This document shows positions 1 to 64,000 of a DNA stretch of 64,000 nt, in pieces; the stretch's first letter is position 1, and the number at the start of each line of letters is the position of its first letter. Origin of the DNA: Geothrix sp. (lineage in GTDB: Bacteria > Acidobacteriota > Holophagae > Holophagales > Holophagaceae). The notes below the pieces were generated by a model. It ran no database searches. It was not told the origin of the DNA and saw nothing but the letters and a program-made list of their open reading frames with translations. The DNA is taken from the NCBI GenBank assembly GCA_019449415.1, contig JAGRPP010000015.1, positions 124,001 through 188,000 on the forward strand. The letters run 5' to 3'. The position numbers were made by a program, and so were the translations under genes.

Positions 1-490
1 AACCCGCGCCGGCGCTGAGGGTGAAGCCCAGATCGGAGTCGGTGTAGGTGCCAGGGTAGGTGGTGATGTTCCGTCGGGTTTCATTCCACAGCGTACCGCC
101 CATGCCGAAGATGCCATACAGGCCGCTGCGGCTGTGGCCCTCCAGGTGGGGCATCCACTCGTAGGCCACCGAATAGCCTTCCATTCGGCTGTCGGCCAGC
201 TGGGGGGTGGGGACATAGGCAGTGCCGTTCCAGATCCCCCAGACCCCGACCTGGACGGGATGGCTCGTGTCGGACTGCAGGTAGTCGATGCGGAGGCGGC
301 CCAGATGGCGGCTCTCCCGGTTGAAGTGGACCTGGAGTCCGGCCTGGAAGCCGGTGGCGAAGGAGGAACCCCAGGTGCCTGCCGGCGCCACCGCGGACAG
401 GCCGATGCCCATGCGAATGCCGTCAGGATTGTCCTGGGCGGCGAGGCCGGAGCTGGCCAGGATCGCGAGGCAGACAAGGAGGGGTTTCAT
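1..490 (-). CDS. Outer-membrane beta-barrel-like protein, C-terminus missing
   Basis: This reading frame is open from an ATG at 490 to the left edge, so the C-terminus is cut off. The first 19 or so residues (MKPLLVCLAILASSGLAAQ) form a clear Sec signal peptide. The mature part alternates short amphipathic, glycine- and aromatic-rich stretches such as GFQAGLQVHF and GLYGIFGMGG. That pattern is typical of small outer-membrane beta-barrels, so an outer-membrane location is inferred. It starts 7 bp after the stop of the upstream M13 peptidase on the same strand and is probably co-transcribed with it. No specific family is recognised, and the barrel call rests on composition only. Confidence 0.6.
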   Translation of the reverse strand, partial: MKPLLVCLAILASSGLAAQDNPDGIRMGIGLSAVAPAGTWGSSFATGFQAGLQVHFNRESRHLGRLRIDYLQSDTSHPVQVGVWGIWNGTAYVPTPQLADSRMEGYSVAYEWMPHLEGHSRSGLYGIFGMGGTLWNETRRNITTYPGTYTDSDLGFTLSAGAG

Positions 491-497
491 CCCCGCC

Positions 498-2534
498 TCA
501 CCAGATGGCCGTGGCGGCCTGGCCGGCGGGGGCGGCCTCGCACTGGAAGGCCTGGCGGAACTCGGGGAAATCCGCCACGGGCCCCAGCACGCGCCACTTC
601 ACGGGCGAATGCACATCCGTGGTCACCTGCAGCTTGAGCTGCTCGGTGCGCTGGTTGGTGCGCCAGCCCTGGGCGAAGGCGATGAAGAACCGCTGGTCCG
701 GCGTGAAGCCGTCCACGGGCTTGAGAGCCTTGCCCTTGGTGGCCAGCTTGAAGGCCTCGTAGGACACGCGCAGCCCGCCGATGTCGGCGATGTTCTCCCC
801 GAGGGTCAGCTTGCCGTTGATGTGCAGGCCGGGCAGCACCTCGAAGGTGTCGTACTGCTTCACGATGTGGTTGGCGCGGGCCTCGAAGCGCTTGGCGTCT
901 TCAGCGGTCCACCAGTCCTTCAGGTTGCCCTGCCAGTCGTACTGCCGGCCCTGGTCGTCGAAGCCGTGGGTCAGCTCATGGCCGATGGTGGAGGCCAGGG
1001 CGCCGTAGTTGGAGGCGTCATCGGCCTTCTCGTCGAAGAAGGGAGGCTGGAGGATGCCGGCCGGGAAGCACATCTCGTTCTGGCTGGGGTCGTAGTAGGC
1101 GTTGTTGGTCTGCGGTGTCATGTGCCACTCGTTCCGGTCCACCGGCTTGCCGAGCTTGGCCATGCGGCGCTGGAAATCAAAGACCGCCGCGGCCTGGACA
1201 TTCAGGACATAGGGCCGGCGCGAAACCTGGAGGCTGCCGTAGTCGCGCCAGCGGTCGGGATAGCCCACCTTGCTGCGCATGGTATCGAGCTTCTTGAGGG
1301 CCTGGGCCTTGGTGGCTTCGACCATCCAGTCGGCGGCCAGGATGCGGGCCCGCATGGCCTCCTTGTGGAAATGGACCATCTGGAGTGCGCGGTCCTTGGC
1401 GGCCGGGCTGAAGGCGGTCTTCACGAAGAGCTGGCCGAGGTCTTCGCCCAGGGCGCGATCGGCGGCGGCGAGGACGCGCTTCCAGCGGGGGCGCAGTTCC
1501 GTGGTGCCCGAGAGGGTCTTCCCGTAGAAGGCGAAGTTCTCGTTGACGAAGGCGGATCCCAGGAAGGGCGAGGCGCTCCGCAGGACATGCCAGCGGAGGT
1601 AGACCTGCCAGGTTCCCATCGGCTCGGAGCCGAGGAGGCCGCCCAGGGTCTTGAAGAACTCGGGCTGGCCCACCAGCACATGGGTCTCCCCGGCAGGAAG
1701 GGCCACGGTCGCGAAGTAGGCGTTCCAGTCCAGGGGGGCCGCGGCCGCGAGATCCTTGCGAGCCAGCTTGTGGTAGTTGGCCTGGGGATCCCGCAGGGCC
1801 ACGAGGGTGCGGGAGGCCTGGGCCAGCTTCGTCTCCAGGGCCATGACCGTCCGGGCCGCGGCGCGGGCGGCTTCGGCGCTGTCCCCGGCCAGCGTGAAGA
1901 TCCGGGCCACATGGCCTTCATAGGCCTGGCGGATGGTCTCGGCTTCCTTCCCTGGGCGCAGGTAGTAGTCGCGCTCGGGCAACCCGAGACCGCCCTGCCA
2001 GAAGCTGGCGATCATGGCGCTGCTGTCCTTGTCGTCGACCTGGACGCCGAAACTGAACCCGGCGTGGATGCCCAGGGCGTGGAGCCGGCCCAGTTCGGCC
2101 ACGAGGCCCTGGGGGGTCTTCACGGCCTGGATGGCGGCAAACAGGGGCGCCAGGGGGGCGAGGCCCGCCTTCTCGATGAGGGCCTCGTCCATGCCCGAGG
2201 CGTAGAAGTCGCCCACGCGCTGGGGAATGCTGCCCTTGGGACCGCCGGTCCGGGCGGAGGTTTCGAGGATTCCCTTCAGGATCGCGAAGTTCCGTTCATC
2301 GATCTCCTGGTTCACGCCGTAGGAGGCGTACTCGCCGGGGATCGCCACCTTGTCGAAGGCGCCATTGGCATAGGCGTAGAAGTCCTTGCAGGGGGAGGCG
2401 GCCGCGTGGATGTGGGCGGGATCGACGCCGAGGATGGGCCGGGCCTCCGGGCGGGCGGGCGTTTCCGCCATGAGCGACGCCATCAGCGCCGGGACGAGCC
2501 ATGCAGATCGAAGGTTCAATGCAGTTCCTTTCAT
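498..2534 (-). CDS. Secreted M13 family zinc metallopeptidase (neprilysin/PepO type), copy 1
   Basis: The 678-residue protein has the length and layout of M13 endopeptidases, which cleave peptides outside the cytoplasm. An N-terminal signal peptide (about residues 1-25) precedes the family's opening motif with CKDFYAYANG. The zinc site is HELTH at residues 519-523, and the third ligand is Glu580 inside GENIADIGG, the usual spacing for the family. NAYYDP and the GILQPPFF stretch before the zinc site are also conserved. A second M13 gene lies 41 bp upstream on the same strand, so the pair looks like a tandem duplication. The family is certain; the substrate cannot be told from sequence. Confidence 0.95.
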   Translation of the reverse strand: MKGTALNLRSAWLVPALMASLMAETPARPEARPILGVDPAHIHAAASPCKDFYAYANGAFDKVAIPGEYASYGVNQEIDERNFAILKGILETSARTGGPKGSIPQRVGDFYASGMDEALIEKAGLAPLAPLFAAIQAVKTPQGLVAELGRLHALGIHAGFSFGVQVDDKDSSAMIASFWQGGLGLPERDYYLRPGKEAETIRQAYEGHVARIFTLAGDSAEAARAAARTVMALETKLAQASRTLVALRDPQANYHKLARKDLAAAAPLDWNAYFATVALPAGETHVLVGQPEFFKTLGGLLGSEPMGTWQVYLRWHVLRSASPFLGSAFVNENFAFYGKTLSGTTELRPRWKRVLAAADRALGEDLGQLFVKTAFSPAAKDRALQMVHFHKEAMRARILAADWMVEATKAQALKKLDTMRSKVGYPDRWRDYGSLQVSRRPYVLNVQAAAVFDFQRRMAKLGKPVDRNEWHMTPQTNNAYYDPSQNEMCFPAGILQPPFFDEKADDASNYGALASTIGHELTHGFDDQGRQYDWQGNLKDWWTAEDAKRFEARANHIVKQYDTFEVLPGLHINGKLTLGENIADIGGLRVSYEAFKLATKGKALKPVDGFTPDQRFFIAFAQGWRTNQRTEQLKLQVTTDVHSPVKWRVLGPVADFPEFRQAFQCEAAPAGQAATAIW

Positions 2535-2575
2535 CTAGCCCCGGGAGGCGCCGCCTCCCGGAGTCGCGGAGCGGA

Positions 2576-4600
2576 CTACCAGATGGCGGGACGCACCTTC
2601 GCGTCCCGCTTCATGGCCTGGCCATCGGCGCAGCCGAACGCCTCGTAGAACTCGGGCAGGTTGGAGAGGGGGCCATTGACCCGCTCGCGGCCGGGGCTGT
2701 GGGGATCGGTCTTGAGGCGCACGGAGAGCGCGGCCTCGCGGATGTGGTTGCGCCATACGGTGGCGGCGCCGAGGAAGAAGCGCTGGGGGCCGGTGAAGCC
2801 GTCGATGGGGGCGGGGATGGCCTTGCCCTTCAGGCTGTTCTGGTAGGCGGCGAAGGCGATCTTGAGACCACCGATGTCGGCGATGTTCTCGCCCAGGGTG
2901 AGCTTGCCGTTCACATGCTCGCCCTTGATGGGCTCATAGGCGTCGTACTGCTTGACCACCAGGTCGGTGCGGGAGGCATAGGCCTTCTTGTCCGCGTCGG
3001 TCCACCAGTTCTTGAGGTTGCCCTCGGCATCGAACTGGCTGCCGCTGTCGTCGAAGCCGTGGGTCATCTCGTGGCCGATGACGAAACCTAGGGCGCCGTA
3101 GTTCACGGCGTCATCGGCCTTGGGGTCGAAGAAGGGCGGCTGGAGGATGCCGGCGGGGAAGACGATCTCGTTCATCGTGGGGCTGTAGTAGGCGTTCACC
3201 GTGGGCGGCGTCATGCCCCACTCCGTCCGGTCGATGGGATGGCCAAGCTTCTTCAGATTCTCCTGGATGCGGAAGGCCGCCGCCCGGCGCACATTGCCGA
3301 AGTAGTCGTCGCGCTTCACCTCGAAGGCGTAGGTCTTCCACTTGTCGGGATAGCCGATCTTCACGCCGAAGGCGTTGAGCTTCTTGAGGGCCTGCTGCTT
3401 GGTGTCGGCGCCCATCCAGTCCAGGTTGGCGATGCGCTCGCGCAGGGCCACCCGGAGGTTCTCCACCATGTCGAGCACCCGCTTCTTCGATTCGGGCGGG
3501 AAGGCGGTCTTCACATACAGCTGGCCCAGGGCCTCGCCCAGCATGCCGTCCGTGGTGGCCTCGATGCGCTTGGCGCGGGGTTCACGCTCGGGCGTGCCAT
3601 TCAGGACCTTGCCGTGGAAGGCGAAGGACTCCTCGCCGAAGGCCTTGGGCAGCAGGTTGGCGGTGGCGCTGAGGGCCTGCCAGCGGAGGTAGGTGCGCCA
3701 CTGGGGGGCGGGAACCTCGGCGGCGAGCTTGCCGAAGGCGTGGAAGAAGGATGGCTGGGTGAGGTTGAGGTCCGCCTGCTTCACGCCCCGGGCCTGGAAG
3801 TAGCTTTTCCAGTCGAAGCCGGGCACTTCGGAGACCAGCTTGTCCAGGGTCCGCTTGTTGTAGGTCATCTGCGGGTTCCGCATCTCCACGCGGGTCCACT
3901 GGGCCTGGGCCATGCGGGTCTCGAGGTCCAGGACCACCTTGGCGCGGGCCTGGGCGAGGCCGGGGGCATCGCCCGCCAGCTCCAGCATCCTGGCGATGTG
4001 GGCCTCGTACTTGGCGCGGATGTCCCGGCTGCGGGCGTCATCCTTCAGGTAGTAGTCGCGGTCGGGGAGACCCGTGCCCCCCTGATTGAGATAGCCCAGA
4101 TAGTGGGTGGATTCCTTGGCATCCTGGCGCACGAAGAAGCCGAAGCCGCCGGGCAGGCCCTGGTTGTGCAGCTTCGCCAGGAGGAGGGGGAGCTGCTTCG
4201 CGTCCTTCAGTCCGTCGATGGTGGTCAGCACCGGCTTCAGCGGCGTCAGGCCCCGCTTCTCGATGGCGGCCTCGTTCATGCCGGAGGCGTAGAAGTCGCC
4301 CAGCTTCTGCTGGACGCTGCCCTTGGCCCAGGCGGTCTTGGCGCTGGTCTCCTCCAGGATCTGCTTGAGGATGGCGCGGTTGCGCTCGCTCAGTTCCTCC
4401 ATGGTGCCGTACCGGGACTTGTCCGCCGGGAGGCTGTGGGATTTGAGCCAGCCGCCGTTGGCGTAGGCGTAGAAGTCGTCGCAAGGCTTGACGGTGGTGT
4501 CGAGGTTTGCAGGATCGACTCCCGGCTTGGGCTGGGCCACCAGGGAGAAGGCCGCCAGGCCCAGGCAGAGGCAGAGGGATGCGCGCAGGGGGGTTGCCAT
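2576..4600 (-). CDS. Secreted M13 family zinc metallopeptidase, copy 2
   Basis: The frame stays open far upstream, but the ATG at 4600 is chosen because it begins a good signal peptide (MATPLRASLCLCLGLAAFSLVAQ is its extent, residues 1-23) directly followed by the mature M13 start. The resulting protein has 674 residues. The zinc motif is HEMTH at residues 510-514 and the third ligand is Glu571 in GENIADIGG. It is clearly paralogous to the next gene downstream (same DFYAYANG, NAYY and GILQPPFF blocks) but well diverged, so the duplication is not recent. The two probably form one secreted peptidase operon. Substrate is unknown. Confidence 0.95.
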   Translation of the reverse strand: MATPLRASLCLCLGLAAFSLVAQPKPGVDPANLDTTVKPCDDFYAYANGGWLKSHSLPADKSRYGTMEELSERNRAILKQILEETSAKTAWAKGSVQQKLGDFYASGMNEAAIEKRGLTPLKPVLTTIDGLKDAKQLPLLLAKLHNQGLPGGFGFFVRQDAKESTHYLGYLNQGGTGLPDRDYYLKDDARSRDIRAKYEAHIARMLELAGDAPGLAQARAKVVLDLETRMAQAQWTRVEMRNPQMTYNKRTLDKLVSEVPGFDWKSYFQARGVKQADLNLTQPSFFHAFGKLAAEVPAPQWRTYLRWQALSATANLLPKAFGEESFAFHGKVLNGTPEREPRAKRIEATTDGMLGEALGQLYVKTAFPPESKKRVLDMVENLRVALRERIANLDWMGADTKQQALKKLNAFGVKIGYPDKWKTYAFEVKRDDYFGNVRRAAAFRIQENLKKLGHPIDRTEWGMTPPTVNAYYSPTMNEIVFPAGILQPPFFDPKADDAVNYGALGFVIGHEMTHGFDDSGSQFDAEGNLKNWWTDADKKAYASRTDLVVKQYDAYEPIKGEHVNGKLTLGENIADIGGLKIAFAAYQNSLKGKAIPAPIDGFTGPQRFFLGAATVWRNHIREAALSVRLKTDPHSPGRERVNGPLSNLPEFYEAFGCADGQAMKRDAKVRPAIW

Positions 4601-4632
4601 GAATGACCTCGTATGATGAGGGTAAAAGCCTA

Positions 4633-5094
4633 TCAGGAAGGAATTCGAAGGGATATGTGAACCACTTTCTGAATTTCCGCATGGACAACGCCGTCGGCGT
4701 CCCGCAGGTCCACCGTATAGGTGCGGTCCACCTTGGGCTGCTCCCGGAGCAGCCGGCGGATCTCCGCCACCTCGGCCTCGTCCACCCGGAAGGTGGCGCT
4801 TAGCGTGCTGCGTCCCGGCTTCCGGAACCGGATGGAGGCGGCCTTGTCCCACACGACGAACGCGGGGCCCAGGCGGTGGATCAGCATGAGCATGTAGAAG
4901 GGATCCACCCCGGCGTACAGGCTGCCGCCGAAGATGGTGCCCACATAGTTGCGGGTCCGCCAGGAGAGGGGGAGGCGGACCCGGATCTCGGACCAGTCGG
5001 CGGCGATGAAGGCCACCCGCGCGCCCGTGCCGCGGAAGCAGGGCCACAGGTTGAAGGCCCAGCGGAAGAGGCGGGTGCGGAGGGATTCACGCAA
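4633..5094 (-). CDS. DUF4442 hotdog-fold protein (thioesterase-like)
   Basis: The 153-residue product matches the DUF4442 group of hotdog-fold proteins related to PaaI-type acyl-CoA thioesterases. Recognisable parts are the N-terminal helix with an FNLWP stretch, the central NYVGTIFGGSLYAGVDPFYM block that forms the hotdog helix, and a basic RFRKPGRS strand. Activity on acyl thioesters is a family inference; no catalytic assay exists for most members. A paralog sits at 12764-13249 next to rimM. It ends 32 bp before the M13 gene and starts just after glpX on the same strand. Confidence 0.75.
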   Translation of the reverse strand: MRESLRTRLFRWAFNLWPCFRGTGARVAFIAADWSEIRVRLPLSWRTRNYVGTIFGGSLYAGVDPFYMLMLIHRLGPAFVVWDKAASIRFRKPGRSTLSATFRVDEAEVAEIRRLLREQPKVDRTYTVDLRDADGVVHAEIQKVVHISLRIPS

Positions 5095-5103
5095 GGCCAG
5101 GGC

Positions 5104-6084
5104 CTAGAAGCGCACCGTCACGGTTTCGCCGTCCTTGATGTGGACGGTGTCGATGAAGCGCACCTGGCGGCTGCCGTAGGTGAGGATGAGGCTGGAGGTG
5201 CGGGAGCCGTGGCCGAAGTGGCGCACGCCCTGGAGCAGGTTGCCGTGGGTCACGCCGCAGGCGGCGAACACCACCTGCTTGCCGGGGCAGAGGTCGTCGG
5301 TGCGGTAGATGCGGTTGAAGTCCACGCCCATGGCCTCGGCCTTTTCGCGGCTGGCGGTGTTGGTGTCCACCTTGAGGCGGCCCAGGATCTCGCCATTGAG
5401 GCACTTCAGGGCGGCGGCGGACAGCACGCCCTCGGGGGCCCCGCCGGTGCCCATCACCGCATGGATGCCCGTGCCGCTCACGGCGGCGCTGATGGCGGCG
5501 CTGAGGTCGCCATCGCCGATGAGCTGGATGCGGGCGCCGGCCTTGCGGATGTCGGCGATGAGCTGGGCGTGGCGGTCGCGGTCGAGGACGCTGACGGTGA
5601 TCTCGGAGACCTGGCGGTCCAGGGACTTGGCGATGATGTCGAGGGTCTCCTGTACCGGGGCGTCGAGGCTCACCTTGCCCTTGGCGGCAGGGCCCACCAC
5701 GAGCTTCTCCATGTAGAGGTCCGGCGCGTGGAGCAGGCCGCCCTTTTCCGTGGCCGCCAGGACGGCGATGGCGTTGGAGGCACCTGTGGCACAGAGGTTC
5801 GTCCCTTCCAGCGGGTCCACGGCGATGTCCACCGCCGGGTGGTCCCCGTCCAGATCCGCCCCCATGCCCACCTTCTCGCCGATGTAGAGCATGGGCGCCT
5901 CGTCCCGCTCGCCTTCGCCGATGACGATGGTCCCATCCATGCGGACGGTCTCCATGGCCTTCCGCATGGCCTCCACGGCGAGCTTGTCGCTGTGCTTGCG
6001 ACGGCCATGGCCGATGGAGGTGGCGCAGGCGAGGGCAGCCTCTTCGACCACCCGCAGGAATTCGAGGGACAGGGTATGTTCCAT
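5104..6084 (-). CDS. glpX: Class II fructose-1,6-bisphosphatase (GlpX)
   Basis: GlpX removes the 1-phosphate of fructose 1,6-bisphosphate in gluconeogenesis, using a divalent metal. The 326-residue protein carries the family blocks [12 protein letters not shown] and DPLEGTNLC, which supply metal- and phosphate-binding residues, and a glycine-rich MGTGGAPEG segment. The open frame begins at 6129, but the ATG at 6084 is preferred: a GGGAG ribosome-binding site lies just upstream, and the extra residues are an Arg/Pro-rich run not found in the family. No other fructose bisphosphatase is visible here, so this may be the main gluconeogenic enzyme. Confidence 0.95.
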
Positions 6085-6136
6085 GGGGGTACTCCCGGGT
6101 AGACGGCGTCGTGGTCGAGGGCGGGGCAAGGCCGGG

Positions 6137-6463
6137 TCAGGCCAGCCGGTTCACGCTCTGGCGGATCCAGTCGAGGAACGGCTCGGAGCCTTCTTCGACG
6201 GGGAACATCAGGATTTCGGGGACCTCGTAGGTGTGCAGGTCCGTGATCACTTCCGAGACCTGGGGGAAGAGCTCCCGGGTGGTCTTGATGATCAGCATGA
6301 CCTCTTCATCCAGGTGGGTCTCGCCCTTGAAGTAGTAGTAGCTCTTGATGCTGGGGACGATGTTCACGCAGGCCGCGTACGCCTGGTCCACCAGGGCCGC
6401 CGCAATGGTGAGGGCGGTTTCCTCGCTGCCGCAAGTGGTGAAGATGGTGCAGGCATCGGTCAT
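6137..6463 (-). CDS. cutA: CutA divalent-cation tolerance protein
   Basis: This 108-residue protein is a standard-length CutA1, a small trimeric ferredoxin-like-fold protein linked to copper and divalent-metal tolerance in some bacteria. Conserved parts are the N-terminal [15 protein letters not shown] strand-helix, the SYYYFKGE core, EVMLIIKTT and the C-terminal HTYEVPEI block. It ends 52 bp before the glpX start on the same strand. The physiological role of CutA is still debated, so the metal-tolerance label should be read as family history and not as a demonstrated function here. Confidence 0.95.
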
Positions 6464-6624
6464 CGAGTGGGCTCCCCGTCCGGCGGGCGGAACCGATCAT
6501 TGTAGCCCGGGAGACGGGAAGCCGCGGATCACGAAAGGCGAGAATGGACCTGCGCGTGGTCTGACCACGCGCTTGGGTTGAATGTGGCCGTTCTCCGTAC
6601 TTGGCGCCCAGCCATCAAGGCCCC

Positions 6625-6835
6625 GGATTCGAACGCGTCTGGCTGCGCCAGCTGCCGGCCGCTTCGGCGTGCCACCAAGGCACGCCTCGGGTGGTCTCAC
6701 TCGGAGGCCAGCCGCTTACCCTTCTGTGGATTCGACCCATTCGGGCGCGGATTCGAACTGCGTCTGGCTGTGCCAGCCGCCGGTCTCGTTCCGGCGCCAC
6801 ATCAAGTGGCGCCTCCACGATCCCACTCGGAGGTC
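6625..6835. repeat. Imperfect direct repeat, two units with a tRNA T-arm-like core and hairpins
   Basis: Two related units, 6625-6709 and 6749-6835, start 124 bp apart. Each opens with GGATTCGAAC, then GCGTCTGGCTG and GCCAG, then a 7-8 bp hairpin (GCGTGCC/GGCACGC in unit 1, GGCGCCAC/GTGGCGCC in unit 2), and closes with CACTCGGAGG. The hairpin stems differ in sequence but both pair, which suggests structure is kept. The opening motif is the reverse complement of a tRNA T-loop, yet no full tRNA can be folded. Together with the inverted repeat at 6855-6908 this explains the 440-bp gap between cutA and tRNA-Pro, where I see no gene. Confidence 0.65.
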
Positions 6836-6854
6836 CGAATCCTTTTGCCTGCTT

Positions 6855-6979
<125 letters not shown>

Positions 6980-7026
6980 CGAAGGTTTGACTGTACTGGA
7001 AACGGACGGGGGCGTCCAGCATGCAG

Positions 7027-7422
7027 CTATTCGGACTCCAGGCCGAGGCGGATGCGCTCTTTGCGGCGGGCTTCGAGCAGGCGCAGGGCGCGGCGGAGGG
7101 GGTCGGGGTCCTTGGGGGCGGCGGGGGGTTCCACCGGGGGGTCGCAGGGCACGACCTGGAGACCGGAGAGGTTGAGCCCGAGCGCCCGGCGGATGCGGTC
7201 GCGGATCTGGGGCCAGACGGCGGCTGCGGCTTCGCGCAGGGGGCCGATGCGGGCCAGCTCCCAGCAGCCCATGACGAGGATGTCGCGCTCCACGCGCAGA
7301 GGGCGCGTGCGGTCTGCCAGGGCGGGCCCCACGACGAAGGGCCAAGCCTGGCGCAGCCGGGCTTCCGCCTTCTGGTTGGGCAGTCGGGCCCCGAGGGGGA
7401 CGAGGCGTGGGGTGCGCTTCAT
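7027..7422 (-). CDS. DUF721 / DciA-like protein
   Basis: The 131-residue protein has the DUF721 core (about residues 10-90): an N-terminal helix, the WPFVVGPALADRTRPL segment, then LVMGCWELARIG. DUF721 includes DciA, the ancestral loader or operator of the replicative helicase DnaB, so a role in replication is possible. The C-terminal 40 residues are Pro-, Arg- and Glu-rich and look unstructured. Its ATG overlaps the stop-codon side of the CoA-transferase frame by four bases (ATGA), so the two are translationally coupled, although they share no obvious function. Confidence 0.7.
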   Translation of the reverse strand: MKRTPRLVPLGARLPNQKAEARLRQAWPFVVGPALADRTRPLRVERDILVMGCWELARIGPLREAAAAVWPQIRDRIRRALGLNLSGLQVVPCDPPVEPPAAPKDPDPLRRALRLLEARRKERIRLGLESE

Positions 7423-8537
7423 GGGTTCCAGCGGGGCGGGGGAAGGGCGGCGCAGGCCCGCTCGTCGTTGAGCAGCACCGGCGTGGCCAGGGTGGGGATC
7501 ATCGTGTGGGTCTCCGCCTCGAAGAGGGGCTGCAGCAGGTTATGCAGTTCACCGCCCTGGCGGAAGAGCACCTCGTCCACGCTCCGCACCCGGCTGGCGG
7601 GAATGGCGTTGGCTTCGCACATGGCGAGCACGCTTTCCACGGTGCTGGCCAGGGTGCGGGCCTCGATGAGGGCCACGAGCTCCGCCCGGTCCTTCACGCG
7701 GCCCCGGTTCTGTTTCCATTCGGGGCGGGCCTCCAGGTCCAGGTCCAGCCACATGGCGAGCACCTCGAACTGGCGGTCGCTGCCCACGCCGATGGCCACA
7801 TCGCCGTCGCTGCACCGGAAGGATTGGTAGGGCACGATCTGGGGATGGGCATTGCCCCAGCGCTGCGGGGGCTTGCCGGTCATGAGGGCACCGGCCGCGA
7901 CATTCACCAGGCCTGCCAGGGCGGCCTCCATCAGGGGTACCTCGATGTGGAGGGCCTCGCCGGTGCGCTCGCGATGGAGCAGGGCGGCCTGGATGCCGTT
8001 GGCGCAGTAGAGTCCCGCCAGGACATCCACCAGGGCCACGCCCACCTTCATGGGGCGGCCCTCCTGCTCGCCGGTGATGGCCATCCAGCCGCTCTCGGCC
8101 TGGATGATGAAGTCGTAGCCCGCGCGGCGCGAGGCGGTGACATCCGAGGCGAACCCCCGGATGGAGGCCAGGATGAGCTTGGGGAACTTGGCGTGGAGCC
8201 GCTTCCAGCCGAGTCCCAGACGGTCCGCAGAATCGGCCCGGAAGTTCTCCACCAGCACATCGGCGTCCTTCAGCAGATCGAAGAGGTCGGCCCGGCCTTC
8301 TTCCGTGTGCAGGTCGATGGGACGGCTGCGCTTGCCGCGGTTGGCGCAGCGGAAATAGGCGCTCTCGCCCGATTCACCGTGCTCGAAAGGGGGGCCCCAG
8401 CCGCGGGTGGGATCGCCTTCCGGAGGCTCCAGCTTCTGCACCTCGGCGCCGAAATCCGCCAGCAGCTGGGTGGAGAACGGGCCGGCAAGCACGCAGGACA
8501 GGTCCACGATCTTGAAGTGGGACAAAGGCTTGGGCAT
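7419..8537 (-). CDS. Class III CoA-transferase (CaiB/BaiF family)
   Basis: Members move CoA between carboxylic acids through an enzyme-bound aspartyl intermediate. The 372-residue product is slightly shorter than the usual 380-430. Family landmarks are the N-terminal IVDLSCVLAGPF, ADFGAEVQKLEPPEGD and NRGKRS blocks, the DVLVENFR segment, and the aspartate in VGVALVDVLAGLY that matches the catalytic Asp169 of formyl-CoA transferase. The substrate acid cannot be predicted. The gene ends in a four-base overlap with the DUF721 gene and has no other acyl-CoA genes nearby. Confidence 0.9.
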   Translation of the reverse strand: MPKPLSHFKIVDLSCVLAGPFSTQLLADFGAEVQKLEPPEGDPTRGWGPPFEHGESGESAYFRCANRGKRSRPIDLHTEEGRADLFDLLKDADVLVENFRADSADRLGLGWKRLHAKFPKLILASIRGFASDVTASRRAGYDFIIQAESGWMAITGEQEGRPMKVGVALVDVLAGLYCANGIQAALLHRERTGEALHIEVPLMEAALAGLVNVAAGALMTGKPPQRWGNAHPQIVPYQSFRCSDGDVAIGVGSDRQFEVLAMWLDLDLEARPEWKQNRGRVKDRAELVALIEARTLASTVESVLAMCEANAIPASRVRSVDEVLFRQGGELHNLLQPLFEAETHTMIPTLATPVLLNDERACAALPPPRWNP

Positions 8538-8580
8538 CGGGTTCTCCGATGCCCAGCCTACTTCAAGTCCCGGGGTGGAA

Positions 8581-9009
8581 TCAGCTGGCGGCCACGGTCC
8601 GGCGGTAGGCCGCGGTCAGCGTGGCGGCGATCTCCTCCGGGCTGTGGCCCAGGAAATCCTGGCGCTGCATGAGGTGGACGAGCTGGCCGTCCTTGAGGAT
8701 GGCGGCCTGGGGGCTGGTGGGCATGGCGCCCTCGAAGTACTCGCGGGCCTGGGCGGTGGCCTCCTTCTCCATGCCGGCGAAGACGGTCACGAGGTGGTCG
8801 AAGCGCAGGTTCTGGGTCCGCAGGGCCTCCGTGACGCCGGGCCGGGCCCCGGCCGCCGCGCAGCCGCAGACGCTGTTCACCACCAGCAGCGTGGTGCCGG
8901 GCGCCTGCAGCGCCGCGTCCACCTGGGCCGGCGTCAGCAGTTGCCGGAAGCCCACCTGGATCAGTTCCTCGCGCATCGGGGCGACCATGTATTCGGGATA
9001 GTTCGACAT
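8581..9009 (-). CDS. Bacilliredoxin (BrxA/BrxB, YphP/YqiW family)
   Basis: The 142-residue protein has the family's hallmark VNSVCGCAAAGARPG with the Cys-Gly-Cys active site around residues 48-50, a thioredoxin-like fold, and the C-terminal GHSPEEIA block. Bacilliredoxins remove bacillithiol from oxidised proteins, so the gene implies that this organism makes bacillithiol or a similar thiol. A GGAG site lies six bases before the ATG. It is divergent from an NADPH-dependent FMN reductase across 83 bp holding an FNR-like box, which suggests shared redox control. Confidence 0.92.
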   Translation of the reverse strand: MSNYPEYMVAPMREELIQVGFRQLLTPAQVDAALQAPGTTLLVVNSVCGCAAAGARPGVTEALRTQNLRFDHLVTVFAGMEKEATAQAREYFEGAMPTSPQAAILKDGQLVHLMQRQDFLGHSPEEIAATLTAAYRRTVAAS

Positions 9010-9052
9010 GAGGTTCTCCGTCCAAGCAAAAAGTTTACCAATCGAGTCAAGA

Positions 9053-9066
9053 TTGATCTAGATCAC
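9053..9066. promoter_or_regulatory. FNR/CRP-type operator in a divergent promoter region
   Basis: The sequence TTGATCTAGATCAC matches the FNR consensus TTGAT-N4-ATCAA at nine of ten fixed positions and contains the palindrome TGATCTAGATCA. It lies between the bacilliredoxin gene (start 9009) and the FMN reductase gene (start 9093), where an oxygen- or redox-responsive regulator would be expected. Confidence 0.5.
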
Positions 9067-9092
9067 ACTTGATCCCATCCAAGGGAGGACTC

Positions 9093-9635
9093 ATGAAACT
9101 GGCACTGGTGGGCGGAAGTCTCCGCGCCGGATCCCTCAACGCCCGCCTGCTGCGCCACCTCGCCCGGGCGCTGGAGGGCCGGGGCCACGAGGTGGCGGCC
9201 TTCACGGGGGAGGCGCTGCGCCTGCCGCTCTACGAGGAGGGGACCGCGCCCTCGGCTGAAGCCCAGACCCTGCATGGCGCCCTCCGGGAGGCCCAGGGCC
9301 TGGTCATCGTGTCGCCGGAGTACAACTCGGGCATCCCGGGCCACCTGAAGAATGTCGTGGACTGGCTCAGCACCATGAAACCCAGCCCCTGGCCCGACCT
9401 GCCGGTGCTGCTCTGCAGCGCGAGTCCCGGGGCCTTCGGCGGCGCCCGTGGCCTGGTGGCTTGGCGGGCCACCCTCGCCAACATGGGGGCCCTGGCCCTG
9501 CCGGAGGCCATCACGGTGCCTCATGCGGACCAGCAGCTGGATGCGGAGGGCGCGCCCACGGACCCCCGCACCGCCGTCTCGGTCCCGAGGGTCCTGGAGA
9601 AGTTCCTCTCCCTGGCGGCGCGGCTCCATCCATGA
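9093..9635 (+). CDS. NADPH-dependent FMN reductase (flavodoxin-like fold)
   Basis: The 180-residue protein belongs to the NAD(P)H-dependent FMN/quinone/chromate reductase family. The FMN phosphate-binding loop is GGSLRAGSLN near the N-terminus, and SPEYNSGIPGHLKNVVDWLS at about residues 75-94 is the classic flavin-contact block. An AAGGGAGG ribosome-binding site sits just before the ATG at 9093. The divergent bacilliredoxin suggests a role in redox or oxidative stress handling. The physiological electron acceptor is unknown. Confidence 0.92.
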   Translation: MKLALVGGSLRAGSLNARLLRHLARALEGRGHEVAAFTGEALRLPLYEEGTAPSAEAQTLHGALREAQGLVIVSPEYNSGIPGHLKNVVDWLSTMKPSPWPDLPVLLCSASPGAFGGARGLVAWRATLANMGALALPEAITVPHADQQLDAEGAPTDPRTAVSVPRVLEKFLSLAARLHP

Positions 9636-9716
9636 GCATGAGTCGCGACCATGAGCCATGAGTCTCGGCCGTGGGGCATGTTCGTGCGATCCTGAACGAC
9701 CTTTCCGGAGCCCGTC

Positions 9717-11489
9717 ATGAAGGACTTCTTCAAGAGTTTCTTCGCCGCCCTGCTGGCCCTGATGGTGGCTGGCGGGTTGGCCGTCTTTCTATTCTTCGGC
9801 CTGCTGGCGGCCGTCGGCTCCTCGGGCAAGCCCACGGTTCCGACCAAGGCCGTGCTGATCTTCGACCTGGATACCAGCCTGTCGGACGGCGACCGCGATC
9901 CTGAACCCAGCGAGGCCCTCAGCGAGGCCCTGGGCGGCGCCGGGAGCCACAGCCAGGCGCTTCCGGCGGCCATCGAGGCCCTGGACCGGGCCGCCACCGA
10001 CAGCCGCATCACGGCCCTGTTCCTCACAGGCAACCTGCAGGGCGCGGGCCCTGCCCAGCTGCGGGAGCTGCGGGAGGCCATCCAGCGATTCAAGGCGAAG
10101 AAGCCCGTGCTGGCCTACAACCTGGGTTGGGCGAAGCGGGACTTCTACCTGGCCGCTGGCGCCACGACCGTGTTCATGAACCCCTTCGGAGAGATGGAAC
10201 TGAACGGCCTGGCCAGCGAGCCCATGTTCTTCGGCGAGGCTTTCAAGAAGTACGGCGTGGAGGTGCAGGTCACCCGCGTGGGCAAATACAAGAGCGCGGT
10301 GGAACCCTTCATCACCGACCGCATGAGCGAACCCAACCGCGAACAGGTGCAGAAGCTGCTCGACGACATCTGGTCCGAGTGGAAGGAGACGGTCGCCAAG
10401 GACCGGAAGAAGGCGCCTGCGGATCTGCAGGCCATCGCGGACGAACGGGGTCTGATCGAAGCGGACGAGGCGAAGAAGCTGGGCCTGATCGACCGCATCG
10501 CGCCCTATGACGAAGTGCTCGACGAGCTGAAGAAGCTGGCCGGGAAGCAGTCCAAGGACAAGGATTTCCCCCAGATCACCCTGGCGACCTACGCCGGCAT
10601 CCCCGGCGAGGCGAAGACCGGCAAGACCCGCATCGCCGTCGTCGTGGCCGAGGGCGAGATCGTGGATGGCGAAGGCAAGTCCACCCAGGTGGGCGGCGAA
10701 CGCCTCAGCCGGGAGCTCCGCCGCCTGCGTCTCGACGAGCGCGTCAAGGCCGTGGTGCTGCGCGTGAACAGCCCCGGCGGCAGCGCTTCGGCCTCGGAGC
10801 TCATCCAGCGGGAAGTCATCCTCACGAAGAAGATGAAGCCCCTGGTGGTGTCCATGGGGCACCTCGCGGCCTCTGGCGGCTACTGGATCAGCACCTACGG
10901 AGACCGCATCTTCGCCGAACCCAGCACCATCACGGGTTCCATCGGCGTCTTCGGCCTGCTGCCCAATGTGAAGAAGCTGGCCAACGAGCACGGCATCACC
11001 TGGGACAGCGTGCAGACGGCGAAGCTGGCCAACCCCATGACCCTGACGCGGCCCAAGAATGATCTGGAGCTGACGCGCATCCAGGGCCTGGTGGACCGCA
11101 TCTACGAGCAGTTCGTGGCCAAGGTGGCCGACAGCCGGAAGATGAAGAAGGAAGCCGTCCATGAGATCGCCCAGGGGCGCGTGTGGTCCGGCCAGGAGGC
11201 CCTCAAGCTGGGCCTGGTGGACGAGATCGGTGGACTCGGCGCGGCGGTGAAGCACGCGGCAACCATGGCCAAGGCGGACGGGGACTACTACCTGGTCGGC
11301 CCCGAGCGAGAGCAGGACACGCTCAAGGAACTGCTGAAGAGCCTGGGCGGGAAGCCCCGGAAGCTGGCGAAACCGGGCCCCGTGGATGCGCTGGCGGGCG
11401 GTCTCCTACGGCAGGTGGACCTGCTGACCTCGCTGAACGATCCCAGGGGCGTCTACGCCAGGCTGCCCTTCGACCTCGAGCTGAAATAG
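9717..11489 (+). CDS. sppA: Signal peptide peptidase SppA, long (67K) type
   Basis: SppA degrades signal peptides left in the inner membrane after export. The 590-residue length matches the long E. coli type with two tandem S49 domains. An N-terminal membrane anchor (about residues 7-33) is followed by the first domain, with catalytic Lys192 in KYKSAVEPF, and the second, with catalytic Ser356 in NSPGGSAS. The MGHLAASGGYW block follows. The periplasmic Ser/Lys dyad is complete. A MarC-family gene starts four bases after the stop, so the two are probably co-transcribed. Confidence 0.95.
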   Translation: MKDFFKSFFAALLALMVAGGLAVFLFFGLLAAVGSSGKPTVPTKAVLIFDLDTSLSDGDRDPEPSEALSEALGGAGSHSQALPAAIEALDRAATDSRITALFLTGNLQGAGPAQLRELREAIQRFKAKKPVLAYNLGWAKRDFYLAAGATTVFMNPFGEMELNGLASEPMFFGEAFKKYGVEVQVTRVGKYKSAVEPFITDRMSEPNREQVQKLLDDIWSEWKETVAKDRKKAPADLQAIADERGLIEADEAKKLGLIDRIAPYDEVLDELKKLAGKQSKDKDFPQITLATYAGIPGEAKTGKTRIAVVVAEGEIVDGEGKSTQVGGERLSRELRRLRLDERVKAVVLRVNSPGGSASASELIQREVILTKKMKPLVVSMGHLAASGGYWISTYGDRIFAEPSTITGSIGVFGLLPNVKKLANEHGITWDSVQTAKLANPMTLTRPKNDLELTRIQGLVDRIYEQFVAKVADSRKMKKEAVHEIAQGRVWSGQEALKLGLVDEIGGLGAAVKHAATMAKADGDYYLVGPEREQDTLKELLKSLGGKPRKLAKPGPVDALAGGLLRQVDLLTSLNDPRGVYARLPFDLELK

Positions 11490-11493
11490 CTCC

Positions 11494-12111
11494 ATGGATT
11501 CGTCCTCCTTCATCTCCGCGGTCGTGCTGCTGGTGCTGGTGACCGATCCCCTGGGCAACATCCCGCTCTTCATCGGGCTGTTGCGCCAGGTGGATCCGGC
11601 CCGGCGGCAGCGGATCATCGTCCGCGAGGTGCTGTTCGCCTTCGCCATCCTGCTCTTCTTCGCGTTCTTCGGGCAGAAGGTGCTGCGCCTCATGCACCTC
11701 ACGGACACCTCGCTCGGCATCGCCGGCGGCGTGATCCTCTTTCTCATCGCGTTGAAGATGGTCTTCCCGCATCCCGAGGGGAGGGGGGCCGACCACCCCA
11801 TCCACGGGGAACCCTTCCTCGTGCCCCTGGCCATCCCCTTCATCGCCGGCCCGTCGGCCATCGCCACCGTGCTGCTGCTGGTCAGCCGCGAGCCGCACCG
11901 GCTCTGGGAATGGCTGGGCGCCCTGTCCGTGGCCATGGCGATCTCGGCCGTGGTGCTGGGTTTCGCGGAGAAGATCGCGGATTTCCTGGGGGAGCAGGTC
12001 ACCTTGGCCTTCGAGCGGCTCATGGGTCTGGTGCTGACCGCCATCGCCATCGAGATGCTGCTGGCGGGCATCGAGAAATTCGTGCACCAGATCCGCCTCG
12101 CGGGAGCCTGA
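11494..12111 (+). CDS. MarC family integral membrane protein
   Basis: The 205-residue protein shows six hydrophobic segments and the MarC family blocks VTDPLGNIPLF near the N-terminus and PLAIPFIAGPSAIATVLLL in the middle, which form the conserved repeated core. The family was named after the E. coli mar locus, but its role in drug resistance was later withdrawn and its transport substrate is unknown. It begins four bases after sppA, so translation is probably coupled. Placed in the inner membrane by topology. Confidence 0.9.
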   Translation: MDSSSFISAVVLLVLVTDPLGNIPLFIGLLRQVDPARRQRIIVREVLFAFAILLFFAFFGQKVLRLMHLTDTSLGIAGGVILFLIALKMVFPHPEGRGADHPIHGEPFLVPLAIPFIAGPSAIATVLLLVSREPHRLWEWLGALSVAMAISAVVLGFAEKIADFLGEQVTLAFERLMGLVLTAIAIEMLLAGIEKFVHQIRLAGA

Positions 12112-12166
12112 CCAGCCCCCTCAAGATGCGCCTGATCCTTCCGATAGGAGGTACAGGAGCAGATGA

Positions 12167-12739
12167 ATGAGGGTTCGTGCGTGCCTGCCCATGGGCCTGA
12201 TGCTGCTCATGGTGGCTTCCACCGGATGTGAGCGGAACGAGACCCGGCGGGCCCGCCAGGTCATGGATCTGGTCCGGACGATGGAGACCGAGCTGCAAAC
12301 CACGGCCAAGCAGGCCGCGGGGGCCTTCTCGCGGCGGGCGGATTTCGAGGACCTGCGGATGGCCTTCGGCGATGAGCGCTTCGATGCGGGCACGCCGCTG
12401 GGGCCCGACTTCCAGGGAAACCTCGCGGCGATGATCCAGGGGTTGCATGCCCAGTTCGAGAAGGAGCCCAAGGATGCGGGATTCCCGAAGAAGGTGGCCC
12501 GCCGGATCAACCAGTTCGGCCAATGGTGGTCGTTCGTCCGGCACTATCTCGAAACGAGGCGGGACCAGCTGAACCGGGCCGCAGCCAAGGGAGAGGAGCC
12601 CGTGAACCTGCCCGGTGGGCGGACGCTCCGTGGGGAGGTTCTCAAGACCCTGGCGGAGGTCATCAAGGCGGTCGAGGCCTTCGAGACCATCACGAATCGC
12701 TGCGCCCGAGGGATCGAGGGCATCGTCGCCCGCTCCTGA
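12167..12739 (+). CDS. Possible lipoprotein of unknown function
   Basis: The 190-residue product starts with a hydrophobic leader ending in VASTGC at residues 16-21, a weak lipobox. If real, Cys21 would be lipidated and the protein anchored to a membrane facing the periplasm. The remainder is helical and charged, rich in Arg, Glu and Lys, with no motif I recognise. AGGAGG and CAGGAG sites lie upstream of the ATG. It follows the MarC-family gene by 55 bp on the same strand and is convergent with the DUF4442 gene at 12764. Coding status is well supported by frame length and leader; function is not. Confidence 0.65.
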   Translation: MRVRACLPMGLMLLMVASTGCERNETRRARQVMDLVRTMETELQTTAKQAAGAFSRRADFEDLRMAFGDERFDAGTPLGPDFQGNLAAMIQGLHAQFEKEPKDAGFPKKVARRINQFGQWWSFVRHYLETRRDQLNRAAAKGEEPVNLPGGRTLRGEVLKTLAEVIKAVEAFETITNRCARGIEGIVARS

Positions 12740-12763
12740 TGCGGGTGCCTTGAGGGGCCGGCC

Positions 12764-13249
12764 TCAGCTCCGGCGCTTGAGGCTGAGCTCGAGCACGAAA
12801 GCCGCCACCGGCTCGAAGGTGCCATCCGGGGCCTTCACCGCCGCCTGGATGGCCATGGGTTCAGTGATGCGGTCTTCCGAAGCCAAGGCACGGCGCACCT
12901 GGTCGCGGATGGCCTCGCCATCCTCGCAGATGAAGTAGACATCGGATTCGGGGCGCTTGAGGAAGGTGGCCTGGAAGGCCTTGAAGACCAGGGACACCGG
13001 CTGTCCGGACCGCTTGATCTGATCCATGGCGAGCAGGCCCCCGGCGCAGTCAGCCCCGATGGCGAGGGCGCCGAAATACATCGAACCCAAGTGATTGCGG
13101 GTCCACCGCCGGAGCGGAACCCGGACTACGCAGCGGGTTTCGCTGAGTTCCATGACGCTGGGATGCACGGAGGCCAGGAGGGGGATCTTCAGCCAGCCGA
13201 AGAGGCGCATGCCGAAGGTCTGCTTGAACCGCTGCAGGGCCCCGGGCAT
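12764..13249 (-). CDS. DUF4442 hotdog-fold protein (thioesterase-like), second copy
   Basis: The 161-residue protein is a paralog of the product at 4633-5094: same N-terminal LFGWLKIPLL helix, same RRWTRNHLGSMYFGALAIGAD hotdog block and a basic FKAFQATFLKRPESD strand. An acyl-thioesterase role is a family inference. It starts three bases after the rimM stop, so it sits at the 3' end of the ffh-rpsP-khpA-rimM cluster, in the place where trmD usually lies. A link to ribosome biogenesis is not implied by the family. Confidence 0.78.
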   Translation of the reverse strand: MPGALQRFKQTFGMRLFGWLKIPLLASVHPSVMELSETRCVVRVPLRRWTRNHLGSMYFGALAIGADCAGGLLAMDQIKRSGQPVSLVFKAFQATFLKRPESDVYFICEDGEAIRDQVRRALASEDRITEPMAIQAAVKAPDGTFEPVAAFVLELSLKRRS

Positions 13250-13252
13250 GAG

Positions 13253-13804
13253 TCAGTCCCCGACCTGGTTGACATCCAGCAGGCCCTCGGGCGGATCGAG
13301 GTCCAGGTGGCGATTCGGCAGATCGAGGGTCCACCAGGCCTTGATGTACGGGATGTCCCGCTGGCCGGTGCGCCCGGGCCGCAGGTCGCGCATCACGACC
13401 ATGTCGTAGCCGGCGGGACCGGGGTCAAGGCGCAGCACCTCGCCCACCTTCCGGCCCGCGATAAAGACCTCGCAGCCGATCCACTGGTGCCGGAAGGTCT
13501 CACCCTCGGGGAGTTCGGCGGCGGCCTCGGGCATCCAGAGCGCCCAGCCCTTGAGGGGCTCGGCGGCGGTGCGATCGGGGATGTCCTTGAAGGCCAGGCA
13601 GGGGCGGTCCTGGTGCCAGCGGAAGCTGCGCAGGGCGACGATGCGGGCGGGCGGAGCCGCCTCGGCGCTTTCCAGGCTCAGGTGGGGCGGGGCAAGCACC
13701 AGACCCTGGATACCCTCCAGGCGCCCGGGTTCGTCCATGACCGAATGGAAGAGGAACTCGCCCTTGAGTCCCTGCACTTTGGCGAGATGACCCGCGAGGA
13801 GCAT
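13253..13804 (-). CDS. rimM: Ribosome maturation factor RimM
   Basis: RimM binds S19 and helps mature the 30S head during 16S rRNA processing. The 183-residue length fits. The N-terminal domain carries the GHLAKVQGLKGEF block (the family's G-x-hGlxG motif), and the C-terminal PRC-barrel contains IGCEVFIAGRKVGEV and RDIPYIKAWWTLDL. The ATG at 13804 directly abuts the khpA stop, with a GGGAGG site inside the end of khpA. Order rpsP-khpA-rimM is the standard one and supports the call. Confidence 0.92.
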   Translation of the reverse strand: MLLAGHLAKVQGLKGEFLFHSVMDEPGRLEGIQGLVLAPPHLSLESAEAAPPARIVALRSFRWHQDRPCLAFKDIPDRTAAEPLKGWALWMPEAAAELPEGETFRHQWIGCEVFIAGRKVGEVLRLDPGPAGYDMVVMRDLRPGRTGQRDIPYIKAWWTLDLPNRHLDLDPPEGLLDVNQVGD

Positions 13805-14059
13805 CTAGGCCTCCCGCTCGTCCTCGTCGTCGAGTTCGAGGCCCACCACCAGGCCTGCCTTCTCGCCGGCGGTCTTGCAGAGGGTCCGCAGGGCGGAAAT
13901 CATGCGCCCGTGCTTGCCGATGATGCGACCGCGGTCCTTGGGATCGGCGAAGATGAGGGCATCGCGCTTCTTCCCCTCGCCGCTGATCTCGATGCGGAGG
14001 GCCTCCGGATGGTCCAGGAGGGGCGTCAGGACATCGCGCAGGAAGGCTTCAAGATTCAT
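13805..14059 (-). CDS. khpA: KH-domain RNA-binding protein KhpA
   Basis: The 84-residue protein is a single KH domain with the GKHGRMI loop (preceded by DRGRII) that contacts RNA. KhpA is a small RNA chaperone that in some bacteria pairs with KhpB and influences division and cell shape. Its position between rpsP and rimM is the classical one. The acidic tail DDEDERE is short and probably disordered. A GGAG site precedes the ATG. A hairpin in the 63-bp gap to rpsP may lower expression relative to S16. Confidence 0.93.
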   Translation of the reverse strand: MNLEAFLRDVLTPLLDHPEALRIEISGEGKKRDALIFADPKDRGRIIGKHGRMISALRTLCKTAGEKAGLVVGLELDDEDEREA

Positions 14060-14080
14060 GGTCGCTCCGCATGGAACAAA

Positions 14081-14106
14081 GAAAGCCGGACCTCGGCCCG
14101 GCTTTC
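14081..14106 (-). terminator. Hairpin between rpsP and khpA
   Basis: GAAAGCCGG (14081-14089) pairs with CCGGCTTTC (14098-14106) around an eight-base loop. On the minus strand it is followed by a partial U-run (TTTGTT). It probably acts as a leaky terminator that allows more S16 than KhpA and RimM to be made. Confidence 0.6.
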
Positions 14107-14122
14107 ATGGATCTGAATCGGG

Positions 14123-14365
14123 CTAGATGATCTGGTTCTTCTTGAACAGATCGAGCACGGTCTTGGAGGGCTGGGCGCCCTTCTGCAGCCAGGACTTGGC
14201 CTTCTCGGCGTCGATGCGGACCGCCTCGCCGGAACCGGCGATGGGGTTCACGAAGCCCAGCACTTCCACGGCGCGGCCAGTGGGGATGCGGTCGTTCTCG
14301 GAGACGACGATGTGGTAGAACGGGCGCTTCTTGGCACCATTGCGAGCAAGACGGATCGAAAGCAT
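14123..14365 (-). CDS. rpsP: 30S ribosomal protein S16
   Basis: The 80-residue product is a complete S16: LSIRLARNGAKKRPFYHIVV at the start, then a DRIPTGRAVEVLGFVNP block and the C-terminal WLQKGAQPS segment. The frame extends two codons further to a GTG at 14371, but the ATG at 14365 gives the standard N-terminus and stands the right distance from a GGGAG site. It heads the rpsP-khpA-rimM group downstream of ffh and a TPR gene. Confidence 0.97.
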   Translation of the reverse strand: MLSIRLARNGAKKRPFYHIVVSENDRIPTGRAVEVLGFVNPIAGSGEAVRIDAEKAKSWLQKGAQPSKTVLDLFKKNQII

Positions 14366-14422
14366 GGGCACTCCCTGAGCAGGAAAGTGTATCGCGGAAA
14401 GGCGCCTCGCCCAAGCGCAAAT

Positions 14423-15910
14423 TCAGGGGCCGAAGGCCGAGACCGGGAAGCTCCCCTCCAGCACCGCCTGCCGTTCGCGGATGTTCCGCCGGAGCATGGG
14501 CCAGCGGGGATGGGCCCGCATGCGTTCTAGGAACGGCGAGTTCTCGTACCAGCGGGCGCAGCTGAAGCCCTGGACGAAGGCCCGCGTGGCGCAGTCCATG
14601 GCCCGGTCGGCGTCGCCCAGGAGCGCATAGGCCTCCGCCTGCTTGAAGGTCAACTCCCCGTCGGGGATCCGGACCTTGCCGCGGATCTCGTCGATGAGCC
14701 GGAGCTGGGCCAGCCCCTGCTCCGTGCGGCCCTCCAGGAGGGCGTGGTAGACCCCGCAGAGATTCTGGAAGGGCCCTGCGCCTTTCAGCTCGCTGCCGGC
14801 CTTCATGTCGAGGAGGGCACCCTGGCGATCGCCCTTCAACAGGGCGAGGTAGCCCTGATAGAACAAGATGTCCGGTTCCGTTCGGATGGCGCGGGCCTCC
14901 TGCAGCTCCTGTTCGAAGGCTGCCCAGTTCCCAAGGTAGAGGTTGGTCGTTCCGACGGTCCAGGAGGAAGCCCCGCCCAGGGGGGACAGCAGGGCCTTTC
15001 GGTGCGCCAGCGCTGAGCTTGCCCCGGCCAGGAGGCCCGCCGTGCGACCGGCGTACGCGAAGCCCTGGTAGAGGTCCGGGGTGTTCGGCCTGAGCAGTGC
15101 GGCCTCCCGCAGGACGCCCAGGGCGAGGCTCTGATTCCCGGTATCGGTGAGCATGAGGGACCAGAGGAAGGTGGCCCGGGGGTGGCCTGGAACCAGGGCC
15201 ACGGCCCGTTGAAAAGCCTTGTGGGTAAAGGAGTTGAGGCCGATGCCCGCCTGTTCGGGGTTCACCCACAGGCTGCGGTAGAGGTGGTCGCCCAGGGTGG
15301 CCCAGGCCGTGGCGCACTGCGGCTCATCCTCTACCAGCCGCCGCGAGGCGGGCAGATGGTCCGTGGCTTCCTGGTCGTTGCGGATGGACATGGCCTGCAG
15401 CAGGGGCCAGAAGTGGTCTGGCGACCTCGGGAGGAGATCTGCCCGGAAGCGCTGGGAGGTCTTCAGGGGCCAGTGCTGGATCCAGGTGTCCAGGGCCTCC
15501 CTGGGGTCGAGCGGGGGCAACGATTCCTGGACCCACGGTTGCCCGGCCAGCAGCTGGGCCGAAGTGGTCCAGGCCGTGGTCAGGGCCAACTGCTGATGCT
15601 CCCGGCGGGCCTGGAAGCGGAACAGCAGCACGCCTCCGGGCATCTGCCGGAGGATGGCCGGATCGGGGACTGCCGCGAGATGGGTGACCGCGGCTCCTGC
15701 CAGCACCTCGAGGTGGTCGGTCATCAGGGTCTCGAGGCCGGGGTCCAGGCCCGGCTGGCCGGAAGCGGGGGCGATGATGAGCACCCGCAGCACCTTGCGG
15801 CTGCCCGTCTTCGCGCGCCAGAGCGCCAGACCGCCCAGCAGCAGGCCCAGCAGCACCACCAGGATCAGCCAAGTCCTGGTCGAGCGGGGCCCCGGCCGGA
15901 GGGAGGCCAC
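14423..15910 (-). CDS. Membrane-anchored TPR protein of unknown function
   Basis: A GTG start at 15910 overlaps the ffh stop by one base (TAGTG) and gives a 495-residue protein. One membrane helix (about residues 14-33, rich in Leu) is followed by a large soluble part. Residues from about 190 onward contain repeated helical pairs with TPR-like Ala/Tyr/Leu spacing, for example ATAWATLGDHLYR, ATFLWSLML and DILFYQGYLALLKGD. The N-terminal 150 residues match nothing I know. Its insertion between ffh and rpsP, two translation-related genes that are often close together, is unusual. The soluble part could face either side; a positive residue run before the helix favours a periplasmic position. Confidence 0.75.
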   Translation of the reverse strand: MASLRPGPRSTRTWLILVVLLGLLLGGLALWRAKTGSRKVLRVLIIAPASGQPGLDPGLETLMTDHLEVLAGAAVTHLAAVPDPAILRQMPGGVLLFRFQARREHQQLALTTAWTTSAQLLAGQPWVQESLPPLDPREALDTWIQHWPLKTSQRFRADLLPRSPDHFWPLLQAMSIRNDQEATDHLPASRRLVEDEPQCATAWATLGDHLYRSLWVNPEQAGIGLNSFTHKAFQRAVALVPGHPRATFLWSLMLTDTGNQSLALGVLREAALLRPNTPDLYQGFAYAGRTAGLLAGASSALAHRKALLSPLGGASSWTVGTTNLYLGNWAAFEQELQEARAIRTEPDILFYQGYLALLKGDRQGALLDMKAGSELKGAGPFQNLCGVYHALLEGRTEQGLAQLRLIDEIRGKVRIPDGELTFKQAEAYALLGDADRAMDCATRAFVQGFSCARWYENSPFLERMRAHPRWPMLRRNIRERQAVLEGSFPVSAFGP

Positions 15911-17268
15911 TAGAAGGGCAGGTTGGGCCCGCCGCCCATCTTGGCCATGCGCTGCATGCGGGCCATGAACTTGGGATCGTTCATCTGGCCCATCATCTTC
16001 TTCGTCTCCACGAACTGCTTGATGAGCTGGTTGATCTCGCTCACGGGCCGGCCGCTGCCCGAGGCGATGCGGCGCTTGCGCTTGCCGTCCAGCAGGTTGT
16101 GGTTGGCGCGCTCGGCGGGCGTCATGGAGTTGATGATGGCCTCGAGATGCTTGATGCGCTTGTCTGTGGCCACGCTCGCCAGCTGATCCTTCATCTGCCC
16201 CAGGCCCGGCAGCATGCCGAGGATCTTGTTCATGGAGCCCAGCTTCTGGACCTGCTGGAACTGCTTGCGCATGTCCTCCAGCGTGAACTGGTTCTTGGCC
16301 AGGCGCTTGGCCATGACCTCCGCTTCCTTCTCGTCGAGCTTGTCCTTGGCGTGCTCGATGAGGCTGAGGACATCGCCCATGCCCAGAATGCGCTGGGCCA
16401 TGCGGTCGGGGTGGAAGCGCTGGAAATCCTCCAGCTTCTCGCCCTCGCCCACGAACTTCAGGGGCTGGCCGGTGGCCTGCTTGATGCTGAAGGCCGCGCC
16501 GCCGCGGGTGTCGCCATCGGTCTTGGTGAGCACCACGCCCGTGATGCCCAGCTTCTCGTGGAAGGCCGTGGCGCTGCGGACGGCGTCCTGGCCCGTCATG
16601 GCATCGGCCACGAAGAGGATCTCGTCGGGTGAGGTGGCCGCCTTGATGCGGGCCAACTCCTCCATCAGGGTTTCGTCCAGATGCAGGCGGCCCGCGGTGT
16701 CCAGCACCACCACATCCCAGCCCTTCAGCTTCGCTTCCGCCAGGGCCGCGGCGCAGATGGCCACGGGATCCTTCTCCTCCGTGCGGAAGGAGGGGACGCC
16801 GGCATCCTTGGCCACCACATGCAGCTGCTCGATGGCCGCGGGGCGGTAGACATCCGCGGGCACCAGCAGGGGGGAGCGGCCCAGCTTCTTGAGGAAGACC
16901 GCCAGCTTGCCGCAGGTGGTGGTCTTGCCCGCACCCTGCAGGCCCACCATCATCACCACCGTCGGCGGCTTGGCGGCGAAGGCGATGGGGTGTTCCGGCG
17001 CCTGGCCGCCCATGATCTCCACCAGTTCCCGGTGGACGATGTCGATGAAGGCCTGGGTGGGGTTGAGGCCCTGCATGACCTCGGCGCCGAGGGCCTTCTC
17101 CTTCACCCGCTGGAGGAAGGTGCGGGCCACGCTCACATGGACATCGGCTTCCAGGAGGGCCATGCGGACTTCGCGCAGCACGGCTTCGAGGTTGGCTTCC
17201 GTCAGCTTGGACTGGCCCCGGAGGGCCTTCATGGCCTGGCTGAGTTTCTGGGTGAGGCTGTCGAACAT
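15910..17268 (-). CDS. ffh: Signal recognition particle protein Ffh (SRP54)
   Basis: Ffh binds signal sequences of inner-membrane proteins and, with 4.5S RNA and FtsY, delivers ribosomes to the translocon. The 452-residue protein has the N-domain, the GTPase G-domain with P-loop [10 protein letters not shown] at about residue 106, DTAGR and TKTDGD, and the methionine-rich M-domain with the RNA-binding [13 protein letters not shown]. The C-terminus is the usual Met/Gly-rich tail. The stop overlaps the GTG of the TPR gene. No 4.5S RNA gene was found in the window. Confidence 0.97.
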
Positions 17269-17372
17269 GGGACCCCGGCATGGACCAAACGGTCATTGTA
17301 CTGGGCGGGATGCACTTTCCCCTGTTGGAAAAGGGATCCTGGGGCATAATCCTGACAAAAGGAGTCGGGATT

Positions 17373-19367
17373 ATGCCCAACCGCCTTTCCGAAAGCCTGA
17401 GCCCCTATCTCCTCCAGCACGCCCACAACCCCGTCGACTGGTTTCCCTGGGGCGAAGATGCCCTGGCGCGGGCCCGGGGTGAACAGAAACCGATCTTCCT
17501 CAGCATCGGCTACAGCGCCTGTCACTGGTGTCATGTCATGGAGCGGGAGAGCTTCGAGAACCCGGCCGTGGCCGAGGTGCTGAACGCGAACTTCGTGAGC
17601 ATCAAGGTGGACCGGGAGGAGCGGCCGGACCTGGACGACCTCTACATGGACGCCGTGCAGACGCTCACGGGCCGGGGCGGCTGGCCCATGAGCGTCTGGC
17701 TCACGCCAGAGCTGGAGCCCTTCTATGGCGGCACCTACTTCCCGCCGGAATCGCGCGGGGGCATGCCGGGCTTCATCCCGCTGCTCACCCGCATTGCCGA
17801 GGCCTGGCGGGAGGACCGCCCGGGCGTGCTGACCCAGGCCCGCAGCCTGGCCGGGGAACTGCAACGCCAAGCCGCCGTCGAGGCCGGGGCGCACCGGCCT
17901 GGCGACGAGGTGATCGAGGCGGCGCTCGCCCAGCTCCGGCAGGGCTTCGACGCCCGCTGGGGCGGCTTCGGCCCGGCCCCGAAGTTCCCCCAGCACATGG
18001 CCGTGGAGCTGATCCTGGCGCGGGGCACCGCGGCGGATCAGGCCATGGCACTCCGCACGCTGGACGCCATGTGGGAAGGCGGCATGTACGACCACCTGGG
18101 CGGTGGCTTCGCCCGCTACAGCGTGGATGGCCAGTGGCTGGTGCCCCACTTCGAGAAGATGCTCTACGACAATGCCCAGCTGGCCGCCTGCTACCTCTCG
18201 GCCTTCCAGGCCACCGGCGAGGCCCGCTACGGTCAGGTGGCCCGGGAGACCCTGGACTACCTGCTGCGGGACCTGCGCGATCCCAGCGGGGGCTTCCACT
18301 CCAGCGAGGATGCGGACAGCGAGGGCGAGGAGGGGAAGTTCTACGCCTTCACGCCGGCGGAGGTGCGCGAGGCGCTGGGGCCGGAGGATGGCGCGCGGTT
18401 CTGCGCGGCCTATGGCATCACGGAGGCCGGGACCTTCGAGCATGGCCGGAGCGTGGTGCATCGCTTCTCCCGGGCCAAGACGGACGACCTTCCCGAGGAC
18501 GAGGATCGGGCCCTGCGGGATCGGCTGCGGCTCTGGCGGGACCGCCGGGTGCGACCGGGCAAGGACGACAAGATCCTGGCCTCCTGGAATGGCCTCGCCC
18601 TGTCGGCGCTGGCCCGGGGTTTCCAGGTGCTGGGCGATCCCCGGTACCTGGAGGCGGCCCAGGCCTGCGCCGCCTTCCTGCGCCGGGAACTCTGGCGGGA
18701 GGGCCGCCTGCTGCGGGTGTGGCGCCAGGGACGGGCGCACACGCCCGGCTTCCTGGAAGACGGCGCCGCCGTGGTGGAAGGCCTAGTGGATCTCTATGAA
18801 GCCGGCTTCGATCCGGCCTGGCTGCGCTGGGCGGAGGCCCTGGCCGAAGAACTGCTGGCCCGCTTCCAGGATCCTGCGGAAGGGGGTTTCTTCAGCACCG
18901 AAGAAGGCCAGGCCGACCTGATCTTCCGGCAGAAGCCGGGCTTCGACAACGCCGTGCCCAGCGGCAACACCCTGGCCGCCCGGGCCTTCATGCGGTTGTC
19001 GCGGCACCTGCAGCGCGAGGATTTCCGCCTGGCGGCCGAGGGCGTCTTCCGCTGCTTCGGCCCCTGGCTGGCGCGGGCCCCCAGGGCCTTCCTGGGCCTG
19101 CTGGGCGCCCTGGACCTGGCCCTGCGGGAAGCCCTGGAGGTGGCCGTGTCCGGCGATCCGGCCAGCGACTCCGTGCAGGCCCTGCTGGCGGAAGTCCACC
19201 GCCGCCATCTGCCCGGCCGGGTGATCTCGGCTTCGGCGGATCAATTGCTGCCCCTCCACGAGGACCGGGGCTTCCCGGAAGGAACGGCGCTCGCCTTCGT
19301 GTGCCGCGGACAGACCTGCGCGGTACCCGTCACGACGCCCCTGGAGCTGGCCACGCTGCTGAGGTGA
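17373..19367 (+). CDS. YyaL-type protein: DUF255 thioredoxin-like domain plus (alpha/alpha)6 domain
   Basis: The 664-residue product belongs to the widespread YyaL / spermatogenesis-associated protein 20 family. Residues 1-170 form a thioredoxin-like domain with CHWCHVM in place of CxxC, preceded by [13 protein letters not shown]. The rest is an (alpha/alpha)6 barrel like N-acylglucosamine 2-epimerase, with [16 protein letters not shown] and [10 protein letters not shown] blocks. The biochemical function is not established. The frame is open from 17280, but ATG 17373 has a GGAG site and begins the conserved [13 protein letters not shown]. It is divergent from ffh. Confidence 0.92.
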
Positions 19368-19500
19368 GTGGTTGCAGGGGGTTGTGATCCTGACCCCGCG
19401 ACAGGGCCGCTACACTGGGTCCCTTCGCGCGGAAATCCGCGGAACCCGGTGCCCGCCTGGCGCCGGCAAGCGGCGCAGCGATCACGCATAAGGGGCTGCC

Positions 19501-21228
19501 ATGAAGACCTTCGGTTTCAAGATCGACCCGCTGACGGGCGAGGAATACTACGAGGTCTTGGTCCGGGGCCGCCAGGTCCTGAATGACCCCCATCTGAACA
19601 AGGCCTCGGCCTTCACCAAGGAAGAGCGCCTGAGCCTGGGGCTCGACGGCATGCTCCGGCCCGGCATCTCGACCCTGGATTCCCAGCTGGACCGCACCTA
19701 CGAAGCCTTCCAGCGCAAGACTGACGACCTGGAGCGCTACATCTACCTCACGGGCCTCCAGGACCGGAACGAAGTGCTGTTCTATCGGCTGTTGATGGAT
19801 CACCTGGACGAGATGGTGCCCATCATCTACACCCCCACCGTGGGCCAGGCCTGCCTCCAGCTGAGCCACATCCAGCGGCGCTACCGGGGCATCTACATCA
19901 CGCCCGAAAACATCGGGAACATCGACCAGATCTTCCAGGGACTCTCCCAGCCGCAGGTGAATCTCATCGTGGTGACGGATGGCGAGCGCATCCTGGGCCT
20001 GGGCGACCTGGGCTCGGATGGCATGGGCATCCCCGTGGGCAAGGTGAGCCTCTATGTGGCCGCGGGCGGCGTACACCCCGGCGTCTGCCTGCCCGTCACT
20101 CTGGATGTGGGCACCAACAACCCCCGCCTGCTGGAGGACCCGCTCTACCTGGGCATCCGCAAGCCCCGCCTCCGGGGGGCGGAGTACGAAGAGCTGGTGG
20201 AGAAGTTCGTCCTCGGCGTGAAGCGCAACTTCCCAGGGGCCCTGCTGCAGTGGGAGGACTTCGCCAAGCAGACGGCCTTCAAGAACCTCGACCGCTACCG
20301 TGAGCGCATCCTCTCCTTCAACGACGACATCCAGGGCACGGGCTCCACGGCGCTCGCGGCGCTGATGACGGCCATGCGGATCAAGAAGAGCCGCTTCCAG
20401 GACGAGCGCTATGTGATCGTGGGCATGGGCCAGGCCGGGACGGGCATCGCCATGAACATCCGCGCGGCGCTCAAGGAGGAGGGGCTCTCCGATGCGGAGG
20501 CCCGCCAGCGGATCTTCGCGGTGGACATGCAGGGCCTGCTCATTGAGGGCGACCCGCTGCTGGAAGGGCCGCAGATGCCGCTGGCCCAGTGCCGCTCCGC
20601 GGTGGAGGGCTGGCAGCTGGACGATCCCTCCCGCATCGGCCTTCAGGATGTGGTGCGCAACGCCCATCCCTCTGTGCTCATCGGCGTCACGGCCCAGTCG
20701 AATCTCTTCAGCGAGGCCATCCTGGCGGAGACCGCCAAGCACTCGGAACGCCCCATCGTTCTGGCCCTGTCGAACCCCACCCACAAGTGCGAGTGCTCGC
20801 CTGAGGCCGTGTGGAAGGCCACGAACGGCAAGGGCCTGGTCGCCACGGGCAGCCCCTTCGCGCCGGTGAACTGGAATGGCCGGATGCTCCAGACCTCCCA
20901 GTGCAACAACATGTACATCTTCCCCGGCGTGGGCCTGGGGGCTTTGGTGTGCAAGGCGTCGCGGATCACCGACGGCATGTTCCTGGCGGCCAGCAAGGCC
21001 ATCAGCGCCTTCGTGACTCCCGATCAGGAGGCCACGGGCCTGCTGCTGCCGGAAATGAAGGACATCCGGAAGGTGTCGCTCGCCGTGGCCAAGGCCGTGA
21101 GCATCGAGGCCCGCCAGGCGGGTCTGGGGCGCCTGCTGGACGACGACCAGCTCGAAGCAATCCTCACCAAGGCCCAGTGGGAGCCTCACTACACCGCCTA
21201 CCGCCCCGGAGCCATCGCCCGGAACTAG
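19501..21228 (+). CDS. maeA: NAD-dependent malic enzyme (large, eukaryotic/SfcA type)
   Basis: The enzyme converts malate to pyruvate and CO2. The 575-residue length and the blocks RNEVLFYRLL, YTPTVGQAC, GLGDLGSDGMGIPVGK and FNDDIQGTG identify the large malic enzyme class. VGMGQAGTGIA is the Rossmann dinucleotide loop. Cofactor preference for NAD is assumed from the class and was not tested. The start is preceded by a GGGG-type site. The 133 bases before it hold no gene, and TACACT at 19412-19417 could be a -10 box without a convincing -35. A UUCG-loop terminator lies at 21362-21384. Confidence 0.93.
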   Translation: MKTFGFKIDPLTGEEYYEVLVRGRQVLNDPHLNKASAFTKEERLSLGLDGMLRPGISTLDSQLDRTYEAFQRKTDDLERYIYLTGLQDRNEVLFYRLLMDHLDEMVPIIYTPTVGQACLQLSHIQRRYRGIYITPENIGNIDQIFQGLSQPQVNLIVVTDGERILGLGDLGSDGMGIPVGKVSLYVAAGGVHPGVCLPVTLDVGTNNPRLLEDPLYLGIRKPRLRGAEYEELVEKFVLGVKRNFPGALLQWEDFAKQTAFKNLDRYRERILSFNDDIQGTGSTALAALMTAMRIKKSRFQDERYVIVGMGQAGTGIAMNIRAALKEEGLSDAEARQRIFAVDMQGLLIEGDPLLEGPQMPLAQCRSAVEGWQLDDPSRIGLQDVVRNAHPSVLIGVTAQSNLFSEAILAETAKHSERPIVLALSNPTHKCECSPEAVWKATNGKGLVATGSPFAPVNWNGRMLQTSQCNNMYIFPGVGLGALVCKASRITDGMFLAASKAISAFVTPDQEATGLLLPEMKDIRKVSLAVAKAVSIEARQAGLGRLLDDDQLEAILTKAQWEPHYTAYRPGAIARN

Positions 21229-21361
21229 AACGGCCTCTTTTCCCCTTGAGAGGTTGCAGCCACGGCCTAGCCTGGGGGCGGGAAGAGACTCTCTTTCCTC
21301 CCTCGGGGCGACCGTTTTCGCCAGCCCCTTCCGGCCAACGATCCATTCGGCCGAGACTCCT

Positions 21362-21384
21362 GGGCACCCTTCGGGGTGCCCTTT
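21362..21384 (+). terminator. Intrinsic terminator after the malic enzyme gene
   Basis: GGGCACCC (21362-21369) and GGGTGCCC (21374-21381) form a perfect 8-bp stem with a TTCG tetraloop, followed by a short TTT. The stable loop makes it a likely terminator. The rest of the 300-bp gap 21229-21528 holds only the BlaI promoter and operator near its 3' end; I see no gene. Confidence 0.7.
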
Positions 21385-21471
21385 CCATGCTCCGGGGGGC
21401 CTGTGCCCTGATTCGGCCGGGCCAGCCAGGGCCTGCCCGGCATTCCTGGTCCTGTCTGGTTTGTTTCTGGA

Positions 21472-21519
21472 TTGACAGCGGGAAGGATCTACACAAAATT
21501 GTCTACACCATCTTGTGTA
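21472..21519 (+). promoter_or_regulatory. Promoter and probable operator of the BlaI-type repressor operon
   Basis: TTGACA at 21472-21477 is a perfect -35 box. CAAAAT at 21494-21499 is a fair -10 with 16-bp spacing. TACACAA (21490-21496) and TTGTGTA (21513-21519) form a 7-bp inverted repeat, and TGTCTACA lies between them. BlaI/MecI operators are built from TACA/TGTA dyads, and this one overlaps the -10, so it should allow autorepression by the gene that starts at 21529. Confidence 0.65.
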
Positions 21520-21528
21520 AGAGGTCCC

Positions 21529-21903
21529 ATGAAGCGTCCCGTCAAGCCGACTGAAGTGGAGCTCAAACTCCTGCGCATCCTGTGGGAGCTGGGCCCGGCC
21601 ACGGTCAAGGAGGTCCATGCCTACCTGAGCCGCCGGGAGGATTACGCCTACACCGGCGTGCTGCGGATGTTCCAGGTGATGCTGGAGAAGGGCCTGGTGA
21701 CCCGGGACGAGAGTCAGCGCAGCCATGTCTACGCGCCTGCCCAGAGCCGGGCGGCCACGGAGGGCGGTCTGGTGGCGGACCTGACCGAGCGGCTGTTCGG
21801 AGGATCGGCCGCGGCGCTGGTGCTCGCGGCCCTCCGCTCCGGATCCGTCAGCCCCGAAGAAAAGAACCGCATCCGGGAAATGCTGGGAGGGGAGGAGCGA
21901 TGA
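21529..21903 (+). CDS. BlaI/MecI family transcriptional repressor
   Basis: The 124-residue protein has the BlaI winged-helix domain: PTEVELKLLRILWELGPATVK near the start, VHAYLSRREDYAYTGVLRMFQ as the recognition region, and MLEKGLVTR as the wing strand. The C-terminal half is the helical dimerisation part, which in classical BlaI is the target of proteolysis when a BlaR1-type sensor signals. Its stop overlaps the next start (ATGA), a membrane M56 protease, so the two form an operon. The promoter just upstream carries a dyad fitting a BlaI operator, so it probably represses itself. No beta-lactamase gene lies nearby. Confidence 0.92.
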   Translation: MKRPVKPTEVELKLLRILWELGPATVKEVHAYLSRREDYAYTGVLRMFQVMLEKGLVTRDESQRSHVYAPAQSRAATEGGLVADLTERLFGGSAAALVLAALRSGSVSPEEKNRIREMLGGEER

Positions 21904-23645
21904 CCGCCATCATCCAGATCCTGGGTTGGTCCCTCGTTCATTCGCTCTGGCAGGGCTGTCTGCTGGTGCTGCTGGCGGCGGCGGGCGGCCTCTTCCTGCG
22001 GGGCCGCTCGCGCCACGCCTTGAATGGCCTGGTCCTGTTCCTCTGCCTGGCGATGCCGGCGGGCACGGCCTGGCGGTTCCACCGCCCCGCGCCGAGCGGG
22101 CCGGGGCAGGGCGTCAGGGAGCTTCAGATCCTGGAGACGCCCACCGTCCACCGTGCTTCGACGATGGTCATGGCCCCTCCGCTGCTGACCCGCCTGGAAG
22201 CGGCCCTTCAGCCCCGGCTGCCGGTACTGGTGGCGCTCTGGGCGCTGGGGGCCGGCCTCATGGCCGTGCGCCTGGGCGGAGGCTTTGCGCTCAGCCTGCG
22301 CTGGAGGCGGCAGGGAACCCCGGCCTCTCTCGAATGGCAGGCTGTGGTGGAGGCGCTGACCGAACGGATGGGCCTGCGTCGCTCCGTCCGCCTGCTCCTG
22401 ACGAGGCGGGGCGACACGCCCATGGCCCTCGGCCTGTGGAAGCCCGTGGTGCTGGTTCCGGCAGCCCTGCTCACCAGCCTGCCCCCGGCCTATCTGGAGG
22501 CGCTCCTGGCCCATGAGCTGGCCCATGTGCACCGCCTGGACTACCTCGGCAACCTGCTTCAGGGCCTCGCCGAGACGCTGCTCTTCTTCCATCCCGCCGT
22601 CTGGTGGCTTTCGGCCCGGATCCGGGCCGAACGCGAGGAACTCGCCGACGACCTGGCGGCCCGGAGCCTCGGCGATCCGCGGCGCCTGGCCCTGGCCCTC
22701 AATGCGCTGGACGACCTCCAGCCCGCCCTTCCATCCCCGCTGTTCCCGGCCCTTGCGGCCCGAGGAGGACATTTGCTCACGCGCATCGAACGGCTGCTCA
22801 CGCCCAGGCCCGTCACGAGCTTCCATGGGGGGCTTCTCAGCCTCCTCCTGATCCCCTGCGCGGTGGTGGCCCTGCGGGCGGCCGCTCCGGCGACGCCTCC
22901 CATCGGAGCCCCGGCCGAGGTGGTGGCCCAGCTGGATGCCCTTGCGATCCGCGAAGGCGTAGATCCCCAGCTGCTCCGCAGCATGGCCTGGGTGGAGAGC
23001 GGCTTCAACGCAGCGGCCAAAAGCCCGCAGGGGGCTCTGGGCCTGCTGCAGGTCATGCCCGACACAGCCCGGGCCTATGGTGCGAAGGACCTGAACGATC
23101 CCGCCCAGGTCATGGCGGCCGGAGCGAAGTACCTGCGCTTTCTCCTGGACCGCTACCAGGGGGATGTCGCGAAGGCCGTGGCGGCCTACAACTGTGGTGA
23201 AAGGGCCCTGGAGGAAGGGCGCATCACGGACGAGGCGACCCGCTACCGCGCCCTGGTGATGGATGTGCTGGCCGCCAAGGCCGTGCAGGCTGAGGCGCCG
23301 CTGGCGGATGGGGAAGTTCAAGGTGTCCTCCGACGCAGTGGGGACAAGCTGACGATCCAGCTGCGGGCCCGGGCGCAGGGGAACCTGAAGGTGGATCTGG
23401 TGCCAGCAGAGAAGTCGGGTGACGGCGGCGTCATCCAGATCGGGGAGATCCACCCCGATGGAAGCCATCCGGTCCGACCCTGGATGGACTTCACGCCGAG
23501 GATTGTCCTGGACGGCTCCAAGATTGGGGCGAGCCTGCGGATTAAGGGCGAGGATCCCGGCACAGGCTGGAAGGGCGAGACCCGGGTGTCGCTGGACGCC
23601 CCCTGGAAGACCTTCAGCTTCCAGATGGAACCACCGAAGCTGTGA
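21900..23645 (+). CDS. BlaR1-like M56 membrane metalloprotease fused to a lytic transglycosylase (SLT) domain
   Basis: The 581-residue protein has three N-terminal membrane helices (about residues 5-30, 38-57 and 104-130), an M56 zinc site HELAH at residues 205-209 with Glu246/247 downstream, and a fourth helix at about 310-328. This is the BlaR1 plan, with the protease cytoplasmic. Where BlaR1 carries a penicillin-binding sensor, this protein has an SLT transglycosylase domain (about 345-455) with the catalytic Glu366 in VESGFN, then GALGLLQVMP and AYNCGE. A beta-rich C-terminal domain (470-581) is unrecognised. The SLT part should be periplasmic and touch murein. It may sense or cut peptidoglycan and cleave the co-encoded BlaI-type repressor. 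Confidence 0.88.
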   Translation: MTAIIQILGWSLVHSLWQGCLLVLLAAAGGLFLRGRSRHALNGLVLFLCLAMPAGTAWRFHRPAPSGPGQGVRELQILETPTVHRASTMVMAPPLLTRLEAALQPRLPVLVALWALGAGLMAVRLGGGFALSLRWRRQGTPASLEWQAVVEALTERMGLRRSVRLLLTRRGDTPMALGLWKPVVLVPAALLTSLPPAYLEALLAHELAHVHRLDYLGNLLQGLAETLLFFHPAVWWLSARIRAEREELADDLAARSLGDPRRLALALNALDDLQPALPSPLFPALAARGGHLLTRIERLLTPRPVTSFHGGLLSLLLIPCAVVALRAAAPATPPIGAPAEVVAQLDALAIREGVDPQLLRSMAWVESGFNAAAKSPQGALGLLQVMPDTARAYGAKDLNDPAQVMAAGAKYLRFLLDRYQGDVAKAVAAYNCGERALEEGRITDEATRYRALVMDVLAAKAVQAEAPLADGEVQGVLRRSGDKLTIQLRARAQGNLKVDLVPAEKSGDGGVIQIGEIHPDGSHPVRPWMDFTPRIVLDGSKIGASLRIKGEDPGTGWKGETRVSLDAPWKTFSFQMEPPKL

Positions 23646-23657
23646 TCTCCAGTCGGT

Positions 23658-23694
23658 ACGCAGAAAGGCCCGGCGTCGCCGGGCCTTTCTGCGT
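23658..23694. terminator. Bidirectional terminator
   Basis: Arms 23658-23674 and 23678-23694 pair perfectly over 17 bp around a GTC loop and contain AAAGGCCCGGC/GCCGGGCCTTT. It ends the BlaI/M56 operon on the plus strand and the small gene at 23706-23906 on the minus strand. Confidence 0.85.
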
Positions 23695-23705
23695 CAGGAG
23701 CGAAT

Positions 23706-23906
23706 TCAGGCAGCGGCGATGCGACGGCTCCGGTGCATCACTTCGGCTTCGAGTTCGGCTTCGAGGGCCTGGACCTGGCGGAGCACGGCCAAGCCGCGCG
23801 GCGAGCTGCTCATCTGGTGCTCAAGCTGGTTGAAGACTTCGTGCAGCCGCTCGGCCGTGGTCCAAAAGGCTGGGTTGTGCTGTCGGGCGGCAGTGTCCAT
23901 GTGCAT
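23706..23906 (-). CDS. Small helical protein, unknown function
   Basis: This 66-residue frame has a GGAG site five bases before the ATG and a strong terminator 12 bp after its stop, so it looks like an independent gene. The product begins MHMDTAARQH and continues as one or two amphipathic helices rich in Glu, Leu and Arg (VLRQVQALEAELEAEVMH), suggesting a coiled coil. There is no signal peptide. I recognise no family. The 160 bp upstream are AT-rich, unlike the surroundings, and hold several TGTCATG sites, which suggests regulated expression. Confidence 0.5.
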   Translation of the reverse strand: MHMDTAARQHNPAFWTTAERLHEVFNQLEHQMSSSPRGLAVLRQVQALEAELEAEVMHRSRRIAAA

Positions 23907-23968
23907 GGCGGCTCCGTGTGCTTCCTGGACATCATGATCGTCATTGCGGATGACTTAGGCTAGTGATG

Positions 23969-24051
23969 GACATCACAAGAAATGTCATGAGTTACGAAGT
24001 TTTTTGTCATGATTCGCATGACAATTTCCGAAGACCTTGAAAAACATGACA
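23969..24051 (-). promoter_or_regulatory. Cluster of TGTCATG/CATGACA sites upstream of the small gene
   Basis: Within this AT-rich stretch, TGTCATG occurs at 23983-23989 and 24005-24011, and CATGACA at 24017-24023 and 24045-24051. The middle two form a perfect dyad TGTCATG-N5-CATGACA. GACAT-N8-ATGTC at 23969-23986 is another inverted pair. This density is far above chance for a 7-mer in 80 bases and suggests binding of a dimeric regulator. Confidence 0.6.
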
Positions 24052-24072
24052 TTCAGGTCGTTATAGACCCGA

Positions 24073-24585
24073 TCAGGCCCGGCCCGGGGCCGGCAGACCC
24101 CGGGTCGCCAAGAGATGACCGATGGCCACGGCGGCCGCATCTGCCGCGTCGGCGGCCAGGGGCTCCTTCAAGTTCAGCAGGGTCATTACCATCTTCCCCA
24201 CCTGGCTCTTGTCCGCCCACCCGTAGCCGCTGACAGCCTTCTTCACCTGCATGGGGTTGTAGTCGCCCACGGGCAGCCCGTGCAGGGCCGCCGTGAGCAG
24301 GATGCCCCCGCGGATCTGGCCCAGCTTCAGGGCCGTGGCGGCGTTCTTCTCCACGAAGGGGGACTCCACGGCCATGAAGCCGGGGTGGTGGGCGGCGATG
24401 GCCTCCGCCAGCCGTTCATGGATGTGCAGAGCCCGTTGGTCGAAATCCGCGCCCCGGGGATTGCGGATGACGCCGGCCTCCACCAGGGACATCCGCGAGC
24501 CAAAGCGCTCCACCACGGCCCAGCCGCAGGCCAGGGAGCCCGGATCCACGCCCAGACAGCGCACGGGCGATGGGGCGACGATCAT
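24073..24585 (-). CDS. ruvC: Holliday junction endonuclease RuvC
   Basis: RuvC resolves Holliday junctions made during recombination, together with RuvAB. The 170-residue length is standard. The catalytic acidic residues can be placed in LGVDPGS near the N-terminus, AVESPFV in the middle and the C-terminal DAADAAAVAIGH. The NPMQVKKAVSGYG block is also typical. Its ATG overlaps the rnr stop by four bases (ATGA), so the two are co-translated. ruvA and ruvB are not in the window. Confidence 0.95.
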   Translation of the reverse strand: MIVAPSPVRCLGVDPGSLACGWAVVERFGSRMSLVEAGVIRNPRGADFDQRALHIHERLAEAIAAHHPGFMAVESPFVEKNAATALKLGQIRGGILLTAALHGLPVGDYNPMQVKKAVSGYGWADKSQVGKMVMTLLNLKEPLAADAADAAAVAIGHLLATRGLPAPGRA

Positions 24586-26897
24586 CGGCCCTTCCGCTTG
24601 GCCCCGCCCCGTGCGCTCCCCCGTACGCTCCCCTTGGGTGCCTTGGGCCTGGCTTCCTTGACCTCGCCGCTGGCCACGCGGGCCTTCTTGGGTGGACGCC
24701 CCTTGGATGCGGTCTCGCGCGGCGGGCGCGTCTCCCGTGTCCGGGAGGCGCCCTTCCGGCGGGGCTGTTCCAGATCCCCTTCGCGCAGCACGGCCGGCGC
24801 GGCCAGCGTCGGGACGAAGACACAGCCCTTCCCGTGCGCATCCTGGGCCTTCGCTTCCGTGAGCCAGGCACTGATGCGACGGAGATCCTCGTCCACGGTG
24901 GTGATCTCGACCTCCACCGCATCGCCGATGGAGAGCACCACGGTGCCTCGAAGCCCCGTGGCCTTCATCCGATGCTCATCCACCCAGAAGTTCCCGCCGA
25001 GGGCCGCCAGGGGCACGCCAGCCTCCACGAAGGGCGATTCCAGCGTGACGAACACCACCTTGGCGGAGAAACCCTGGATGCGGCCCCGGAAGCGCTGGCC
25101 GATGCGGGACTTCATGAGCAGGCAGGCCTTCCACTTGTCGTTCTCGCGCTCGGCCTCGGTGGCCTTCTGTTCCGCATCGCTGGCCCCCTTGGCCAGCACG
25201 GCCAGGTGGCTGTGGAGGCTCTCGGGCAGCCGCTCGCCCCGCAGGATCTTCTTCAGCAGGCGATGCACGATGAGGTCGGGATAGCGCCGGATCGGGCTGG
25301 TGAAGTGCAGGTAGTCCTGGAGCGCCAGGCCCGAATGGCCGATGTTGTCGACGCTGTATTCGGCCTTCTTAAGGCTGCGGAGCAGCAGGTTGTTGATCAT
25401 GGCCTCCAGCGGCCCGCCCCGGATCTTGTCGAGCATGGCGTTGAGGTGCTCCGGCGTGGGCACCTCCTTGGGCTTGAGGAGCCCGAAGGCGCGGGCCACT
25501 TCGGCGAAGATCTCCAGCTTCAGCGGATCGGGTTCGTCGTGGATGCGGTAGATGGAGGGGATCTTCTTGCGGGTGAAGAAGCGCGCCACCGTTTCGTTCG
25601 CCAGCAGCATGAACTCCTCGATCATGCGGTGGGCGTCATGGCGGGGATAGCGCCGCGCGTCCACGGGACGGCCCTCCTCGTCGAAGATGAACTCCGCCTC
25701 CTCGGAATCCAGGTTCATGGCTCCCCGTTCCAGGCGCACCTGGGTCAGGCGCCGGGAGAGCACCAGGGCCTCGTCCAGGTGGGTGCAGAGGGCTTCGCCC
25801 AGCTCGGCCCGCTTGCGGGTCGACAGGTCGATGCAGGCCTCCTTCACCTCGTCGTAGGTGAGGCGCTTCGCGCTGCGGATGACGCTTTCCGACAGCCGCG
25901 TCTCCACGACCTCGAGGTCGGGCGAGATCGTCATCCAGGCCGTCATGGTGAGCCGGTCCACGCCTTCGCGCAGGCTGCAGAGGTCGCCGCTGAGTCGGTC
26001 CGGGATCATGGGGATGGCTTCGTCCGGGAAATAGACCGAGGTGCCGCGCAGGCGGGCCTCTTCGTCAAGCGGGCCGCCCTCCTCGACATAGTGGCTCACA
26101 TCGGCGATGTGCACGCCCAGCAGCCAGCCGCCGCCCTCGGACTTGGGCAGGGCCTCCAGGCTGATGGCGTCGTCGAAATCCTTCGCGGTGGGCGGATCCA
26201 CGGTGCAGGTCAGCACCTCGCGGAGATCCTCTCTTCCGCGGATCCACTCGGCCGGAATGCTGGTGGGGAAGGGGGCCAATTCCTTCATGACGGCATCGGG
26301 GAAGGCCGTGCGGAGGTTGAACAGGGCCGCCGTGAGGCGGTTCTCGATCTTCAGGTCGGTCTTCTTCCCGAGCCGCGCCACCACGGTGCCGCGCAGCTGC
26401 TTGGCCTCGGGATCGGCCTCGAGCTTCACGCTGACGAGCTCGCCGTCCTCGGCAAGGTCCGTCGGCGGGACGGCGATGATCTGAGAGATCCGCGGTTCGA
26501 GCGGCACCACCCGCCAGCCCCAGGGCTGCTTCTGGAGGGTTCCCGGCAGGGGGACCTCGCCGCGGCCCTTGATCTCCAGGATCCGGGCCTTGAGGCGCCC
26601 GTCCCAGCCTTCGCCGCTCACTTCGGCCACCACGCGGTCGCCGTGGATGGCACCGTGAGCGTCCCGCCAGTCCACCAGCAGGTCCGTGCCCGGGCCCTTG
26701 GGCATGCCGGGGATCCTCAGGAATCCGCCGGTGCCCTCGGGATGGCCGATGAAGGCGGCTTCGAAGCTTTCGTACGGCCGGAGCACCGGGCCCTGAGGCC
26801 GCGAAGCCTGGGGCCTGGAGGATCCAGGGGACTCCCGTCGGTCAGGAGTGCGCGACGGGGCGCGAACGGGGATGCGGGGGGCGGAACGGCGGGCCAT
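24582..26897 (-). CDS. rnr: Ribonuclease R
   Basis: RNase R is a 3'-to-5' exoribonuclease that degrades structured RNA. The 771-residue protein has cold-shock-like N-terminal domains, the RNB catalytic block TAKDFDDAIS with metal-binding aspartates, HIADVSHYV, YSVDNIGHSGLALQDYLHF and SPIRRYPDLIVHRL, and a C-terminal S1 domain (FRGRIQGFSAKVVFV). The extreme C-terminus is a long Lys/Arg/Pro-rich tail, as in RNase R and unlike RNase II. The first 35 residues are Arg/Pro/Ser-rich and probably disordered. ruvC overlaps its end. Confidence 0.95.
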   Translation of the reverse strand: MARRSAPRIPVRAPSRTPDRRESPGSSRPQASRPQGPVLRPYESFEAAFIGHPEGTGGFLRIPGMPKGPGTDLLVDWRDAHGAIHGDRVVAEVSGEGWDGRLKARILEIKGRGEVPLPGTLQKQPWGWRVVPLEPRISQIIAVPPTDLAEDGELVSVKLEADPEAKQLRGTVVARLGKKTDLKIENRLTAALFNLRTAFPDAVMKELAPFPTSIPAEWIRGREDLREVLTCTVDPPTAKDFDDAISLEALPKSEGGGWLLGVHIADVSHYVEEGGPLDEEARLRGTSVYFPDEAIPMIPDRLSGDLCSLREGVDRLTMTAWMTISPDLEVVETRLSESVIRSAKRLTYDEVKEACIDLSTRKRAELGEALCTHLDEALVLSRRLTQVRLERGAMNLDSEEAEFIFDEEGRPVDARRYPRHDAHRMIEEFMLLANETVARFFTRKKIPSIYRIHDEPDPLKLEIFAEVARAFGLLKPKEVPTPEHLNAMLDKIRGGPLEAMINNLLLRSLKKAEYSVDNIGHSGLALQDYLHFTSPIRRYPDLIVHRLLKKILRGERLPESLHSHLAVLAKGASDAEQKATEAERENDKWKACLLMKSRIGQRFRGRIQGFSAKVVFVTLESPFVEAGVPLAALGGNFWVDEHRMKATGLRGTVVLSIGDAVEVEITTVDEDLRRISAWLTEAKAQDAHGKGCVFVPTLAAPAVLREGDLEQPRRKGASRTRETRPPRETASKGRPPKKARVASGEVKEARPKAPKGSVRGSARGGAKRKGR

Positions 26898-26923
26898 GCC
26901 TCAGGGTACAGCCCCGGAAGGGA

Positions 26924-27802
26924 TCAGCCCTTCTTTCCCTTCTTGGTGGCCTTGGGCGCGGCGGCTGCGGCCCTGCCGTTCAGGATGTCCAGCTGGTGCT
27001 GGACCTTCTTGCTCTCGGGATCCAGGGTCGCGAGACGGTACAGGAAGCGCGCCTTGCCGGCCTTGTCGCCCTGGGCCTCGAGGTAGGCGGGGCTGGACAC
27101 GACGGCCTCGACCCACTTCGTCTTGTCACCCTTGCCGCCCTTGTATTCGTTGATCTGGTCCTGCTCGCCCTGGAGCTTCTTCTCCATGATGGTGACCAGG
27201 GGATCGAAGGCTTCGGATTCGCGCTTGGTGACATCCAGGTAGGTCTGGAAGAACTTCACCCACTTAGCGCTGTCGCCGACTTCCTTCTCCACGCCGAGGG
27301 CCAGGTCCAGCTCCTGGCGCTGGCCCGGGTCGAGGGTGGTCATGGCCTTCAGTTCCTTGATGCGATCGGCGTTTTCCTCAAGCACCTGCTTGGCGCGGAC
27401 GCCGGAGGCGGTGTAGTAGGTCACGGTCTGAGTGAAGGGTTCCTTCACGGCCGCGTAGCTCTCGAGGCTCAGGGCCTTGGCCGCCTTCGCGTACTCCAGG
27501 GCCTTCTCCCAGGCACCGGCCGCGTCCGCGGTCTCCAGCGCCATGCGGTAGGCCTGACCCAGGTCCATGTAGGTGGCGCAGCTCTGCACCATGGTCTGGT
27601 TGTTGGTCTTGTCGAAGACGGGCTTCTCGGCCGGAAGCAGGGCCTCGGCCCGCTTCTGGGCCTCGGGGAACTTCAGCTCGGCCAGGAGCTTGTCCACGGC
27701 GGGCCGCTCGGCCTTCACGCGGTCTCCCAGGGAAGGGGCCGGAGCCTGGGCCACCAGGGCCGCAGGAACGAGAAGGGTGGGGATGAGAGCGAATCTGCGC
27801 AT
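26924..27802 (-). CDS. Secreted helical protein, unknown function
   Basis: The frame is open to 28102, but the ATG at 27802 begins a clear signal peptide (about residues 1-19, MRRFALIPTLLVPAALVAQ) and gives a 292-residue product. The mature protein is almost all helical and rich in Lys, Ala and Glu, with TPR-like segments (AYRMALETADAAGAWEKALEYAKAA is its strongest, in the middle). It ends in an Ala-rich linker and a basic KKGKKG tail. A periplasmic location is inferred. It lies 26 bp upstream of the rnr start on the same strand. No family is recognised. Confidence 0.7.
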   Translation of the reverse strand: MRRFALIPTLLVPAALVAQAPAPSLGDRVKAERPAVDKLLAELKFPEAQKRAEALLPAEKPVFDKTNNQTMVQSCATYMDLGQAYRMALETADAAGAWEKALEYAKAAKALSLESYAAVKEPFTQTVTYYTASGVRAKQVLEENADRIKELKAMTTLDPGQRQELDLALGVEKEVGDSAKWVKFFQTYLDVTKRESEAFDPLVTIMEKKLQGEQDQINEYKGGKGDKTKWVEAVVSSPAYLEAQGDKAGKARFLYRLATLDPESKKVQHQLDILNGRAAAAAPKATKKGKKG

Positions 27803-27919
27803 CAGCTGAACCTGAGATGAGAAGGGGGGCGACCCCAGGGGGAAACCGCCATTGTCCCGGGATCGCCGGGCGTTGCCTAGTCCCGCGTTCCAACCACGCC
27901 AAAGCCCACGGTAACCGTT

Positions 27920-28009
27920 GTCACCCCAGAGCTTCGGACATGCCTCGGATCTCAGCCTTGATGCGGTCCATTTCCTCGCGGTCGATCCTTCGCGCGGGGA
28001 CGCCGCCCC
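27920..28009 (-). pseudogene. Duplicated 3' end of the downstream acyltransferase gene
   Basis: These 90 bases repeat 28098-28187, the last codons and stop of the acyltransferase gene, with four mismatches. On the minus strand all four differences are synonymous third-position changes (GCT/GCC, TCC/TCT, GCT/GCC, CTG/CTA), and the frame to the stop is intact. No start or upstream part of a second gene is present. The 88 bases between the copies hold a GC-rich inverted repeat (GCAGGCTCC/GGAGCCTGC). It looks like a remnant of recombination with a related allele. Confidence 0.7.
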
Positions 28010-28098
28010 GCGAACCCCGCCGGGTGGCAGAGCAGGCTCCGGGGGAGCCTGCGGAGCCGGGACCCGGCGAGGGTGAGCATCAGAGACCGTAGGCGGCG

Positions 28099-28920
28099 TC
28101 ACCCTAGGGCTTCAGACATGCCTCGGATCTCGGCCTTGATGCGGTCCATTTCCTCGCGGTCGATCCTTCGCGCGGGGACGCCGCCCCAGGTCTCCCCGGC
28201 CCCGACCCGGCTCCCCGGTAGCACCACGCTCTCCGGGAGGATCGTGGCGTCGTCTCCGATGATCACATCCCCCATGACGCAGCAGGCGAGGCCCAAGGTG
28301 GCCCGATGGCCCACCACCACGGGGGCGATGACGAGATTCCCGCCGCCCCCGTAGTGGGCGAAGATGCGCACGCTGCCGCCGAGGGCCGCATCGTCGCCCA
28401 CGGTGATGAGCTGGGGATCGCTGATGTACTCGGTGTTGATGAAGGCATGGCGGCCGATCTTCATGCCCATGGCCTTGAGGAACCAGACACCGAAGGGCGT
28501 GAGGGTGACGAAGGGCAGGAAGGTGAAGCGCACGAGGTAGAAGAGCCCGTTGTGGAGGAACCAGGGCAGGGCATGCAGGGTGTAGTAGCCGCCTTTGAAG
28601 GGTTTCACCCGGGTGGGCAGCACCCAGTTGTAGAAGGGGATCACCACCAGCAGGGCGAGGCCGAACAAGAAGAAGCAGAGGGCCAGGGCGAACCCGGACA
28701 GGATCCAGGGCAGGGGCCCCGGGAGCCCCGCCGACCAGCGGTGGAAGAAGGGCCAGATCCACAGGGCCGGGGCCAGGGCCAGGCCCAGCGCGGTGGATGC
28801 CAGGGTGTACATCAGCAGGACCGCCAGCCCATAGGCGATGCGGGAGAACCTGCGCAACAGGCGATCCAGCCAATTCGTGGGCGGGGGATTCTTGGATTGA
28901 TCCTTGGCGAAGGGCCTCAC
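28099..28920 (-). CDS. Left-handed beta-helix (hexapeptide) acyltransferase with membrane helices
   Basis: The 273-residue protein has two or more long hydrophobic segments in its first 100 residues and a C-terminal left-handed beta-helix of hexapeptide repeats (for example IAPVVVGHRATLGLACCVMG and VIIGDDATILPESVVLPG). The C-terminal GVPARRID is typical of acetyltransferases. Acceptor is unknown; modification of an envelope glycan or lipid is plausible. The GTG at 28920 is chosen because AGGAGGTG stands at ideal distance. That start lies inside the first unit of a 74-bp tandem repeat; frames upstream are repeat-encoded and not conserved. The 3' end is duplicated at 27920-28009. Confidence 0.8.
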   Translation of the reverse strand: MRPFAKDQSKNPPPTNWLDRLLRRFSRIAYGLAVLLMYTLASTALGLALAPALWIWPFFHRWSAGLPGPLPWILSGFALALCFFLFGLALLVVIPFYNWVLPTRVKPFKGGYYTLHALPWFLHNGLFYLVRFTFLPFVTLTPFGVWFLKAMGMKIGRHAFINTEYISDPQLITVGDDAALGGSVRIFAHYGGGGNLVIAPVVVGHRATLGLACCVMGDVIIGDDATILPESVVLPGSRVGAGETWGGVPARRIDREEMDRIKAEIRGMSEALG

Positions 28921-29117
28921 GCGGCACCTCCTGTGCCGCGCCCTGCGGGCTTCGGCTCCGCCAAAGTGGCCCTCCGCTCCTGCTGCGGCCTCACGCGGCA
29001 CCTCCTGTGCCGCGCCCTGCGGGCTTCGGCTCCGCCAAAGTGGCCCTCCGCTCTTGCTGTGGCCTCACGCGGCACCTCCTGTGCCGCGCCCTGCCAAAGT
29101 GGCACTTCGCTCCTGCT
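28913..29117. repeat. 74-bp tandem repeat, about 2.8 units, over the acyltransferase start
   Basis: Units begin with GGCCTCAC at 28913, 28987 and 29061, exactly 74 bp apart. The first two are nearly identical; the third lacks about 15 bases. Each contains the hairpin GCGGCAC-CTCCT-GTGCCGC. On the minus strand each unit holds AGGAGGTG followed by GTG, so the array carries three copies of a ribosome-binding site and start codon. Only the unit nearest the gene is in its natural place. Confidence 0.85.
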
Positions 29118-29157
29118 TCATGCTCATGCCTCCAGCGTAACGAAATAGGATGGAGGG

Positions 29158-30159
29158 ATGGATCTGGTTCTGCTCCGCCTCTCCGCCCTCGGCGACATCC
29201 TCCGCGTCCTGCCCGCCTGGGCGAACCTGCGCGAAGCTTTTCCGGAGGCCCGGCTCAGGGCCGTGGTGGAGGATCGCCATGCCTTCCTCCTGGAGCCCCT
29301 GCCCTGGCTGGAGCCTGTGCTGGTGCGGCGGAAGCGGCTGTCGAACCCGCTGGTGGCCCTGGCGGAACTGAAGCGGGTGGCGGGTCTCATCGGAGACGCC
29401 GAGGTCAGCCTGGATTTCCACGGCATCCTCAAGGCGGCGCTGATCCCGAGGCTCGCCGCCGTGTCTGAGCGCTGGGGCGACGGGGTCACCAAGGAGTTCG
29501 CGGGTTCCCTCCAGACTCACCCGTTGGCCTTCCGGCACCAGACCCGGTACGACCAGGCGCTGGGGTTGGCGGAGGCCTTCGGCAGGAGCCGGGGCATCCC
29601 GGGCCTTGGGCGCTTCCGGCCGGTCCTGGAGCGGGTGGAGCTGCCGGATCCCGGGGCCATCTGGGCGCAAGCTTCAATACCCCGCCTGGTGCTGGTACCT
29701 GGCGCCTCCCGCCGCGGCGCCATCAAACGCTGGCCCCTGCACCATTGGGTCACCTTGGCCCGCCTGCTGAAGGACCGCTGCGACCTGCGCTGGTCGCTGG
29801 GGCCCGAGGAGGAGGAGCTGCGCGACTGGCTGCCGGAGGCCACGGGCGTGCCCGCCCTGCCGCACCTGGGGTTCTGGCAGCTGGCGTCGGCACTGCGCCA
29901 GGCGGATCAGGTGGTGGCGCCTGACACCGGGCTGCTGCACCTGGCGGTGGTGCTCGGCGTCCCGGCCCTGGGCCTCTACGGCTCCAGCGATCCGGTGGTG
30001 GCGGGGTTGCCGGCGGGCGCGGGGCAGATCCTCCGCACGGGCATCAGCTGCTCGCCCTGCCGCGAACGGGCCTGCCAGCGGCGGCAATGCCTGGAGGAAC
30101 TGTCGCCGGACCAGGTGGCCGCGGCGATCGTGCCCAGCCCCAGGCTGCACTGCGATTGA
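29158..30159 (+). CDS. Glycosyltransferase family 9 protein (heptosyltransferase-like)
   Basis: The 333-residue product fits the ADP-heptose:LPS heptosyltransferase family (GT9). It opens with LVLLRLSALGDILRVLPA, the family's N-terminal signature. The C-terminal half holds LVLVPGASRRGAIKRWP and APDTGLLHLAVVLGVPALGLYG, which bind the sugar nucleotide. A role in LPS core or another envelope glycan is likely. A cysteine-rich tail (CSPCRERACQRRQC) near the end resembles that of other GT9 proteins. ATG 29158 follows a GGAGGG. It is divergent from the acyltransferase, across the repeat array. Confidence 0.9.
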   Translation: MDLVLLRLSALGDILRVLPAWANLREAFPEARLRAVVEDRHAFLLEPLPWLEPVLVRRKRLSNPLVALAELKRVAGLIGDAEVSLDFHGILKAALIPRLAAVSERWGDGVTKEFAGSLQTHPLAFRHQTRYDQALGLAEAFGRSRGIPGLGRFRPVLERVELPDPGAIWAQASIPRLVLVPGASRRGAIKRWPLHHWVTLARLLKDRCDLRWSLGPEEEELRDWLPEATGVPALPHLGFWQLASALRQADQVVAPDTGLLHLAVVLGVPALGLYGSSDPVVAGLPAGAGQILRTGISCSPCRERACQRRQCLEELSPDQVAAAIVPSPRLHCD

Positions 30160-30165
30160 GCATCC

Positions 30166-30522
30166 CTACTTCATATTGAATTTGAACTTGCCCTGGTGGC
30201 ATTCGAGGCACTTCACCACGGGGGGCACATGCTGCCGGTGGCACTCGGTGCAGGCGATCTCACCCTCGTGGGAATCGTGGGGATTGGGCTTGGCATCCTT
30301 TGTCAGGGCCTTCATGGCCGGATAGTCCCCGTGGCAGGCCATGCAGGACTCCGAAGCCACGGCCTTCTTGGTGGGCTTCTCCTCCTTGTGGCAGTCGAAA
30401 CAATGGACGCCCGCCTTGGTATGGAGGGGCGTGAGCTTGTGCGTCTTGACCTCCTGGGCCAGCGTGGCCGAGGCCCAGAGGCATCCGAGGAGGAGGGTGG
30501 CGAAGAGGTGGGTGCGCGTCAT
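30166..30522 (-). CDS. Periplasmic tetraheme cytochrome c (Cytochrom_c3_2-like)
   Basis: The 118-residue product starts with a signal peptide (about residues 1-22) after the ATG at 30522; the longer open frame upstream is not conserved. It has four CxxCH heme-binding motifs: CFDCH, CMACH, CTECH and CLECH. The spacing and the PHDSHEGEIACTECH segment closely resemble the tetraheme domain of Shewanella fumarate reductase (fcc3), without the flavin domain. It should carry electrons in the periplasm. Its stop lies six bases from the convergent GT9 stop. A CRP/FNR-like palindrome lies 119 bp upstream. Confidence 0.93.
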   Translation of the reverse strand: MTRTHLFATLLLGCLWASATLAQEVKTHKLTPLHTKAGVHCFDCHKEEKPTKKAVASESCMACHGDYPAMKALTKDAKPNPHDSHEGEIACTECHRQHVPPVVKCLECHQGKFKFNMK

Positions 30523-30640
30523 GGCAGATCCCTTGGGGTCGCTGGATGCGAGAGCCATTCGAAAAGGGGATTCCATCATCCGAGGGATCGCTTTTCGGGA
30601 CAGCGGAGATGAAGGTGGATTGGCCTTTTCAGAGGTCCAA

Positions 30641-30654
30641 GTGATCCAGGTCAC
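30641..30654. promoter_or_regulatory. CRP/FNR-family-like palindrome between cytochrome and PstS-like genes
   Basis: GTGATCCAGGTCAC has the GTGA-N6-TCAC shape of CRP-family operators. It stands in the 291-bp gap between the divergent tetraheme cytochrome gene (start 30522) and the PstS-like gene (start 30814). TATTAT near 30695 could be a -10 box for the latter. Nothing else is recognised in the gap. Confidence 0.45.
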
Positions 30655-30813
30655 CTTTCAGCGGTGGGGGCAGGCGGCCTGGGGGTGGATAGATATTATG
30701 ACCTATAGGGCATTTATGTTGCACCCTTCTCTTCCATCTGCTCCATCGCAAGTTCAGTGGATCGGAAAGTGTGCAGGCTCCGACCATTCTCAACACCTGA
30801 TCGAGGGATCCCT

Positions 30814-31812
30814 ATGGGAACGAACCGCATCCACCTGGCATCGAACCTGATCCTAGCGGCCGGGATGTCCTGCTTCGGATTCTTGCAGGCCCAGTCGGCC
30901 CAGACCCGGGCGAAGGTGCCCACCTCCATCCCCCGCTACCAGCCGGCGGCCGCGGTGAAGGGCCCCGTCGATCTCATTGGCACGGATGCGCTTGCCGACC
31001 TTGGCGAAGAGTGGGCCGCCAGTTTCAAGAAGTTCCATCCCGAATCCAACTTGATCTTCCGCCCCAAGCTCACCAAGGACGCGGCGAAGGAATTCGCCGC
31101 GGGGACCTCCCTGCTGATCATCACGGCCCGGGAGTTCACCCAGGATGAGACCAAGGCCTTCCAGACAAAGTTCGGCTACATGCCCATGCGCATCCCGATT
31201 TGTCTGGATTCCAACATCGTGTTCGTGAACAAGAACAACCCGATCACCTCCATCAGCATGGAGCAGCTGGATGCCATCTACTCCGCGAACCGGCAGGGGG
31301 GCGCCAAGGCCCCCGCGGTGGTGTGGGGGGATCTGGGTCTCAAGGGCGAGTGGGCCAAGCTGCCCATCCATGCCTATACCCGGGAAGCGGGGACGGCCAC
31401 CCGAGTCTCGATCGCCGAGAAGGTCCTGCTCAACGGTGAATTCCGCCCTGGGATCCTGGACCGCAACGATGCCTCCTCGCTGGCCGAGGCCGTGATGACC
31501 GATCAGAGCGGCATTGCCATCGCCACCATGGCGTCCTGGTATTTCGCCAACAAGGTGCTGCCCGTGGTGCCCTACCGTGGGGAGGACGCCCGGCTCCCGA
31601 CCCAGGAGAATGTGACCACGAGTCGGTATCCCATGCCCCGCCTCTATTACGCCTACCTGAATCGGGAGCCCGGCAAGCCCCTGCCGCCCGTCACCAACGA
31701 GATCATCCACTTCCTGCTCACCCAGGAAGGGCAGAATGCCGTCGCGGATACGGGCCTGCTGCCCGGCCCGCCGGAATTCATCACCATCGCCCTCCGGCGC
31801 CTCAGCCGCTAG
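30814..31812 (+). CDS. PstS-like periplasmic substrate-binding protein
   Basis: The 332-residue protein has a signal peptide (about residues 1-28) and a PBP-like domain of the PstS type: VDLIGTDALADLGEEWAASF at the start of the mature part, IPICLDSNIVFVNKNNP in the hinge region, SISMEQLDAIYS and FLLTQEGQNAVADTG. These match phosphate-type solute-binding proteins. The usual N-terminal T-G-S/A-G-S phosphate loop is replaced by IGTDAL, so the ligand may not be phosphate. No ABC permease or ATPase genes are adjacent. A GAGGG site precedes the ATG at 30814. It is divergent from the tetraheme cytochrome. Confidence 0.75.
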   Translation: MGTNRIHLASNLILAAGMSCFGFLQAQSAQTRAKVPTSIPRYQPAAAVKGPVDLIGTDALADLGEEWAASFKKFHPESNLIFRPKLTKDAAKEFAAGTSLLIITAREFTQDETKAFQTKFGYMPMRIPICLDSNIVFVNKNNPITSISMEQLDAIYSANRQGGAKAPAVVWGDLGLKGEWAKLPIHAYTREAGTATRVSIAEKVLLNGEFRPGILDRNDASSLAEAVMTDQSGIAIATMASWYFANKVLPVVPYRGEDARLPTQENVTTSRYPMPRLYYAYLNREPGKPLPPVTNEIIHFLLTQEGQNAVADTGLLPGPPEFITIALRRLSR

Positions 31813-31832
31813 AGGGGCGGGAGCCCCAGCCC

Positions 31833-31860
31833 GAAACGGCCCCGATCCCGGGGCCGTTTC
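31833..31860. terminator. Bidirectional terminator between PstS-like gene and cysS
   Basis: GAAACGGCCCCG (31833-31844) pairs perfectly with CGGGGCCGTTTC (31849-31860) around an ATCC loop. It lies between two convergent genes. Confidence 0.8.
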
Positions 31861-31879
31861 ACTGGTGGGAAGACCGCCT

Positions 31880-33331
31880 TCAACCCCGGCGCCAGCCCAC
31901 GGTGCCGTCCTTGCGGTCCTCGAGGACGATGCCCAGGGCCTTGAGCTGGTCGCGGACGCGGTCGGCTTCGGGCCAGTTCTTCGCGGCCTTGGCGGCGCGG
32001 CGGGCTTCGATGAGGGTCTCGACCTCGGCGTCCAGGCTCGCCTCCTCGTGGGGCCAGGCGGCGAAGATGGCATCGGTCTCATCCAGGAAGGCCAGCACGG
32101 CATCGCGCTCCTCCCGACCGAGGGCCGCATGGTCGTCGTGGGCGTTGAGGTCGCTGATGAGGGTGAAGATGGCCGCCAGGGCCTCGGGGGTATTGAGGTC
32201 ATCGGCCATGGCCGCCCAGAACTGCTCGCGGGCCTGACCGAGACGGACCGCAGGCTCGATGGCCTCGGCCCAGGGGCCTCCCCCGGGCTGGCCTTCGCCC
32301 TCCATGCGCTTGCGGAAGGCCCGGATGCGCTTGAGGGAATTCTCCGCCGCCCGCAGGCCCTCGAAGCTGAAGTTCAGTACCTTCCGGTAGTGGTTGCTCT
32401 GGATGGCGTAGCGCAGGGCGATGGGATCCACGCCCTTGGCGACGAGGTCGCGCAGCGTGAAGAAGTTTCCCAGGCTCTTGGCCATCTTCTGGCCCTCGAC
32501 CATGAGGAACTCGCCGTGGACCCAGTGGTTCACCCAGCGGTGACCCAGGCAGCCTTCGCTCTGGGCGATCTCGTTCTCGTGGTGGGGGAAGATCAGATCC
32601 ACGCCGCCGCTGTGGATGTCCACGCGCTCGCCCAGCAGCTCTAGGCCCATGGCCGAGCACTCGATGTGCCAGCCGGGCCGTCCGGGGCCCCAGGGGCTGT
32701 CCCACCAGGGTTCGCCGGGCTTGGCCGCTTTCCACAGCACGAAGTCGGTAACGGAATCGCGCTCGTATTCGTCGGCGTCCACGGAGGCGCCCGCCTGCAT
32801 GCCCTCGCGGTCCAGGTGCGCCAGACAGCCGTACTGGGGTAGCCCGGCGATGCGGTAGTAGACGCTGCCTTCCCTGGGGTAGGCCAGGCCCTTGGCTTCA
32901 AGGGCCTGCACCAGCCCGATCATCTGCGGGATGTAGGCCGTGGCCCGGGGCAGGAAATCCGCCTTCTGGACCTGCAAGGTCTCCAGGTCCTCGAGGAAGA
33001 TCCCGGTGAAGCGATCCGTGAGGGCCTTCATGGCCTCATGCCGGGCCTCGTTGGAAGCATCGGCGGGCAGGGTGCCCTGGGAATCCCGGATGATCTTGTC
33101 CTCGACATCCGTGATGTTCATGCAGTGCCGGACTTCGTGACCTGCGGCCTGGAAGGTCCGCTTGAGGAGATCCTGGAACAGGAAGGTCCTCAGGTTCCCG
33201 ATGTGGGCGAAGTTGTAGACGGTGGGCCCACAGGTATACAAAGAGACCGTGCCGGGCACCACGGGCACCACGGGCTCGATCCTTCGTGTCAGGGTATTGA
33301 ACAGGGAGATCTGCCGACGCATCTTCTTCAT
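31880..33331 (-). CDS. cysS: Cysteinyl-tRNA synthetase
   Basis: CysRS charges tRNA-Cys. The 483-residue protein has the class I signature FAHIGNLRT near residue 40, the preceding YTCGPTVYN with a zinc-binding cysteine, WHIECSAM as a further zinc-ligand region, HHENEIAQSE, and KMAKSLGNF as the KMSKS loop. The anticodon-binding C-terminal part is complete. Start codons at 33331 and 33322 are both possible (MKKMRRQ). It is convergent with the PstS-like gene and divergent from the GAF gene. Confidence 0.96.
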   Translation of the reverse strand: MKKMRRQISLFNTLTRRIEPVVPVVPGTVSLYTCGPTVYNFAHIGNLRTFLFQDLLKRTFQAAGHEVRHCMNITDVEDKIIRDSQGTLPADASNEARHEAMKALTDRFTGIFLEDLETLQVQKADFLPRATAYIPQMIGLVQALEAKGLAYPREGSVYYRIAGLPQYGCLAHLDREGMQAGASVDADEYERDSVTDFVLWKAAKPGEPWWDSPWGPGRPGWHIECSAMGLELLGERVDIHSGGVDLIFPHHENEIAQSEGCLGHRWVNHWVHGEFLMVEGQKMAKSLGNFFTLRDLVAKGVDPIALRYAIQSNHYRKVLNFSFEGLRAAENSLKRIRAFRKRMEGEGQPGGGPWAEAIEPAVRLGQAREQFWAAMADDLNTPEALAAIFTLISDLNAHDDHAALGREERDAVLAFLDETDAIFAAWPHEEASLDAEVETLIEARRAAKAAKNWPEADRVRDQLKALGIVLEDRKDGTVGWRRG

Positions 33332-33383
33332 GGTTCTAGGTAACCATCATTGGCCGTCGCGCCATAGCCCCTCAGGGTTCCAG

Positions 33384-34013
33384 ATGAGTCTCTTCAGCGG
33401 AAAATCCAAGGACGATGCGCTGGCCGAACGGGAGGGCAGGGTGGCCCAGCTGGAGCGCGAGCTCCAGGCCCTCCAGGGGCGGCTGGACAGCACCGAGGAG
33501 TTGGTGCGCCACCTGGACGAGGATCGGGACCTTCTCCTGGGGGCCCTGGAGCGCCTGCGGCCAGGGTTGACCCCCCTGGAGCTCAGCGAGGCCCTCCTGG
33601 AAGTCTGCTTCAAGCCCCTGGGGCTGGCCTGCTTCTATGTGGCCCTGGCGGACTGGGAGGGTGATCAGCTGAATTTCGTGCTCTATCACGAGGGAGGGCG
33701 GGCCCGGCAGCACCCCTCCCGGCGTCTGTCGGACCGGGCCGGGCTCTCCGAGCGGGTCCTCGCCAACCGGCGGTCGGTCTACATCCGCACCTTGGAGGAA
33801 GGCACGGCCGCCGGCAGCCTGCTCACGCCCGCGGAGCAGGCCACGGGCCTCATCCCCCATTCCTGGTACGGCGTGCCCCTGGGCTGGGGGCCCCGGCCGG
33901 CGGGCCTGGTGAGCTTCCAGAGCTTCCAGACGGATGCCTTCAGCGACAGTCGGCGCCGGGTCATGGAGGCCCTGGCGGCCCTGCTGTCCACCTGTCTCGA
34001 TCAGGGCCGCTGA
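33384..34013 (+). CDS. GAF-domain protein with N-terminal coiled coil
   Basis: The 209-residue product begins with a charged helical segment (about residues 10-60, AQLERELQALQGRLDS) that should form a coiled coil. A GAF-like domain follows (about 70-205), with the LACFYVALADWEGDQL strand, SERVLANRRSVYIRTLEE and a GLVSFQSFQ strand near the end. GAF domains sense small molecules or mediate dimerisation. There is no output domain, so it may act by protein contact. It is convergent with the thioesterase gene and overlaps its end by 13 bp. Confidence 0.75.
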   Translation: MSLFSGKSKDDALAEREGRVAQLERELQALQGRLDSTEELVRHLDEDRDLLLGALERLRPGLTPLELSEALLEVCFKPLGLACFYVALADWEGDQLNFVLYHEGGRARQHPSRRLSDRAGLSERVLANRRSVYIRTLEEGTAAGSLLTPAEQATGLIPHSWYGVPLGWGPRPAGLVSFQSFQTDAFSDSRRRVMEALAALLSTCLDQGR

Positions 34014-34393
34014 ATCAGGGCCAGCAGGTCGTCGGGGAGCACCCGGGCGCGATTGTCGGAGCCCGCCACCAGGTGGATGCTCTCGCCCTCGGCCAGCAGG
34101 ACCCCGTCCCGCTCGATGCGGTACCCGAACACGATGCGGCGGCGCCCGGTTTCCCGGAGGAAGGTCCGCACCTGCACCAGCTCGTCGTACCGGGCCGGCG
34201 CGCGGAACCGCACCCGGATCTCGTTCACCACCAGCCGCACGCCGCGAGCTTCCCATTCGGCGTAGCTCTGGCCAAGCTCGCGCAGGAAGTCGCTGCGCCC
34301 CAGTTCCATCCACACCGGATAGGTGGCGTGGTGGACGATGCCCATGGCATCGGTCTCGGCATAGCGCACGCGGAGTTCGGTCAGGGATTCCAT
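34001..34393 (-). CDS. 4HBT/YbgC-type acyl-CoA thioesterase
   Basis: The 130-residue hotdog protein has the 4-hydroxybenzoyl-CoA thioesterase signature RYAETDAMGIVHHATYPVW near the N-terminus, with the catalytic Asp in ETDAMG. Fatty-acyl-CoA or hydroxybenzoyl-CoA substrates are usual for the family. In many Gram-negatives ybgC sits with tol-pal, but no tol gene is present here. A second hotdog block (FRAPARYDELVQVRT) supports the fold. Its 3' end overlaps the GAF gene on the other strand. Confidence 0.9.
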   Translation of the reverse strand: MESLTELRVRYAETDAMGIVHHATYPVWMELGRSDFLRELGQSYAEWEARGVRLVVNEIRVRFRAPARYDELVQVRTFLRETGRRRIVFGYRIERDGVLLAEGESIHLVAGSDNRARVLPDDLLALIQRP

Positions 34394-34412
34394 GGCTCCA
34401 GCCTACACAAAG

Positions 34413-34434
34413 AAGCCCCGCCGGAGCGGGGCTT
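34413..34434 (-). terminator. Terminator hairpin after the secreted protein gene
   Basis: AAGCCCCGC (34413-34421) pairs with GCGGGGCTT (34426-34434) around a CGGA loop. It lies 26 bp after the end of the minus-strand gene at 34460. Confidence 0.75.
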
Positions 34435-34459
34435 GAAGTAGCACGGACCGGGCTCCCGG

Positions 34460-34810
34460 TTACTCGACGGTGACGCGGACGTGATCGCCCTTATCCGTGG
34501 TGATTTCCAGGAGCAGGTCGCCGGCCTTGGCGTCGGACAGCAGCTTCTGGAGCTGTTCGGGTTTCATGCCCTTCCTGGTCTCGCCGTTGACCTTGATCTC
34601 GCCTTCGCCGGCCATGTCGAGGACGCCCTTGGCCAGGCTGATGGGCATGCGGATGTGGACTTCCGTGGGACCGTCCACGCCCTTCTGCTTGTGGTGGTGC
34701 TGCATCATCGTTTTGGAGACGATGTCCACCTTGATGAACCGCGCGCTCTGCGCGGCCAGAGGAAGGCTGAGGCTGGCCGCCAGGGCCAGCGGAATCATGA
34801 TGGCGCGCAT
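34460..34810 (-). CDS. Small secreted protein, unknown function
   Basis: This 116-residue frame begins with a signal peptide (about residues 1-21, ending LPLAAQ), so the product is exported. The mature part has alternating strands and helices, with a HHHKQK histidine patch at about residues 38-43 and a C-terminal LLLEITTDKGDHVRVTVE is its last strand region. It may bind metal at the histidines, but that is a guess. A GGAGG site precedes the ATG. It is flanked downstream by a terminator and upstream by a divergent thioredoxin-like gene. No family recognised. Confidence 0.6.
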   Translation of the reverse strand: MRAIMIPLALAASLSLPLAAQSARFIKVDIVSKTMMQHHHKQKGVDGPTEVHIRMPISLAKGVLDMAGEGEIKVNGETRKGMKPEQLQKLLSDAKAGDLLLEITTDKGDHVRVTVE

Positions 34811-34977
34811 GGGCGGCCTCCTTGGTGGGGATGGGGTTCGGCACTTGCCGGTCGCATGGGATTACGGACCGCCATCCTGGAGGATTAGCCTGGGTATCCT
34901 GAGGGGTCGGAACGAATTCCCGGTTGCCGCCATCCAAACCCCATGCGGCCTGGCCGCCCCTTTCCCGGAGTCCCAGC

Positions 34978-35385
34978 ATGAAGTCCCTCGCCGCCCTCCT
35001 GCTCATCGCCGCGCCCCTGGTGGCCCAGGGACCCGTGAAGTGGGAGCACGACTACCAGGCTGCCCTTAAGCGCGCCAAGGCCGAAAAGAAGGTCATCTTC
35101 ATGGACCTCTGGGCCGAGTGGTGTGGGCCTTGCCAGCACCTGCAGAAGAATGTCTTCCCCAGCGCCGAGGGCGCCGCGGCCCTGGCCAAGGTCGTGCCCT
35201 ACTCGGCCCTGGTGCAGAAGCGGGATGGGACCCCCCTTCCTGAGGGCACCAAGCTGGCCGACCAGTTCAAGCTGAGCGCCTTCCCGACCCTCGTCATCCT
35301 CGACGCGAACGGCAAGGAGATCCGCCGGCAGGTCGGCGCCTTCCGCACCGGCACCGAGTTCGCCGCCTGGCTGGGCAGCAAGTAG
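34978..35385 (+). CDS. Periplasmic thioredoxin-like protein (WCGPC)
   Basis: The 135-residue product has a short signal peptide (residues 1-17) and a thioredoxin fold with the active site AEWCGPCQHL at about residue 46, and the cis-proline region SAFPTLVILD. The pattern EKKVIFMDLWAEWC is typical of the thioredoxin_7 or DsbD-gamma-like group. It should reduce or isomerise disulfides in the periplasm; a reducing partner is not visible nearby. A strong terminator follows at 35414-35440. Confidence 0.88.
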   Translation: MKSLAALLLIAAPLVAQGPVKWEHDYQAALKRAKAEKKVIFMDLWAEWCGPCQHLQKNVFPSAEGAAALAKVVPYSALVQKRDGTPLPEGTKLADQFKLSAFPTLVILDANGKEIRRQVGAFRTGTEFAAWLGSK

Positions 35386-35413
35386 CTGACAGCCTTCGGT
35401 ATCGACCTAAAAT

Positions 35414-35440
35414 AAGGCGGCCACCCGGCTGCCTTTTTTT
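35414..35440 (+). terminator. Intrinsic terminator after the thioredoxin-like gene
   Basis: AAGGCGGCC (35414-35422) pairs with GGCTGCCTT (35427-35435), with one G-T pair and an ACCC loop. A run of seven T (35434-35440) follows. This is the clearest intrinsic terminator in the window. Confidence 0.88.
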
Positions 35441-35448
35441 GAGGCCGC

Positions 35449-36969
35449 TTAGATGTCCTTTACTCCGCCTGCTGACTTCGGCGGCTTGGGCAGGCGCTGC
35501 TTGAGCCCCTCCAGTTCGTCCTGCTGGGCACCCATGCTGGGGCGGGGCGGGGGCGGCGGGGGCGGTTTCTTGGGATCGGGCGGCGGCGGGGGCGTGGCAT
35601 CCCGCACGAGGGTCTGCAGATCGTGGATGGCCTCCCGCTGACCCGGTTGTTCCAGGAGCAGCCGTTCCAGCAGGGCGCGGGCCTCAGCGGGGCGCTGGGC
35701 GTCGAGGTGTGCCCGCGCCGCCAGCAGCAGGGCCGGTGCCCGCCAAGCAGGAACCGGGCGCGGGGCACCCTGGCCCACCAGGGGCGAGAGGGCTTTCAGG
35801 GCATCCTCGGGGAAGCCGGTCCGCAGGTCGATCTGAGCGGCCAGGAGGACATGGGCGGGTTTGGCGTCTGAGGGGCGCCAGTGCCGGGCCCCGGGCAGGT
35901 CGCCCCCTTCGATGGCCCGCTGGGCCAGCCAGGCTTTCACGCTGGGCGGGGCCCAGAGCCGTCTCGGAGGGTTCTGGGCACGCAGGGTGGGGGTGGCCAG
36001 GGCCAGAGCCAGGAGGAGGATGGGGCGCCAGCGGGCCATGGGCTTTCCGGCGAAGGCCAGCCAGAGGGCCAGACCGGCCAGGGCCAACCAGGCCCCGGCC
36101 TCGGGATGGGCTGGCTGGAGGGAACGCCGGGCCGGCAGGGGCAGCTTCCCCGCGGCCAGGGACTGAAGTCCCGCGGCGGCGGTTTCGCCATCCTTGAATA
36201 CCTGGCCGCCCGTGGCCTGGGCGAGGCGGGCGAGGAAGTCGGGATGGGCGGTGCTGACCGCAGGCTCGGCACTGGGGACTGCGGCTGGAGCGCCGATTCG
36301 GGGCGGCACCGCATGGGGCTGGCCATCTCCGAAGGCCAGCACGCAGATGGGCAACCGGGCCTTTTTGAGCGCCTCGACAGCTCTGGACAGGGCTTCCTCC
36401 GGCGCCTCCCAGGTCTCCTCGCCATCGCTGAGCAGCAGGATCACGGCGGGGGTGTCCCGGTCCGCCTGGGCGGCGACCTGGGGCAGACCCCGACCCAGGC
36501 TCGTGCCGGGGGATCCCGTGTCACCGGGGGCCACTGCGCGAAGGGCTTCCCTGAGGAGGGTCCGGTCCTCGCCCGGGGGCTGGACGGGGATGGCGTCACC
36601 CGTGAGCAGGTCCAGGCCCCAGCGGATGCCGGGCTGGGGGTGGGACCAGATGCGATCCAGGGCCGTGACGGCAGCATCCCACCGGGTCCGTCCCTCCGCA
36701 TCGGGTGCGGCCATCGACCGGCTGGCGTCCAGCACCACATGGACCGTGAGCCGCGGGAACTCCGGCAGGCCCCAGCGGGGCTCTGCCAGGCCGAGGCCCA
36801 GGCCGGCCAGGATCAAGGCCAGGCCCAGTCCCTGCCAGAGTGGCCGTTGGCCCACGACTTGTACGCCCAGGCCCGGCTGCAGGTGGGCGCGGAGGGCGAG
36901 CCCCAGCACCAGCAGGATCGCGAGGCCGAAGGGCACCAGAAGGCCCGGGTGGGTGAAGGGCAGGTTCAT
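35449..36969 (-). CDS. Bat-type vWA membrane protein with C-terminal helical repeats (BatB/BatC-like)
   Basis: The 506-residue protein has two N-terminal membrane helices, a von Willebrand A domain with the MIDAS motif DASRS and ILLLSDGEETW, a further pair of helices around residues 290-320, and a TPR-like tail (ALLLAARAHLDAQRPAEARALL is the clearest unit, split across two helices). The tail ends in a polyproline PPPPPDPKKPPPPPPPR run. BatB and BatC are usually separate genes, so this looks like a fusion. It overlaps the preceding gene by four bases. The cluster resembles the Bacteroides aerotolerance operon; its biochemical role is unclear. Confidence 0.8.
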   Translation of the reverse strand: MNLPFTHPGLLVPFGLAILLVLGLALRAHLQPGLGVQVVGQRPLWQGLGLALILAGLGLGLAEPRWGLPEFPRLTVHVVLDASRSMAAPDAEGRTRWDAAVTALDRIWSHPQPGIRWGLDLLTGDAIPVQPPGEDRTLLREALRAVAPGDTGSPGTSLGRGLPQVAAQADRDTPAVILLLSDGEETWEAPEEALSRAVEALKKARLPICVLAFGDGQPHAVPPRIGAPAAVPSAEPAVSTAHPDFLARLAQATGGQVFKDGETAAAGLQSLAAGKLPLPARRSLQPAHPEAGAWLALAGLALWLAFAGKPMARWRPILLLALALATPTLRAQNPPRRLWAPPSVKAWLAQRAIEGGDLPGARHWRPSDAKPAHVLLAAQIDLRTGFPEDALKALSPLVGQGAPRPVPAWRAPALLLAARAHLDAQRPAEARALLERLLLEQPGQREAIHDLQTLVRDATPPPPPDPKKPPPPPPPRPSMGAQQDELEGLKQRLPKPPKSAGGVKDI

Positions 36970-37922
36970 GGTCCCACCACCCAGGCGGGCCGAGGGCGGC
37001 CCCGTTTGAAGGCGAGGTCGAGGGCCAGCGGAAGGGTCAGCAGGGCGGCGGCCAGCAGGCACCAGCGGGCCAGGGGCTGGCCCTCGGTGGGCGGATCGAC
37101 GGGCAGGAGGGTCTTCTCCAACTGATCCACCGCGGCCAGGCTGCGGGCGAGTCCGCCCGGATCCTCGGCGCTGAAGGACTCCCCGCCCGTGAGGTGGGCG
37201 ATCTCCTTGAGCGTGGCGTGGTCCACCTCCACGCGAAGGCGCGCGAAGCCCCCGCCTTCCAGGGGCACCAGGCTCTCACCGTCGGTGCCCAGGGCCACCG
37301 TGTGGATGCGGATGCCATTGCGGTGGGCTTCCTCCGCCGCCTCCTGGGGCGTGACCCGACCACGGTTCTGGACGCCGTCGGTGATGAGCAGGATGACCCG
37401 GCTCCGGGCGGGGCTGTCCTCCAGGCGGCGCACGGCGGTCATGAGGGCCGAACCGATGGCCGTGCCGTCGTCCCGGCTGTCGAGGTCGAGCCGGGCCAGC
37501 ATCCGCAGCAGACGCGTGTGATCGGAGGTGAGAGGACTGAGGGTCACCGGGTGCGCGCTGAAGAGCACCAGGGCGAAGCGGTCCTCGGGGCGCCGCAGGA
37601 CGAACTGGGCGAGGGTGCGGCGGGCCGCGTGCCAGCGATCCTCCTCCGGCCGGTCGAGGATCTGCATGCTGCTGCTGCCGTCGAGCACCACCGCGAAATC
37701 CACCACGGGCGCCACGCCGTGCAGGGGGCGCCGCCATTCGGGACCGGCCGCGGCCAAGCCCAGGGCCAGGGCCACCAGCGGGGGCAGCCAGTGGGAACTG
37801 AGCCGCGCCAGGCGGCCCGAGGGGCGCGAGGCGGGGATGCCCCAGCGGTACACCACGCGCCAGGCCCAGATCACCAGGGGCACGGCCACCAGCAGCAGCA
37901 GGGGATGGCGCAGGCCGATCAT
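36966..37922 (-). CDS. Bat-type vWA membrane protein (BatA-like)
   Basis: The ATG at 37922, overlapping the preceding stop by four bases, starts a 318-residue product with two N-terminal membrane helices, a vWA domain and a C-terminal helix. The MIDAS motif is DGSSSMQ at about residue 82, followed by TAIGSALMTAV and LLITDGVQNRG. This matches BatA of the Bacteroides aerotolerance locus. vWA proteins of this class work with a MoxR ATPase, but no moxR gene is present beside the operon. The long open frame upstream is a shadow of the next gene. Confidence 0.85.
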   Translation of the reverse strand: MIGLRHPLLLLVAVPLVIWAWRVVYRWGIPASRPSGRLARLSSHWLPPLVALALGLAAAGPEWRRPLHGVAPVVDFAVVLDGSSSMQILDRPEEDRWHAARRTLAQFVLRRPEDRFALVLFSAHPVTLSPLTSDHTRLLRMLARLDLDSRDDGTAIGSALMTAVRRLEDSPARSRVILLITDGVQNRGRVTPQEAAEEAHRNGIRIHTVALGTDGESLVPLEGGGFARLRVEVDHATLKEIAHLTGGESFSAEDPGGLARSLAAVDQLEKTLLPVDPPTEGQPLARWCLLAAALLTLPLALDLAFKRGRPRPAWVVGP

Positions 37923-38698
37923 GCGCCGTCCTTTCCACCGCGGCGGGCGTCCAGGGCGGCCAGCAGGGGGTCGGAGGCGGGGAAGGGCGGCTCCGTGCGG
38001 CCGAAGCGCGCCGCGTCGAGGCTCTTCGCCCACTGATCCCAGGGGCCGAGGTTGCGGGCCTGGAACTCCGCGGGCCCCCAGGCCCGGGCACTCTCCCCGA
38101 AGCGGGCGGCCAGCAGGTCCCGACCCAGGCCATGGGCGGCATCCAGGGTCGTCCGGTCCTTGTCCACGGGTGGCCACTGGCGCCGGAAACCGTGGGCCGC
38201 GTGGCGGAGACGCCGCTGGCCGGAACCTTGGCGCCAATGACGGATGCCCCAGGCCAGGAGGGCCAGGGGCGGCAGCAGCAGCAGGGAGGCCCAGGCCCAG
38301 GGGAAGGGGATGGCCGGTAGGCGGTCGTCATTGCCGCCGCCGAACCCCACCCAGGGGCCTCCGTAGGGGATGGTGCGCGGCACCTCCAGGCGCAGCTCCG
38401 GGCTCCGCTGTCCGTTGCCCAGATCCAGGGCGGGAACCACCGCCGGACCCGGCTCCAGGGCCTGCACCTGAAACCGCCAGCCCCGGCCATCCGGGAGCGG
38501 TTCCATGGCGCGCAGGCGCAGCGGGCCCAGGCGGTCTTCTACCGTGGGGCGTGGCAGGGCGGGCCGGGTGGGATCCTCCTCCCGCAGCTCCAGCACTTGC
38601 AGTTCGCCCAGGTTCAGCTGGGCCGGCGCTTTCCACACGGGCGCGGCTCCGGCCGCCAAACCCACCGACATCAGGAATGCTGCCCTTCTTTTTCTCAT
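37919..38698 (-). CDS. Bat-operon single-pass membrane protein (BatD/DUF4381-like)
   Basis: The gene sits between DUF58 and vWA genes. ATG 38698 is preferred because it begins a signal peptide (MRKRRAAFLMSVGLAAGAAP); a start at 38752 is also possible and would nearly touch the DUF58 stop. The 259-residue product has a periplasmic beta-rich domain (about residues 30-130), a membrane helix (about 145-165, PWAWASLLLLPPLALLAW) and a cytoplasmic basic helical tail. The domain order resembles BatD or DUF4381 proteins of such operons, but the similarity is by layout only. Confidence 0.65.
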   Translation of the reverse strand: MRKRRAAFLMSVGLAAGAAPVWKAPAQLNLGELQVLELREEDPTRPALPRPTVEDRLGPLRLRAMEPLPDGRGWRFQVQALEPGPAVVPALDLGNGQRSPELRLEVPRTIPYGGPWVGFGGGNDDRLPAIPFPWAWASLLLLPPLALLAWGIRHWRQGSGQRRLRHAAHGFRRQWPPVDKDRTTLDAAHGLGRDLLAARFGESARAWGPAEFQARNLGPWDQWAKSLDAARFGRTEPPFPASDPLLAALDARRGGKDGA

Positions 38699-38755
38699 AC
38701 TCGGAATCCGCGTGCGGATGCCGAGCCAGGGGCGATGGACAGGGCCACCCATTGC

Positions 38756-39520
38756 CTATGCCCCCCCCGCCCGGAGCCACGCATTCAGCTTCACCACGGG
38801 ATCCTCCAGCAGATCCCAGCGCTGCCGTTCGATGGCGGGGGAGAAACCCGGATCGGGCCAGGTCATGCCCTGGCGATCTTCGTGGGCCTCGGGTTGGAAC
38901 CACACCAGGCGATGCCGCGTGGCCAGGGGCTTGAGCAGCGGGGCCAGGCCCTGCAACCCCGCTCCGTTGCTGAAGAGCCAGAGGCGGTGCCCCTTCCCGT
39001 GCTGCCCCCAGAGGCCGAGCGCCTCCCGCCAGGCGGCCTCGGTGGGGAGGGAGGGGCCCCGTTCAGCGAGGGTCTCGAGGATGCGGAGGCCATGGATGCG
39101 CCCGCGTTTGGGCGCGATGCGCAGGGCGGGCGTGCGGCCATCCCCGGGGACGATCAGGCCCAGGCGATCCCCCGTGGTCTGAAGGGTGGCGAAGGCCGCA
39201 CCGCAGAGCTCCAGGGCCCAGCGCAGGGGCGAGACGGGGTCGCCCAGGAACATGGACGGAGAAGGATCCACCACCAGCCACAGCACCAGGTCGCGGCTGC
39301 TTTCGAACCGCTTGAGGATGGGCTCACCCGCCCGGGCCGTCAGGGGCCAGTTGATGAAGCGGGGGTCGTCGCCGGGCACATAGGGCCGGTTCTCCACGAA
39401 GGTGAGGCCGGCGCCCTTGAACCGGGACGGATGCAGGCCCTCCGTGCCCCCGGCCAGGCGTCCGCGCAGCCGCAACGGCAGGCGTCGCAGTCGGGCGAGA
39501 AAGCGGGCGGGAAGGGGCAT
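38756..39520 (-). CDS. DUF58 protein (Bat/MoxR-associated)
   Basis: The 254-residue protein carries the DUF58 signature ENRPYVPGDDPRFINWPLTAR at about residues 43-63 and a vWA-like fold after it (LWLVVDPSPSMFLG). DUF58 proteins are usually encoded beside a MoxR AAA+ ATPase and vWA proteins. Here it heads the Bat-type operon, but the gene before it is DUF4139 and no MoxR gene is seen. The product is probably cytoplasmic and membrane-associated. Function is not known. Confidence 0.85.
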   Translation of the reverse strand: MPLPARFLARLRRLPLRLRGRLAGGTEGLHPSRFKGAGLTFVENRPYVPGDDPRFINWPLTARAGEPILKRFESSRDLVLWLVVDPSPSMFLGDPVSPLRWALELCGAAFATLQTTGDRLGLIVPGDGRTPALRIAPKRGRIHGLRILETLAERGPSLPTEAAWREALGLWGQHGKGHRLWLFSNGAGLQGLAPLLKPLATRHRLVWFQPEAHEDRQGMTWPDPGFSPAIERQRWDLLEDPVVKLNAWLRAGGA

Positions 39521-39567
39521 GGAAAGTCAGTATGCCGGATTTCAGGCCCTGAGTTCGAAGACCCCTC

Positions 39568-40998
39568 CTACCACTTCACCCGCACCCGATAGGTCAGCGT
39601 GGCGCTGCCCTCGGCGGGTACGGTCACCTTGAATCGGGCGGTACCAGCCGCTTCTTTGACGGCGGGGTGGCTGCTCTGCAGGATGTCCCAGTCACCCGGC
39701 AGGGGTTCCAGCACGCTCACGGTGACGGATTCCTTCTTGGCGTTCTTCAGGACGATCTCGAAGGCGCTTTCGTGGACGCTGCCGAACTTCCCCTGGCGGC
39801 CCAGGCTCTTGTAGTCGGTCTGCTTGCGCTTGCCTGTCAGGTCGAAGGCCTCGCCCAGCTTCAGGCGCACCAGCTCGTTCTTGGGCGTGTGGTCCACATT
39901 GTTCTCGCCCACGAACTGGGCGCGGTCCTCGCTGTCGCGCTTGTAGACGCGGAGGATGCCCTTGGGCAGGGGCATGCCCAGGTGGCTGGATTCCTTGTTG
40001 TCGAACTCCACGAACACGCCTACCTTCTGCTTCTCACCGAGGTCGCCATAGCTGCCGGAGTAGTAGTAGTTCTGACCCTGAAGCAGGTATTCCTTGCGGA
40101 CCGGCACCCCGCTGGCACTCAGCAGGGCCACCTGCTTGGTCTGATTCACGGCCAGGGTGGTGGGGCGGTCCAGGGTGTAGAGGTGGTATTCGAAGAGACT
40201 TTCCTCAGCCATTTTGGGGGCCGGCGCAACGGCCCTTTCCATCATGGCGCCCACGGCATAGGCCCGGTCGGGTCGCTGTTTCGCCCGGTTCACATCCCCC
40301 GCCACAAGCTGCAGGGTGGCGTTGGGATAGGCGGCCCCGCTCTGGTTGGTGAGGGTCACCCACCCGCTGAGATCCAGCGTCTTCTCGTCCGAGGCGAGGT
40401 TGGCCACATAGTCGGCGCGCCAGGAGAGGCCGCCCGTCAGGTAGCTCAGCTCCAGCTGCTGGGCCCGGTCGGCGGCGCTGTTCAGGGTGATGACCAGGGT
40501 GGGCCGGGCCCGCAGGTTGCCGGGCACCTTCGGATAGATGAGGCGGCCGGGAACGCTGGTTTCGATGCGATCCGCGAACTGCAGCACGGTCCCGTTGTTG
40601 GTGGCTAGCACCGTGGCCTCCTCGCGCACCTCCTTCGATCCCGCGCCGGAGTCGTTGGGCATGGTGCGCACCACCGTCACCTTCTCTCCGACATACTTCT
40701 CCAGCAGTTTCTGGGGCGTGAGCAGGTCGAAGTCGAAGTTCTGCTCCGCCACCCAGAAATCCTTCGGAGTCGTGAGGTTGCGCAGCAGGGCCGTCTCGGG
40801 CCGGATCTGGGCCGAAACCTCCTGGAAAGCCAGCCGGGCCTCGCCCTTGGGCAGCCGCACCTCGCGCAGGTCCTTCACCAGGGCCAGGTTGTCGTTGTAG
40901 ATCGTCACCGCCAGGGCCTTCTGGTCCTTGAGGGTGGTGACGGATTCCTGGGCGGCCAGGAGTGATGGCAGGACAGCGAGCAGCAGGGCAGGGCGCAT
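39568..40998 (-). CDS. Secreted DUF4139 domain protein
   Basis: The 476-residue protein has a signal peptide (residues 1-16) and the DUF4139 layout: an N-terminal strand-rich part with TIYNDNLALVKDLREV, then LSYLTGGLSWRADYVANL, which is the domain's best-conserved block, and a C-terminal beta domain with SVLEPLPGDWDIL and TLTYRVRVKW. The family is widespread and has no assigned function; its all-beta fold and export point to the cell envelope. It ends 47 bp before the Bat-type operon begins, on the same strand, so co-transcription is possible. Confidence 0.9.
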   Translation of the reverse strand: MRPALLLAVLPSLLAAQESVTTLKDQKALAVTIYNDNLALVKDLREVRLPKGEARLAFQEVSAQIRPETALLRNLTTPKDFWVAEQNFDFDLLTPQKLLEKYVGEKVTVVRTMPNDSGAGSKEVREEATVLATNNGTVLQFADRIETSVPGRLIYPKVPGNLRARPTLVITLNSAADRAQQLELSYLTGGLSWRADYVANLASDEKTLDLSGWVTLTNQSGAAYPNATLQLVAGDVNRAKQRPDRAYAVGAMMERAVAPAPKMAEESLFEYHLYTLDRPTTLAVNQTKQVALLSASGVPVRKEYLLQGQNYYYSGSYGDLGEKQKVGVFVEFDNKESSHLGMPLPKGILRVYKRDSEDRAQFVGENNVDHTPKNELVRLKLGEAFDLTGKRKQTDYKSLGRQGKFGSVHESAFEIVLKNAKKESVTVSVLEPLPGDWDILQSSHPAVKEAAGTARFKVTVPAEGSATLTYRVRVKW

Positions 40999-41087
40999 GG
41001 AACCTCCAGAAGGATGGGTGCCGGGCTAGGGCACGATACCTGGTGATGCCGCGGGGAAGGACATCCTTTCAAAGAAACAGCAATGGA

Positions 41088-41207
41088 CCACCACCAAGAC
41101 GCCAAGCTTCAGTTCGTCTCGGTATCGGCGCAGCCGATACCGAGACGGCACCAAGAAAGGCATAAAGCCTTCATGGCAGTTCTTGGTGTCTTCGTGCCTT
41201 GGTGGTG
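41088..41207. repeat. CACCAAG-type repeat with a perfect 15-bp hairpin
   Basis: CACCACCAAGACGCCAAG (about 41090-41107) is matched by an inverted CTTGGTGTC...CCTTGGTGGTG copy at 41182-41207. Between them, CGTCTCGGTATCGGC (41115-41129) and GCCGATACCGAGACG (41133-41147) form a perfect hairpin with a GCA loop. No T-run follows it. This accounts for most of the 237-bp gap between the DUF4139 and SRPBCC genes; there is no gene in it. Confidence 0.7.
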
Positions 41208-41235
41208 AATCTTGTGCCCTTGGAAGTTGTTCCGC

Positions 41236-41661
41236 TTAGACCAGCTTCCCTTCACCCGCCAGCTCCTGGATGCGCGCCAGGGCCGAGTCGAGCTGGCCCT
41301 GCAGCAGCTTCTCGGCACCCATCATGGCCATCATCATGGGAATGTCGGCCTCGTCCACCAGGCGCAGGGTGCTGCCTTCGCCATCGGCCGTGATCTCGAA
41401 GCGCAGCTCGTGGTCGAACATCTTCTTCGCGCCAGGCACCAGGCTCACGAGCTGGCCAGGCGTGCGGGTCTTGGCCACGAGCTCCTGGGGCATCTTCATG
41501 CCCATGACCTCGATGACATAGCTGTGCCGGTCGGCCTCGCCCTGGAAGTTCATGGCCGCCGGCTCAAGGAAGGCGCGGTGCTTCGACAGGTCGGAGAGGA
41601 AGCCATAGAGCGCGTCGGCGCTGACCGGAAGGGCGGCAGTGGCGGTCTGGATCGTGGTCAT
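41236..41661 (-). CDS. SRPBCC-fold (START-like) protein
   Basis: ATG 41661 has a GGAG site six bases upstream and gives a 141-residue product; an earlier in-frame start at 41688 is less likely. The sequence follows the SRPBCC pattern: an N-terminal strand TATAALPVSADALYGFLSD, a central beta-sheet (HELRFEITADGEGSTLRLV) and a long C-terminal helix (LLQGQLDSALARIQELAGE). Proteins of this fold bind hydrophobic ligands in a deep cavity. The ligand is unknown. It follows yggS by 85 bp on the same strand. Confidence 0.7.
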   Translation of the reverse strand: MTTIQTATAALPVSADALYGFLSDLSKHRAFLEPAAMNFQGEADRHSYVIEVMGMKMPQELVAKTRTPGQLVSLVPGAKKMFDHELRFEITADGEGSTLRLVDEADIPMMMAMMGAEKLLQGQLDSALARIQELAGEGKLV

Positions 41662-41746
41662 CGGGGCTCCGGAGGATGAGAGAGTCATCCAATCACGAAG
41701 CGCCGGAGATCGCGAGACCTACCTCCGGGAAGGCGCTGTCGCCGCT

Positions 41747-42412
41747 TCAGTACCTGCGCTCGCCGAAGAAGGCGGTGCCGATGCGGATCTGGTCGGAACC
41801 GGCCTTCACGGCGGCTTCGAGATCGGCGCTCATGCCCATGCTGAGGCGCAGGGGCTGGCCGAGTTCCTGCTGCAGGCGCTCGCGCAAGACTGCCAGCTGA
41901 GTGAAAGCGGCCTCGTCATCCGGAGGCGGGATGGCCATGAGGCCGCGGAGGGGGAGACGCGGATCACCGCCCAGGGCCGCGAGCAGCTGGGGCAGATCGG
42001 CCTCGGCACAGCCGCCCAGCTTGGTGGCCTCGCCCCAGAGGTCCACCTGGATCCAGACGGGCCGCACGACGCCGAGCTCTCCGGCCAGGTGGCGCAGGCG
42101 CTCGGCGAGTTCGGGGCGGTCGAGGCTCTGGACTTCCGCGAAATGCTGGAGGGCCGGCTTGGCCTTGTTTCGCTGGAGGGGTCCAAGGAGGACGAAGGCG
42201 AGGTCTGGCGCTGCGGCGGCCTTGTCGGCGCCTTCCTGTACATAGTTTTCGCCGAAGCGACCGAAACCGAGGGTTGCGGCCTCCTGGATCAGAGGCAGGG
42301 GCTGCTTCTTGGAGACCGGCAGCAGTTCGACGCTGCCCGGGTCGCGGTCCGCCGCCTCGCAGGCGCGGCGGATGCGGGCCCGCAGCCCCTCGATGCGCTC
42401 GGCCAGGCTCAC
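41747..42412 (-). CDS. yggS: YggS-type PLP homeostasis protein
   Basis: The GTG at 42412 overlaps the preceding stop (GTGA) and gives 221 residues, a normal length for this family. The lysine that binds pyridoxal phosphate is in LLPVSKKQP. Other family blocks are FGENYVQE, HFAEVQSLDRPELAERL, LMAIPPP and LSMGMSADLEAAVKAGSDQIRIGTAFFGER (the last split over two strands). The protein has a single TIM-barrel domain, no known enzymatic reaction, and helps balance vitamin B6 and amino-acid pools. It lies downstream of a zinc-ribbon protein gene. Confidence 0.93.
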   Translation of the reverse strand: MSLAERIEGLRARIRRACEAADRDPGSVELLPVSKKQPLPLIQEAATLGFGRFGENYVQEGADKAAAAPDLAFVLLGPLQRNKAKPALQHFAEVQSLDRPELAERLRHLAGELGVVRPVWIQVDLWGEATKLGGCAEADLPQLLAALGGDPRLPLRGLMAIPPPDDEAAFTQLAVLRERLQQELGQPLRLSMGMSADLEAAVKAGSDQIRIGTAFFGERRY

Positions 42413-43107
42413 GGCAGGAAGAGGATCCGCTGGCAGGACTCGCAGACCACGGCGCCCTTGGCTTCCTTCAGCTGGAAGAGGAAGGGGCCGCGGAGCTTGA
42501 CATGGCATCCGGAGCAGGCGCCGTTCTCGACGGGGACGACCACGCGTCCCTGGCGGGCGTGGGCCAGGCGATGGAAACGGGCCACCTCGGGCGGTGCCAG
42601 CTTGGCTTCGAGGGCGGCCTGCTGGGCCTTGAGCTTCTTGCGCCCTTCCACCTGGTTGGCGTGCTCATCGAGGAATACGCCGTGCAGTTCGTCGAATTGG
42701 GCCTGAAGGGTGGTCCGCTCGGCTTCGAGCGCCGCCAGGGCCTGCTCGAGCGCCTTGGCCTCGGTCTCGAGGGCCTTCAGGGGCCGGACGATCTGCGAGC
42801 GCATGCGCTCCTTCTCGTCCAGCTCGCGGATGGCGGCGGTGTACTGGATCTTCTGGCTGGTGGTCTTGACCGCGGCGCGGGCGCGCTCTTCGTCCTTCTC
42901 GGCCTGGATCAGTTCCTTGGATTTCAGCTGGATGTAGGTCCGGGCGGTGTCGAGGGCCTTGGTCTTGTCGGCGGTCTGTTTTTCGATGGCCTTGAGGCGG
43001 GCGTCCAGCGTCGCAAGATCCGGAGGCAGGGCCGATAGGTCTCGTTCGATGGTTCGGAGGTAGTCCAGGGTGGCTTGCAGGTCGCGCAGGGTCGCCAAGT
43101 GTTCCAT
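42409..43107 (-). CDS. Coiled-coil protein with C-terminal C4 zinc ribbon
   Basis: The 232-residue product is a long antiparallel coiled coil (about residues 10-190, rich in Glu, Lys, Ala and Leu) ending in a C4 zinc ribbon with CSGC and CESC. This is the layout of the CT398/HP0958 group, which in Helicobacter (FlgZ) binds flagellar RNA and sigma-54 regulators and elsewhere has unknown roles. ATG 43107 begins the conserved MEHLATLRDLQATLDYL. It is translationally coupled to yggS. It is divergent from groES across an AT-rich gap. Confidence 0.85.
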   Translation of the reverse strand: MEHLATLRDLQATLDYLRTIERDLSALPPDLATLDARLKAIEKQTADKTKALDTARTYIQLKSKELIQAEKDEERARAAVKTTSQKIQYTAAIRELDEKERMRSQIVRPLKALETEAKALEQALAALEAERTTLQAQFDELHGVFLDEHANQVEGRKKLKAQQAALEAKLAPPEVARFHRLAHARQGRVVVPVENGACSGCHVKLRGPFLFQLKEAKGAVVCESCQRILFLP

Positions 43108-43153
43108 GTAATCGAGGCTACACCTCAAACCGGAAACCGAGGCCGATTTCAAG

Positions 43154-43182
43154 ATGTAACATGAATAAGAAGAAAATATAAT
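43154..43182 (+). promoter_or_regulatory. Candidate upstream promoter for groES
   Basis: TATAAT at 43177-43182 is a perfect -10 box in an AT-rich stretch. ATGTAA (43154-43159) would be a weak -35 at 17-bp spacing. A second -35-like TTGACC lies at 43225-43230, just upstream of the CIRCE element. Either could drive groES-groEL. Confidence 0.4.
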
Positions 43183-43252
43183 ATGAATGGACTAAGATTT
43201 GATCGTTCTCCGCATCTTTCAGTCTTGACCGGGGTTTCGGGGGGTGCCAGAC

Positions 43253-43279
43253 TTGGCACTCGCTGTTGGTGAGTGCTAA
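43253..43279 (+). promoter_or_regulatory. CIRCE operator (HrcA binding site) before groES-groEL
   Basis: TTGGCACTC-N9-GAGTGCTAA matches the CIRCE consensus TTAGCACTC-N9-GAGTGCTAA with one mismatch. It stands 44 bp before groES. HrcA should therefore repress the operon and release it on heat shock. No hrcA gene lies in the window. Confidence 0.93.
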
Positions 43280-43323
43280 CAGCTCCCTTTCGTTCCTTTT
43301 CACTTTCTTTCCAAGGAGGTCCC

Positions 43324-43611
43324 ATGGCCATCAAGCCTCTGTCCGACCGCGTGGTGCTCAAGCGCGTCGACGCAGCCGAAACCGTCAAGGGCGGCATCAT
43401 CATCCCCGACACCGCCAAGGAGAAGCCCATGGAGGCTGAAGTGGTGGCCGTCGGCGAGGGCAAGATCAACGAGAACGGCACCCGCAACCCCATGTCCGTG
43501 GCGGCTGGCCAGAAGGTGCTGATCGGCAAGTACAGCGGCACGGAAGTGAAGATCGACGGCGTCGATCATGTGATCGTGCGCGAAGACGAGATTCTCGCGA
43601 TCGTCGGCTAA
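43324..43611 (+). CDS. groES: Co-chaperonin GroES
   Basis: The 95-residue product is a complete GroES, the heptameric lid of the GroEL chamber. It starts IKPLSDRVVLKRV, has the mobile-loop region ETVKGGIIIPDTAKEKP at about residues 20-36, and ends in the family's VIVREDEILAIV. An AAGGAGGT site precedes the ATG. groEL follows after 27 bp. A CIRCE operator upstream places the pair under HrcA control. Confidence 0.98.
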   Translation: MAIKPLSDRVVLKRVDAAETVKGGIIIPDTAKEKPMEAEVVAVGEGKINENGTRNPMSVAAGQKVLIGKYSGTEVKIDGVDHVIVREDEILAIVG

Positions 43612-45264
<1,653 letters not shown>

Positions 45265-45287
45265 TCAGCCGCAACTGCGGTTCATGG

Positions 45288-45317
45288 AAAGGCCCCGCGG
45301 TTGCGGGGCCTTTTTTT
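45288..45317 (+). terminator. Intrinsic terminator after groEL
   Basis: AAGGCCCCGC and GCGGGGCCTT form a 10-bp stem with a GGTT loop, followed by seven T. The bases from 45318 to 45484 hold no recognisable gene. Confidence 0.9.
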
Positions 45318-45484
45318 GATGCATTGGAGGGGGGCCTTTGGGGCGCTTCTCTGGCGGTCGTGATCCGCTCCCCGTGGGGCCCCGCTTCGCGACCCACATG
45401 GCCGCGATATTCGCAGGGGTGGGATGTGATCGAATCCCGTCCCGGGACTGGAGTACCCTGGCCTTTCCTACTTAGGAGTTACCC

Positions 45485-45685
45485 ATGAAGAAGTTCCTCG
45501 TTTCGCTCGCGGTCGCGGCCTTCGCCGTCACGGCCTTCACGCAGGACAAGCCCAAGGAGGCGGCTGCCCCCAAGGCCTGCAAGGAGTGCTGCAAGGCCGA
45601 TAAGACGACCTGCAAGGGGGATAAGGCGTGCGAGAAAAACGCCGACTGCAAGAAGGCCGACTGCCCCAAGGCCAAGAAGGCCTAA
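45485..45685 (+). CDS. Small secreted Cys/Lys-rich protein
   Basis: The 66-residue product has a signal peptide (about residues 1-19, ending AVTAFTQ) and a mature part of about 47 residues containing seven cysteines and many lysines and alanines, in patterns such as CKECCKADKTTCKGD, CEKNADCKKADC. The cysteine spacing suggests metal or heme-free redox binding, but fits no family I know. A GGAG-type site precedes the ATG and a perfect palindromic terminator follows. It stands alone between groEL and the HybA-like operon. Confidence 0.7.
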   Translation: MKKFLVSLAVAAFAVTAFTQDKPKEAAAPKACKECCKADKTTCKGDKACEKNADCKKADCPKAKKA

Positions 45686-45702
45686 CTACCCGTCATTCCT
45701 GA

Positions 45703-45730
45703 TAAAAGCCCCGCGGCCGCGGGGCTTTTA
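45703..45730. terminator. Perfect palindromic bidirectional terminator
   Basis: TAAAAGCCCCGCGG and its exact complement meet with no loop spacer (28 bp palindrome), giving GC-rich stem with A and T runs on either side. It ends the small secreted protein gene. Confidence 0.8.
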
Positions 45731-45859
45731 TCTTTTACACGACAAGATAGTCATTTTTAATTACTACCAAGGGGTTGACTATGCTTCTGAGAGGGTAGAT
45801 GCTTCCTGTCGAAACCCTCCGGAATCCCTCCGGAGGAGGTTGATAAGACAGGAGAACCC

Positions 45860-46624
45860 ATGGGCATGGGCCTTCTCTTCGACGCTACGCGCTGCATCGG
45901 ATGCGGCGCCTGCAGCTCCGCGTGCAAGGAGCAGAACAAGCTACCGGGCAAGGTAGAGGAGGTGTTGACGGCCTATACCTGGACCACGGTCCAGGAACGG
46001 GAAGGCCTCAATGTCCGCCGCATGTGCATGCACTGCGAGGTGCCGACCTGCGCCTCCGTCTGCCCCGTCGCCGCCCTGAAGAAAACGCCCGAGGGGCCGG
46101 TGGTCTACGATGCCGAGCGCTGCATGGGCTGCCGCTACTGCATGATGGCCTGCCCCTTTGAGATCCCGAAGTACCAGTGGGACCGGCCGGTCCCCGTGGT
46201 GGGGAAGTGCATCCTGTGCGCGGGGCGCCTGAAGGAGGGCAAACCCACGGCCTGCGCCGAGGCCTGCCCGGCCGAGGCCACCATCTTCGGCAAGAAGGAG
46301 GACCTGATCTGGGAGGCCAGGACGCGCATCCGGCAGAAGCCGGGCGCCTATGTGGACCACATCTACGGGCTCACGGAGGCCGGTGGCACCTCGGTGATGA
46401 TGATTTCCAGCGCCCCCTTCGACAAGCTGGGTCTCAAGTCGAACCTGCCGGCCGATCCCCCGGCCATGCGCACCTGGCAGGTGCTCTCCAACATCCCTGA
46501 TTTCGTGGGCGTATGGGGCGTCTTCCTCTACGGCGTCCACTGGATCACGGCCCGCCGCGTGGATGTGGCCAAGGCGGAATCCAACGGCAACGGACACAAC
46601 CACGGTCGGGAGGACCGGTCATGA
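45860..46624 (+). CDS. HybA-like periplasmic/membrane-anchored 4Fe-4S ferredoxin protein
   Basis: The 254-residue protein has the four-cluster pattern of the DmsB/HybA/NrfC family: CIGCGACSSACKEQN at the start, CMHCEVPTCASVCP, CMGCRYCMMACPFEIPKY and CILCAGRLKEGKPTACAEACP. The C-terminal stretch (about residues 212-228, FVGVWGVFLYGVHWI) is a membrane anchor, as in HybA. It passes electrons between a membrane quinone module and a periplasmic or membrane enzyme. No export signal is clear, so its side of the membrane is uncertain. Its stop overlaps the HybB-like start (ATGA). An inverted repeat CTCCGGA-N5-TCCGGAG lies upstream at about 45820-45840. Confidence 0.88.
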   Translation: MGMGLLFDATRCIGCGACSSACKEQNKLPGKVEEVLTAYTWTTVQEREGLNVRRMCMHCEVPTCASVCPVAALKKTPEGPVVYDAERCMGCRYCMMACPFEIPKYQWDRPVPVVGKCILCAGRLKEGKPTACAEACPAEATIFGKKEDLIWEARTRIRQKPGAYVDHIYGLTEAGGTSVMMISSAPFDKLGLKSNLPADPPAMRTWQVLSNIPDFVGVWGVFLYGVHWITARRVDVAKAESNGNGHNHGREDRS

Positions 46625-47787
46625 ACACCCTCGCCACGCTCGCTCCCCGTCGGTTCCGCCCGGGTTTCTGGACGGCCGTCTTCGTCGTGCTCTTCCTGGC
46701 CTTCTGCGCCGTCACCGTGATCCGCTTCACCAAGGGACTCGGTGCCGTCACGCACCTGAGCGACCAGTTCCCCTGGGGCCTCTGGATCGGCTTCGACCTG
46801 CTCTGCGGCGTGGGCCTCGCGGCCGGCGCCTTCACGCTGACCGCCGTGGTGCACCTCTTCAACCTCAAGCGCTTCGAACCCATCGTGCGGCCGACCATCC
46901 TGACGGGCTTCCTCGGCTATGCCTTCGTGATCGTGGCCCTGCTGCTGGACCTGGGCCAGCCCTGGCGCATCTGGCATGCCATCGTCTATTGGAACCCCCA
47001 CTCCGTCATGTTCGAAGTGGCTTGGTGCGTGATGCTCTACACCACCGTGCTGGCCGTGGAGTTCTCCCCGGCGGTCTTCGAGCGCTTCGGCTTCCATGCC
47101 CCGGCGCGGATCATCCACCGGCTCATCACCCCGCTCGTCATCATCGGCGTGATCCTCTCGACCCTGCACCAGTCCTCGCTGGGATCGCTCTACCTCATCG
47201 TGCCTAGCAAGCTCCATCCGCTCTGGTACTCCCCCATGCTGCCCCTCCACTTCTACATCTCCGCCATCGGCGCGGGCATCGGCATGGTGATCCTGGAGTC
47301 CTACCTCAGCGGCCGGGCCTTCCATCGCCACCTGGAGATGGACCTGCTGGAGCCCCTGGCCCGCGGCATGGTCGTGGCCCTGGGCATCTACGGCCTCATG
47401 CGCCTGCAGGCCATTCGCCGCAATCACGCCTTCGGCAGCATCCTGGACTTCGGCTACGAGGGCCAGATGTTCCTGCTCGAGTTCACCCTGGGCGTGATCC
47501 TGCCGGTGATCCTGATGTCCTTCCGTCGTCTGCGCACCAACCCGAACTGGCTGGTGGGCGGGGCTTTCCTGGCGGTGCTGGGCTTCGTCATGAACCGCCT
47601 GAATGTCAGCATCACGGGCATGGAAGCGGCTTCGGGCACGCGCTACCTGCCCTCGGGCATGGAGATCATCGTCTCGCTGGGCCTGGTGGCCACGGGTATG
47701 GCGGTGTTCGCCTTCGCGGTGCGCAACTTCTCCATCTTCCCCGATGGTCCCGTGACCGATGACCATCGGTCGGAAGAGGGGGCCTGA
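46621..47787 (+). CDS. HybB/NrfD-type integral membrane quinone-interacting subunit
   Basis: The 388-residue protein has the size and topology of HybB (about ten membrane segments). Blocks FPWGLWIGFDLLCGVGLAAG near residue 50, LDLGQPWRIWHAIVYWNPHSVMFEVAW, and STLHQSSLGSLYLI (quinone-site region) are those of the HybB/PsrC/NrfD family, which transfers electrons between quinones and Fe-S proteins and may translocate protons. It is co-translated with the HybA-like gene and followed three bases later by a sensor kinase. No hydrogenase or other catalytic subunit gene is in the window. Confidence 0.9.
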   Translation: MNTLATLAPRRFRPGFWTAVFVVLFLAFCAVTVIRFTKGLGAVTHLSDQFPWGLWIGFDLLCGVGLAAGAFTLTAVVHLFNLKRFEPIVRPTILTGFLGYAFVIVALLLDLGQPWRIWHAIVYWNPHSVMFEVAWCVMLYTTVLAVEFSPAVFERFGFHAPARIIHRLITPLVIIGVILSTLHQSSLGSLYLIVPSKLHPLWYSPMLPLHFYISAIGAGIGMVILESYLSGRAFHRHLEMDLLEPLARGMVVALGIYGLMRLQAIRRNHAFGSILDFGYEGQMFLLEFTLGVILPVILMSFRRLRTNPNWLVGGAFLAVLGFVMNRLNVSITGMEAASGTRYLPSGMEIIVSLGLVATGMAVFAFAVRNFSIFPDGPVTDDHRSEEGA

Positions 47788-47790
47788 GCC

Positions 47791-49329
47791 ATGCGAACCC
47801 GCATCGGCACCCGTCTGATCCTCGGCGCCGGCCTGTCGACGGCGCTGGTGATCGGCGGCATGGCGGTGGTCATCCTGCGGTCGCATACGGCCCAGCTCCT
47901 GGCCGAACGAACCCGCAGCGCCGACCAGCTGAGCGAAACGATCAAGAGCGCCACCCACTTCGACATGCTTGAGAACCGCCGGGACAACCTGCACCGGCAG
48001 ATCCGCTCTGTGGGCGAGCTCCAGGAGGAGGGCATCCGCAAGGTCCGCGTCTTCAACAAGGAGGGGCGGATCATGTTCTCCTCGGCCAACGAGGAGATCG
48101 GCACCAGCCTCGATATCCGAGGGGAAGCCTGCTATGCCTGCCACGCGGAAGGACGGCCGCTGGAACGCCTGGAAATCCAGGCCCGCGCCCGGACCTTCCG
48201 CGCCCCGGACGGAACGCGCGTCCTGGGCCTCATCAATCCCATCCCCAACGAACCGACCTGCTCGACGGCGGACTGCCACGCCCACAGCGCCAAGCAGAGC
48301 CTGCTGGGCGTGCTGGATGTGAATGTGTCGCTGGCGGAGGTGGATCGGGAGATCGCCCACAGCCGGACGGTGATCGCCGCTTCGGCCATCCTCGCCATGC
48401 TCGCGGGCAGCTTCATTCTCTGGTGGATGAACCGCCGGCTGGTGGTGGAGCCCGTGGCTGCCCTGGTGGCCGGCACACGGCGGGTGGGCGAAGGGGACCT
48501 TTCGACCACCATCCCGGTGAGTGGCCGGCATGAGCTGGGCGAGTTGGCCGGGGCCTTCAACGCCATGACCCAACGGCTGGCCGAGACCCAACGGCAGCTG
48601 GCGCAGGCGGACAAGCTCGCCTCCGTGGGTCGGCTGGCCGCGGGTGTCGCCCATGAGATCAACAACCCGCTGACCGGCGTCCTCAGCTATGCCTCCCTGC
48701 TGCGGAAGCGGATGGAAGGCGACGCCTCTGCCTGCGACGACCTCGATGTGATCGTCCGGGAGACGGTGCGCTGCCGCGGGATCATCCGGGGGCTCCTGGA
48801 TTTCGCCCGTCCCACGGCCCCGGCGCGGAAGCCCATGGACCTCAATGAAGTCGTGCGGCGGGCGGTGTCCGTGGTGATGACGCAGCTGTCGCTGAACCAG
48901 GTGGACCTGTCGCTGGATCTGGCGGCGGAATTGCCCCTGGCCTTCGCCGATGCCAACCAGATCCAGCAGGTGGCCGTGAACCTGCTGCTCAACGCGGGAG
49001 ACGCCATCGGCACCGAGGGGGGGACCATCCGGGCCAGCACGCGGCCGGGGTCCGACGGCTCCATTGAGCTCGTCATCAAGGACAGCGGCCGCGGCATTGC
49101 CGCGGAAGACCTGCCCCGCATCTTCGAGCCCTTCTACACCACCAAGGGCAACCATGGCACCGGGCTGGGGCTTGCGGTCAGCTGGGGCATCGTCGAGGCC
49201 CACGGCGGCGCCCTCGAGGTGCAGAGCGAACCCGGCCAGGGCACCCAATTCACCCTTCGCATTCCCACGGCAGCCGGATCCAAGGACTCTCCGGACGGCA
49301 GCCAGCCCCCCATTCCCACCACCACCTAG
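47791..49329 (+). CDS. Sensor histidine kinase with periplasmic heme-c motifs
   Basis: The 512-residue protein has a membrane helix at about residues 8-29, a periplasmic domain with two heme-c-type motifs (CYACH at 114-118 and CSTADCH at 157-163, a CX4CH variant), a second helix at about 190-210, a HAMP linker, the phospho-acceptor His288 in VAHEINNPL, and a complete HATPase domain (GDAIGTEG, DSGRGIAAEDLPRIF, GTGLGLAV). The heme motifs suggest sensing of redox state, oxygen or NO. It is translated just after the HybB-like gene and just before a response regulator, so its job is probably tied to that electron-transfer pair. Confidence 0.9.
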   Translation: MRTRIGTRLILGAGLSTALVIGGMAVVILRSHTAQLLAERTRSADQLSETIKSATHFDMLENRRDNLHRQIRSVGELQEEGIRKVRVFNKEGRIMFSSANEEIGTSLDIRGEACYACHAEGRPLERLEIQARARTFRAPDGTRVLGLINPIPNEPTCSTADCHAHSAKQSLLGVLDVNVSLAEVDREIAHSRTVIAASAILAMLAGSFILWWMNRRLVVEPVAALVAGTRRVGEGDLSTTIPVSGRHELGELAGAFNAMTQRLAETQRQLAQADKLASVGRLAAGVAHEINNPLTGVLSYASLLRKRMEGDASACDDLDVIVRETVRCRGIIRGLLDFARPTAPARKPMDLNEVVRRAVSVVMTQLSLNQVDLSLDLAAELPLAFADANQIQQVAVNLLLNAGDAIGTEGGTIRASTRPGSDGSIELVIKDSGRGIAAEDLPRIFEPFYTTKGNHGTGLGLAVSWGIVEAHGGALEVQSEPGQGTQFTLRIPTAAGSKDSPDGSQPPIPTTT

Positions 49330-49338
49330 GAGGTCCCC

Positions 49339-50466
49339 ATGACCGCCCTTTTGATCATCATCATGTTCGTTGCCTTCGTGGGCATCGACTTCCTGGTGCG
49401 TACGAGCCTCCGCCGCATGCACGAGAAACGGGAGCGCCAGGCCCGCGAGGCGGTCCTGAACACCTCGATCCGCCTGGACTTCACCCACGAGGCCAAGAGC
49501 CTCAAGCGCGTGGAGGTGCCCAATCCCAAGGCCCGGATCATCGCCGTGGACGACGAGGCGGTGGTGCTCGACTCCTTCCGCCGCATCCTGGTCCTGGAGG
49601 GCTACAGCGTCGACACCGTGGAGCATGGGCCGGAGGCCCTGGGCCTGATCCAGCGGAACGACTACGACTTCCTCTTCACCGACCTCAAGATGCCGGACAT
49701 GGACGGCGTGGATGTGGTGAAGGCGGCGAAGCACCTGCGCCCCGATGTGGATGTGGTCGTCATCACCGGCTACGGCAGCATCGAGACCGCAGTCCAGACG
49801 CTCCAGCAGGGCGCCTGCGAGTATGTGCAGAAGCCCTTCACCGCCGACGAACTGGCGGAGTTCGCCAAGAAGCTGCTCATCAAGCGCAACGCGCGCATCG
49901 AAGCCCAGCGCCGACCCAATGTGCGGGTGGTCGCGCCCGAAATGGCCGAGGTGGTGTCCGCCAGCGAATTCTGCGTGCCTGGCGGCGCCTTCCTGTCGAC
50001 AGGTCATGCGTGGGTGCGGATCGAGCCCGAAGGCCAGATCCGCGTGGGCATCGACGATTTCGTGCGCAAGGCCCTGGGCGCCGTGAAGACGGTGGTGCTT
50101 CCCGAGCGGGGCAAGGTCGTGAAGCAGGGCGATCCCCTGTTCACCCTGAAGGGGGCCACGGGCGAGGTCCATGTGGCCGCGCCCCTCAGCGGCCGCATCG
50201 AGCACGACAACGCGGGCCTGCTCACGGATCCCGGCGAGCTCATGCACAGCCCCTATGACCGGGGCTGGGTCTGCCTGATGACGCCCTCCGACTTGGCCGG
50301 AGAACTCCCCTCCCTGAAGATCGGCCAGCCCGTCATCGACTGGTACCAGGATGAGATCACCCGCCTGCGGACCTCCGACAAGCCCCAGGCCGTCGGCACG
50401 GACGCGCTGGATTGGAAGGCCTTCGAGCAGCAGTTCATGGGTGCGGACGCCCGCGTCCAGGTCTAG
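49339..50466 (+). CDS. Membrane-anchored response regulator with C-terminal GcvH-like domain
   Basis: The 375-residue product has an N-terminal membrane helix (about residues 3-20), a receiver domain with Asp71/72, the phospho-acceptor Asp115 in FTDLKMPD, Thr143 and Lys165, and no DNA-binding or enzymatic output. Residues about 205-330 resemble the GcvH lipoyl carrier fold: FLSTGHAWVRIEPEGQIRVGID at the start and PLSGRIEHDNAGL near the carrier hairpin. The lysine that is lipoylated in GcvH is not at the hairpin tip (sequence LKGATGEVHV), so lipoylation is doubtful. It is last in an operon with HybA-like, HybB-like and heme-kinase genes. It probably acts at the membrane by protein contact. Confidence 0.83.
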   Translation: MTALLIIIMFVAFVGIDFLVRTSLRRMHEKRERQAREAVLNTSIRLDFTHEAKSLKRVEVPNPKARIIAVDDEAVVLDSFRRILVLEGYSVDTVEHGPEALGLIQRNDYDFLFTDLKMPDMDGVDVVKAAKHLRPDVDVVVITGYGSIETAVQTLQQGACEYVQKPFTADELAEFAKKLLIKRNARIEAQRRPNVRVVAPEMAEVVSASEFCVPGGAFLSTGHAWVRIEPEGQIRVGIDDFVRKALGAVKTVVLPERGKVVKQGDPLFTLKGATGEVHVAAPLSGRIEHDNAGLLTDPGELMHSPYDRGWVCLMTPSDLAGELPSLKIGQPVIDWYQDEITRLRTSDKPQAVGTDALDWKAFEQQFMGADARVQV

Positions 50467-50604
50467 CTGAGCTGAAACCGATATGGGCTCCGGAGGTCTC
50501 GGCTTCTGGAGCCCTCGTCCTCTCTGGCCGTCGGGCCGGCGGCTAAACGCGGGGGATCGAGGGGGCGTAGGCCTCGTCTGATCGAACCTCCTGCGGAGAT
50601 GATG

Positions 50605-51717
50605 ATGGGTTTGGCGATTCGTTCGATGGCCCTTGCGGTGCTGGGAGTCATCCCGATCCCTCTTCCAGCCGGTCCGGTCCAGGAGTCTCTACCCCTCGTA
50701 CGCCTTCAGCACCTCGTTCCCGAAGCGGAACGCACCCAGGTCCTGGTGCTCGGAACCTTCCACCTCCGGGAGGTCCAGGCCCGGTTCCAGCCCGCCATGG
50801 TGGAGCCGCTCCTCCAGCGCCTGGAGGCGTTCAGGCCTGATGTGGTGGCCGTGGAGGCGCTCCCCGGGCCCCACATCCACGAGCTGGAGCTGCGATCCAA
50901 GGCCACCCCCATCCACGAGGTGCTGCTCGACCAGTTCGCCGAGGCGTCGCTGGCACTGGGCCACGAAGCCCAGGCGCTTCTTCAGCTGGACATGGTGCAG
51001 GCCTCCCGGGCCCTCGCCGCACAGAAGGGCGTGCCCTCGGAGCCTGCGGCCCTCGTGACGCTGACCCTCCAGCACCTGGCCTCCTACGAATGGCCCAGCG
51101 CGCTGCTCGCCTGGTCGCGGATCCCCGAGGGAAGCCCCGCGCGGGACCGGATCCCCGCAGCCCTGGCGGCCAAGCTGGACGCCCACCTCGCCCGCGTCAA
51201 CGAGATCCAGGCGGTGGCGATCCCCCTGGCCCGGAGGCTCGGCCACGCGCGGATCGCCTGCGTGGACGAGTTCGAGGCCCCGGAACCGTTGGAGCAGGTC
51301 ATGGCGACCCTCGCCGTCTCCCGCAAGGAGGCGCCCCTGCTGGCCGGGACTGCGAAGGCGCCGGTCCACCGGGAGAGCCAGGAGCGCCGGGATGCGGCCG
51401 TGGCGGCGGGCGACCTGCTGCCCTACCTCCGCCACCTGAACTCGCCGGCTTATGCGGCGGCGGATGTGGACGCCCAGTGGGCCGTGTACCTGCGGACGCA
51501 CCTGAAGGACGGCTCGGACCGGGGGCGTCTCGCCCTGTGGGAGAACCGGAACCTGAAGATCGCCGGGCGGATCCGGGCCCTCTCGGCCCTGTACCCGGGG
51601 AAGCGGATCGTGGTGATCTACGGCGCGGCCCACAAGCCGTTCCTGGATGCCTTCCTGGGCCTCTGCAGCGACCTGCGGATCGTCCAACCCGAGGCAGTGC
51701 TGAAGGAGGCCCGCTGA
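50605..51717 (+). CDS. DUF5694 (TraB/GumN-related) protein
   Basis: The 370-residue protein has a signal peptide (about residues 1-25) and the DUF5694 pattern: VLVLGTFHLREVQ followed by RPDVVAVEALPGP, and a C-terminal RIVVIYGAAHKPFLD with the conserved histidine. These motifs are shared with TraB/PrgY and GumN/TikI proteins, thought to be metal-dependent proteases, so a hydrolase role is possible. Three ATGs stand in a row; the third (50605) is chosen because it is six bases from a GGAG site. The 138 bases before it hold no gene. Confidence 0.75.
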   Translation: MGLAIRSMALAVLGVIPIPLPAGPVQESLPLVRLQHLVPEAERTQVLVLGTFHLREVQARFQPAMVEPLLQRLEAFRPDVVAVEALPGPHIHELELRSKATPIHEVLLDQFAEASLALGHEAQALLQLDMVQASRALAAQKGVPSEPAALVTLTLQHLASYEWPSALLAWSRIPEGSPARDRIPAALAAKLDAHLARVNEIQAVAIPLARRLGHARIACVDEFEAPEPLEQVMATLAVSRKEAPLLAGTAKAPVHRESQERRDAAVAAGDLLPYLRHLNSPAYAAADVDAQWAVYLRTHLKDGSDRGRLALWENRNLKIAGRIRALSALYPGKRIVVIYGAAHKPFLDAFLGLCSDLRIVQPEAVLKEAR

Positions 51718-51741
51718 TATCCGCCGAGAGGCCCCCGGCCT

Positions 51742-52638
51742 TCAGCCCTTGGCGTTGGCCGCCATGCCTTCGCCGGCGTGATAGCTGGACCGCACCAGGG
51801 GGGCGGATTCCACGCGCTGGAAGCCCATTTCCAGGCCCTTCTGGCGGAACAGGTCGAACTCGGCCGGTTCCACGAAGCGGTGCAGGGGCAGGTGCAGGTC
51901 GGAGGGGGGCAGATACTGGCCGATGGTGGCGATGTCCACGCGGGAGGCGCGCCAGTCGGCCATGAGGGCGAGCACCTGCTCCGGCGTCTCCCCCAGACCT
52001 ACCATGATGCCGCTCTTCACCCGCATGGCCGGGGCATGGGCGTCCCGCCAGTCCGCCGTGCGGCGCAGGACCTCCAGGCTCTGGAGGTAGTCGGCATCCG
52101 GCCGCACCCGGCGGTAGAGATGGGGCACGGTCTCCACATTGTGGTTGAGCACCTCGGGCCGGGCCTCCAGCACGGTGAGGAGGTCGGCCTCGCGGCCCCG
52201 GAAGTCGGGGATGAGCACCTCCACGCCGCAATGGGGCGAGAGGGTGCGGATCCAGCGGATGGTTTCGGCGAAGTGGGCGGCGCCGCCATCGGGCAGGTCG
52301 TCCCGGTTCACGGAGGTGACCACGGCGAACTTCAGGCCCAGGCGCGCCACGGCCTCGGCCACGCGCTGGGGTTCACCCGGGTCCAGCTCTCCGGGGCGGC
52401 CCTTGCCCACATTGCAGAAACCGCAATGGCGGGTGCAGATGTCGCCCATGAGCATGAAGGTGGCCGTGCGGTGGATGCCCCAGCACTCGTGCAGGTTCGG
52501 GCAGCGGGCCTCTTCACAGACGGTCACCAGCCGTTGCTCCCGGATCAGGCCCTCGACCTCCGCCACCACCTCCGGGGCCGGGACGCGGATCTTGAGCCAG
52601 TCGGGACGGGGGCCAGGGAGGACGGGGGGGCGGGCCAT
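51742..52638 (-). CDS. lipA: Lipoyl synthase
   Basis: LipA inserts two sulfur atoms into protein-bound octanoyl chains. The 298-residue protein has the auxiliary-cluster cysteines in CEEARCPNLHECW, the radical-SAM motif CTRHCGFCNV, NRDDLPDGGAAHF, and the C-terminal RSSYHAGE with the serine ligand. A GTG eight codons earlier at 52662 is an alternative start. The lipoate user genes (gcvH, odh or pdh) are not in the window; the GcvH-like regulator nearby probably is not lipoylated. It is convergent with the DUF5694 gene. Confidence 0.96.
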   Translation of the reverse strand: MARPPVLPGPRPDWLKIRVPAPEVVAEVEGLIREQRLVTVCEEARCPNLHECWGIHRTATFMLMGDICTRHCGFCNVGKGRPGELDPGEPQRVAEAVARLGLKFAVVTSVNRDDLPDGGAAHFAETIRWIRTLSPHCGVEVLIPDFRGREADLLTVLEARPEVLNHNVETVPHLYRRVRPDADYLQSLEVLRRTADWRDAHAPAMRVKSGIMVGLGETPEQVLALMADWRASRVDIATIGQYLPPSDLHLPLHRFVEPAEFDLFRQKGLEMGFQRVESAPLVRSSYHAGEGMAANAKG

Positions 52639-52699
52639 GGCCTTCCATTGTGGCGACTCCACGGCAGGCCGACTACCGTCGCGGTGGTTTCGAGACCCT

Positions 52700-52870
52700 G
52701 CCCATGGATCTTAAAATTGATATAAATAATGGTTATGTAAAAAATCAAGGGATCGCCTTTAGTACGCCTGGGCGATGGAATTAACCCGATTAATGCAAGT
52801 TGACAGCCTCTTTTTTGCTACTACCTTCTATCTACCCAAGGATAGATAGTCCGATCGATCTAACTGATTC
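52700..52870 (+). promoter_or_regulatory. AT-rich leader upstream of the secreted surface protein gene
   Basis: This stretch is far richer in A+T than its neighbours. It holds TTGACA at 52800-52805 as a -35 candidate without a good -10, an inverted repeat ATCGCC/GGCGAT at about 52753-52776, and the dyad CTATCTA-N8-TAGATAG at 52828-52849. It fills the 229-bp gap before the gene at 52892. The dyads could be operators or part of a structured leader; no known riboswitch consensus was recognised. Confidence 0.4.
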
Positions 52871-52891
52871 ACCAGCCTCAGGAGGTGCCCC

Positions 52892-54124
52892 ATGCGGATC
52901 CGTTCTCTTTTCGTCTTCCTGGCCCTGGCGGCATCGTTGGCGATGCCGATCCACGCCCAGCCCATGCCAGGGGCGGTGTTCACCACCAATTCCGCCTGCG
53001 GCGGGGTTGACCTGAACCTCTTCGACCTCCGGCAGGATGTGTACTTGAACGGCGGCCCGCACCACCCCGGGTCCGCCGGGCTGCCGGACGGCTACTACTA
53101 TGTGCAGGTCACGGCTCCCGACGGGACGCCGCTGGGCAGCTCCCTGACCACGGCGCCCGCCCAGGTCTCGGGCGGATCCTTCGTCCAGTGCTATCGCCTA
53201 TGGGACATTCTCTGGAAGTACAGCGACCCTACCCAGCGGGGTTACGACCTCACCCCGAACAACGGCGGTGAATACAAGGTGTGGGTCAGCTCTTCGTCTG
53301 AGTTCGGCGCGTCCGTCTCCAAGACCGACAACTTCAAGGTCCGGGAGGTCGCCCCGCCGCCGCCGCCGGAGCCGCCCCGCCTGTTCATCCACAAGTTCTA
53401 TGATGCCAATGCAAACGGTGTCTTCGATCCCGGGGAGATTGAACTCTCCGGCTGGAAGGTCTCCTACACCGCGGACCAGTTGACCTGGGTGGTCCGGTTC
53501 ACGCTGGTGGATGAGGCCGTGACCCCGGGCACCTACACCGTCAGCGAGTTCATGCCCATCCAGCCCGGCTGGGTCCCCACCACGGGGCTGGAGCAGACGG
53601 CCACCCTCGTCTATGGCGATACGGTCCATGTCCGCTTCGGCAACCTGCTGCTGGGGCCGGGAGGCGGTCTGACCCTGGGCTTCTGGTCCAACAAGAATGG
53701 CCAGAGCCTGGTGGGCGCCGACGACCTTGCCCTGCTTCGCAGCCTCAACCTGAAAACCGCCAGTGGGGGCGATTTCGATCCTACGGCCTACAATGCGCTG
53801 CGGACCTGGCTGCTGAATGGCACCGCCACCAACATGAGCTACATGCTCTCCGTCCAGCTGACCGCCATGGAACTCAATGTCTTCAACGGCAAGGTCGGGG
53901 CGGGTGCCCTGATCTACGCCCCGGGCGCCGCCAGCGCCAATCCGCTCGGCTTTGCCACGGTCGGCGCCGTGATGGCCGAGGCCAATGCCCAGCTGGCCCT
54001 GTACCCGGTGGCGCTGTCCGACAGCCCGGTGAGGGGGTATCTGGAAGCCCTCAAGAACGCCCTCGACAACGCCAACAACAACAAGAATTTCGTACAACCC
54101 GGCCCCGGCCCCTTCAGCTTCTGA
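52892..54124 (+). CDS. Secreted protein with SdrD B-like (Cna-B) domain
   Basis: The 410-residue product has a signal peptide (about residues 1-22). A beta-rich domain follows, then a PPPPPEPP linker near residue 155, and an SdrD B-like domain (about 160-255) with FYDANANGVFDPGEIEL, whose DxNxNGxxDxxE pattern binds calcium in such domains. The C-terminal third (about 260-400) starts LTLGFWSNKNGQ and ends in an Asn-rich helix region; I do not recognise it. No sorting signal is visible. An extracellular structural or adhesive role is plausible. The strong upstream and downstream signals mark it as a single-gene unit. Confidence 0.75.
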   Translation: MRIRSLFVFLALAASLAMPIHAQPMPGAVFTTNSACGGVDLNLFDLRQDVYLNGGPHHPGSAGLPDGYYYVQVTAPDGTPLGSSLTTAPAQVSGGSFVQCYRLWDILWKYSDPTQRGYDLTPNNGGEYKVWVSSSSEFGASVSKTDNFKVREVAPPPPPEPPRLFIHKFYDANANGVFDPGEIELSGWKVSYTADQLTWVVRFTLVDEAVTPGTYTVSEFMPIQPGWVPTTGLEQTATLVYGDTVHVRFGNLLLGPGGGLTLGFWSNKNGQSLVGADDLALLRSLNLKTASGGDFDPTAYNALRTWLLNGTATNMSYMLSVQLTAMELNVFNGKVGAGALIYAPGAASANPLGFATVGAVMAEANAQLALYPVALSDSPVRGYLEALKNALDNANNNKNFVQPGPGPFSF

Positions 54125-54140
54125 CCGAGCGGTCCACCGG

Positions 54141-54169
54141 AAACAGGCGCCTCGGTGAGGCGCCTGTTT
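54141..54169 (+). terminator. Terminator after the SdrD-like gene
   Basis: AAACAGGCGCCTC (54141-54153) pairs perfectly with GAGGCGCCTGTTT (54157-54169) around a GGT loop, ending in TTT. Confidence 0.85.
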
Positions 54170-54208
54170 CCATGCAGGGCTGGGGCCCGGAAGCGGTAAA
54201 ATCCATTC

Positions 54209-55024
54209 ATGTCCGACACCCCCCAGGAACTTCCCGAATCCGTGGCTGAAGCCCTGCCCGTCCCGGAGACCCCTCGAACCTTCGAGCCCCCGAAGGGCTT
54301 TGAAACGAAGTTCCGGGGTCTGGCGCTCCATCTGTCGGCTTTCGATGGCCCCCTGGACCTGCTGCTGCACCTCATCCACGAGCAGAAGCTGGACATCCTG
54401 AACCTGCCGATGGCCGATGTCACGCGGCAGTACATGGACTACCTGAAGCTCATGGAGGAGCTGAACCTGGAAATCGCGGCGGAATTCGTGGCCATGGCCG
54501 CGCAGCTGCTGCAGATCAAATCGCGGCTCATGCTGCCCCGCTCGCCGCAGGAGACCGGCGAGGAGGATCCCCGCGAGACCCTGGTGCAGCGGTTGCTGGA
54601 CTACCAGCAGGTGAAGGCGGCCGCCCTGGTGCTGTCGGATCGCGAGTCCGACTGGCAGAAGATCGCCTTCGCGCCCGGCCTGGATCTCGATGACCACAAG
54701 CGCGTGGAGGACGAGCCCATCCGCGCCACGCTCTTCGATCTTCTGGGCGCCTACCGCGAGGCCCTGAAGCGCCTGCTGCCGCCGCCGCCCGTGGAAGTGC
54801 GGACCCAACCGAAGACGCTGGAGCAGCGGGTGATGGAAGTGCTCGGCAGCCTGCAGGACGGCTTGTGGAAACCCTTCGAGGGGCTGCTGGGCCAGGTCCG
54901 CACCCGCGAGGAGCTGGTGCTCACCTTCCTGGCGCTGCTGGAGCTGGTGCGGACCGGCCGCATTGCCCTGGTTCAGGGCGAGGCCTTCGGGGAGATCCGC
55001 GTCAAGGCCGCTGAGGCCGCGTGA
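54209..55024 (+). CDS. scpA: Segregation and condensation protein A
   Basis: ScpA is the kleisin subunit of the SMC condensin and bridges SMC heads for chromosome segregation. The 271-residue product has the N-terminal helical domain FDGPLDLLLHLIHEQKLDILNLPM at about residues 45-68 and the C-terminal winged helix (VLTFLALLELVRTGRIALVQ). The first 35 residues are Pro/Glu-rich. scpB usually follows, but here a membrane protein gene starts within the stop (GTGA) instead. Confidence 0.93.
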   Translation: MSDTPQELPESVAEALPVPETPRTFEPPKGFETKFRGLALHLSAFDGPLDLLLHLIHEQKLDILNLPMADVTRQYMDYLKLMEELNLEIAAEFVAMAAQLLQIKSRLMLPRSPQETGEEDPRETLVQRLLDYQQVKAAALVLSDRESDWQKIAFAPGLDLDDHKRVEDEPIRATLFDLLGAYREALKRLLPPPPVEVRTQPKTLEQRVMEVLGSLQDGLWKPFEGLLGQVRTREELVLTFLALLELVRTGRIALVQGEAFGEIRVKAAEAA

Positions 55025-55494
55025 CGGACGCGCCCGGCTCCCTGTCTTCCAGCTACCGTCTGGCCCGCCTGGCGGGGTTCGGGATGTGCGTGGGAACCCC
55101 GGTCCTGATCGGCGCCCTGGTCCTGTCGGGCCTGGTCCCGGCCGGGGAGAACCGTCCCGAGGGATCGCTGCTCCAAATCGGCCACGCCTTCACGGGTCTG
55201 GTCTTCCTGTCGGCGGCATGGGTGCTCTGGCGCCGGGGCGTGGTGCTGGGGGCGTTCCACCGGGTTCCCGAGTCCCAGCGGCCCCGGGTGCTGCTGCGGG
55301 AATCGCTGCTGTATTCGGCCTTGTTCGAACTGAGCAGCTTCTACGGGCTGGTCTACTGGCTGCTGGTGGGGCGGTACGCCCTCCGCCATGTGCTGGGCTT
55401 CATCCTGCTGGCGCCACTTCTGTTTCTGGCCTTCGTCCCCCGGCTCGACCGCTGGGTGAGGGCCTCCAGCGCGGGCCCTGGGGAGGCGACATGA
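55021..55494 (+). CDS. Integral membrane protein, unknown
   Basis: A GTG start overlaps the scpA stop by four bases, so the 157-residue product should be co-translated with ScpA. About four membrane segments can be drawn (near residues 20-42, 55-70, 95-115 and 122-140). The amino-acid pattern matches no family I know. The link to scpA may be only positional. The frame ends 51 bp before a Sel1-repeat gene on the same strand. Confidence 0.6.
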   Translation: MTDAPGSLSSSYRLARLAGFGMCVGTPVLIGALVLSGLVPAGENRPEGSLLQIGHAFTGLVFLSAAWVLWRRGVVLGAFHRVPESQRPRVLLRESLLYSALFELSSFYGLVYWLLVGRYALRHVLGFILLAPLLFLAFVPRLDRWVRASSAGPGEAT

Positions 55495-55545
55495 CCTTCC
55501 GGGGAGTATCCTGGAGGAGGATGTCCGTGATCCGGAGGGGCCCCC

Positions 55546-56181
55546 ATGCATGACCCTGAGCGGCCGGAACCGAACGGCCCCGAACCTTCTCCCGGCGATA
55601 CGGTGCGCCTGCCCGCAGGCGCGCCCTCCCTGGATCCCCGTGCGACCCAGAAACTCCCCCTCAAAGCCTTGGTGGAGGCCGCGGAGGCGATGAAGGTGGC
55701 CCCCCCCAGCCCGGATGAGGCCCCGGATCAGACGCAGAGGCTCATCCTTCCCACGGCCGGTGATCCGCCGATCCGCACTCAGAAGCTGGCCCTTCCCGCC
55801 GGAGCGGCCGGGCAAACCGAATCGCCGCTTCCAGCCGGCAAGCCCGAGTCCAGGGGATGGAAAGGCCCCCTCGCCCTGGGGGCGCTGGCGTTGCTGGGCG
55901 CAGCCATCTATTTCCTGTTCTCCCGGGGAACGACGGTGCCCACGCCGACGGCTTCCGCATCGCCGGTGGCGGAAGTCGACCCGCCCGGTACCCAGGCCTA
56001 TCTGGAGCAGGCCAAGGCCGGCGATGCGAACGCCATGCGGATGCTCGGGGTCATGTACTACTACGGGTTGAATGTCCCGCAGGACCGTGAGAAGGGCCTT
56101 GGCTGGTACCGCAAGGCCGCGGAGAAGGGCAGCGAGGCGGCCCGGGCCGAACTGGCCAAGCTGGACGCCCCCGGGAAATAG
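55546..56181 (+). CDS. Sel1-repeat protein with single membrane helix
   Basis: The 211-residue protein has a long Pro/Ala/Glu-rich cytoplasmic stretch (about 1-103), one membrane helix (about 106-124, LALGALALLGAAIYFLF) and two tandem Sel1/TPR-like repeats at the C-terminus (MRMLGVMYYYGLNVPQDREK and the following KAAEKGSEAARAEL). Sel1 repeats mediate protein contact, often in signalling. They should be periplasmic if the N-terminal tail is inside. It lies 52 bp after the membrane protein gene. Its partner is unknown. Confidence 0.75.
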   Translation: MHDPERPEPNGPEPSPGDTVRLPAGAPSLDPRATQKLPLKALVEAAEAMKVAPPSPDEAPDQTQRLILPTAGDPPIRTQKLALPAGAAGQTESPLPAGKPESRGWKGPLALGALALLGAAIYFLFSRGTTVPTPTASASPVAEVDPPGTQAYLEQAKAGDANAMRMLGVMYYYGLNVPQDREKGLGWYRKAAEKGSEAARAELAKLDAPGK

Positions 56182-56204
56182 GCGCGGCATCGGCGGAAAA
56201 TCGG

Positions 56205-58019
56205 TCAGCCGGCGCGGTTCCGCCAGGCCAGGACCTTGCCGGCGGCCGAGCGGCCGACGGCTTCCACCAGGGCGGCCTCCTCCGCCTCCCGCACCTGGGC
56301 GGCGCTGCCGAAGGCCTGGAGCAATTTCTTCGCCATGGCGGGGCCGATGCCGGGGATCTGCGTCAGCTCGGTCTGGAGGGTGCGCTTCGCCCTCAGGGCC
56401 CGGTGGTAGGTGATGGCGAAGCGATGGGCCTCGTCGCGGATGCGCTGGAGCAACTGCAACACCGGCGAGGATTTCGGGATCTTCAGCGGCGTGCTGGAGC
56501 CGGGGCGGAACACCAGCTCCTCCTTTTTCGCCAGGCTCCCCAACTCCAGCTGCTCGATGCCCAGATCCTTCAGGGCCGCTTCCGCCGCGTGGAGCTGGCC
56601 GAGACCGCCGTCGATGAGGACCAGGTCCGGGAACTCCTGACCCTCGTCCCGCATGCGCCGGTAGCGGCGCGTCACGGCCTCGTGCATGTTGGCGAAGTCG
56701 TCGTTCTGCTCGTTGGTCATCTTGAAACGGCGGTAGCGGGCCTTGTCGGGCACGCCGTCGCTGAACACCACGCAGCTGGCCACCACCTCGCGGCCCTGGC
56801 CGTGGCTGATGTCGAAGCACTCGAGCCGCCGAGGCAGGTGGGCCAGGCCCAGGAAGGCCTGCAGGCCCTCCAGCACGGCCTCGTTGAGCCGTGCCGGCTC
56901 GAACTTGCGCTCCAGGGCCAGCCGGGCGTTCTCCTGGGCCATGGCCAGCAGATCCACCTTCTCCCCCTTCTGGGGGACCTGGATGCGGACCTTCGTGCCA
57001 CGCAGGTCCGACAGCCAGCTGCGCAGCAGGTCGCCATCCTCGGGCTCGACCTCCGCGAGGATCTTCGCGGGCGCGGGATCGGCGCTGTACACGCGCTGGA
57101 GCACTTGGGCCAGCACGGCGCCGTCGAAGCTCTCGACCTCATCCAGCAAGTATTCCTGCCGCCCCACCATGCGACCCTCCCGGAGCAGGAGGCGGTGCAC
57201 GCAGGCCCGGCCATCCAGCACCGCGCTGCCGTAGACATCGGTGTCGTCGAGATCGGCGCTGGCGGCCTTCTGCCGGGTGAACCAGGCGTCCACCTGCTGG
57301 AGGGCGTCCCGGTGCTGGGCGGCCTGCTCGAAGGCCGCGGCCTCGGCGGCCTTCCACATGGCGGCTTCCAGGCGCGCCTTCAACTCGTCGCGCTTGCCCT
57401 CCAGGAAGAGCCGAGCCTCTTTTGCCTGTTCGCGGTAGGCCTCCTGGCCCACGGCCGCGATGCAGGGGGCCGTGCAGCGGTGCAGCTGGTACTTCATGCA
57501 GGCCCGACCGCGCTTGCCGTCGATGTCGATGTCGCAGTCGCGGATCTGGAAGAAGCGGTAGACCAGTTCCGCCGTGCGGTAGGCGGTGCTGGCGGGGAAG
57601 AAGGGCCCGAAGTAGAGGCTGCCGTCCTTGCGGATCTTCCGCGTGACGAAGACCTTCGGGAAGGCCTCCTTCCAGGTGAGCTTGACATAGGGGTAGCTCT
57701 TGTCGTCCCGCAGCAGGATGTTGAAGGGCGGCAGGTGCTCCTTGATGAGGTTGTTCTCGAGGACCAGGGCTTCGAGTTCCGTCTCGCAGACGATGAGCTC
57801 CACATCCCAGATGCGCGCCACGAGGCGGCGGGTCTTGGCGTCCAACCGCTTCTGCTGGAAGTAGGACTTCACCCGGTTCCGCAGCACCTTAGCCTTGCCC
57901 ACATAGAGCAGGTTGCCGCCCTCGTCCCGGTAGAGGTAGCAGCCCGGACGCAGGGGCAGGTCCGACAGCTTGCGCTTCAGGGCGGGGGATTTCTCGAGGT
58001 TGGTTCGGACGGCGGCCAC
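56205..58019 (-). CDS. uvrC: UvrABC excinuclease subunit C
   Basis: UvrC cuts on both sides of a DNA lesion in nucleotide excision repair. The 604-residue protein has the N-terminal GIY-YIG nuclease (GCYLYRDEGGNLLYVGKAK at about residues 28-46), a UVR motif region, the RNase H-like C-terminal nuclease with DISHGQG and LVLIDGGLGQL, and two helix-hairpin-helix motifs at the end (IPGIGPAMAKKLL). It is convergent with the Sel1 gene. Confidence 0.96.
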   Translation of the reverse strand: MAAVRTNLEKSPALKRKLSDLPLRPGCYLYRDEGGNLLYVGKAKVLRNRVKSYFQQKRLDAKTRRLVARIWDVELIVCETELEALVLENNLIKEHLPPFNILLRDDKSYPYVKLTWKEAFPKVFVTRKIRKDGSLYFGPFFPASTAYRTAELVYRFFQIRDCDIDIDGKRGRACMKYQLHRCTAPCIAAVGQEAYREQAKEARLFLEGKRDELKARLEAAMWKAAEAAAFEQAAQHRDALQQVDAWFTRQKAASADLDDTDVYGSAVLDGRACVHRLLLREGRMVGRQEYLLDEVESFDGAVLAQVLQRVYSADPAPAKILAEVEPEDGDLLRSWLSDLRGTKVRIQVPQKGEKVDLLAMAQENARLALERKFEPARLNEAVLEGLQAFLGLAHLPRRLECFDISHGQGREVVASCVVFSDGVPDKARYRRFKMTNEQNDDFANMHEAVTRRYRRMRDEGQEFPDLVLIDGGLGQLHAAEAALKDLGIEQLELGSLAKKEELVFRPGSSTPLKIPKSSPVLQLLQRIRDEAHRFAITYHRALRAKRTLQTELTQIPGIGPAMAKKLLQAFGSAAQVREAEEAALVEAVGRSAAGKVLAWRNRAG

Positions 58020-58073
58020 GGTTCAGTTTAGCGATCCGCCGCCAGACGCGTGGGGATCGGAGACAATGGGGGC

Positions 58074-58697
58074 ATGCTGAACCTCGAGACCTTCCCCGTG
58101 GGCCCCCTGGGCTGCAACTGTTCGCTGCTGTGGGATCCGGCCACGGGCCGGGGCGTGGTGATCGATCCAGGCGGGGACGGCACGAAGATCCGCACCCGGG
58201 TGGAGGCCCTCGGTTTCCAGGTCACGGCCCTGCTGCACACCCACGCGCATTTCGATCATGTGGGCGCCACCCGGGAACTGCAGGATCTCTGGCAGTGTCC
58301 GGCCCACCTACACGGCGATGACACCTTCCTGATCGAGGCGCTGCCCCAGCAGACGGGGATGTTCGGGATGCCGACGATCCCCCAGCCCGAGATGACGGCC
58401 CTGAATGCCGGGGACCGGCACCTGGATCTTGCCACCCTGCACACGCCGGGCCACACACCGGGTTCCTGCTGCTTCCATGGCGCCTTCGCCAAGGGGCAGG
58501 TGCTCCTGGCGGGGGACACGCTCTTCCGGGGCGGCGTGGGCCGCACCGACCTCTGGGGCGGCAGCTGGGAGGCGCTGGAGCAGAGCATCCGCCGGGAACT
58601 CTATGTCCTCGACGGCGCCACGCTGGTCATCCCGGGTCATGGCCCGGCCACCACCATCGGCGCGGAGGCGGCCAGCAATCCCTTCGTGAAGTCCTAG
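58074..58697 (+). CDS. Metallo-beta-lactamase-fold hydrolase (glyoxalase II-like)
   Basis: The 207-residue protein has the MBL zinc motif THAHFDHVG at about residues 57-65, then HTPGHTPGSCCF with the third histidine, LLAGDTLFRGGVGRTDLWGG with the bridging aspartate, and the C-terminal IPGHGPATTI. This set fits the YcbL/glyoxalase II-like subgroup. Thioester hydrolysis is the common reaction, but the substrate is not predictable. ATG 58074 is chosen over a GTG at 58050. It is divergent from uvrC. Confidence 0.9.
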   Translation: MLNLETFPVGPLGCNCSLLWDPATGRGVVIDPGGDGTKIRTRVEALGFQVTALLHTHAHFDHVGATRELQDLWQCPAHLHGDDTFLIEALPQQTGMFGMPTIPQPEMTALNAGDRHLDLATLHTPGHTPGSCCFHGAFAKGQVLLAGDTLFRGGVGRTDLWGGSWEALEQSIRRELYVLDGATLVIPGHGPATTIGAEAASNPFVKS

Positions 58698-58757
58698 ACA
58701 GGCCCGGACAGGCCCGGACAGGCGTAGACTGGGGGCATCTTCCCCCGGAGGTCCTCA

Positions 58758-59528
58758 ATGGACGCCCTGCTTACGACCTTCGGCTGCTTCGGCCCGGCCG
58801 CCATTTTCGTGCTGATCTACCTGCTCTCCTGCCTCAAGGTGGTGAACGAGTACGAACGGCTGGTGATCTTCACCCTGGGCAAGGTGCAGGAGAAACCCAA
58901 GGGACCGGGCCTCTGCTTCGTGTGGCGCCCCTTCCAGACCGCCGTCACCGTGAGCCTGCGGACGGTGGTGATGGATGTGCCCAGCCAGGACATCATCACC
59001 CGCGACAATGTGAGCCTGAAGGTGAGCGCCGTCGTCTACTTCAAGGTGCTGGATCCCAAAGCCGCCATCATCGGCGTGGAGAACTACTACTACGCCACCA
59101 GCCAGATGGCCCAGACCACGCTGCGGAGCATCCTCGGCGAGGTCACCCTGGACGAGCTGCTGGCGGACCGCGAGAAGCTCAGCCAGCGCCTGCGCGAGAT
59201 CATCGACCGCTCCACCGAGCCCTGGGGCATCGAGGTCACCAGCGTGGAACTCAAGAGCGTGGACCTTCCCGAGCAGATCCAGCGCGCCATGGGCAAGCAG
59301 GCCGAAGCCGAACGGGAGAAGCGGGCGAAGATCATCGCCGCCGAGGGCGAGCTGATGGCCAGCCAGCAGCTGCTGGAAGCCGCCAACAAGATCAGCGAGA
59401 ACCCCACGGCCATCCAGATGCGCTACCTGCAGACCCTCGCCGAGATCGCCACGGAGAAGAACAGCACCATCGTCTTCCCGCTGCCCATCGAGTTCATGCG
59501 GGCTTTCGAGAAGCTCAGCGGGAAGTAG
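58758..59528 (+). CDS. SPFH/stomatin-like (slipin) membrane protein
   Basis: The 256-residue protein starts with a membrane hairpin (about residues 6-27) and an SPFH domain with VNEYERLVIFTLGKV, KGPGLCFVWRPFQTA, MDVPSQDIITRDNVSLKVSAVVYF and LRSILGEVTLDELLADREK. The C-terminal helical part (GKQAEAEREKRAKIIAAEGE) forms the coiled-coil that assembles slipin oligomers. Slipins scaffold membrane microdomains and often work with an NfeD protease, but no nfeD gene is beside it. It overlaps the transglutaminase gene on the other strand by 14 bp. Confidence 0.92.
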   Translation: MDALLTTFGCFGPAAIFVLIYLLSCLKVVNEYERLVIFTLGKVQEKPKGPGLCFVWRPFQTAVTVSLRTVVMDVPSQDIITRDNVSLKVSAVVYFKVLDPKAAIIGVENYYYATSQMAQTTLRSILGEVTLDELLADREKLSQRLREIIDRSTEPWGIEVTSVELKSVDLPEQIQRAMGKQAEAEREKRAKIIAAEGELMASQQLLEAANKISENPTAIQMRYLQTLAEIATEKNSTIVFPLPIEFMRAFEKLSGK

Positions 59529-61464
59529 GACCTCTCCAACCCCGCCAAATCGCGGCCTCCACCTTCGCGAGGGTGGAGGCCGCGCTGCTCCGGCCGGCGT
59601 AGGCTTCGGCTTCCACGGCGTCGGCCAGCTCGGCGAGCGGCGTCTTCCGCTCGGGGCGCAGGGCCGCCAGGCGGCCCAGCCAGACCCTGGCCGTCTCGCC
59701 GGCCATCGGCGGGGCGACCCGGCGGGTCCGGGCCAGCAGGGGGTGCAGGGCGCGGATGCGGCCGGGCCCGGCCGGCTGGGGCCGCCACAGGCCCCGCGTG
59801 CGCCACGCCATCCAGGCCAGGGCGAGCAGCCCCACGCCCCAGGACAGCGCCGCCGGGGGCGCCTTCCAGCGCCATTCCCAGCCCTCGACGCGGCTCTGGA
59901 TCCAGGAGAACCCCGCCTGCTGGTCCTGGTCGGAAAATCGGATGATGTACCGGTCCCAGTGGTAGGTCAGCGCGTCGAACCAGCGGGAGAGCGTCGAGAG
60001 GGCTTGGCCGCCGGAGGCGGATCCCACCGCCGCCGGAGTGGGATCCGCGCGGTGCCACCGGCCCTGGTCCCAGTATTCCACCCAGCTGTGGGCCTGGTCC
60101 TGGCTCACGCGGAAGTAGCCCCCTTCGGGAATCCAGGGGCCCAGCCGGTAGCCGTTCACCACGCGGGCAGGTACGCCGCGAGCCCGCAGCATCTGGGCCA
60201 GGGCCGAGGCGAAATACTCGCAATGCCCCGCCTGGGTGCGCTCCAGGAAATCCTCCAGCGGGCGGGCGGCTTTGCCGGAGGGATTGTCGAGGGTGTAACG
60301 GAAGCCGCGCAGGGCCCGCTCCAGCACCCGGGCCAGCTCCGGTGCGGGGAGGATCCCCGGTGCCAGGCGCAGGCTCCAGCGACGAACCACTTCCTGCTCG
60401 GGACCGAGTTCGACGAGCTGCTCAAGCCGTCGAGGGGACAGTTGCGGTTCCAAAGGCTCTGCCGTCGCGGGGTTCCAGGCCACCTCCATCGGCATGGGAC
60501 GGACCCGAGGGAACCGCCAGCGGAGGCTGCCGCCTTCGGCACGCCGCAACGGCAGCCCTGCAGGCGACAACCCGGACACGCCGTAGGGCAGGGCCAGGAT
60601 GCCGTGGTTGCTGGGAGTAAACAGGAATTCCGCCTGCAGGGCGCCTGGGCCGCGGCGGGGGACAAAGAAGGCATCGCTCGGGGTGAGCTTGGAGGGAGTC
60701 CAGTGGTCCCCTTCAAGGGACTCCAGCGCCACCCCGTGCAGGAGTTCCAATCCCCGCAGCCGGGATGGATCCGTGCCGGGGGGCGGGGCGATGCGCAGAA
60801 CGACTTCGGGATTGGGAGCGATGGGTCCGCCGCCGGCGAGGTCGAGCTGATCGCTGAGCCCGGCCTGGGCCAGGGCGGCCGTAGAGCCCAGGAACGCGGG
60901 TCGGAATCCGGTATTCAGGCGGGGGAGCGAAATGAAGAATCCTGCCCCCAGCAGCAGGGCGCCCGCCAGCCAGAGGGGGACCCGGCCGTAGGGCGGACGG
61001 GAGAAGGCACCCCGTCGGAGGCTGGAGGATATCTCCCAGCTCTGCTGAAGCAGGGCAAGCGCCGCGGCGCCGAACCAGGCCAGGGCCCAGGCCAGAAACG
61101 GCAAGCTGGTGGTGCTGACCGCAGCCGTCAGGAGGAGCAGGAACCCCATGAGCACCAGCTGGCGCCGGTGGGAGATCTCCCGGGGCAGGGCGAGCCGCAG
61201 GCCGGCCAGCAGGAAGAGGGTGTGGATGGCGACGGAGAAGACGCCCCGGCCTCGCGCGAGATCAGCCAGGAAGAAGACCAGGGCACCCACTTCCAGCCAG
61301 CGCTGATGCCGCCCGAGGTTCCAGCGGAGCAGCTCCACCAGCGCCGCCGCGATCAGGGGCAGCGCCATGCCCACCAGTTCGCCCGGATCGTAGAGGCCCG
61401 TGGAAGCGGCGGCCCCCAGGGCCACCCACAGGGGCAGGTGGTCGATCCAGCGCGCCCCCCTCAC
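59515..61464 (-). CDS. TgpA-type membrane transglutaminase
   Basis: A GTG at 61464 overlaps the anmK stop (GTGA) and gives 649 residues. The first 200 residues carry about six membrane helices (DUF3488 region). The soluble transglutaminase-like domain has the catalytic triad in RTQAGHCEYFASAL (Cys), QAHSWVEYW (His) and ADPTPA (Asp). A further helix near residue 560 leads to a C-terminal cytoplasmic part. TgpA proteins occur widely, often with DUF58 and MoxR; here the neighbour is anmK. Their reaction in vivo is not known. Confidence 0.9.
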   Translation of the reverse strand: MRGARWIDHLPLWVALGAAASTGLYDPGELVGMALPLIAAALVELLRWNLGRHQRWLEVGALVFFLADLARGRGVFSVAIHTLFLLAGLRLALPREISHRRQLVLMGFLLLLTAAVSTTSLPFLAWALAWFGAAALALLQQSWEISSSLRRGAFSRPPYGRVPLWLAGALLLGAGFFISLPRLNTGFRPAFLGSTAALAQAGLSDQLDLAGGGPIAPNPEVVLRIAPPPGTDPSRLRGLELLHGVALESLEGDHWTPSKLTPSDAFFVPRRGPGALQAEFLFTPSNHGILALPYGVSGLSPAGLPLRRAEGGSLRWRFPRVRPMPMEVAWNPATAEPLEPQLSPRRLEQLVELGPEQEVVRRWSLRLAPGILPAPELARVLERALRGFRYTLDNPSGKAARPLEDFLERTQAGHCEYFASALAQMLRARGVPARVVNGYRLGPWIPEGGYFRVSQDQAHSWVEYWDQGRWHRADPTPAAVGSASGGQALSTLSRWFDALTYHWDRYIIRFSDQDQQAGFSWIQSRVEGWEWRWKAPPAALSWGVGLLALAWMAWRTRGLWRPQPAGPGRIRALHPLLARTRRVAPPMAGETARVWLGRLAALRPERKTPLAELADAVEAEAYAGRSSAASTLAKVEAAIWRGWRGPTSR

Positions 61465-62594
61465 GGCCAGACCCAGCTCCCAAGGGCCGCGGGATGGCTG
61501 GCACCGGTCACTTCCGGGAGGTTGCCGGGCACGCCCAGCGCGCTGGCTGCGCCCAGCAGGGCCCAGCTCACGGCCTCCCGCGCCCCCGAGGGGAAGGCCA
61601 GGTCGTCTTCGAGTGGCAGCGGCAGGCGGGCCGCCAGCTCCGCTCGCAGGCGCCGGTGCCGGGCCCCGCCGCCGCTCACCAGACCCCGCAAGGCGGGAAC
61701 CTGCGACCCCAGCCGGGCGAGCTCCTGGGCGACGGCCTGAGCTGTGAAGGCCGCCAGGGTGGCCAGGCGGTCGGCCAGGGGTAGGGCCTCCAGGGTCGCG
61801 ACTTCCGCCTTCAGCCAAGCCTCTCCGAAGACCTCCCGGCCGGTGGATTTGGGCAAGGTCTGCTGGAAGTAGGGATGCTGCAGCCACCGCGCCAGCAGGT
61901 CTGCGTGAACTCCGCCGGAGGCCGCGGCGCCCTCGGAATCAAAGGGCCGGCCCAGCCAACGCCGGGCCGCGAGATCCAGCAGCGACATGCCCGGGCCCGT
62001 ATCCCAGGCCTGGAGGCGCTGGCCGTCCCAGGCGGCGATATTGGCGATGCCGCCCAGGTTCAGAGCCAGCCATGGTTCGGCCCCGCGCAGCCAGCGCTCC
62101 GGCAGGGGGACCAGGGGGGCTCCCTGCCCGCCCAGGGCCAGGTCGCGGCGGCGCAGGTCCCACACCACGGGACAACCCAGGGCCTCGGCCAGCACATAGG
62201 GATCCGCCAACTGGAGGCTCGCGCCCTCGGCGGGATGGTGCTGGACGGTCTGGCCGTGGAGACTCGCCAGGTCCGGCGAGAGACCGAGGTCTGCGCAGAG
62301 GTCCGCGGCGGCGCGGGCATGGTGGTCGCCCAGGCGGCGCTGGAGGATACAGAGCCCGGCGGGGTCCAGGCGGTTCGAGGCGGCCTCGAGCACCTGGTCC
62401 TTCAGCGATTCCGGATATGACGCCGCATGGTGCCCCAGCAGGCGCAGGAAGGGGCGCCCCTCCGGGAAGGCCGTCGGTTCCACCTCCACCAGCACGGCGT
62501 CCACACCGTCGGCGCTGGTGCCGGACATGAGACCCAGCACGCGCCAGGGGCGGTCCTCCGGGAGCGGGATGCGGGAACGCATGAGGGTGATCAT
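61461..62594 (-). CDS. anmK: Anhydro-N-acetylmuramic acid kinase
   Basis: AnmK recycles peptidoglycan by converting anhydro-MurNAc to MurNAc-6-phosphate. The 377-residue protein has LGLMSGTSADGVDAVLVE near the start (ATP-binding phosphate loop), SLHGQTVQHHP, DPYVLAEALGCPVVWDLRRRD, LNLGGIANIA, DTGPGMSLLD and VSGGGARH near the end. ATG 62594 is used; 62582 is possible. It is translationally coupled to the TgpA gene. Other cell-wall recycling genes are not in the window. It is divergent from a zinc-ribbon protein gene. Confidence 0.95.
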   Translation of the reverse strand: MITLMRSRIPLPEDRPWRVLGLMSGTSADGVDAVLVEVEPTAFPEGRPFLRLLGHHAASYPESLKDQVLEAASNRLDPAGLCILQRRLGDHHARAAADLCADLGLSPDLASLHGQTVQHHPAEGASLQLADPYVLAEALGCPVVWDLRRRDLALGGQGAPLVPLPERWLRGAEPWLALNLGGIANIAAWDGQRLQAWDTGPGMSLLDLAARRWLGRPFDSEGAAASGGVHADLLARWLQHPYFQQTLPKSTGREVFGEAWLKAEVATLEALPLADRLATLAAFTAQAVAQELARLGSQVPALRGLVSGGGARHRRLRAELAARLPLPLEDDLAFPSGAREAVSWALLGAASALGVPGNLPEVTGASHPAALGSWVWP

Positions 62595-62649
62595 GCCAGC
62601 AAGTCGGGGTGCCGGAATCCGGATACCCTGGATGCCCTCGGGGGTTTCC

Positions 62650-63231
62650 ATGTCCTTCTGGCTCATTCTCGTCATCGGCGTCGTGGTCTTCTTCGTCCTG
62701 CGCGGCAAGAAGGACCGTGCCGAGCAGCTCGGCGCCTCGCGTCGCGCCCTGCCCACGGCGCCGCTGGAGCCCCATGTCTTCCCCTGTCCCTACCCCAAGT
62801 GCCCCACCTGCGGCGCCACGGGCGACAAGATGAAGCAGGACTGGGACGGCCTGCGCGCCGTGAAGTGGACCTGCGGGTACTGCGGGGCCCAGGCGGGCGT
62901 GCAGACCCTCAAGGACGAGGAACTCCCCCCCTCGGCCCGGCGGCGCCTGGGCCTGGACGCGCCCATGCAGGGCTCCGTGCCCATGCAGCAGGGCGGCTAC
63001 GGCCAGCCTGGCGGCGGCATGGGCGGCCTGCTCACGGGCATGATGATCGGCAGCATGATGGGCGGTGGCCACCAGCACCACGATCAGCAGAATGGGAGTG
63101 ATGGCTGGGGTGGCGGGTCCTCCGACAGTTCCTCCAGCGACTGGGGCGAGTCGGGCTCCAGCGATGGCGGCGATTCCGGTGGCGACTGGGGCGGGGGAGA
63201 TTCCGGCGGGGACTCCGGCGGAGACTGGTAG
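62650..63231 (+). CDS. Membrane-anchored zinc-ribbon protein with Gly/Asp/Ser-rich tail
   Basis: The 193-residue product begins with a membrane helix (about residues 3-17, FWLILVIGVVVFFVL), followed by a zinc-ribbon with CPTCGATGDKM and CGYCGAQAG. A Gly/Met-rich segment comes next (about 110-145, GQPGGGMGGLLTG) and then a low-complexity tail of Gly, Asp, Ser and Trp, ending in GGDSGGDW. Some membrane and flexible-tail proteins of the phage-shock or TM2-type show similar tails, but I do not assign a family. ATG 62650 has a GGGGG site; the frame is open further upstream without conserved content. Confidence 0.7.
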   Translation: MSFWLILVIGVVVFFVLRGKKDRAEQLGASRRALPTAPLEPHVFPCPYPKCPTCGATGDKMKQDWDGLRAVKWTCGYCGAQAGVQTLKDEELPPSARRRLGLDAPMQGSVPMQQGGYGQPGGGMGGLLTGMMIGSMMGGGHQHHDQQNGSDGWGGGSSDSSSSDWGESGSSDGGDSGGDWGGGDSGGDSGGDW

Positions 63232-63280
63232 GCGCGCTTCAGTCCTGTCGACATCCTGGCCAAGGGTGAAGACGGATCCG

Positions 63281-63565
63281 CTACAGCACTTTCGGCACCA
63301 CGAACTGCCCATGGTCCTGGTCGGGCGCATTCGCCAGGGCCTGGGCCTGGGTGAAGACCTCACGCGGCTCGTCCTCCCGGCGGGGCAGGGGACGGTCCAG
63401 GCCGGCGAGCATGGGCTCCACCTGGTCGAGGGGGAGTTCGTCCAGGCTGGCCGCATGGGTGAGCATCCGGGCCATGGCCGTGCGCATGGGTTCGACCTCT
63501 TCCTCCTGCAGGCTCAGGTGGGCCAAGGCGGCGCAGCGCAGGACATCCTCGCGGGTGACTTCCAT
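63281..63565 (-). CDS. gatC: Asp-tRNA(Asn)/Glu-tRNA(Gln) amidotransferase subunit C
   Basis: GatC is the small clamp subunit of the GatCAB complex that corrects Glu-tRNA-Gln or Asp-tRNA-Asn. The 94-residue product fits the family: REDVLRCAALAHLSLQEEEVEP at the start, MLAGLDRPLPRREDEP in the middle and the C-terminal FVVPKVL. gatA and gatB are not in the window, so the complex is encoded elsewhere. It is convergent with the zinc-ribbon gene. Confidence 0.92.
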   Translation of the reverse strand: MEVTREDVLRCAALAHLSLQEEEVEPMRTAMARMLTHAASLDELPLDQVEPMLAGLDRPLPRREDEPREVFTQAQALANAPDQDHGQFVVPKVL

Positions 63566-63611
63566 CTCAGGCTCCTAAAAAACCACAGAGTTCAATGAAG
63601 AAATACAAAAG

Positions 63612-63675
63612 GGCCACAAAGGGCTCAAAGGTCACAAAGGAGTATTGCTTTGTGGATTTTGTGTTCTTTGTGGCC
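63612..63675. repeat. CACAAAG-type inverted repeat at the end of a GxxExxY gene
   Basis: GGCCACAAAG (63612-63621) is inverted as CTTTGTGGCC (63666-63675). Between and around them lie further CACAAAGG, TTTGTGG and TTTGTGTTCTTTG copies. The last codons and stop of the GxxExxY gene fall inside the repeat. The same kind of repeat, with CACCAAG in place of CACAAAG, occurs at 41088-41207. Confidence 0.7.
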
Positions 63676-64000
63676 GATTCTCATTCCAGATGAATTTGCG
63701 GATCTCGAATTTGGGCGAACCGAAGTTGACCAGAAGCCCATGTTCGGTTCGTGAAGCCTTGAGATAGCCCAGTATCTGGGCCTCGTGTTCTGGAGCCAGG
63801 CTTCTGGCGGCTTTCAACTCGATGAGAAGGATGCCCTCTACGATGAGATCAGCCATGTAATCCCCGATGACCGTTCCATCCTCATCAAATACCTTGATGG
63901 GTCGCTGCGACTCGACCTTTAACCCGGCCTTACGGAGGCGATGGGCCAAGGCATTCTCGTACACCTTCTCAAGGTGGCCGTGCCCGAGGTATGTGTGGAT
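63632..64000 (-). CDS. GxxExxY protein (PD-(D/E)XK-like), N-terminus cut by window edge
   Basis: The frame continues off the right edge, so the true start is missing. The visible part includes the family name motif GHLEKVY near the edge, then ENALAHRLRKAGL, a nuclease-like core DYMADLIVEGILLIELKA with Asp and ELK, and the C-terminal LLVNFGSPKFEIRKFIW. GxxExxY proteins belong to the PD-(D/E)XK superfamily and are usually of unknown function. The tail after residue FIW is encoded by a CACAAAG repeat, so the conserved protein ends there. Confidence 0.85.
   Translation of the reverse strand: MHTYLGHGHLEKVYENALAHRLRKAGLKVESQRPIKVFDEDGTVIGDYMADLIVEGILLIELKAARSLAPEHEAQILGYLKASRTEHGLLVNFGSPKFEIRKFIWNENRPQRTQNPQSNTPL

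Follow-up and report, generated by a model that had tools for sequence, protein, structure and literature searches.

Introduction

BlaR1/MecR1 of Staphylococcus aureus and Bacillus licheniformis, which work with the repressors BlaI/MecI, are M56 gluzincin proteases with a penicillin-binding sensor. The zinc ligands of BlaR1 are H201, H205 and E242, with D246, D210, Y261 and R294 in supporting positions; Asp210 and Tyr261 are near-strictly conserved in BlaR1/MecR1, and Tyr261 is required for induction in B. licheniformis (PMC9834060). The signal is relayed to the protease by displacement of the EL1 loop from the active site of the sensor, and the P1' Phe of the BlaI cleavage site (Asn-Phe type) is nearly invariant in BlaR1-type systems (PMC9834060).

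Here we describe a gene pair in which a BlaI-family repressor lies directly upstream of an M56 protease, as in these systems, but in which the head of the protease is an SLT domain followed by a beta domain instead of a penicillin-binding sensor. It lies in the window, i.e. the whole stretch of 64,000 nucleotides analysed, from Geothrix, a harmless genus of soil and sediment bacteria with a type strain in culture (Geothrix fermentans). Known SLT lytic transglycosylases are soluble, lipoproteins or linked to ABC-type sensors, whereas the Geothrix SLT domain would be held at the cytoplasmic membrane by its M56 part and share a transcript with a repressor gene. A paper on an M56-SLT protein was not found in the literature searched, which does not prove novelty; the protein is real and conserved, and it represents an apparently undescribed variant among BlaI-M56 sensors. 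On balance, we favour the reading of an autoregulated BlaI-M56 pair with a lytic transglycosylase head that is probably active.

Gene order and domain architecture

The features of the locus are as follows.

21472-21499, + strand: sigma-70-like promoter, TTGACA (21472-21477), 16 nt, CAAAAT (21494-21499)
21490-21519, no strand: BlaI-type operator, imperfect 30-bp palindrome TACACAAAATTGTCTACACCATCTTGTGTA, over the -10 region
21520-21524: Shine-Dalgarno-like stretch AGAGG before blaI (read from the sequence)
21529-21903, + strand: BlaI/MecI-family repressor, 124 aa (open reading frame, Penicillinase_R and PDB profile matches)
21900-23645, + strand: M56-SLT fusion protein, 581 aa, with an ATGA overlap (4 nt) with blaI
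21906-22274, + strand: predicted TM1 (residues 3-30), TM2 (35-61), extracytoplasmic loop (62-94, EL1-like position) and TM3 (95-125), from AlphaFold and hydropathy
22275-22799, + strand: M56 zinc-metalloprotease domain (residues 126-300) with HELAH 205-209 (22512-22526), D214, E246xxxD250 and R295
22830-22883, + strand: predicted TM4 (residues 311-328), from AlphaFold and hydropathy
22914-23273, + strand: SLT (GH23-type) lytic transglycosylase domain (residues 339-458) with catalytic Glu366 (22995-22997) and Y430-N431 motif
23295-23642, + strand: C-terminal beta-sandwich domain (residues 466-581) without a Pfam family, exchanged between strains
23660-23692: perfect 15-bp inverted repeat GCAGAAAGGCCCGGC/GCCGGGCCTTTCTGC directly past the stop of the fusion gene, a possible terminator (read from the sequence)

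The repressor matches Penicillinase_R (Pfam, E 7.8e-25) and, among PDB profiles, MecI (1sd6/1okr) and BlaI (1sd4). Its stop codon is overlapped by the start codon of the fusion gene, whose frame is open throughout. The gene order and positions given in the initial annotation hold, and the frame interruption it had considered is not seen. Peptidase_M56 (E 1.3e-23, residues 107-251) and SLT (E 3.9e-24, residues 351-439) were identified in the fusion protein and, like Penicillinase_R, score far over their curated cut-offs. No transpeptidase or penicillin-binding (SxxK sensor) domain was found in it by Pfam, in agreement with the earlier proposal that SLT stands in place of the penicillin sensor; the residue numbers then assigned to HELAH and to the SLT glutamate are also correct. 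With the NCBIfam BlaR1 equivalog model the protein reaches 41 bits, where the cut-off is 400, and the name BlaR1 should be avoided for it, since it lacks the penicillin sensor that defines BlaR1. The last 116 residues, earlier noted as an unrecognised beta-rich domain, match no Pfam family and are all-beta in the AlphaFold model. The inverted repeat at 23660-23692 was not called in the terminator scan, which found no terminator.

Predicted structure and membrane topology

In the AlphaFold model, helices at residues 3-30, 35-61, 95-138 and 311-328 flank the protease and are followed by the SLT domain and then the all-beta domain. TM1, TM3 and TM4 were also found by hydropathy, and TM2 weakly. 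The best PDB fold matches of the model are the BlaR1 cryo-EM structures 8exq, 8exp, 8exs and 8ext, followed by the lytic transglycosylases Slt, MltF, MltC and MltE. The helices of the model would fit the topology of BlaR1/MecR1 (N terminus outside, four TM helices, cytoplasmic protease, external head). The topology was drawn by homology to BlaR1 (PMC9834060), and the periplasmic location of the SLT domain proposed from the sequence is likewise predicted from the helices and this homology. The loop of residues 62-94 would occupy the EL1 position of BlaR1, and the Ala-rich stretch ALRAAAPA after TM4 could be a candidate signal-peptidase site. The full-length model, built from 19 sequences (mean pLDDT 78, pTM 0.48), is of modest confidence: it leaves the domain arrangement unsure and does not predict the relation of the head to the protease.

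The beta domain folded alone gave a model of nine strands (pLDDT 89.6). Comparison with the PDB gave nothing better than 5e-3, the best matches being C2- and immunoglobulin-like sandwiches, and a known fold was ruled out as none of the PDB matches is below 1e-3.

Conservation of the two active sites and of the BlaI cleavage site

Thirty fusions from Holophagaceae, other acidobacteria and Archangium were aligned. The zinc-site residues H205, E206, H209, D214, E246, D250 and R295 are invariant in all 30, as are E366, S375, Q384, Y430 and N431 of the SLT domain; conservation of Glu366 in homologues, on which the initial annotation depended, is thereby established. H205, H209, E246, D250 and D214 were assigned by counting along the BlaR1 alignment, where E246xxxD250 corresponds to the zinc-ligand motif E242xxxD246 of BlaR1 (PMC9834060), and the M56 part therefore has the equivalents of HExxH, the ExxxD motif, the Asp and the Arg of BlaR1/MecR1. 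The SLT part has the catalytic Glu, the Gln and the Tyr-Asn motif, as well as the fold, of Slt70, MltC, MltE and MltF. Since the residues of both sites are invariant, the M56 and SLT activities both appear to be retained in the fusions, and the SLT domain is probably an active lytic transglycosylase.

Two positions differ from BlaR1/MecR1 systems. The position of BlaR1 Tyr261 is Leu in the fusion of the Geothrix lineage (Leu in 23, Tyr in 6 and Val in 1 of the 30 fusions), and BlaI has A100-A101-L102 at the aligned scissile site, where the P1' Phe is replaced by Ala. With the P1' Phe replaced, the S. aureus model for the cut of BlaI by M56 cannot be transferred directly. Both replacements argue against simple copying of the BlaR1 mechanism. 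In outline, the pair probably works like BlaR1.

Distribution and origin of the M56-SLT fusion

Full-length orthologues of 57-73% identity are present in many Geothrix genomes and missing from other Geothrix. Wherever flanking sequence is present, the Geothrix locus has malic enzyme on one side and RuvC/RNase R on the other. An artefact or a chance fusion is ruled out because full-length orthologues keep the same order and neighbours as well as invariant active sites.

M56-SLT fusions with an upstream BlaI are present in at least five other genera of Holophagaceae: g2 (L244/L245), g6 (L246), g168 (L194/L195), g169 (L196) and g212 (L248). L248 and a second M56-SLT protein of g6 (L247) contain an additional stretch between the SLT and beta domains, and BlaI-like starts lie upstream of both. 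Outside the family, fusions were found in three acidobacteria (G231, G059 and G466) and in an Archangium MAG, where M56-SLT is followed by an M23 peptidase domain. Searches of 147 genomes from the class of this MAG and of 195 from its phylum found no other full-length fusion. Co-occurrence of M56 and SLT is linked to BlaI, which lies upstream in every fusion operon examined.

The Archangium operon (L018, 3211-5560) reads BlaI, then M56-SLT-M23, and so joins a single M56 protease to two distinct wall hydrolases. The operator cores of this operon and of that in the acidobacterium G059 are nearly identical, which suggests that the operon was transferred horizontally.

In the SLT tree, the acidobacterial and Archangium fusions are apart from those of Holophagaceae (support 99/97), and the Geothrix M56 domains group with M56-TonB_C proteins of betaproteobacteria (support 99/98), whose periplasmic head is TonB_C and not SLT. 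An Undibacterium protein of this type (L020, 3965-5761; M56 fused to TonB_C) is among the closest M56 relatives in the tree. Constraining all fusions together in the SLT tree gave an AU p of 0.052; constraining Geothrix with the other Holophagaceae gave 0.43 for SLT and 0.106 for the M56 domains. The trees suggest that SLT was probably captured more than once; a single origin of all fusions is less likely but not firmly rejected (AU p 0.052). A plasmid-borne or mobile origin was considered and rejected as no plasmid record covered 80% of the query.

Exchange of the beta domain between strains

Comparison of the genome of the window (G000) with a genome labelled as the same species (G027) showed 96-100% nucleotide identity around the locus and about 60% at 23300-23600. 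The rest of the gene is 96.6% identical, the beta domain 59.8%, and the BlaI proteins 100%. No other well-aligned stretch of the 64 kb falls as low as the beta domain against G027, the remaining dips being gaps. Between G133 and G150, identity is likewise higher in the remainder of the gene (91%) than in the beta domain (63%), whereas G236 and G142 are more alike in the beta domain (90%) than in the remainder (79%). The beta domain is thus mosaic across Geothrix, and its history is incongruent with that of the rest in both directions in two cases: constraining G000 with G027 in the beta tree was rejected (AU p 0.0007), as was constraining G236 with G142 in the tree of the rest of the gene (AU p 7e-16). 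Grouping G133, G150 and G236 in the beta tree was not rejected (p 0.17).

The domain was seen only in M56-SLT fusions, one per genome, and no stand-alone copy was present in 61 genomes of the family. Exchange between orthologues would therefore be the simplest source of new beta domains. All domains are under purifying selection (dN/dS 0.11-0.5); positive selection on the beta domain was not seen in this test.

These observations raise the possibility that the beta domain is itself the sensor, for a variable periplasmic ligand or partner, with M56 relaying to BlaI and SLT serving as a regulated output or murein anchor. Replacement of this domain alone between strains, as the sharpest aligned outlier in the window, its incongruent trees and its confinement to the fusions would all fit such a role. 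However, the fusions of G463, G231, G059, G466 and Archangium are without it, so M56-SLT works somewhere in its absence, and the dN/dS values give no sign of positive selection. We regard this alternative as rather doubtful.

Promoter, operator and regulon

A promoter scan upstream of blaI found one promoter against 0.2 expected in shuffled sequences, and its TTGAC is kept upstream in homologues. The candidate operator computed from the sequence covers the promoter of BlaI itself and lies about 410 bp ahead of the fusion gene. All 17 fusion-bearing Geothrix genomes have it exactly once, solely ahead of this operon, and none of 10 Geothrix genomes lacking the fusion has it. A half-site search allowing one mismatch in eight genomes returned the operon site alone in seven; G106 gave one extra, unconserved match. 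The other fusion operons, where inspected, have BlaI-type palindromes of their own upstream. Those of Archangium and G059 have TACGAAGnTCTTCGTTGACATCTACGAAG...TTCGTA in common, once per genome, and genome-wide search found the g2 version likewise once per genome.

As there is a single recognisable operator per genome, at the operon's own promoter, the regulon detectable by sequence is the operon itself. This differs from BlaR1/MecR1 systems: the operon contains no resistance gene, and no beta-lactamase or resistant PBP gene was found under operator control. Release of BlaI would then free the operon's own synthesis rather than a separate damage-response regulon. The initial annotation had the repressor released in answer to wall damage; a wall-damage sensor is possible, and this statement should be narrowed to autoregulation.

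BlaI/MecI systems normally govern separate effector genes, and BlaI might likewise control wall-repair or resistance genes through missed operators, making the pair a wall-damage sensor with a wider regulon. The searches used a single pattern for the operator and a single one for the half-site, which weaker or differently spaced sites could escape. Against this stand the half-site result in seven of eight genomes, the joint absence of operator and operon from 10 genomes and the same outcome in the searches made with two further operator types, and we consider a wider regulon unlikely.

Proposed mechanism

A self-tuning, tethered transglycosylase is the most economical reading. BlaI, bound to the single palindrome over its own promoter, would keep the operon low. 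M56-SLT would sit anchored in the inner membrane, its protease on the cytoplasmic side and its SLT and beta domains on the periplasmic side. A change of state of this head, for example on engaging abnormal murein or leaving an inhibitory loop or partner, would activate the M56 site, which would inactivate BlaI and allow more of the tethered transglycosylase to be made until the load is met. The sensor would thus double as the effector; enzymatic activity, inducing signal, transmembrane coupling and inactivation of BlaI by M56 are the steps that we infer, and the computations gave the architecture, the conserved active sites, the link to BlaI, the overlap of operator and promoter, the single-operator regulon and the predicted fold. 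The pair looks like a self-regulated cell-wall sensor and enzyme and not like an antibiotic-resistance switch.

A muropeptide from SLT or wall turnover might instead release BlaI as a co-inducer, with M56 secondary, as a wall-derived dipeptide binds BlaI/MecI of B. licheniformis and destabilises its DNA complex (PMC3305447) and the P1' Phe of BlaI is missing here, but the zinc site invariant in 30 fusions implies that proteolysis matters, and we consider this alternative quite improbable.

Returning to the self-tuning transglycosylase, we tentatively extend it, with less confidence than in autoregulation itself, to a self-gating murein enzyme whose own substrate engagement sets its synthesis through a BlaR1-type protease. 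The exchangeable beta-sandwich would tune strain specificity, and the wiring would have evolved more than once, in Holophagaceae and in other Acidobacteriota/Myxococcota, the latter with an added M23 endopeptidase. If true, transmembrane proteolytic signalling of the BlaR1 type would be a general platform for monitoring murein, of which beta-lactam sensing is a special case, and an enzyme that could kill the cell by cutting its wall would be dosed by its own workload.

Other BlaI-M56 pairs and minor observations

The same genome contains two more BlaI-M56 pairs with other C-terminal parts (L001, C29:24616-25212; L002, C25:16220-16921). In L002, the one of the two that was scanned, Pfam recognised no sensor domain; their operator sequences differ. 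An anti-phage defence role of the M56-SLT locus was rejected, as no PADLOC match was obtained. A further BlaI-M56 protein, in G059 (L111, 847-3117), has a periplasmic part in which a unit of some 25 aa (LVEFRIHGVSPEFVQ...) recurs about eight times. Elsewhere in the window, a 74-bp tandem repeat (28913-29094; 2.5 copies, 98% alike) adjoins a predicted gene.
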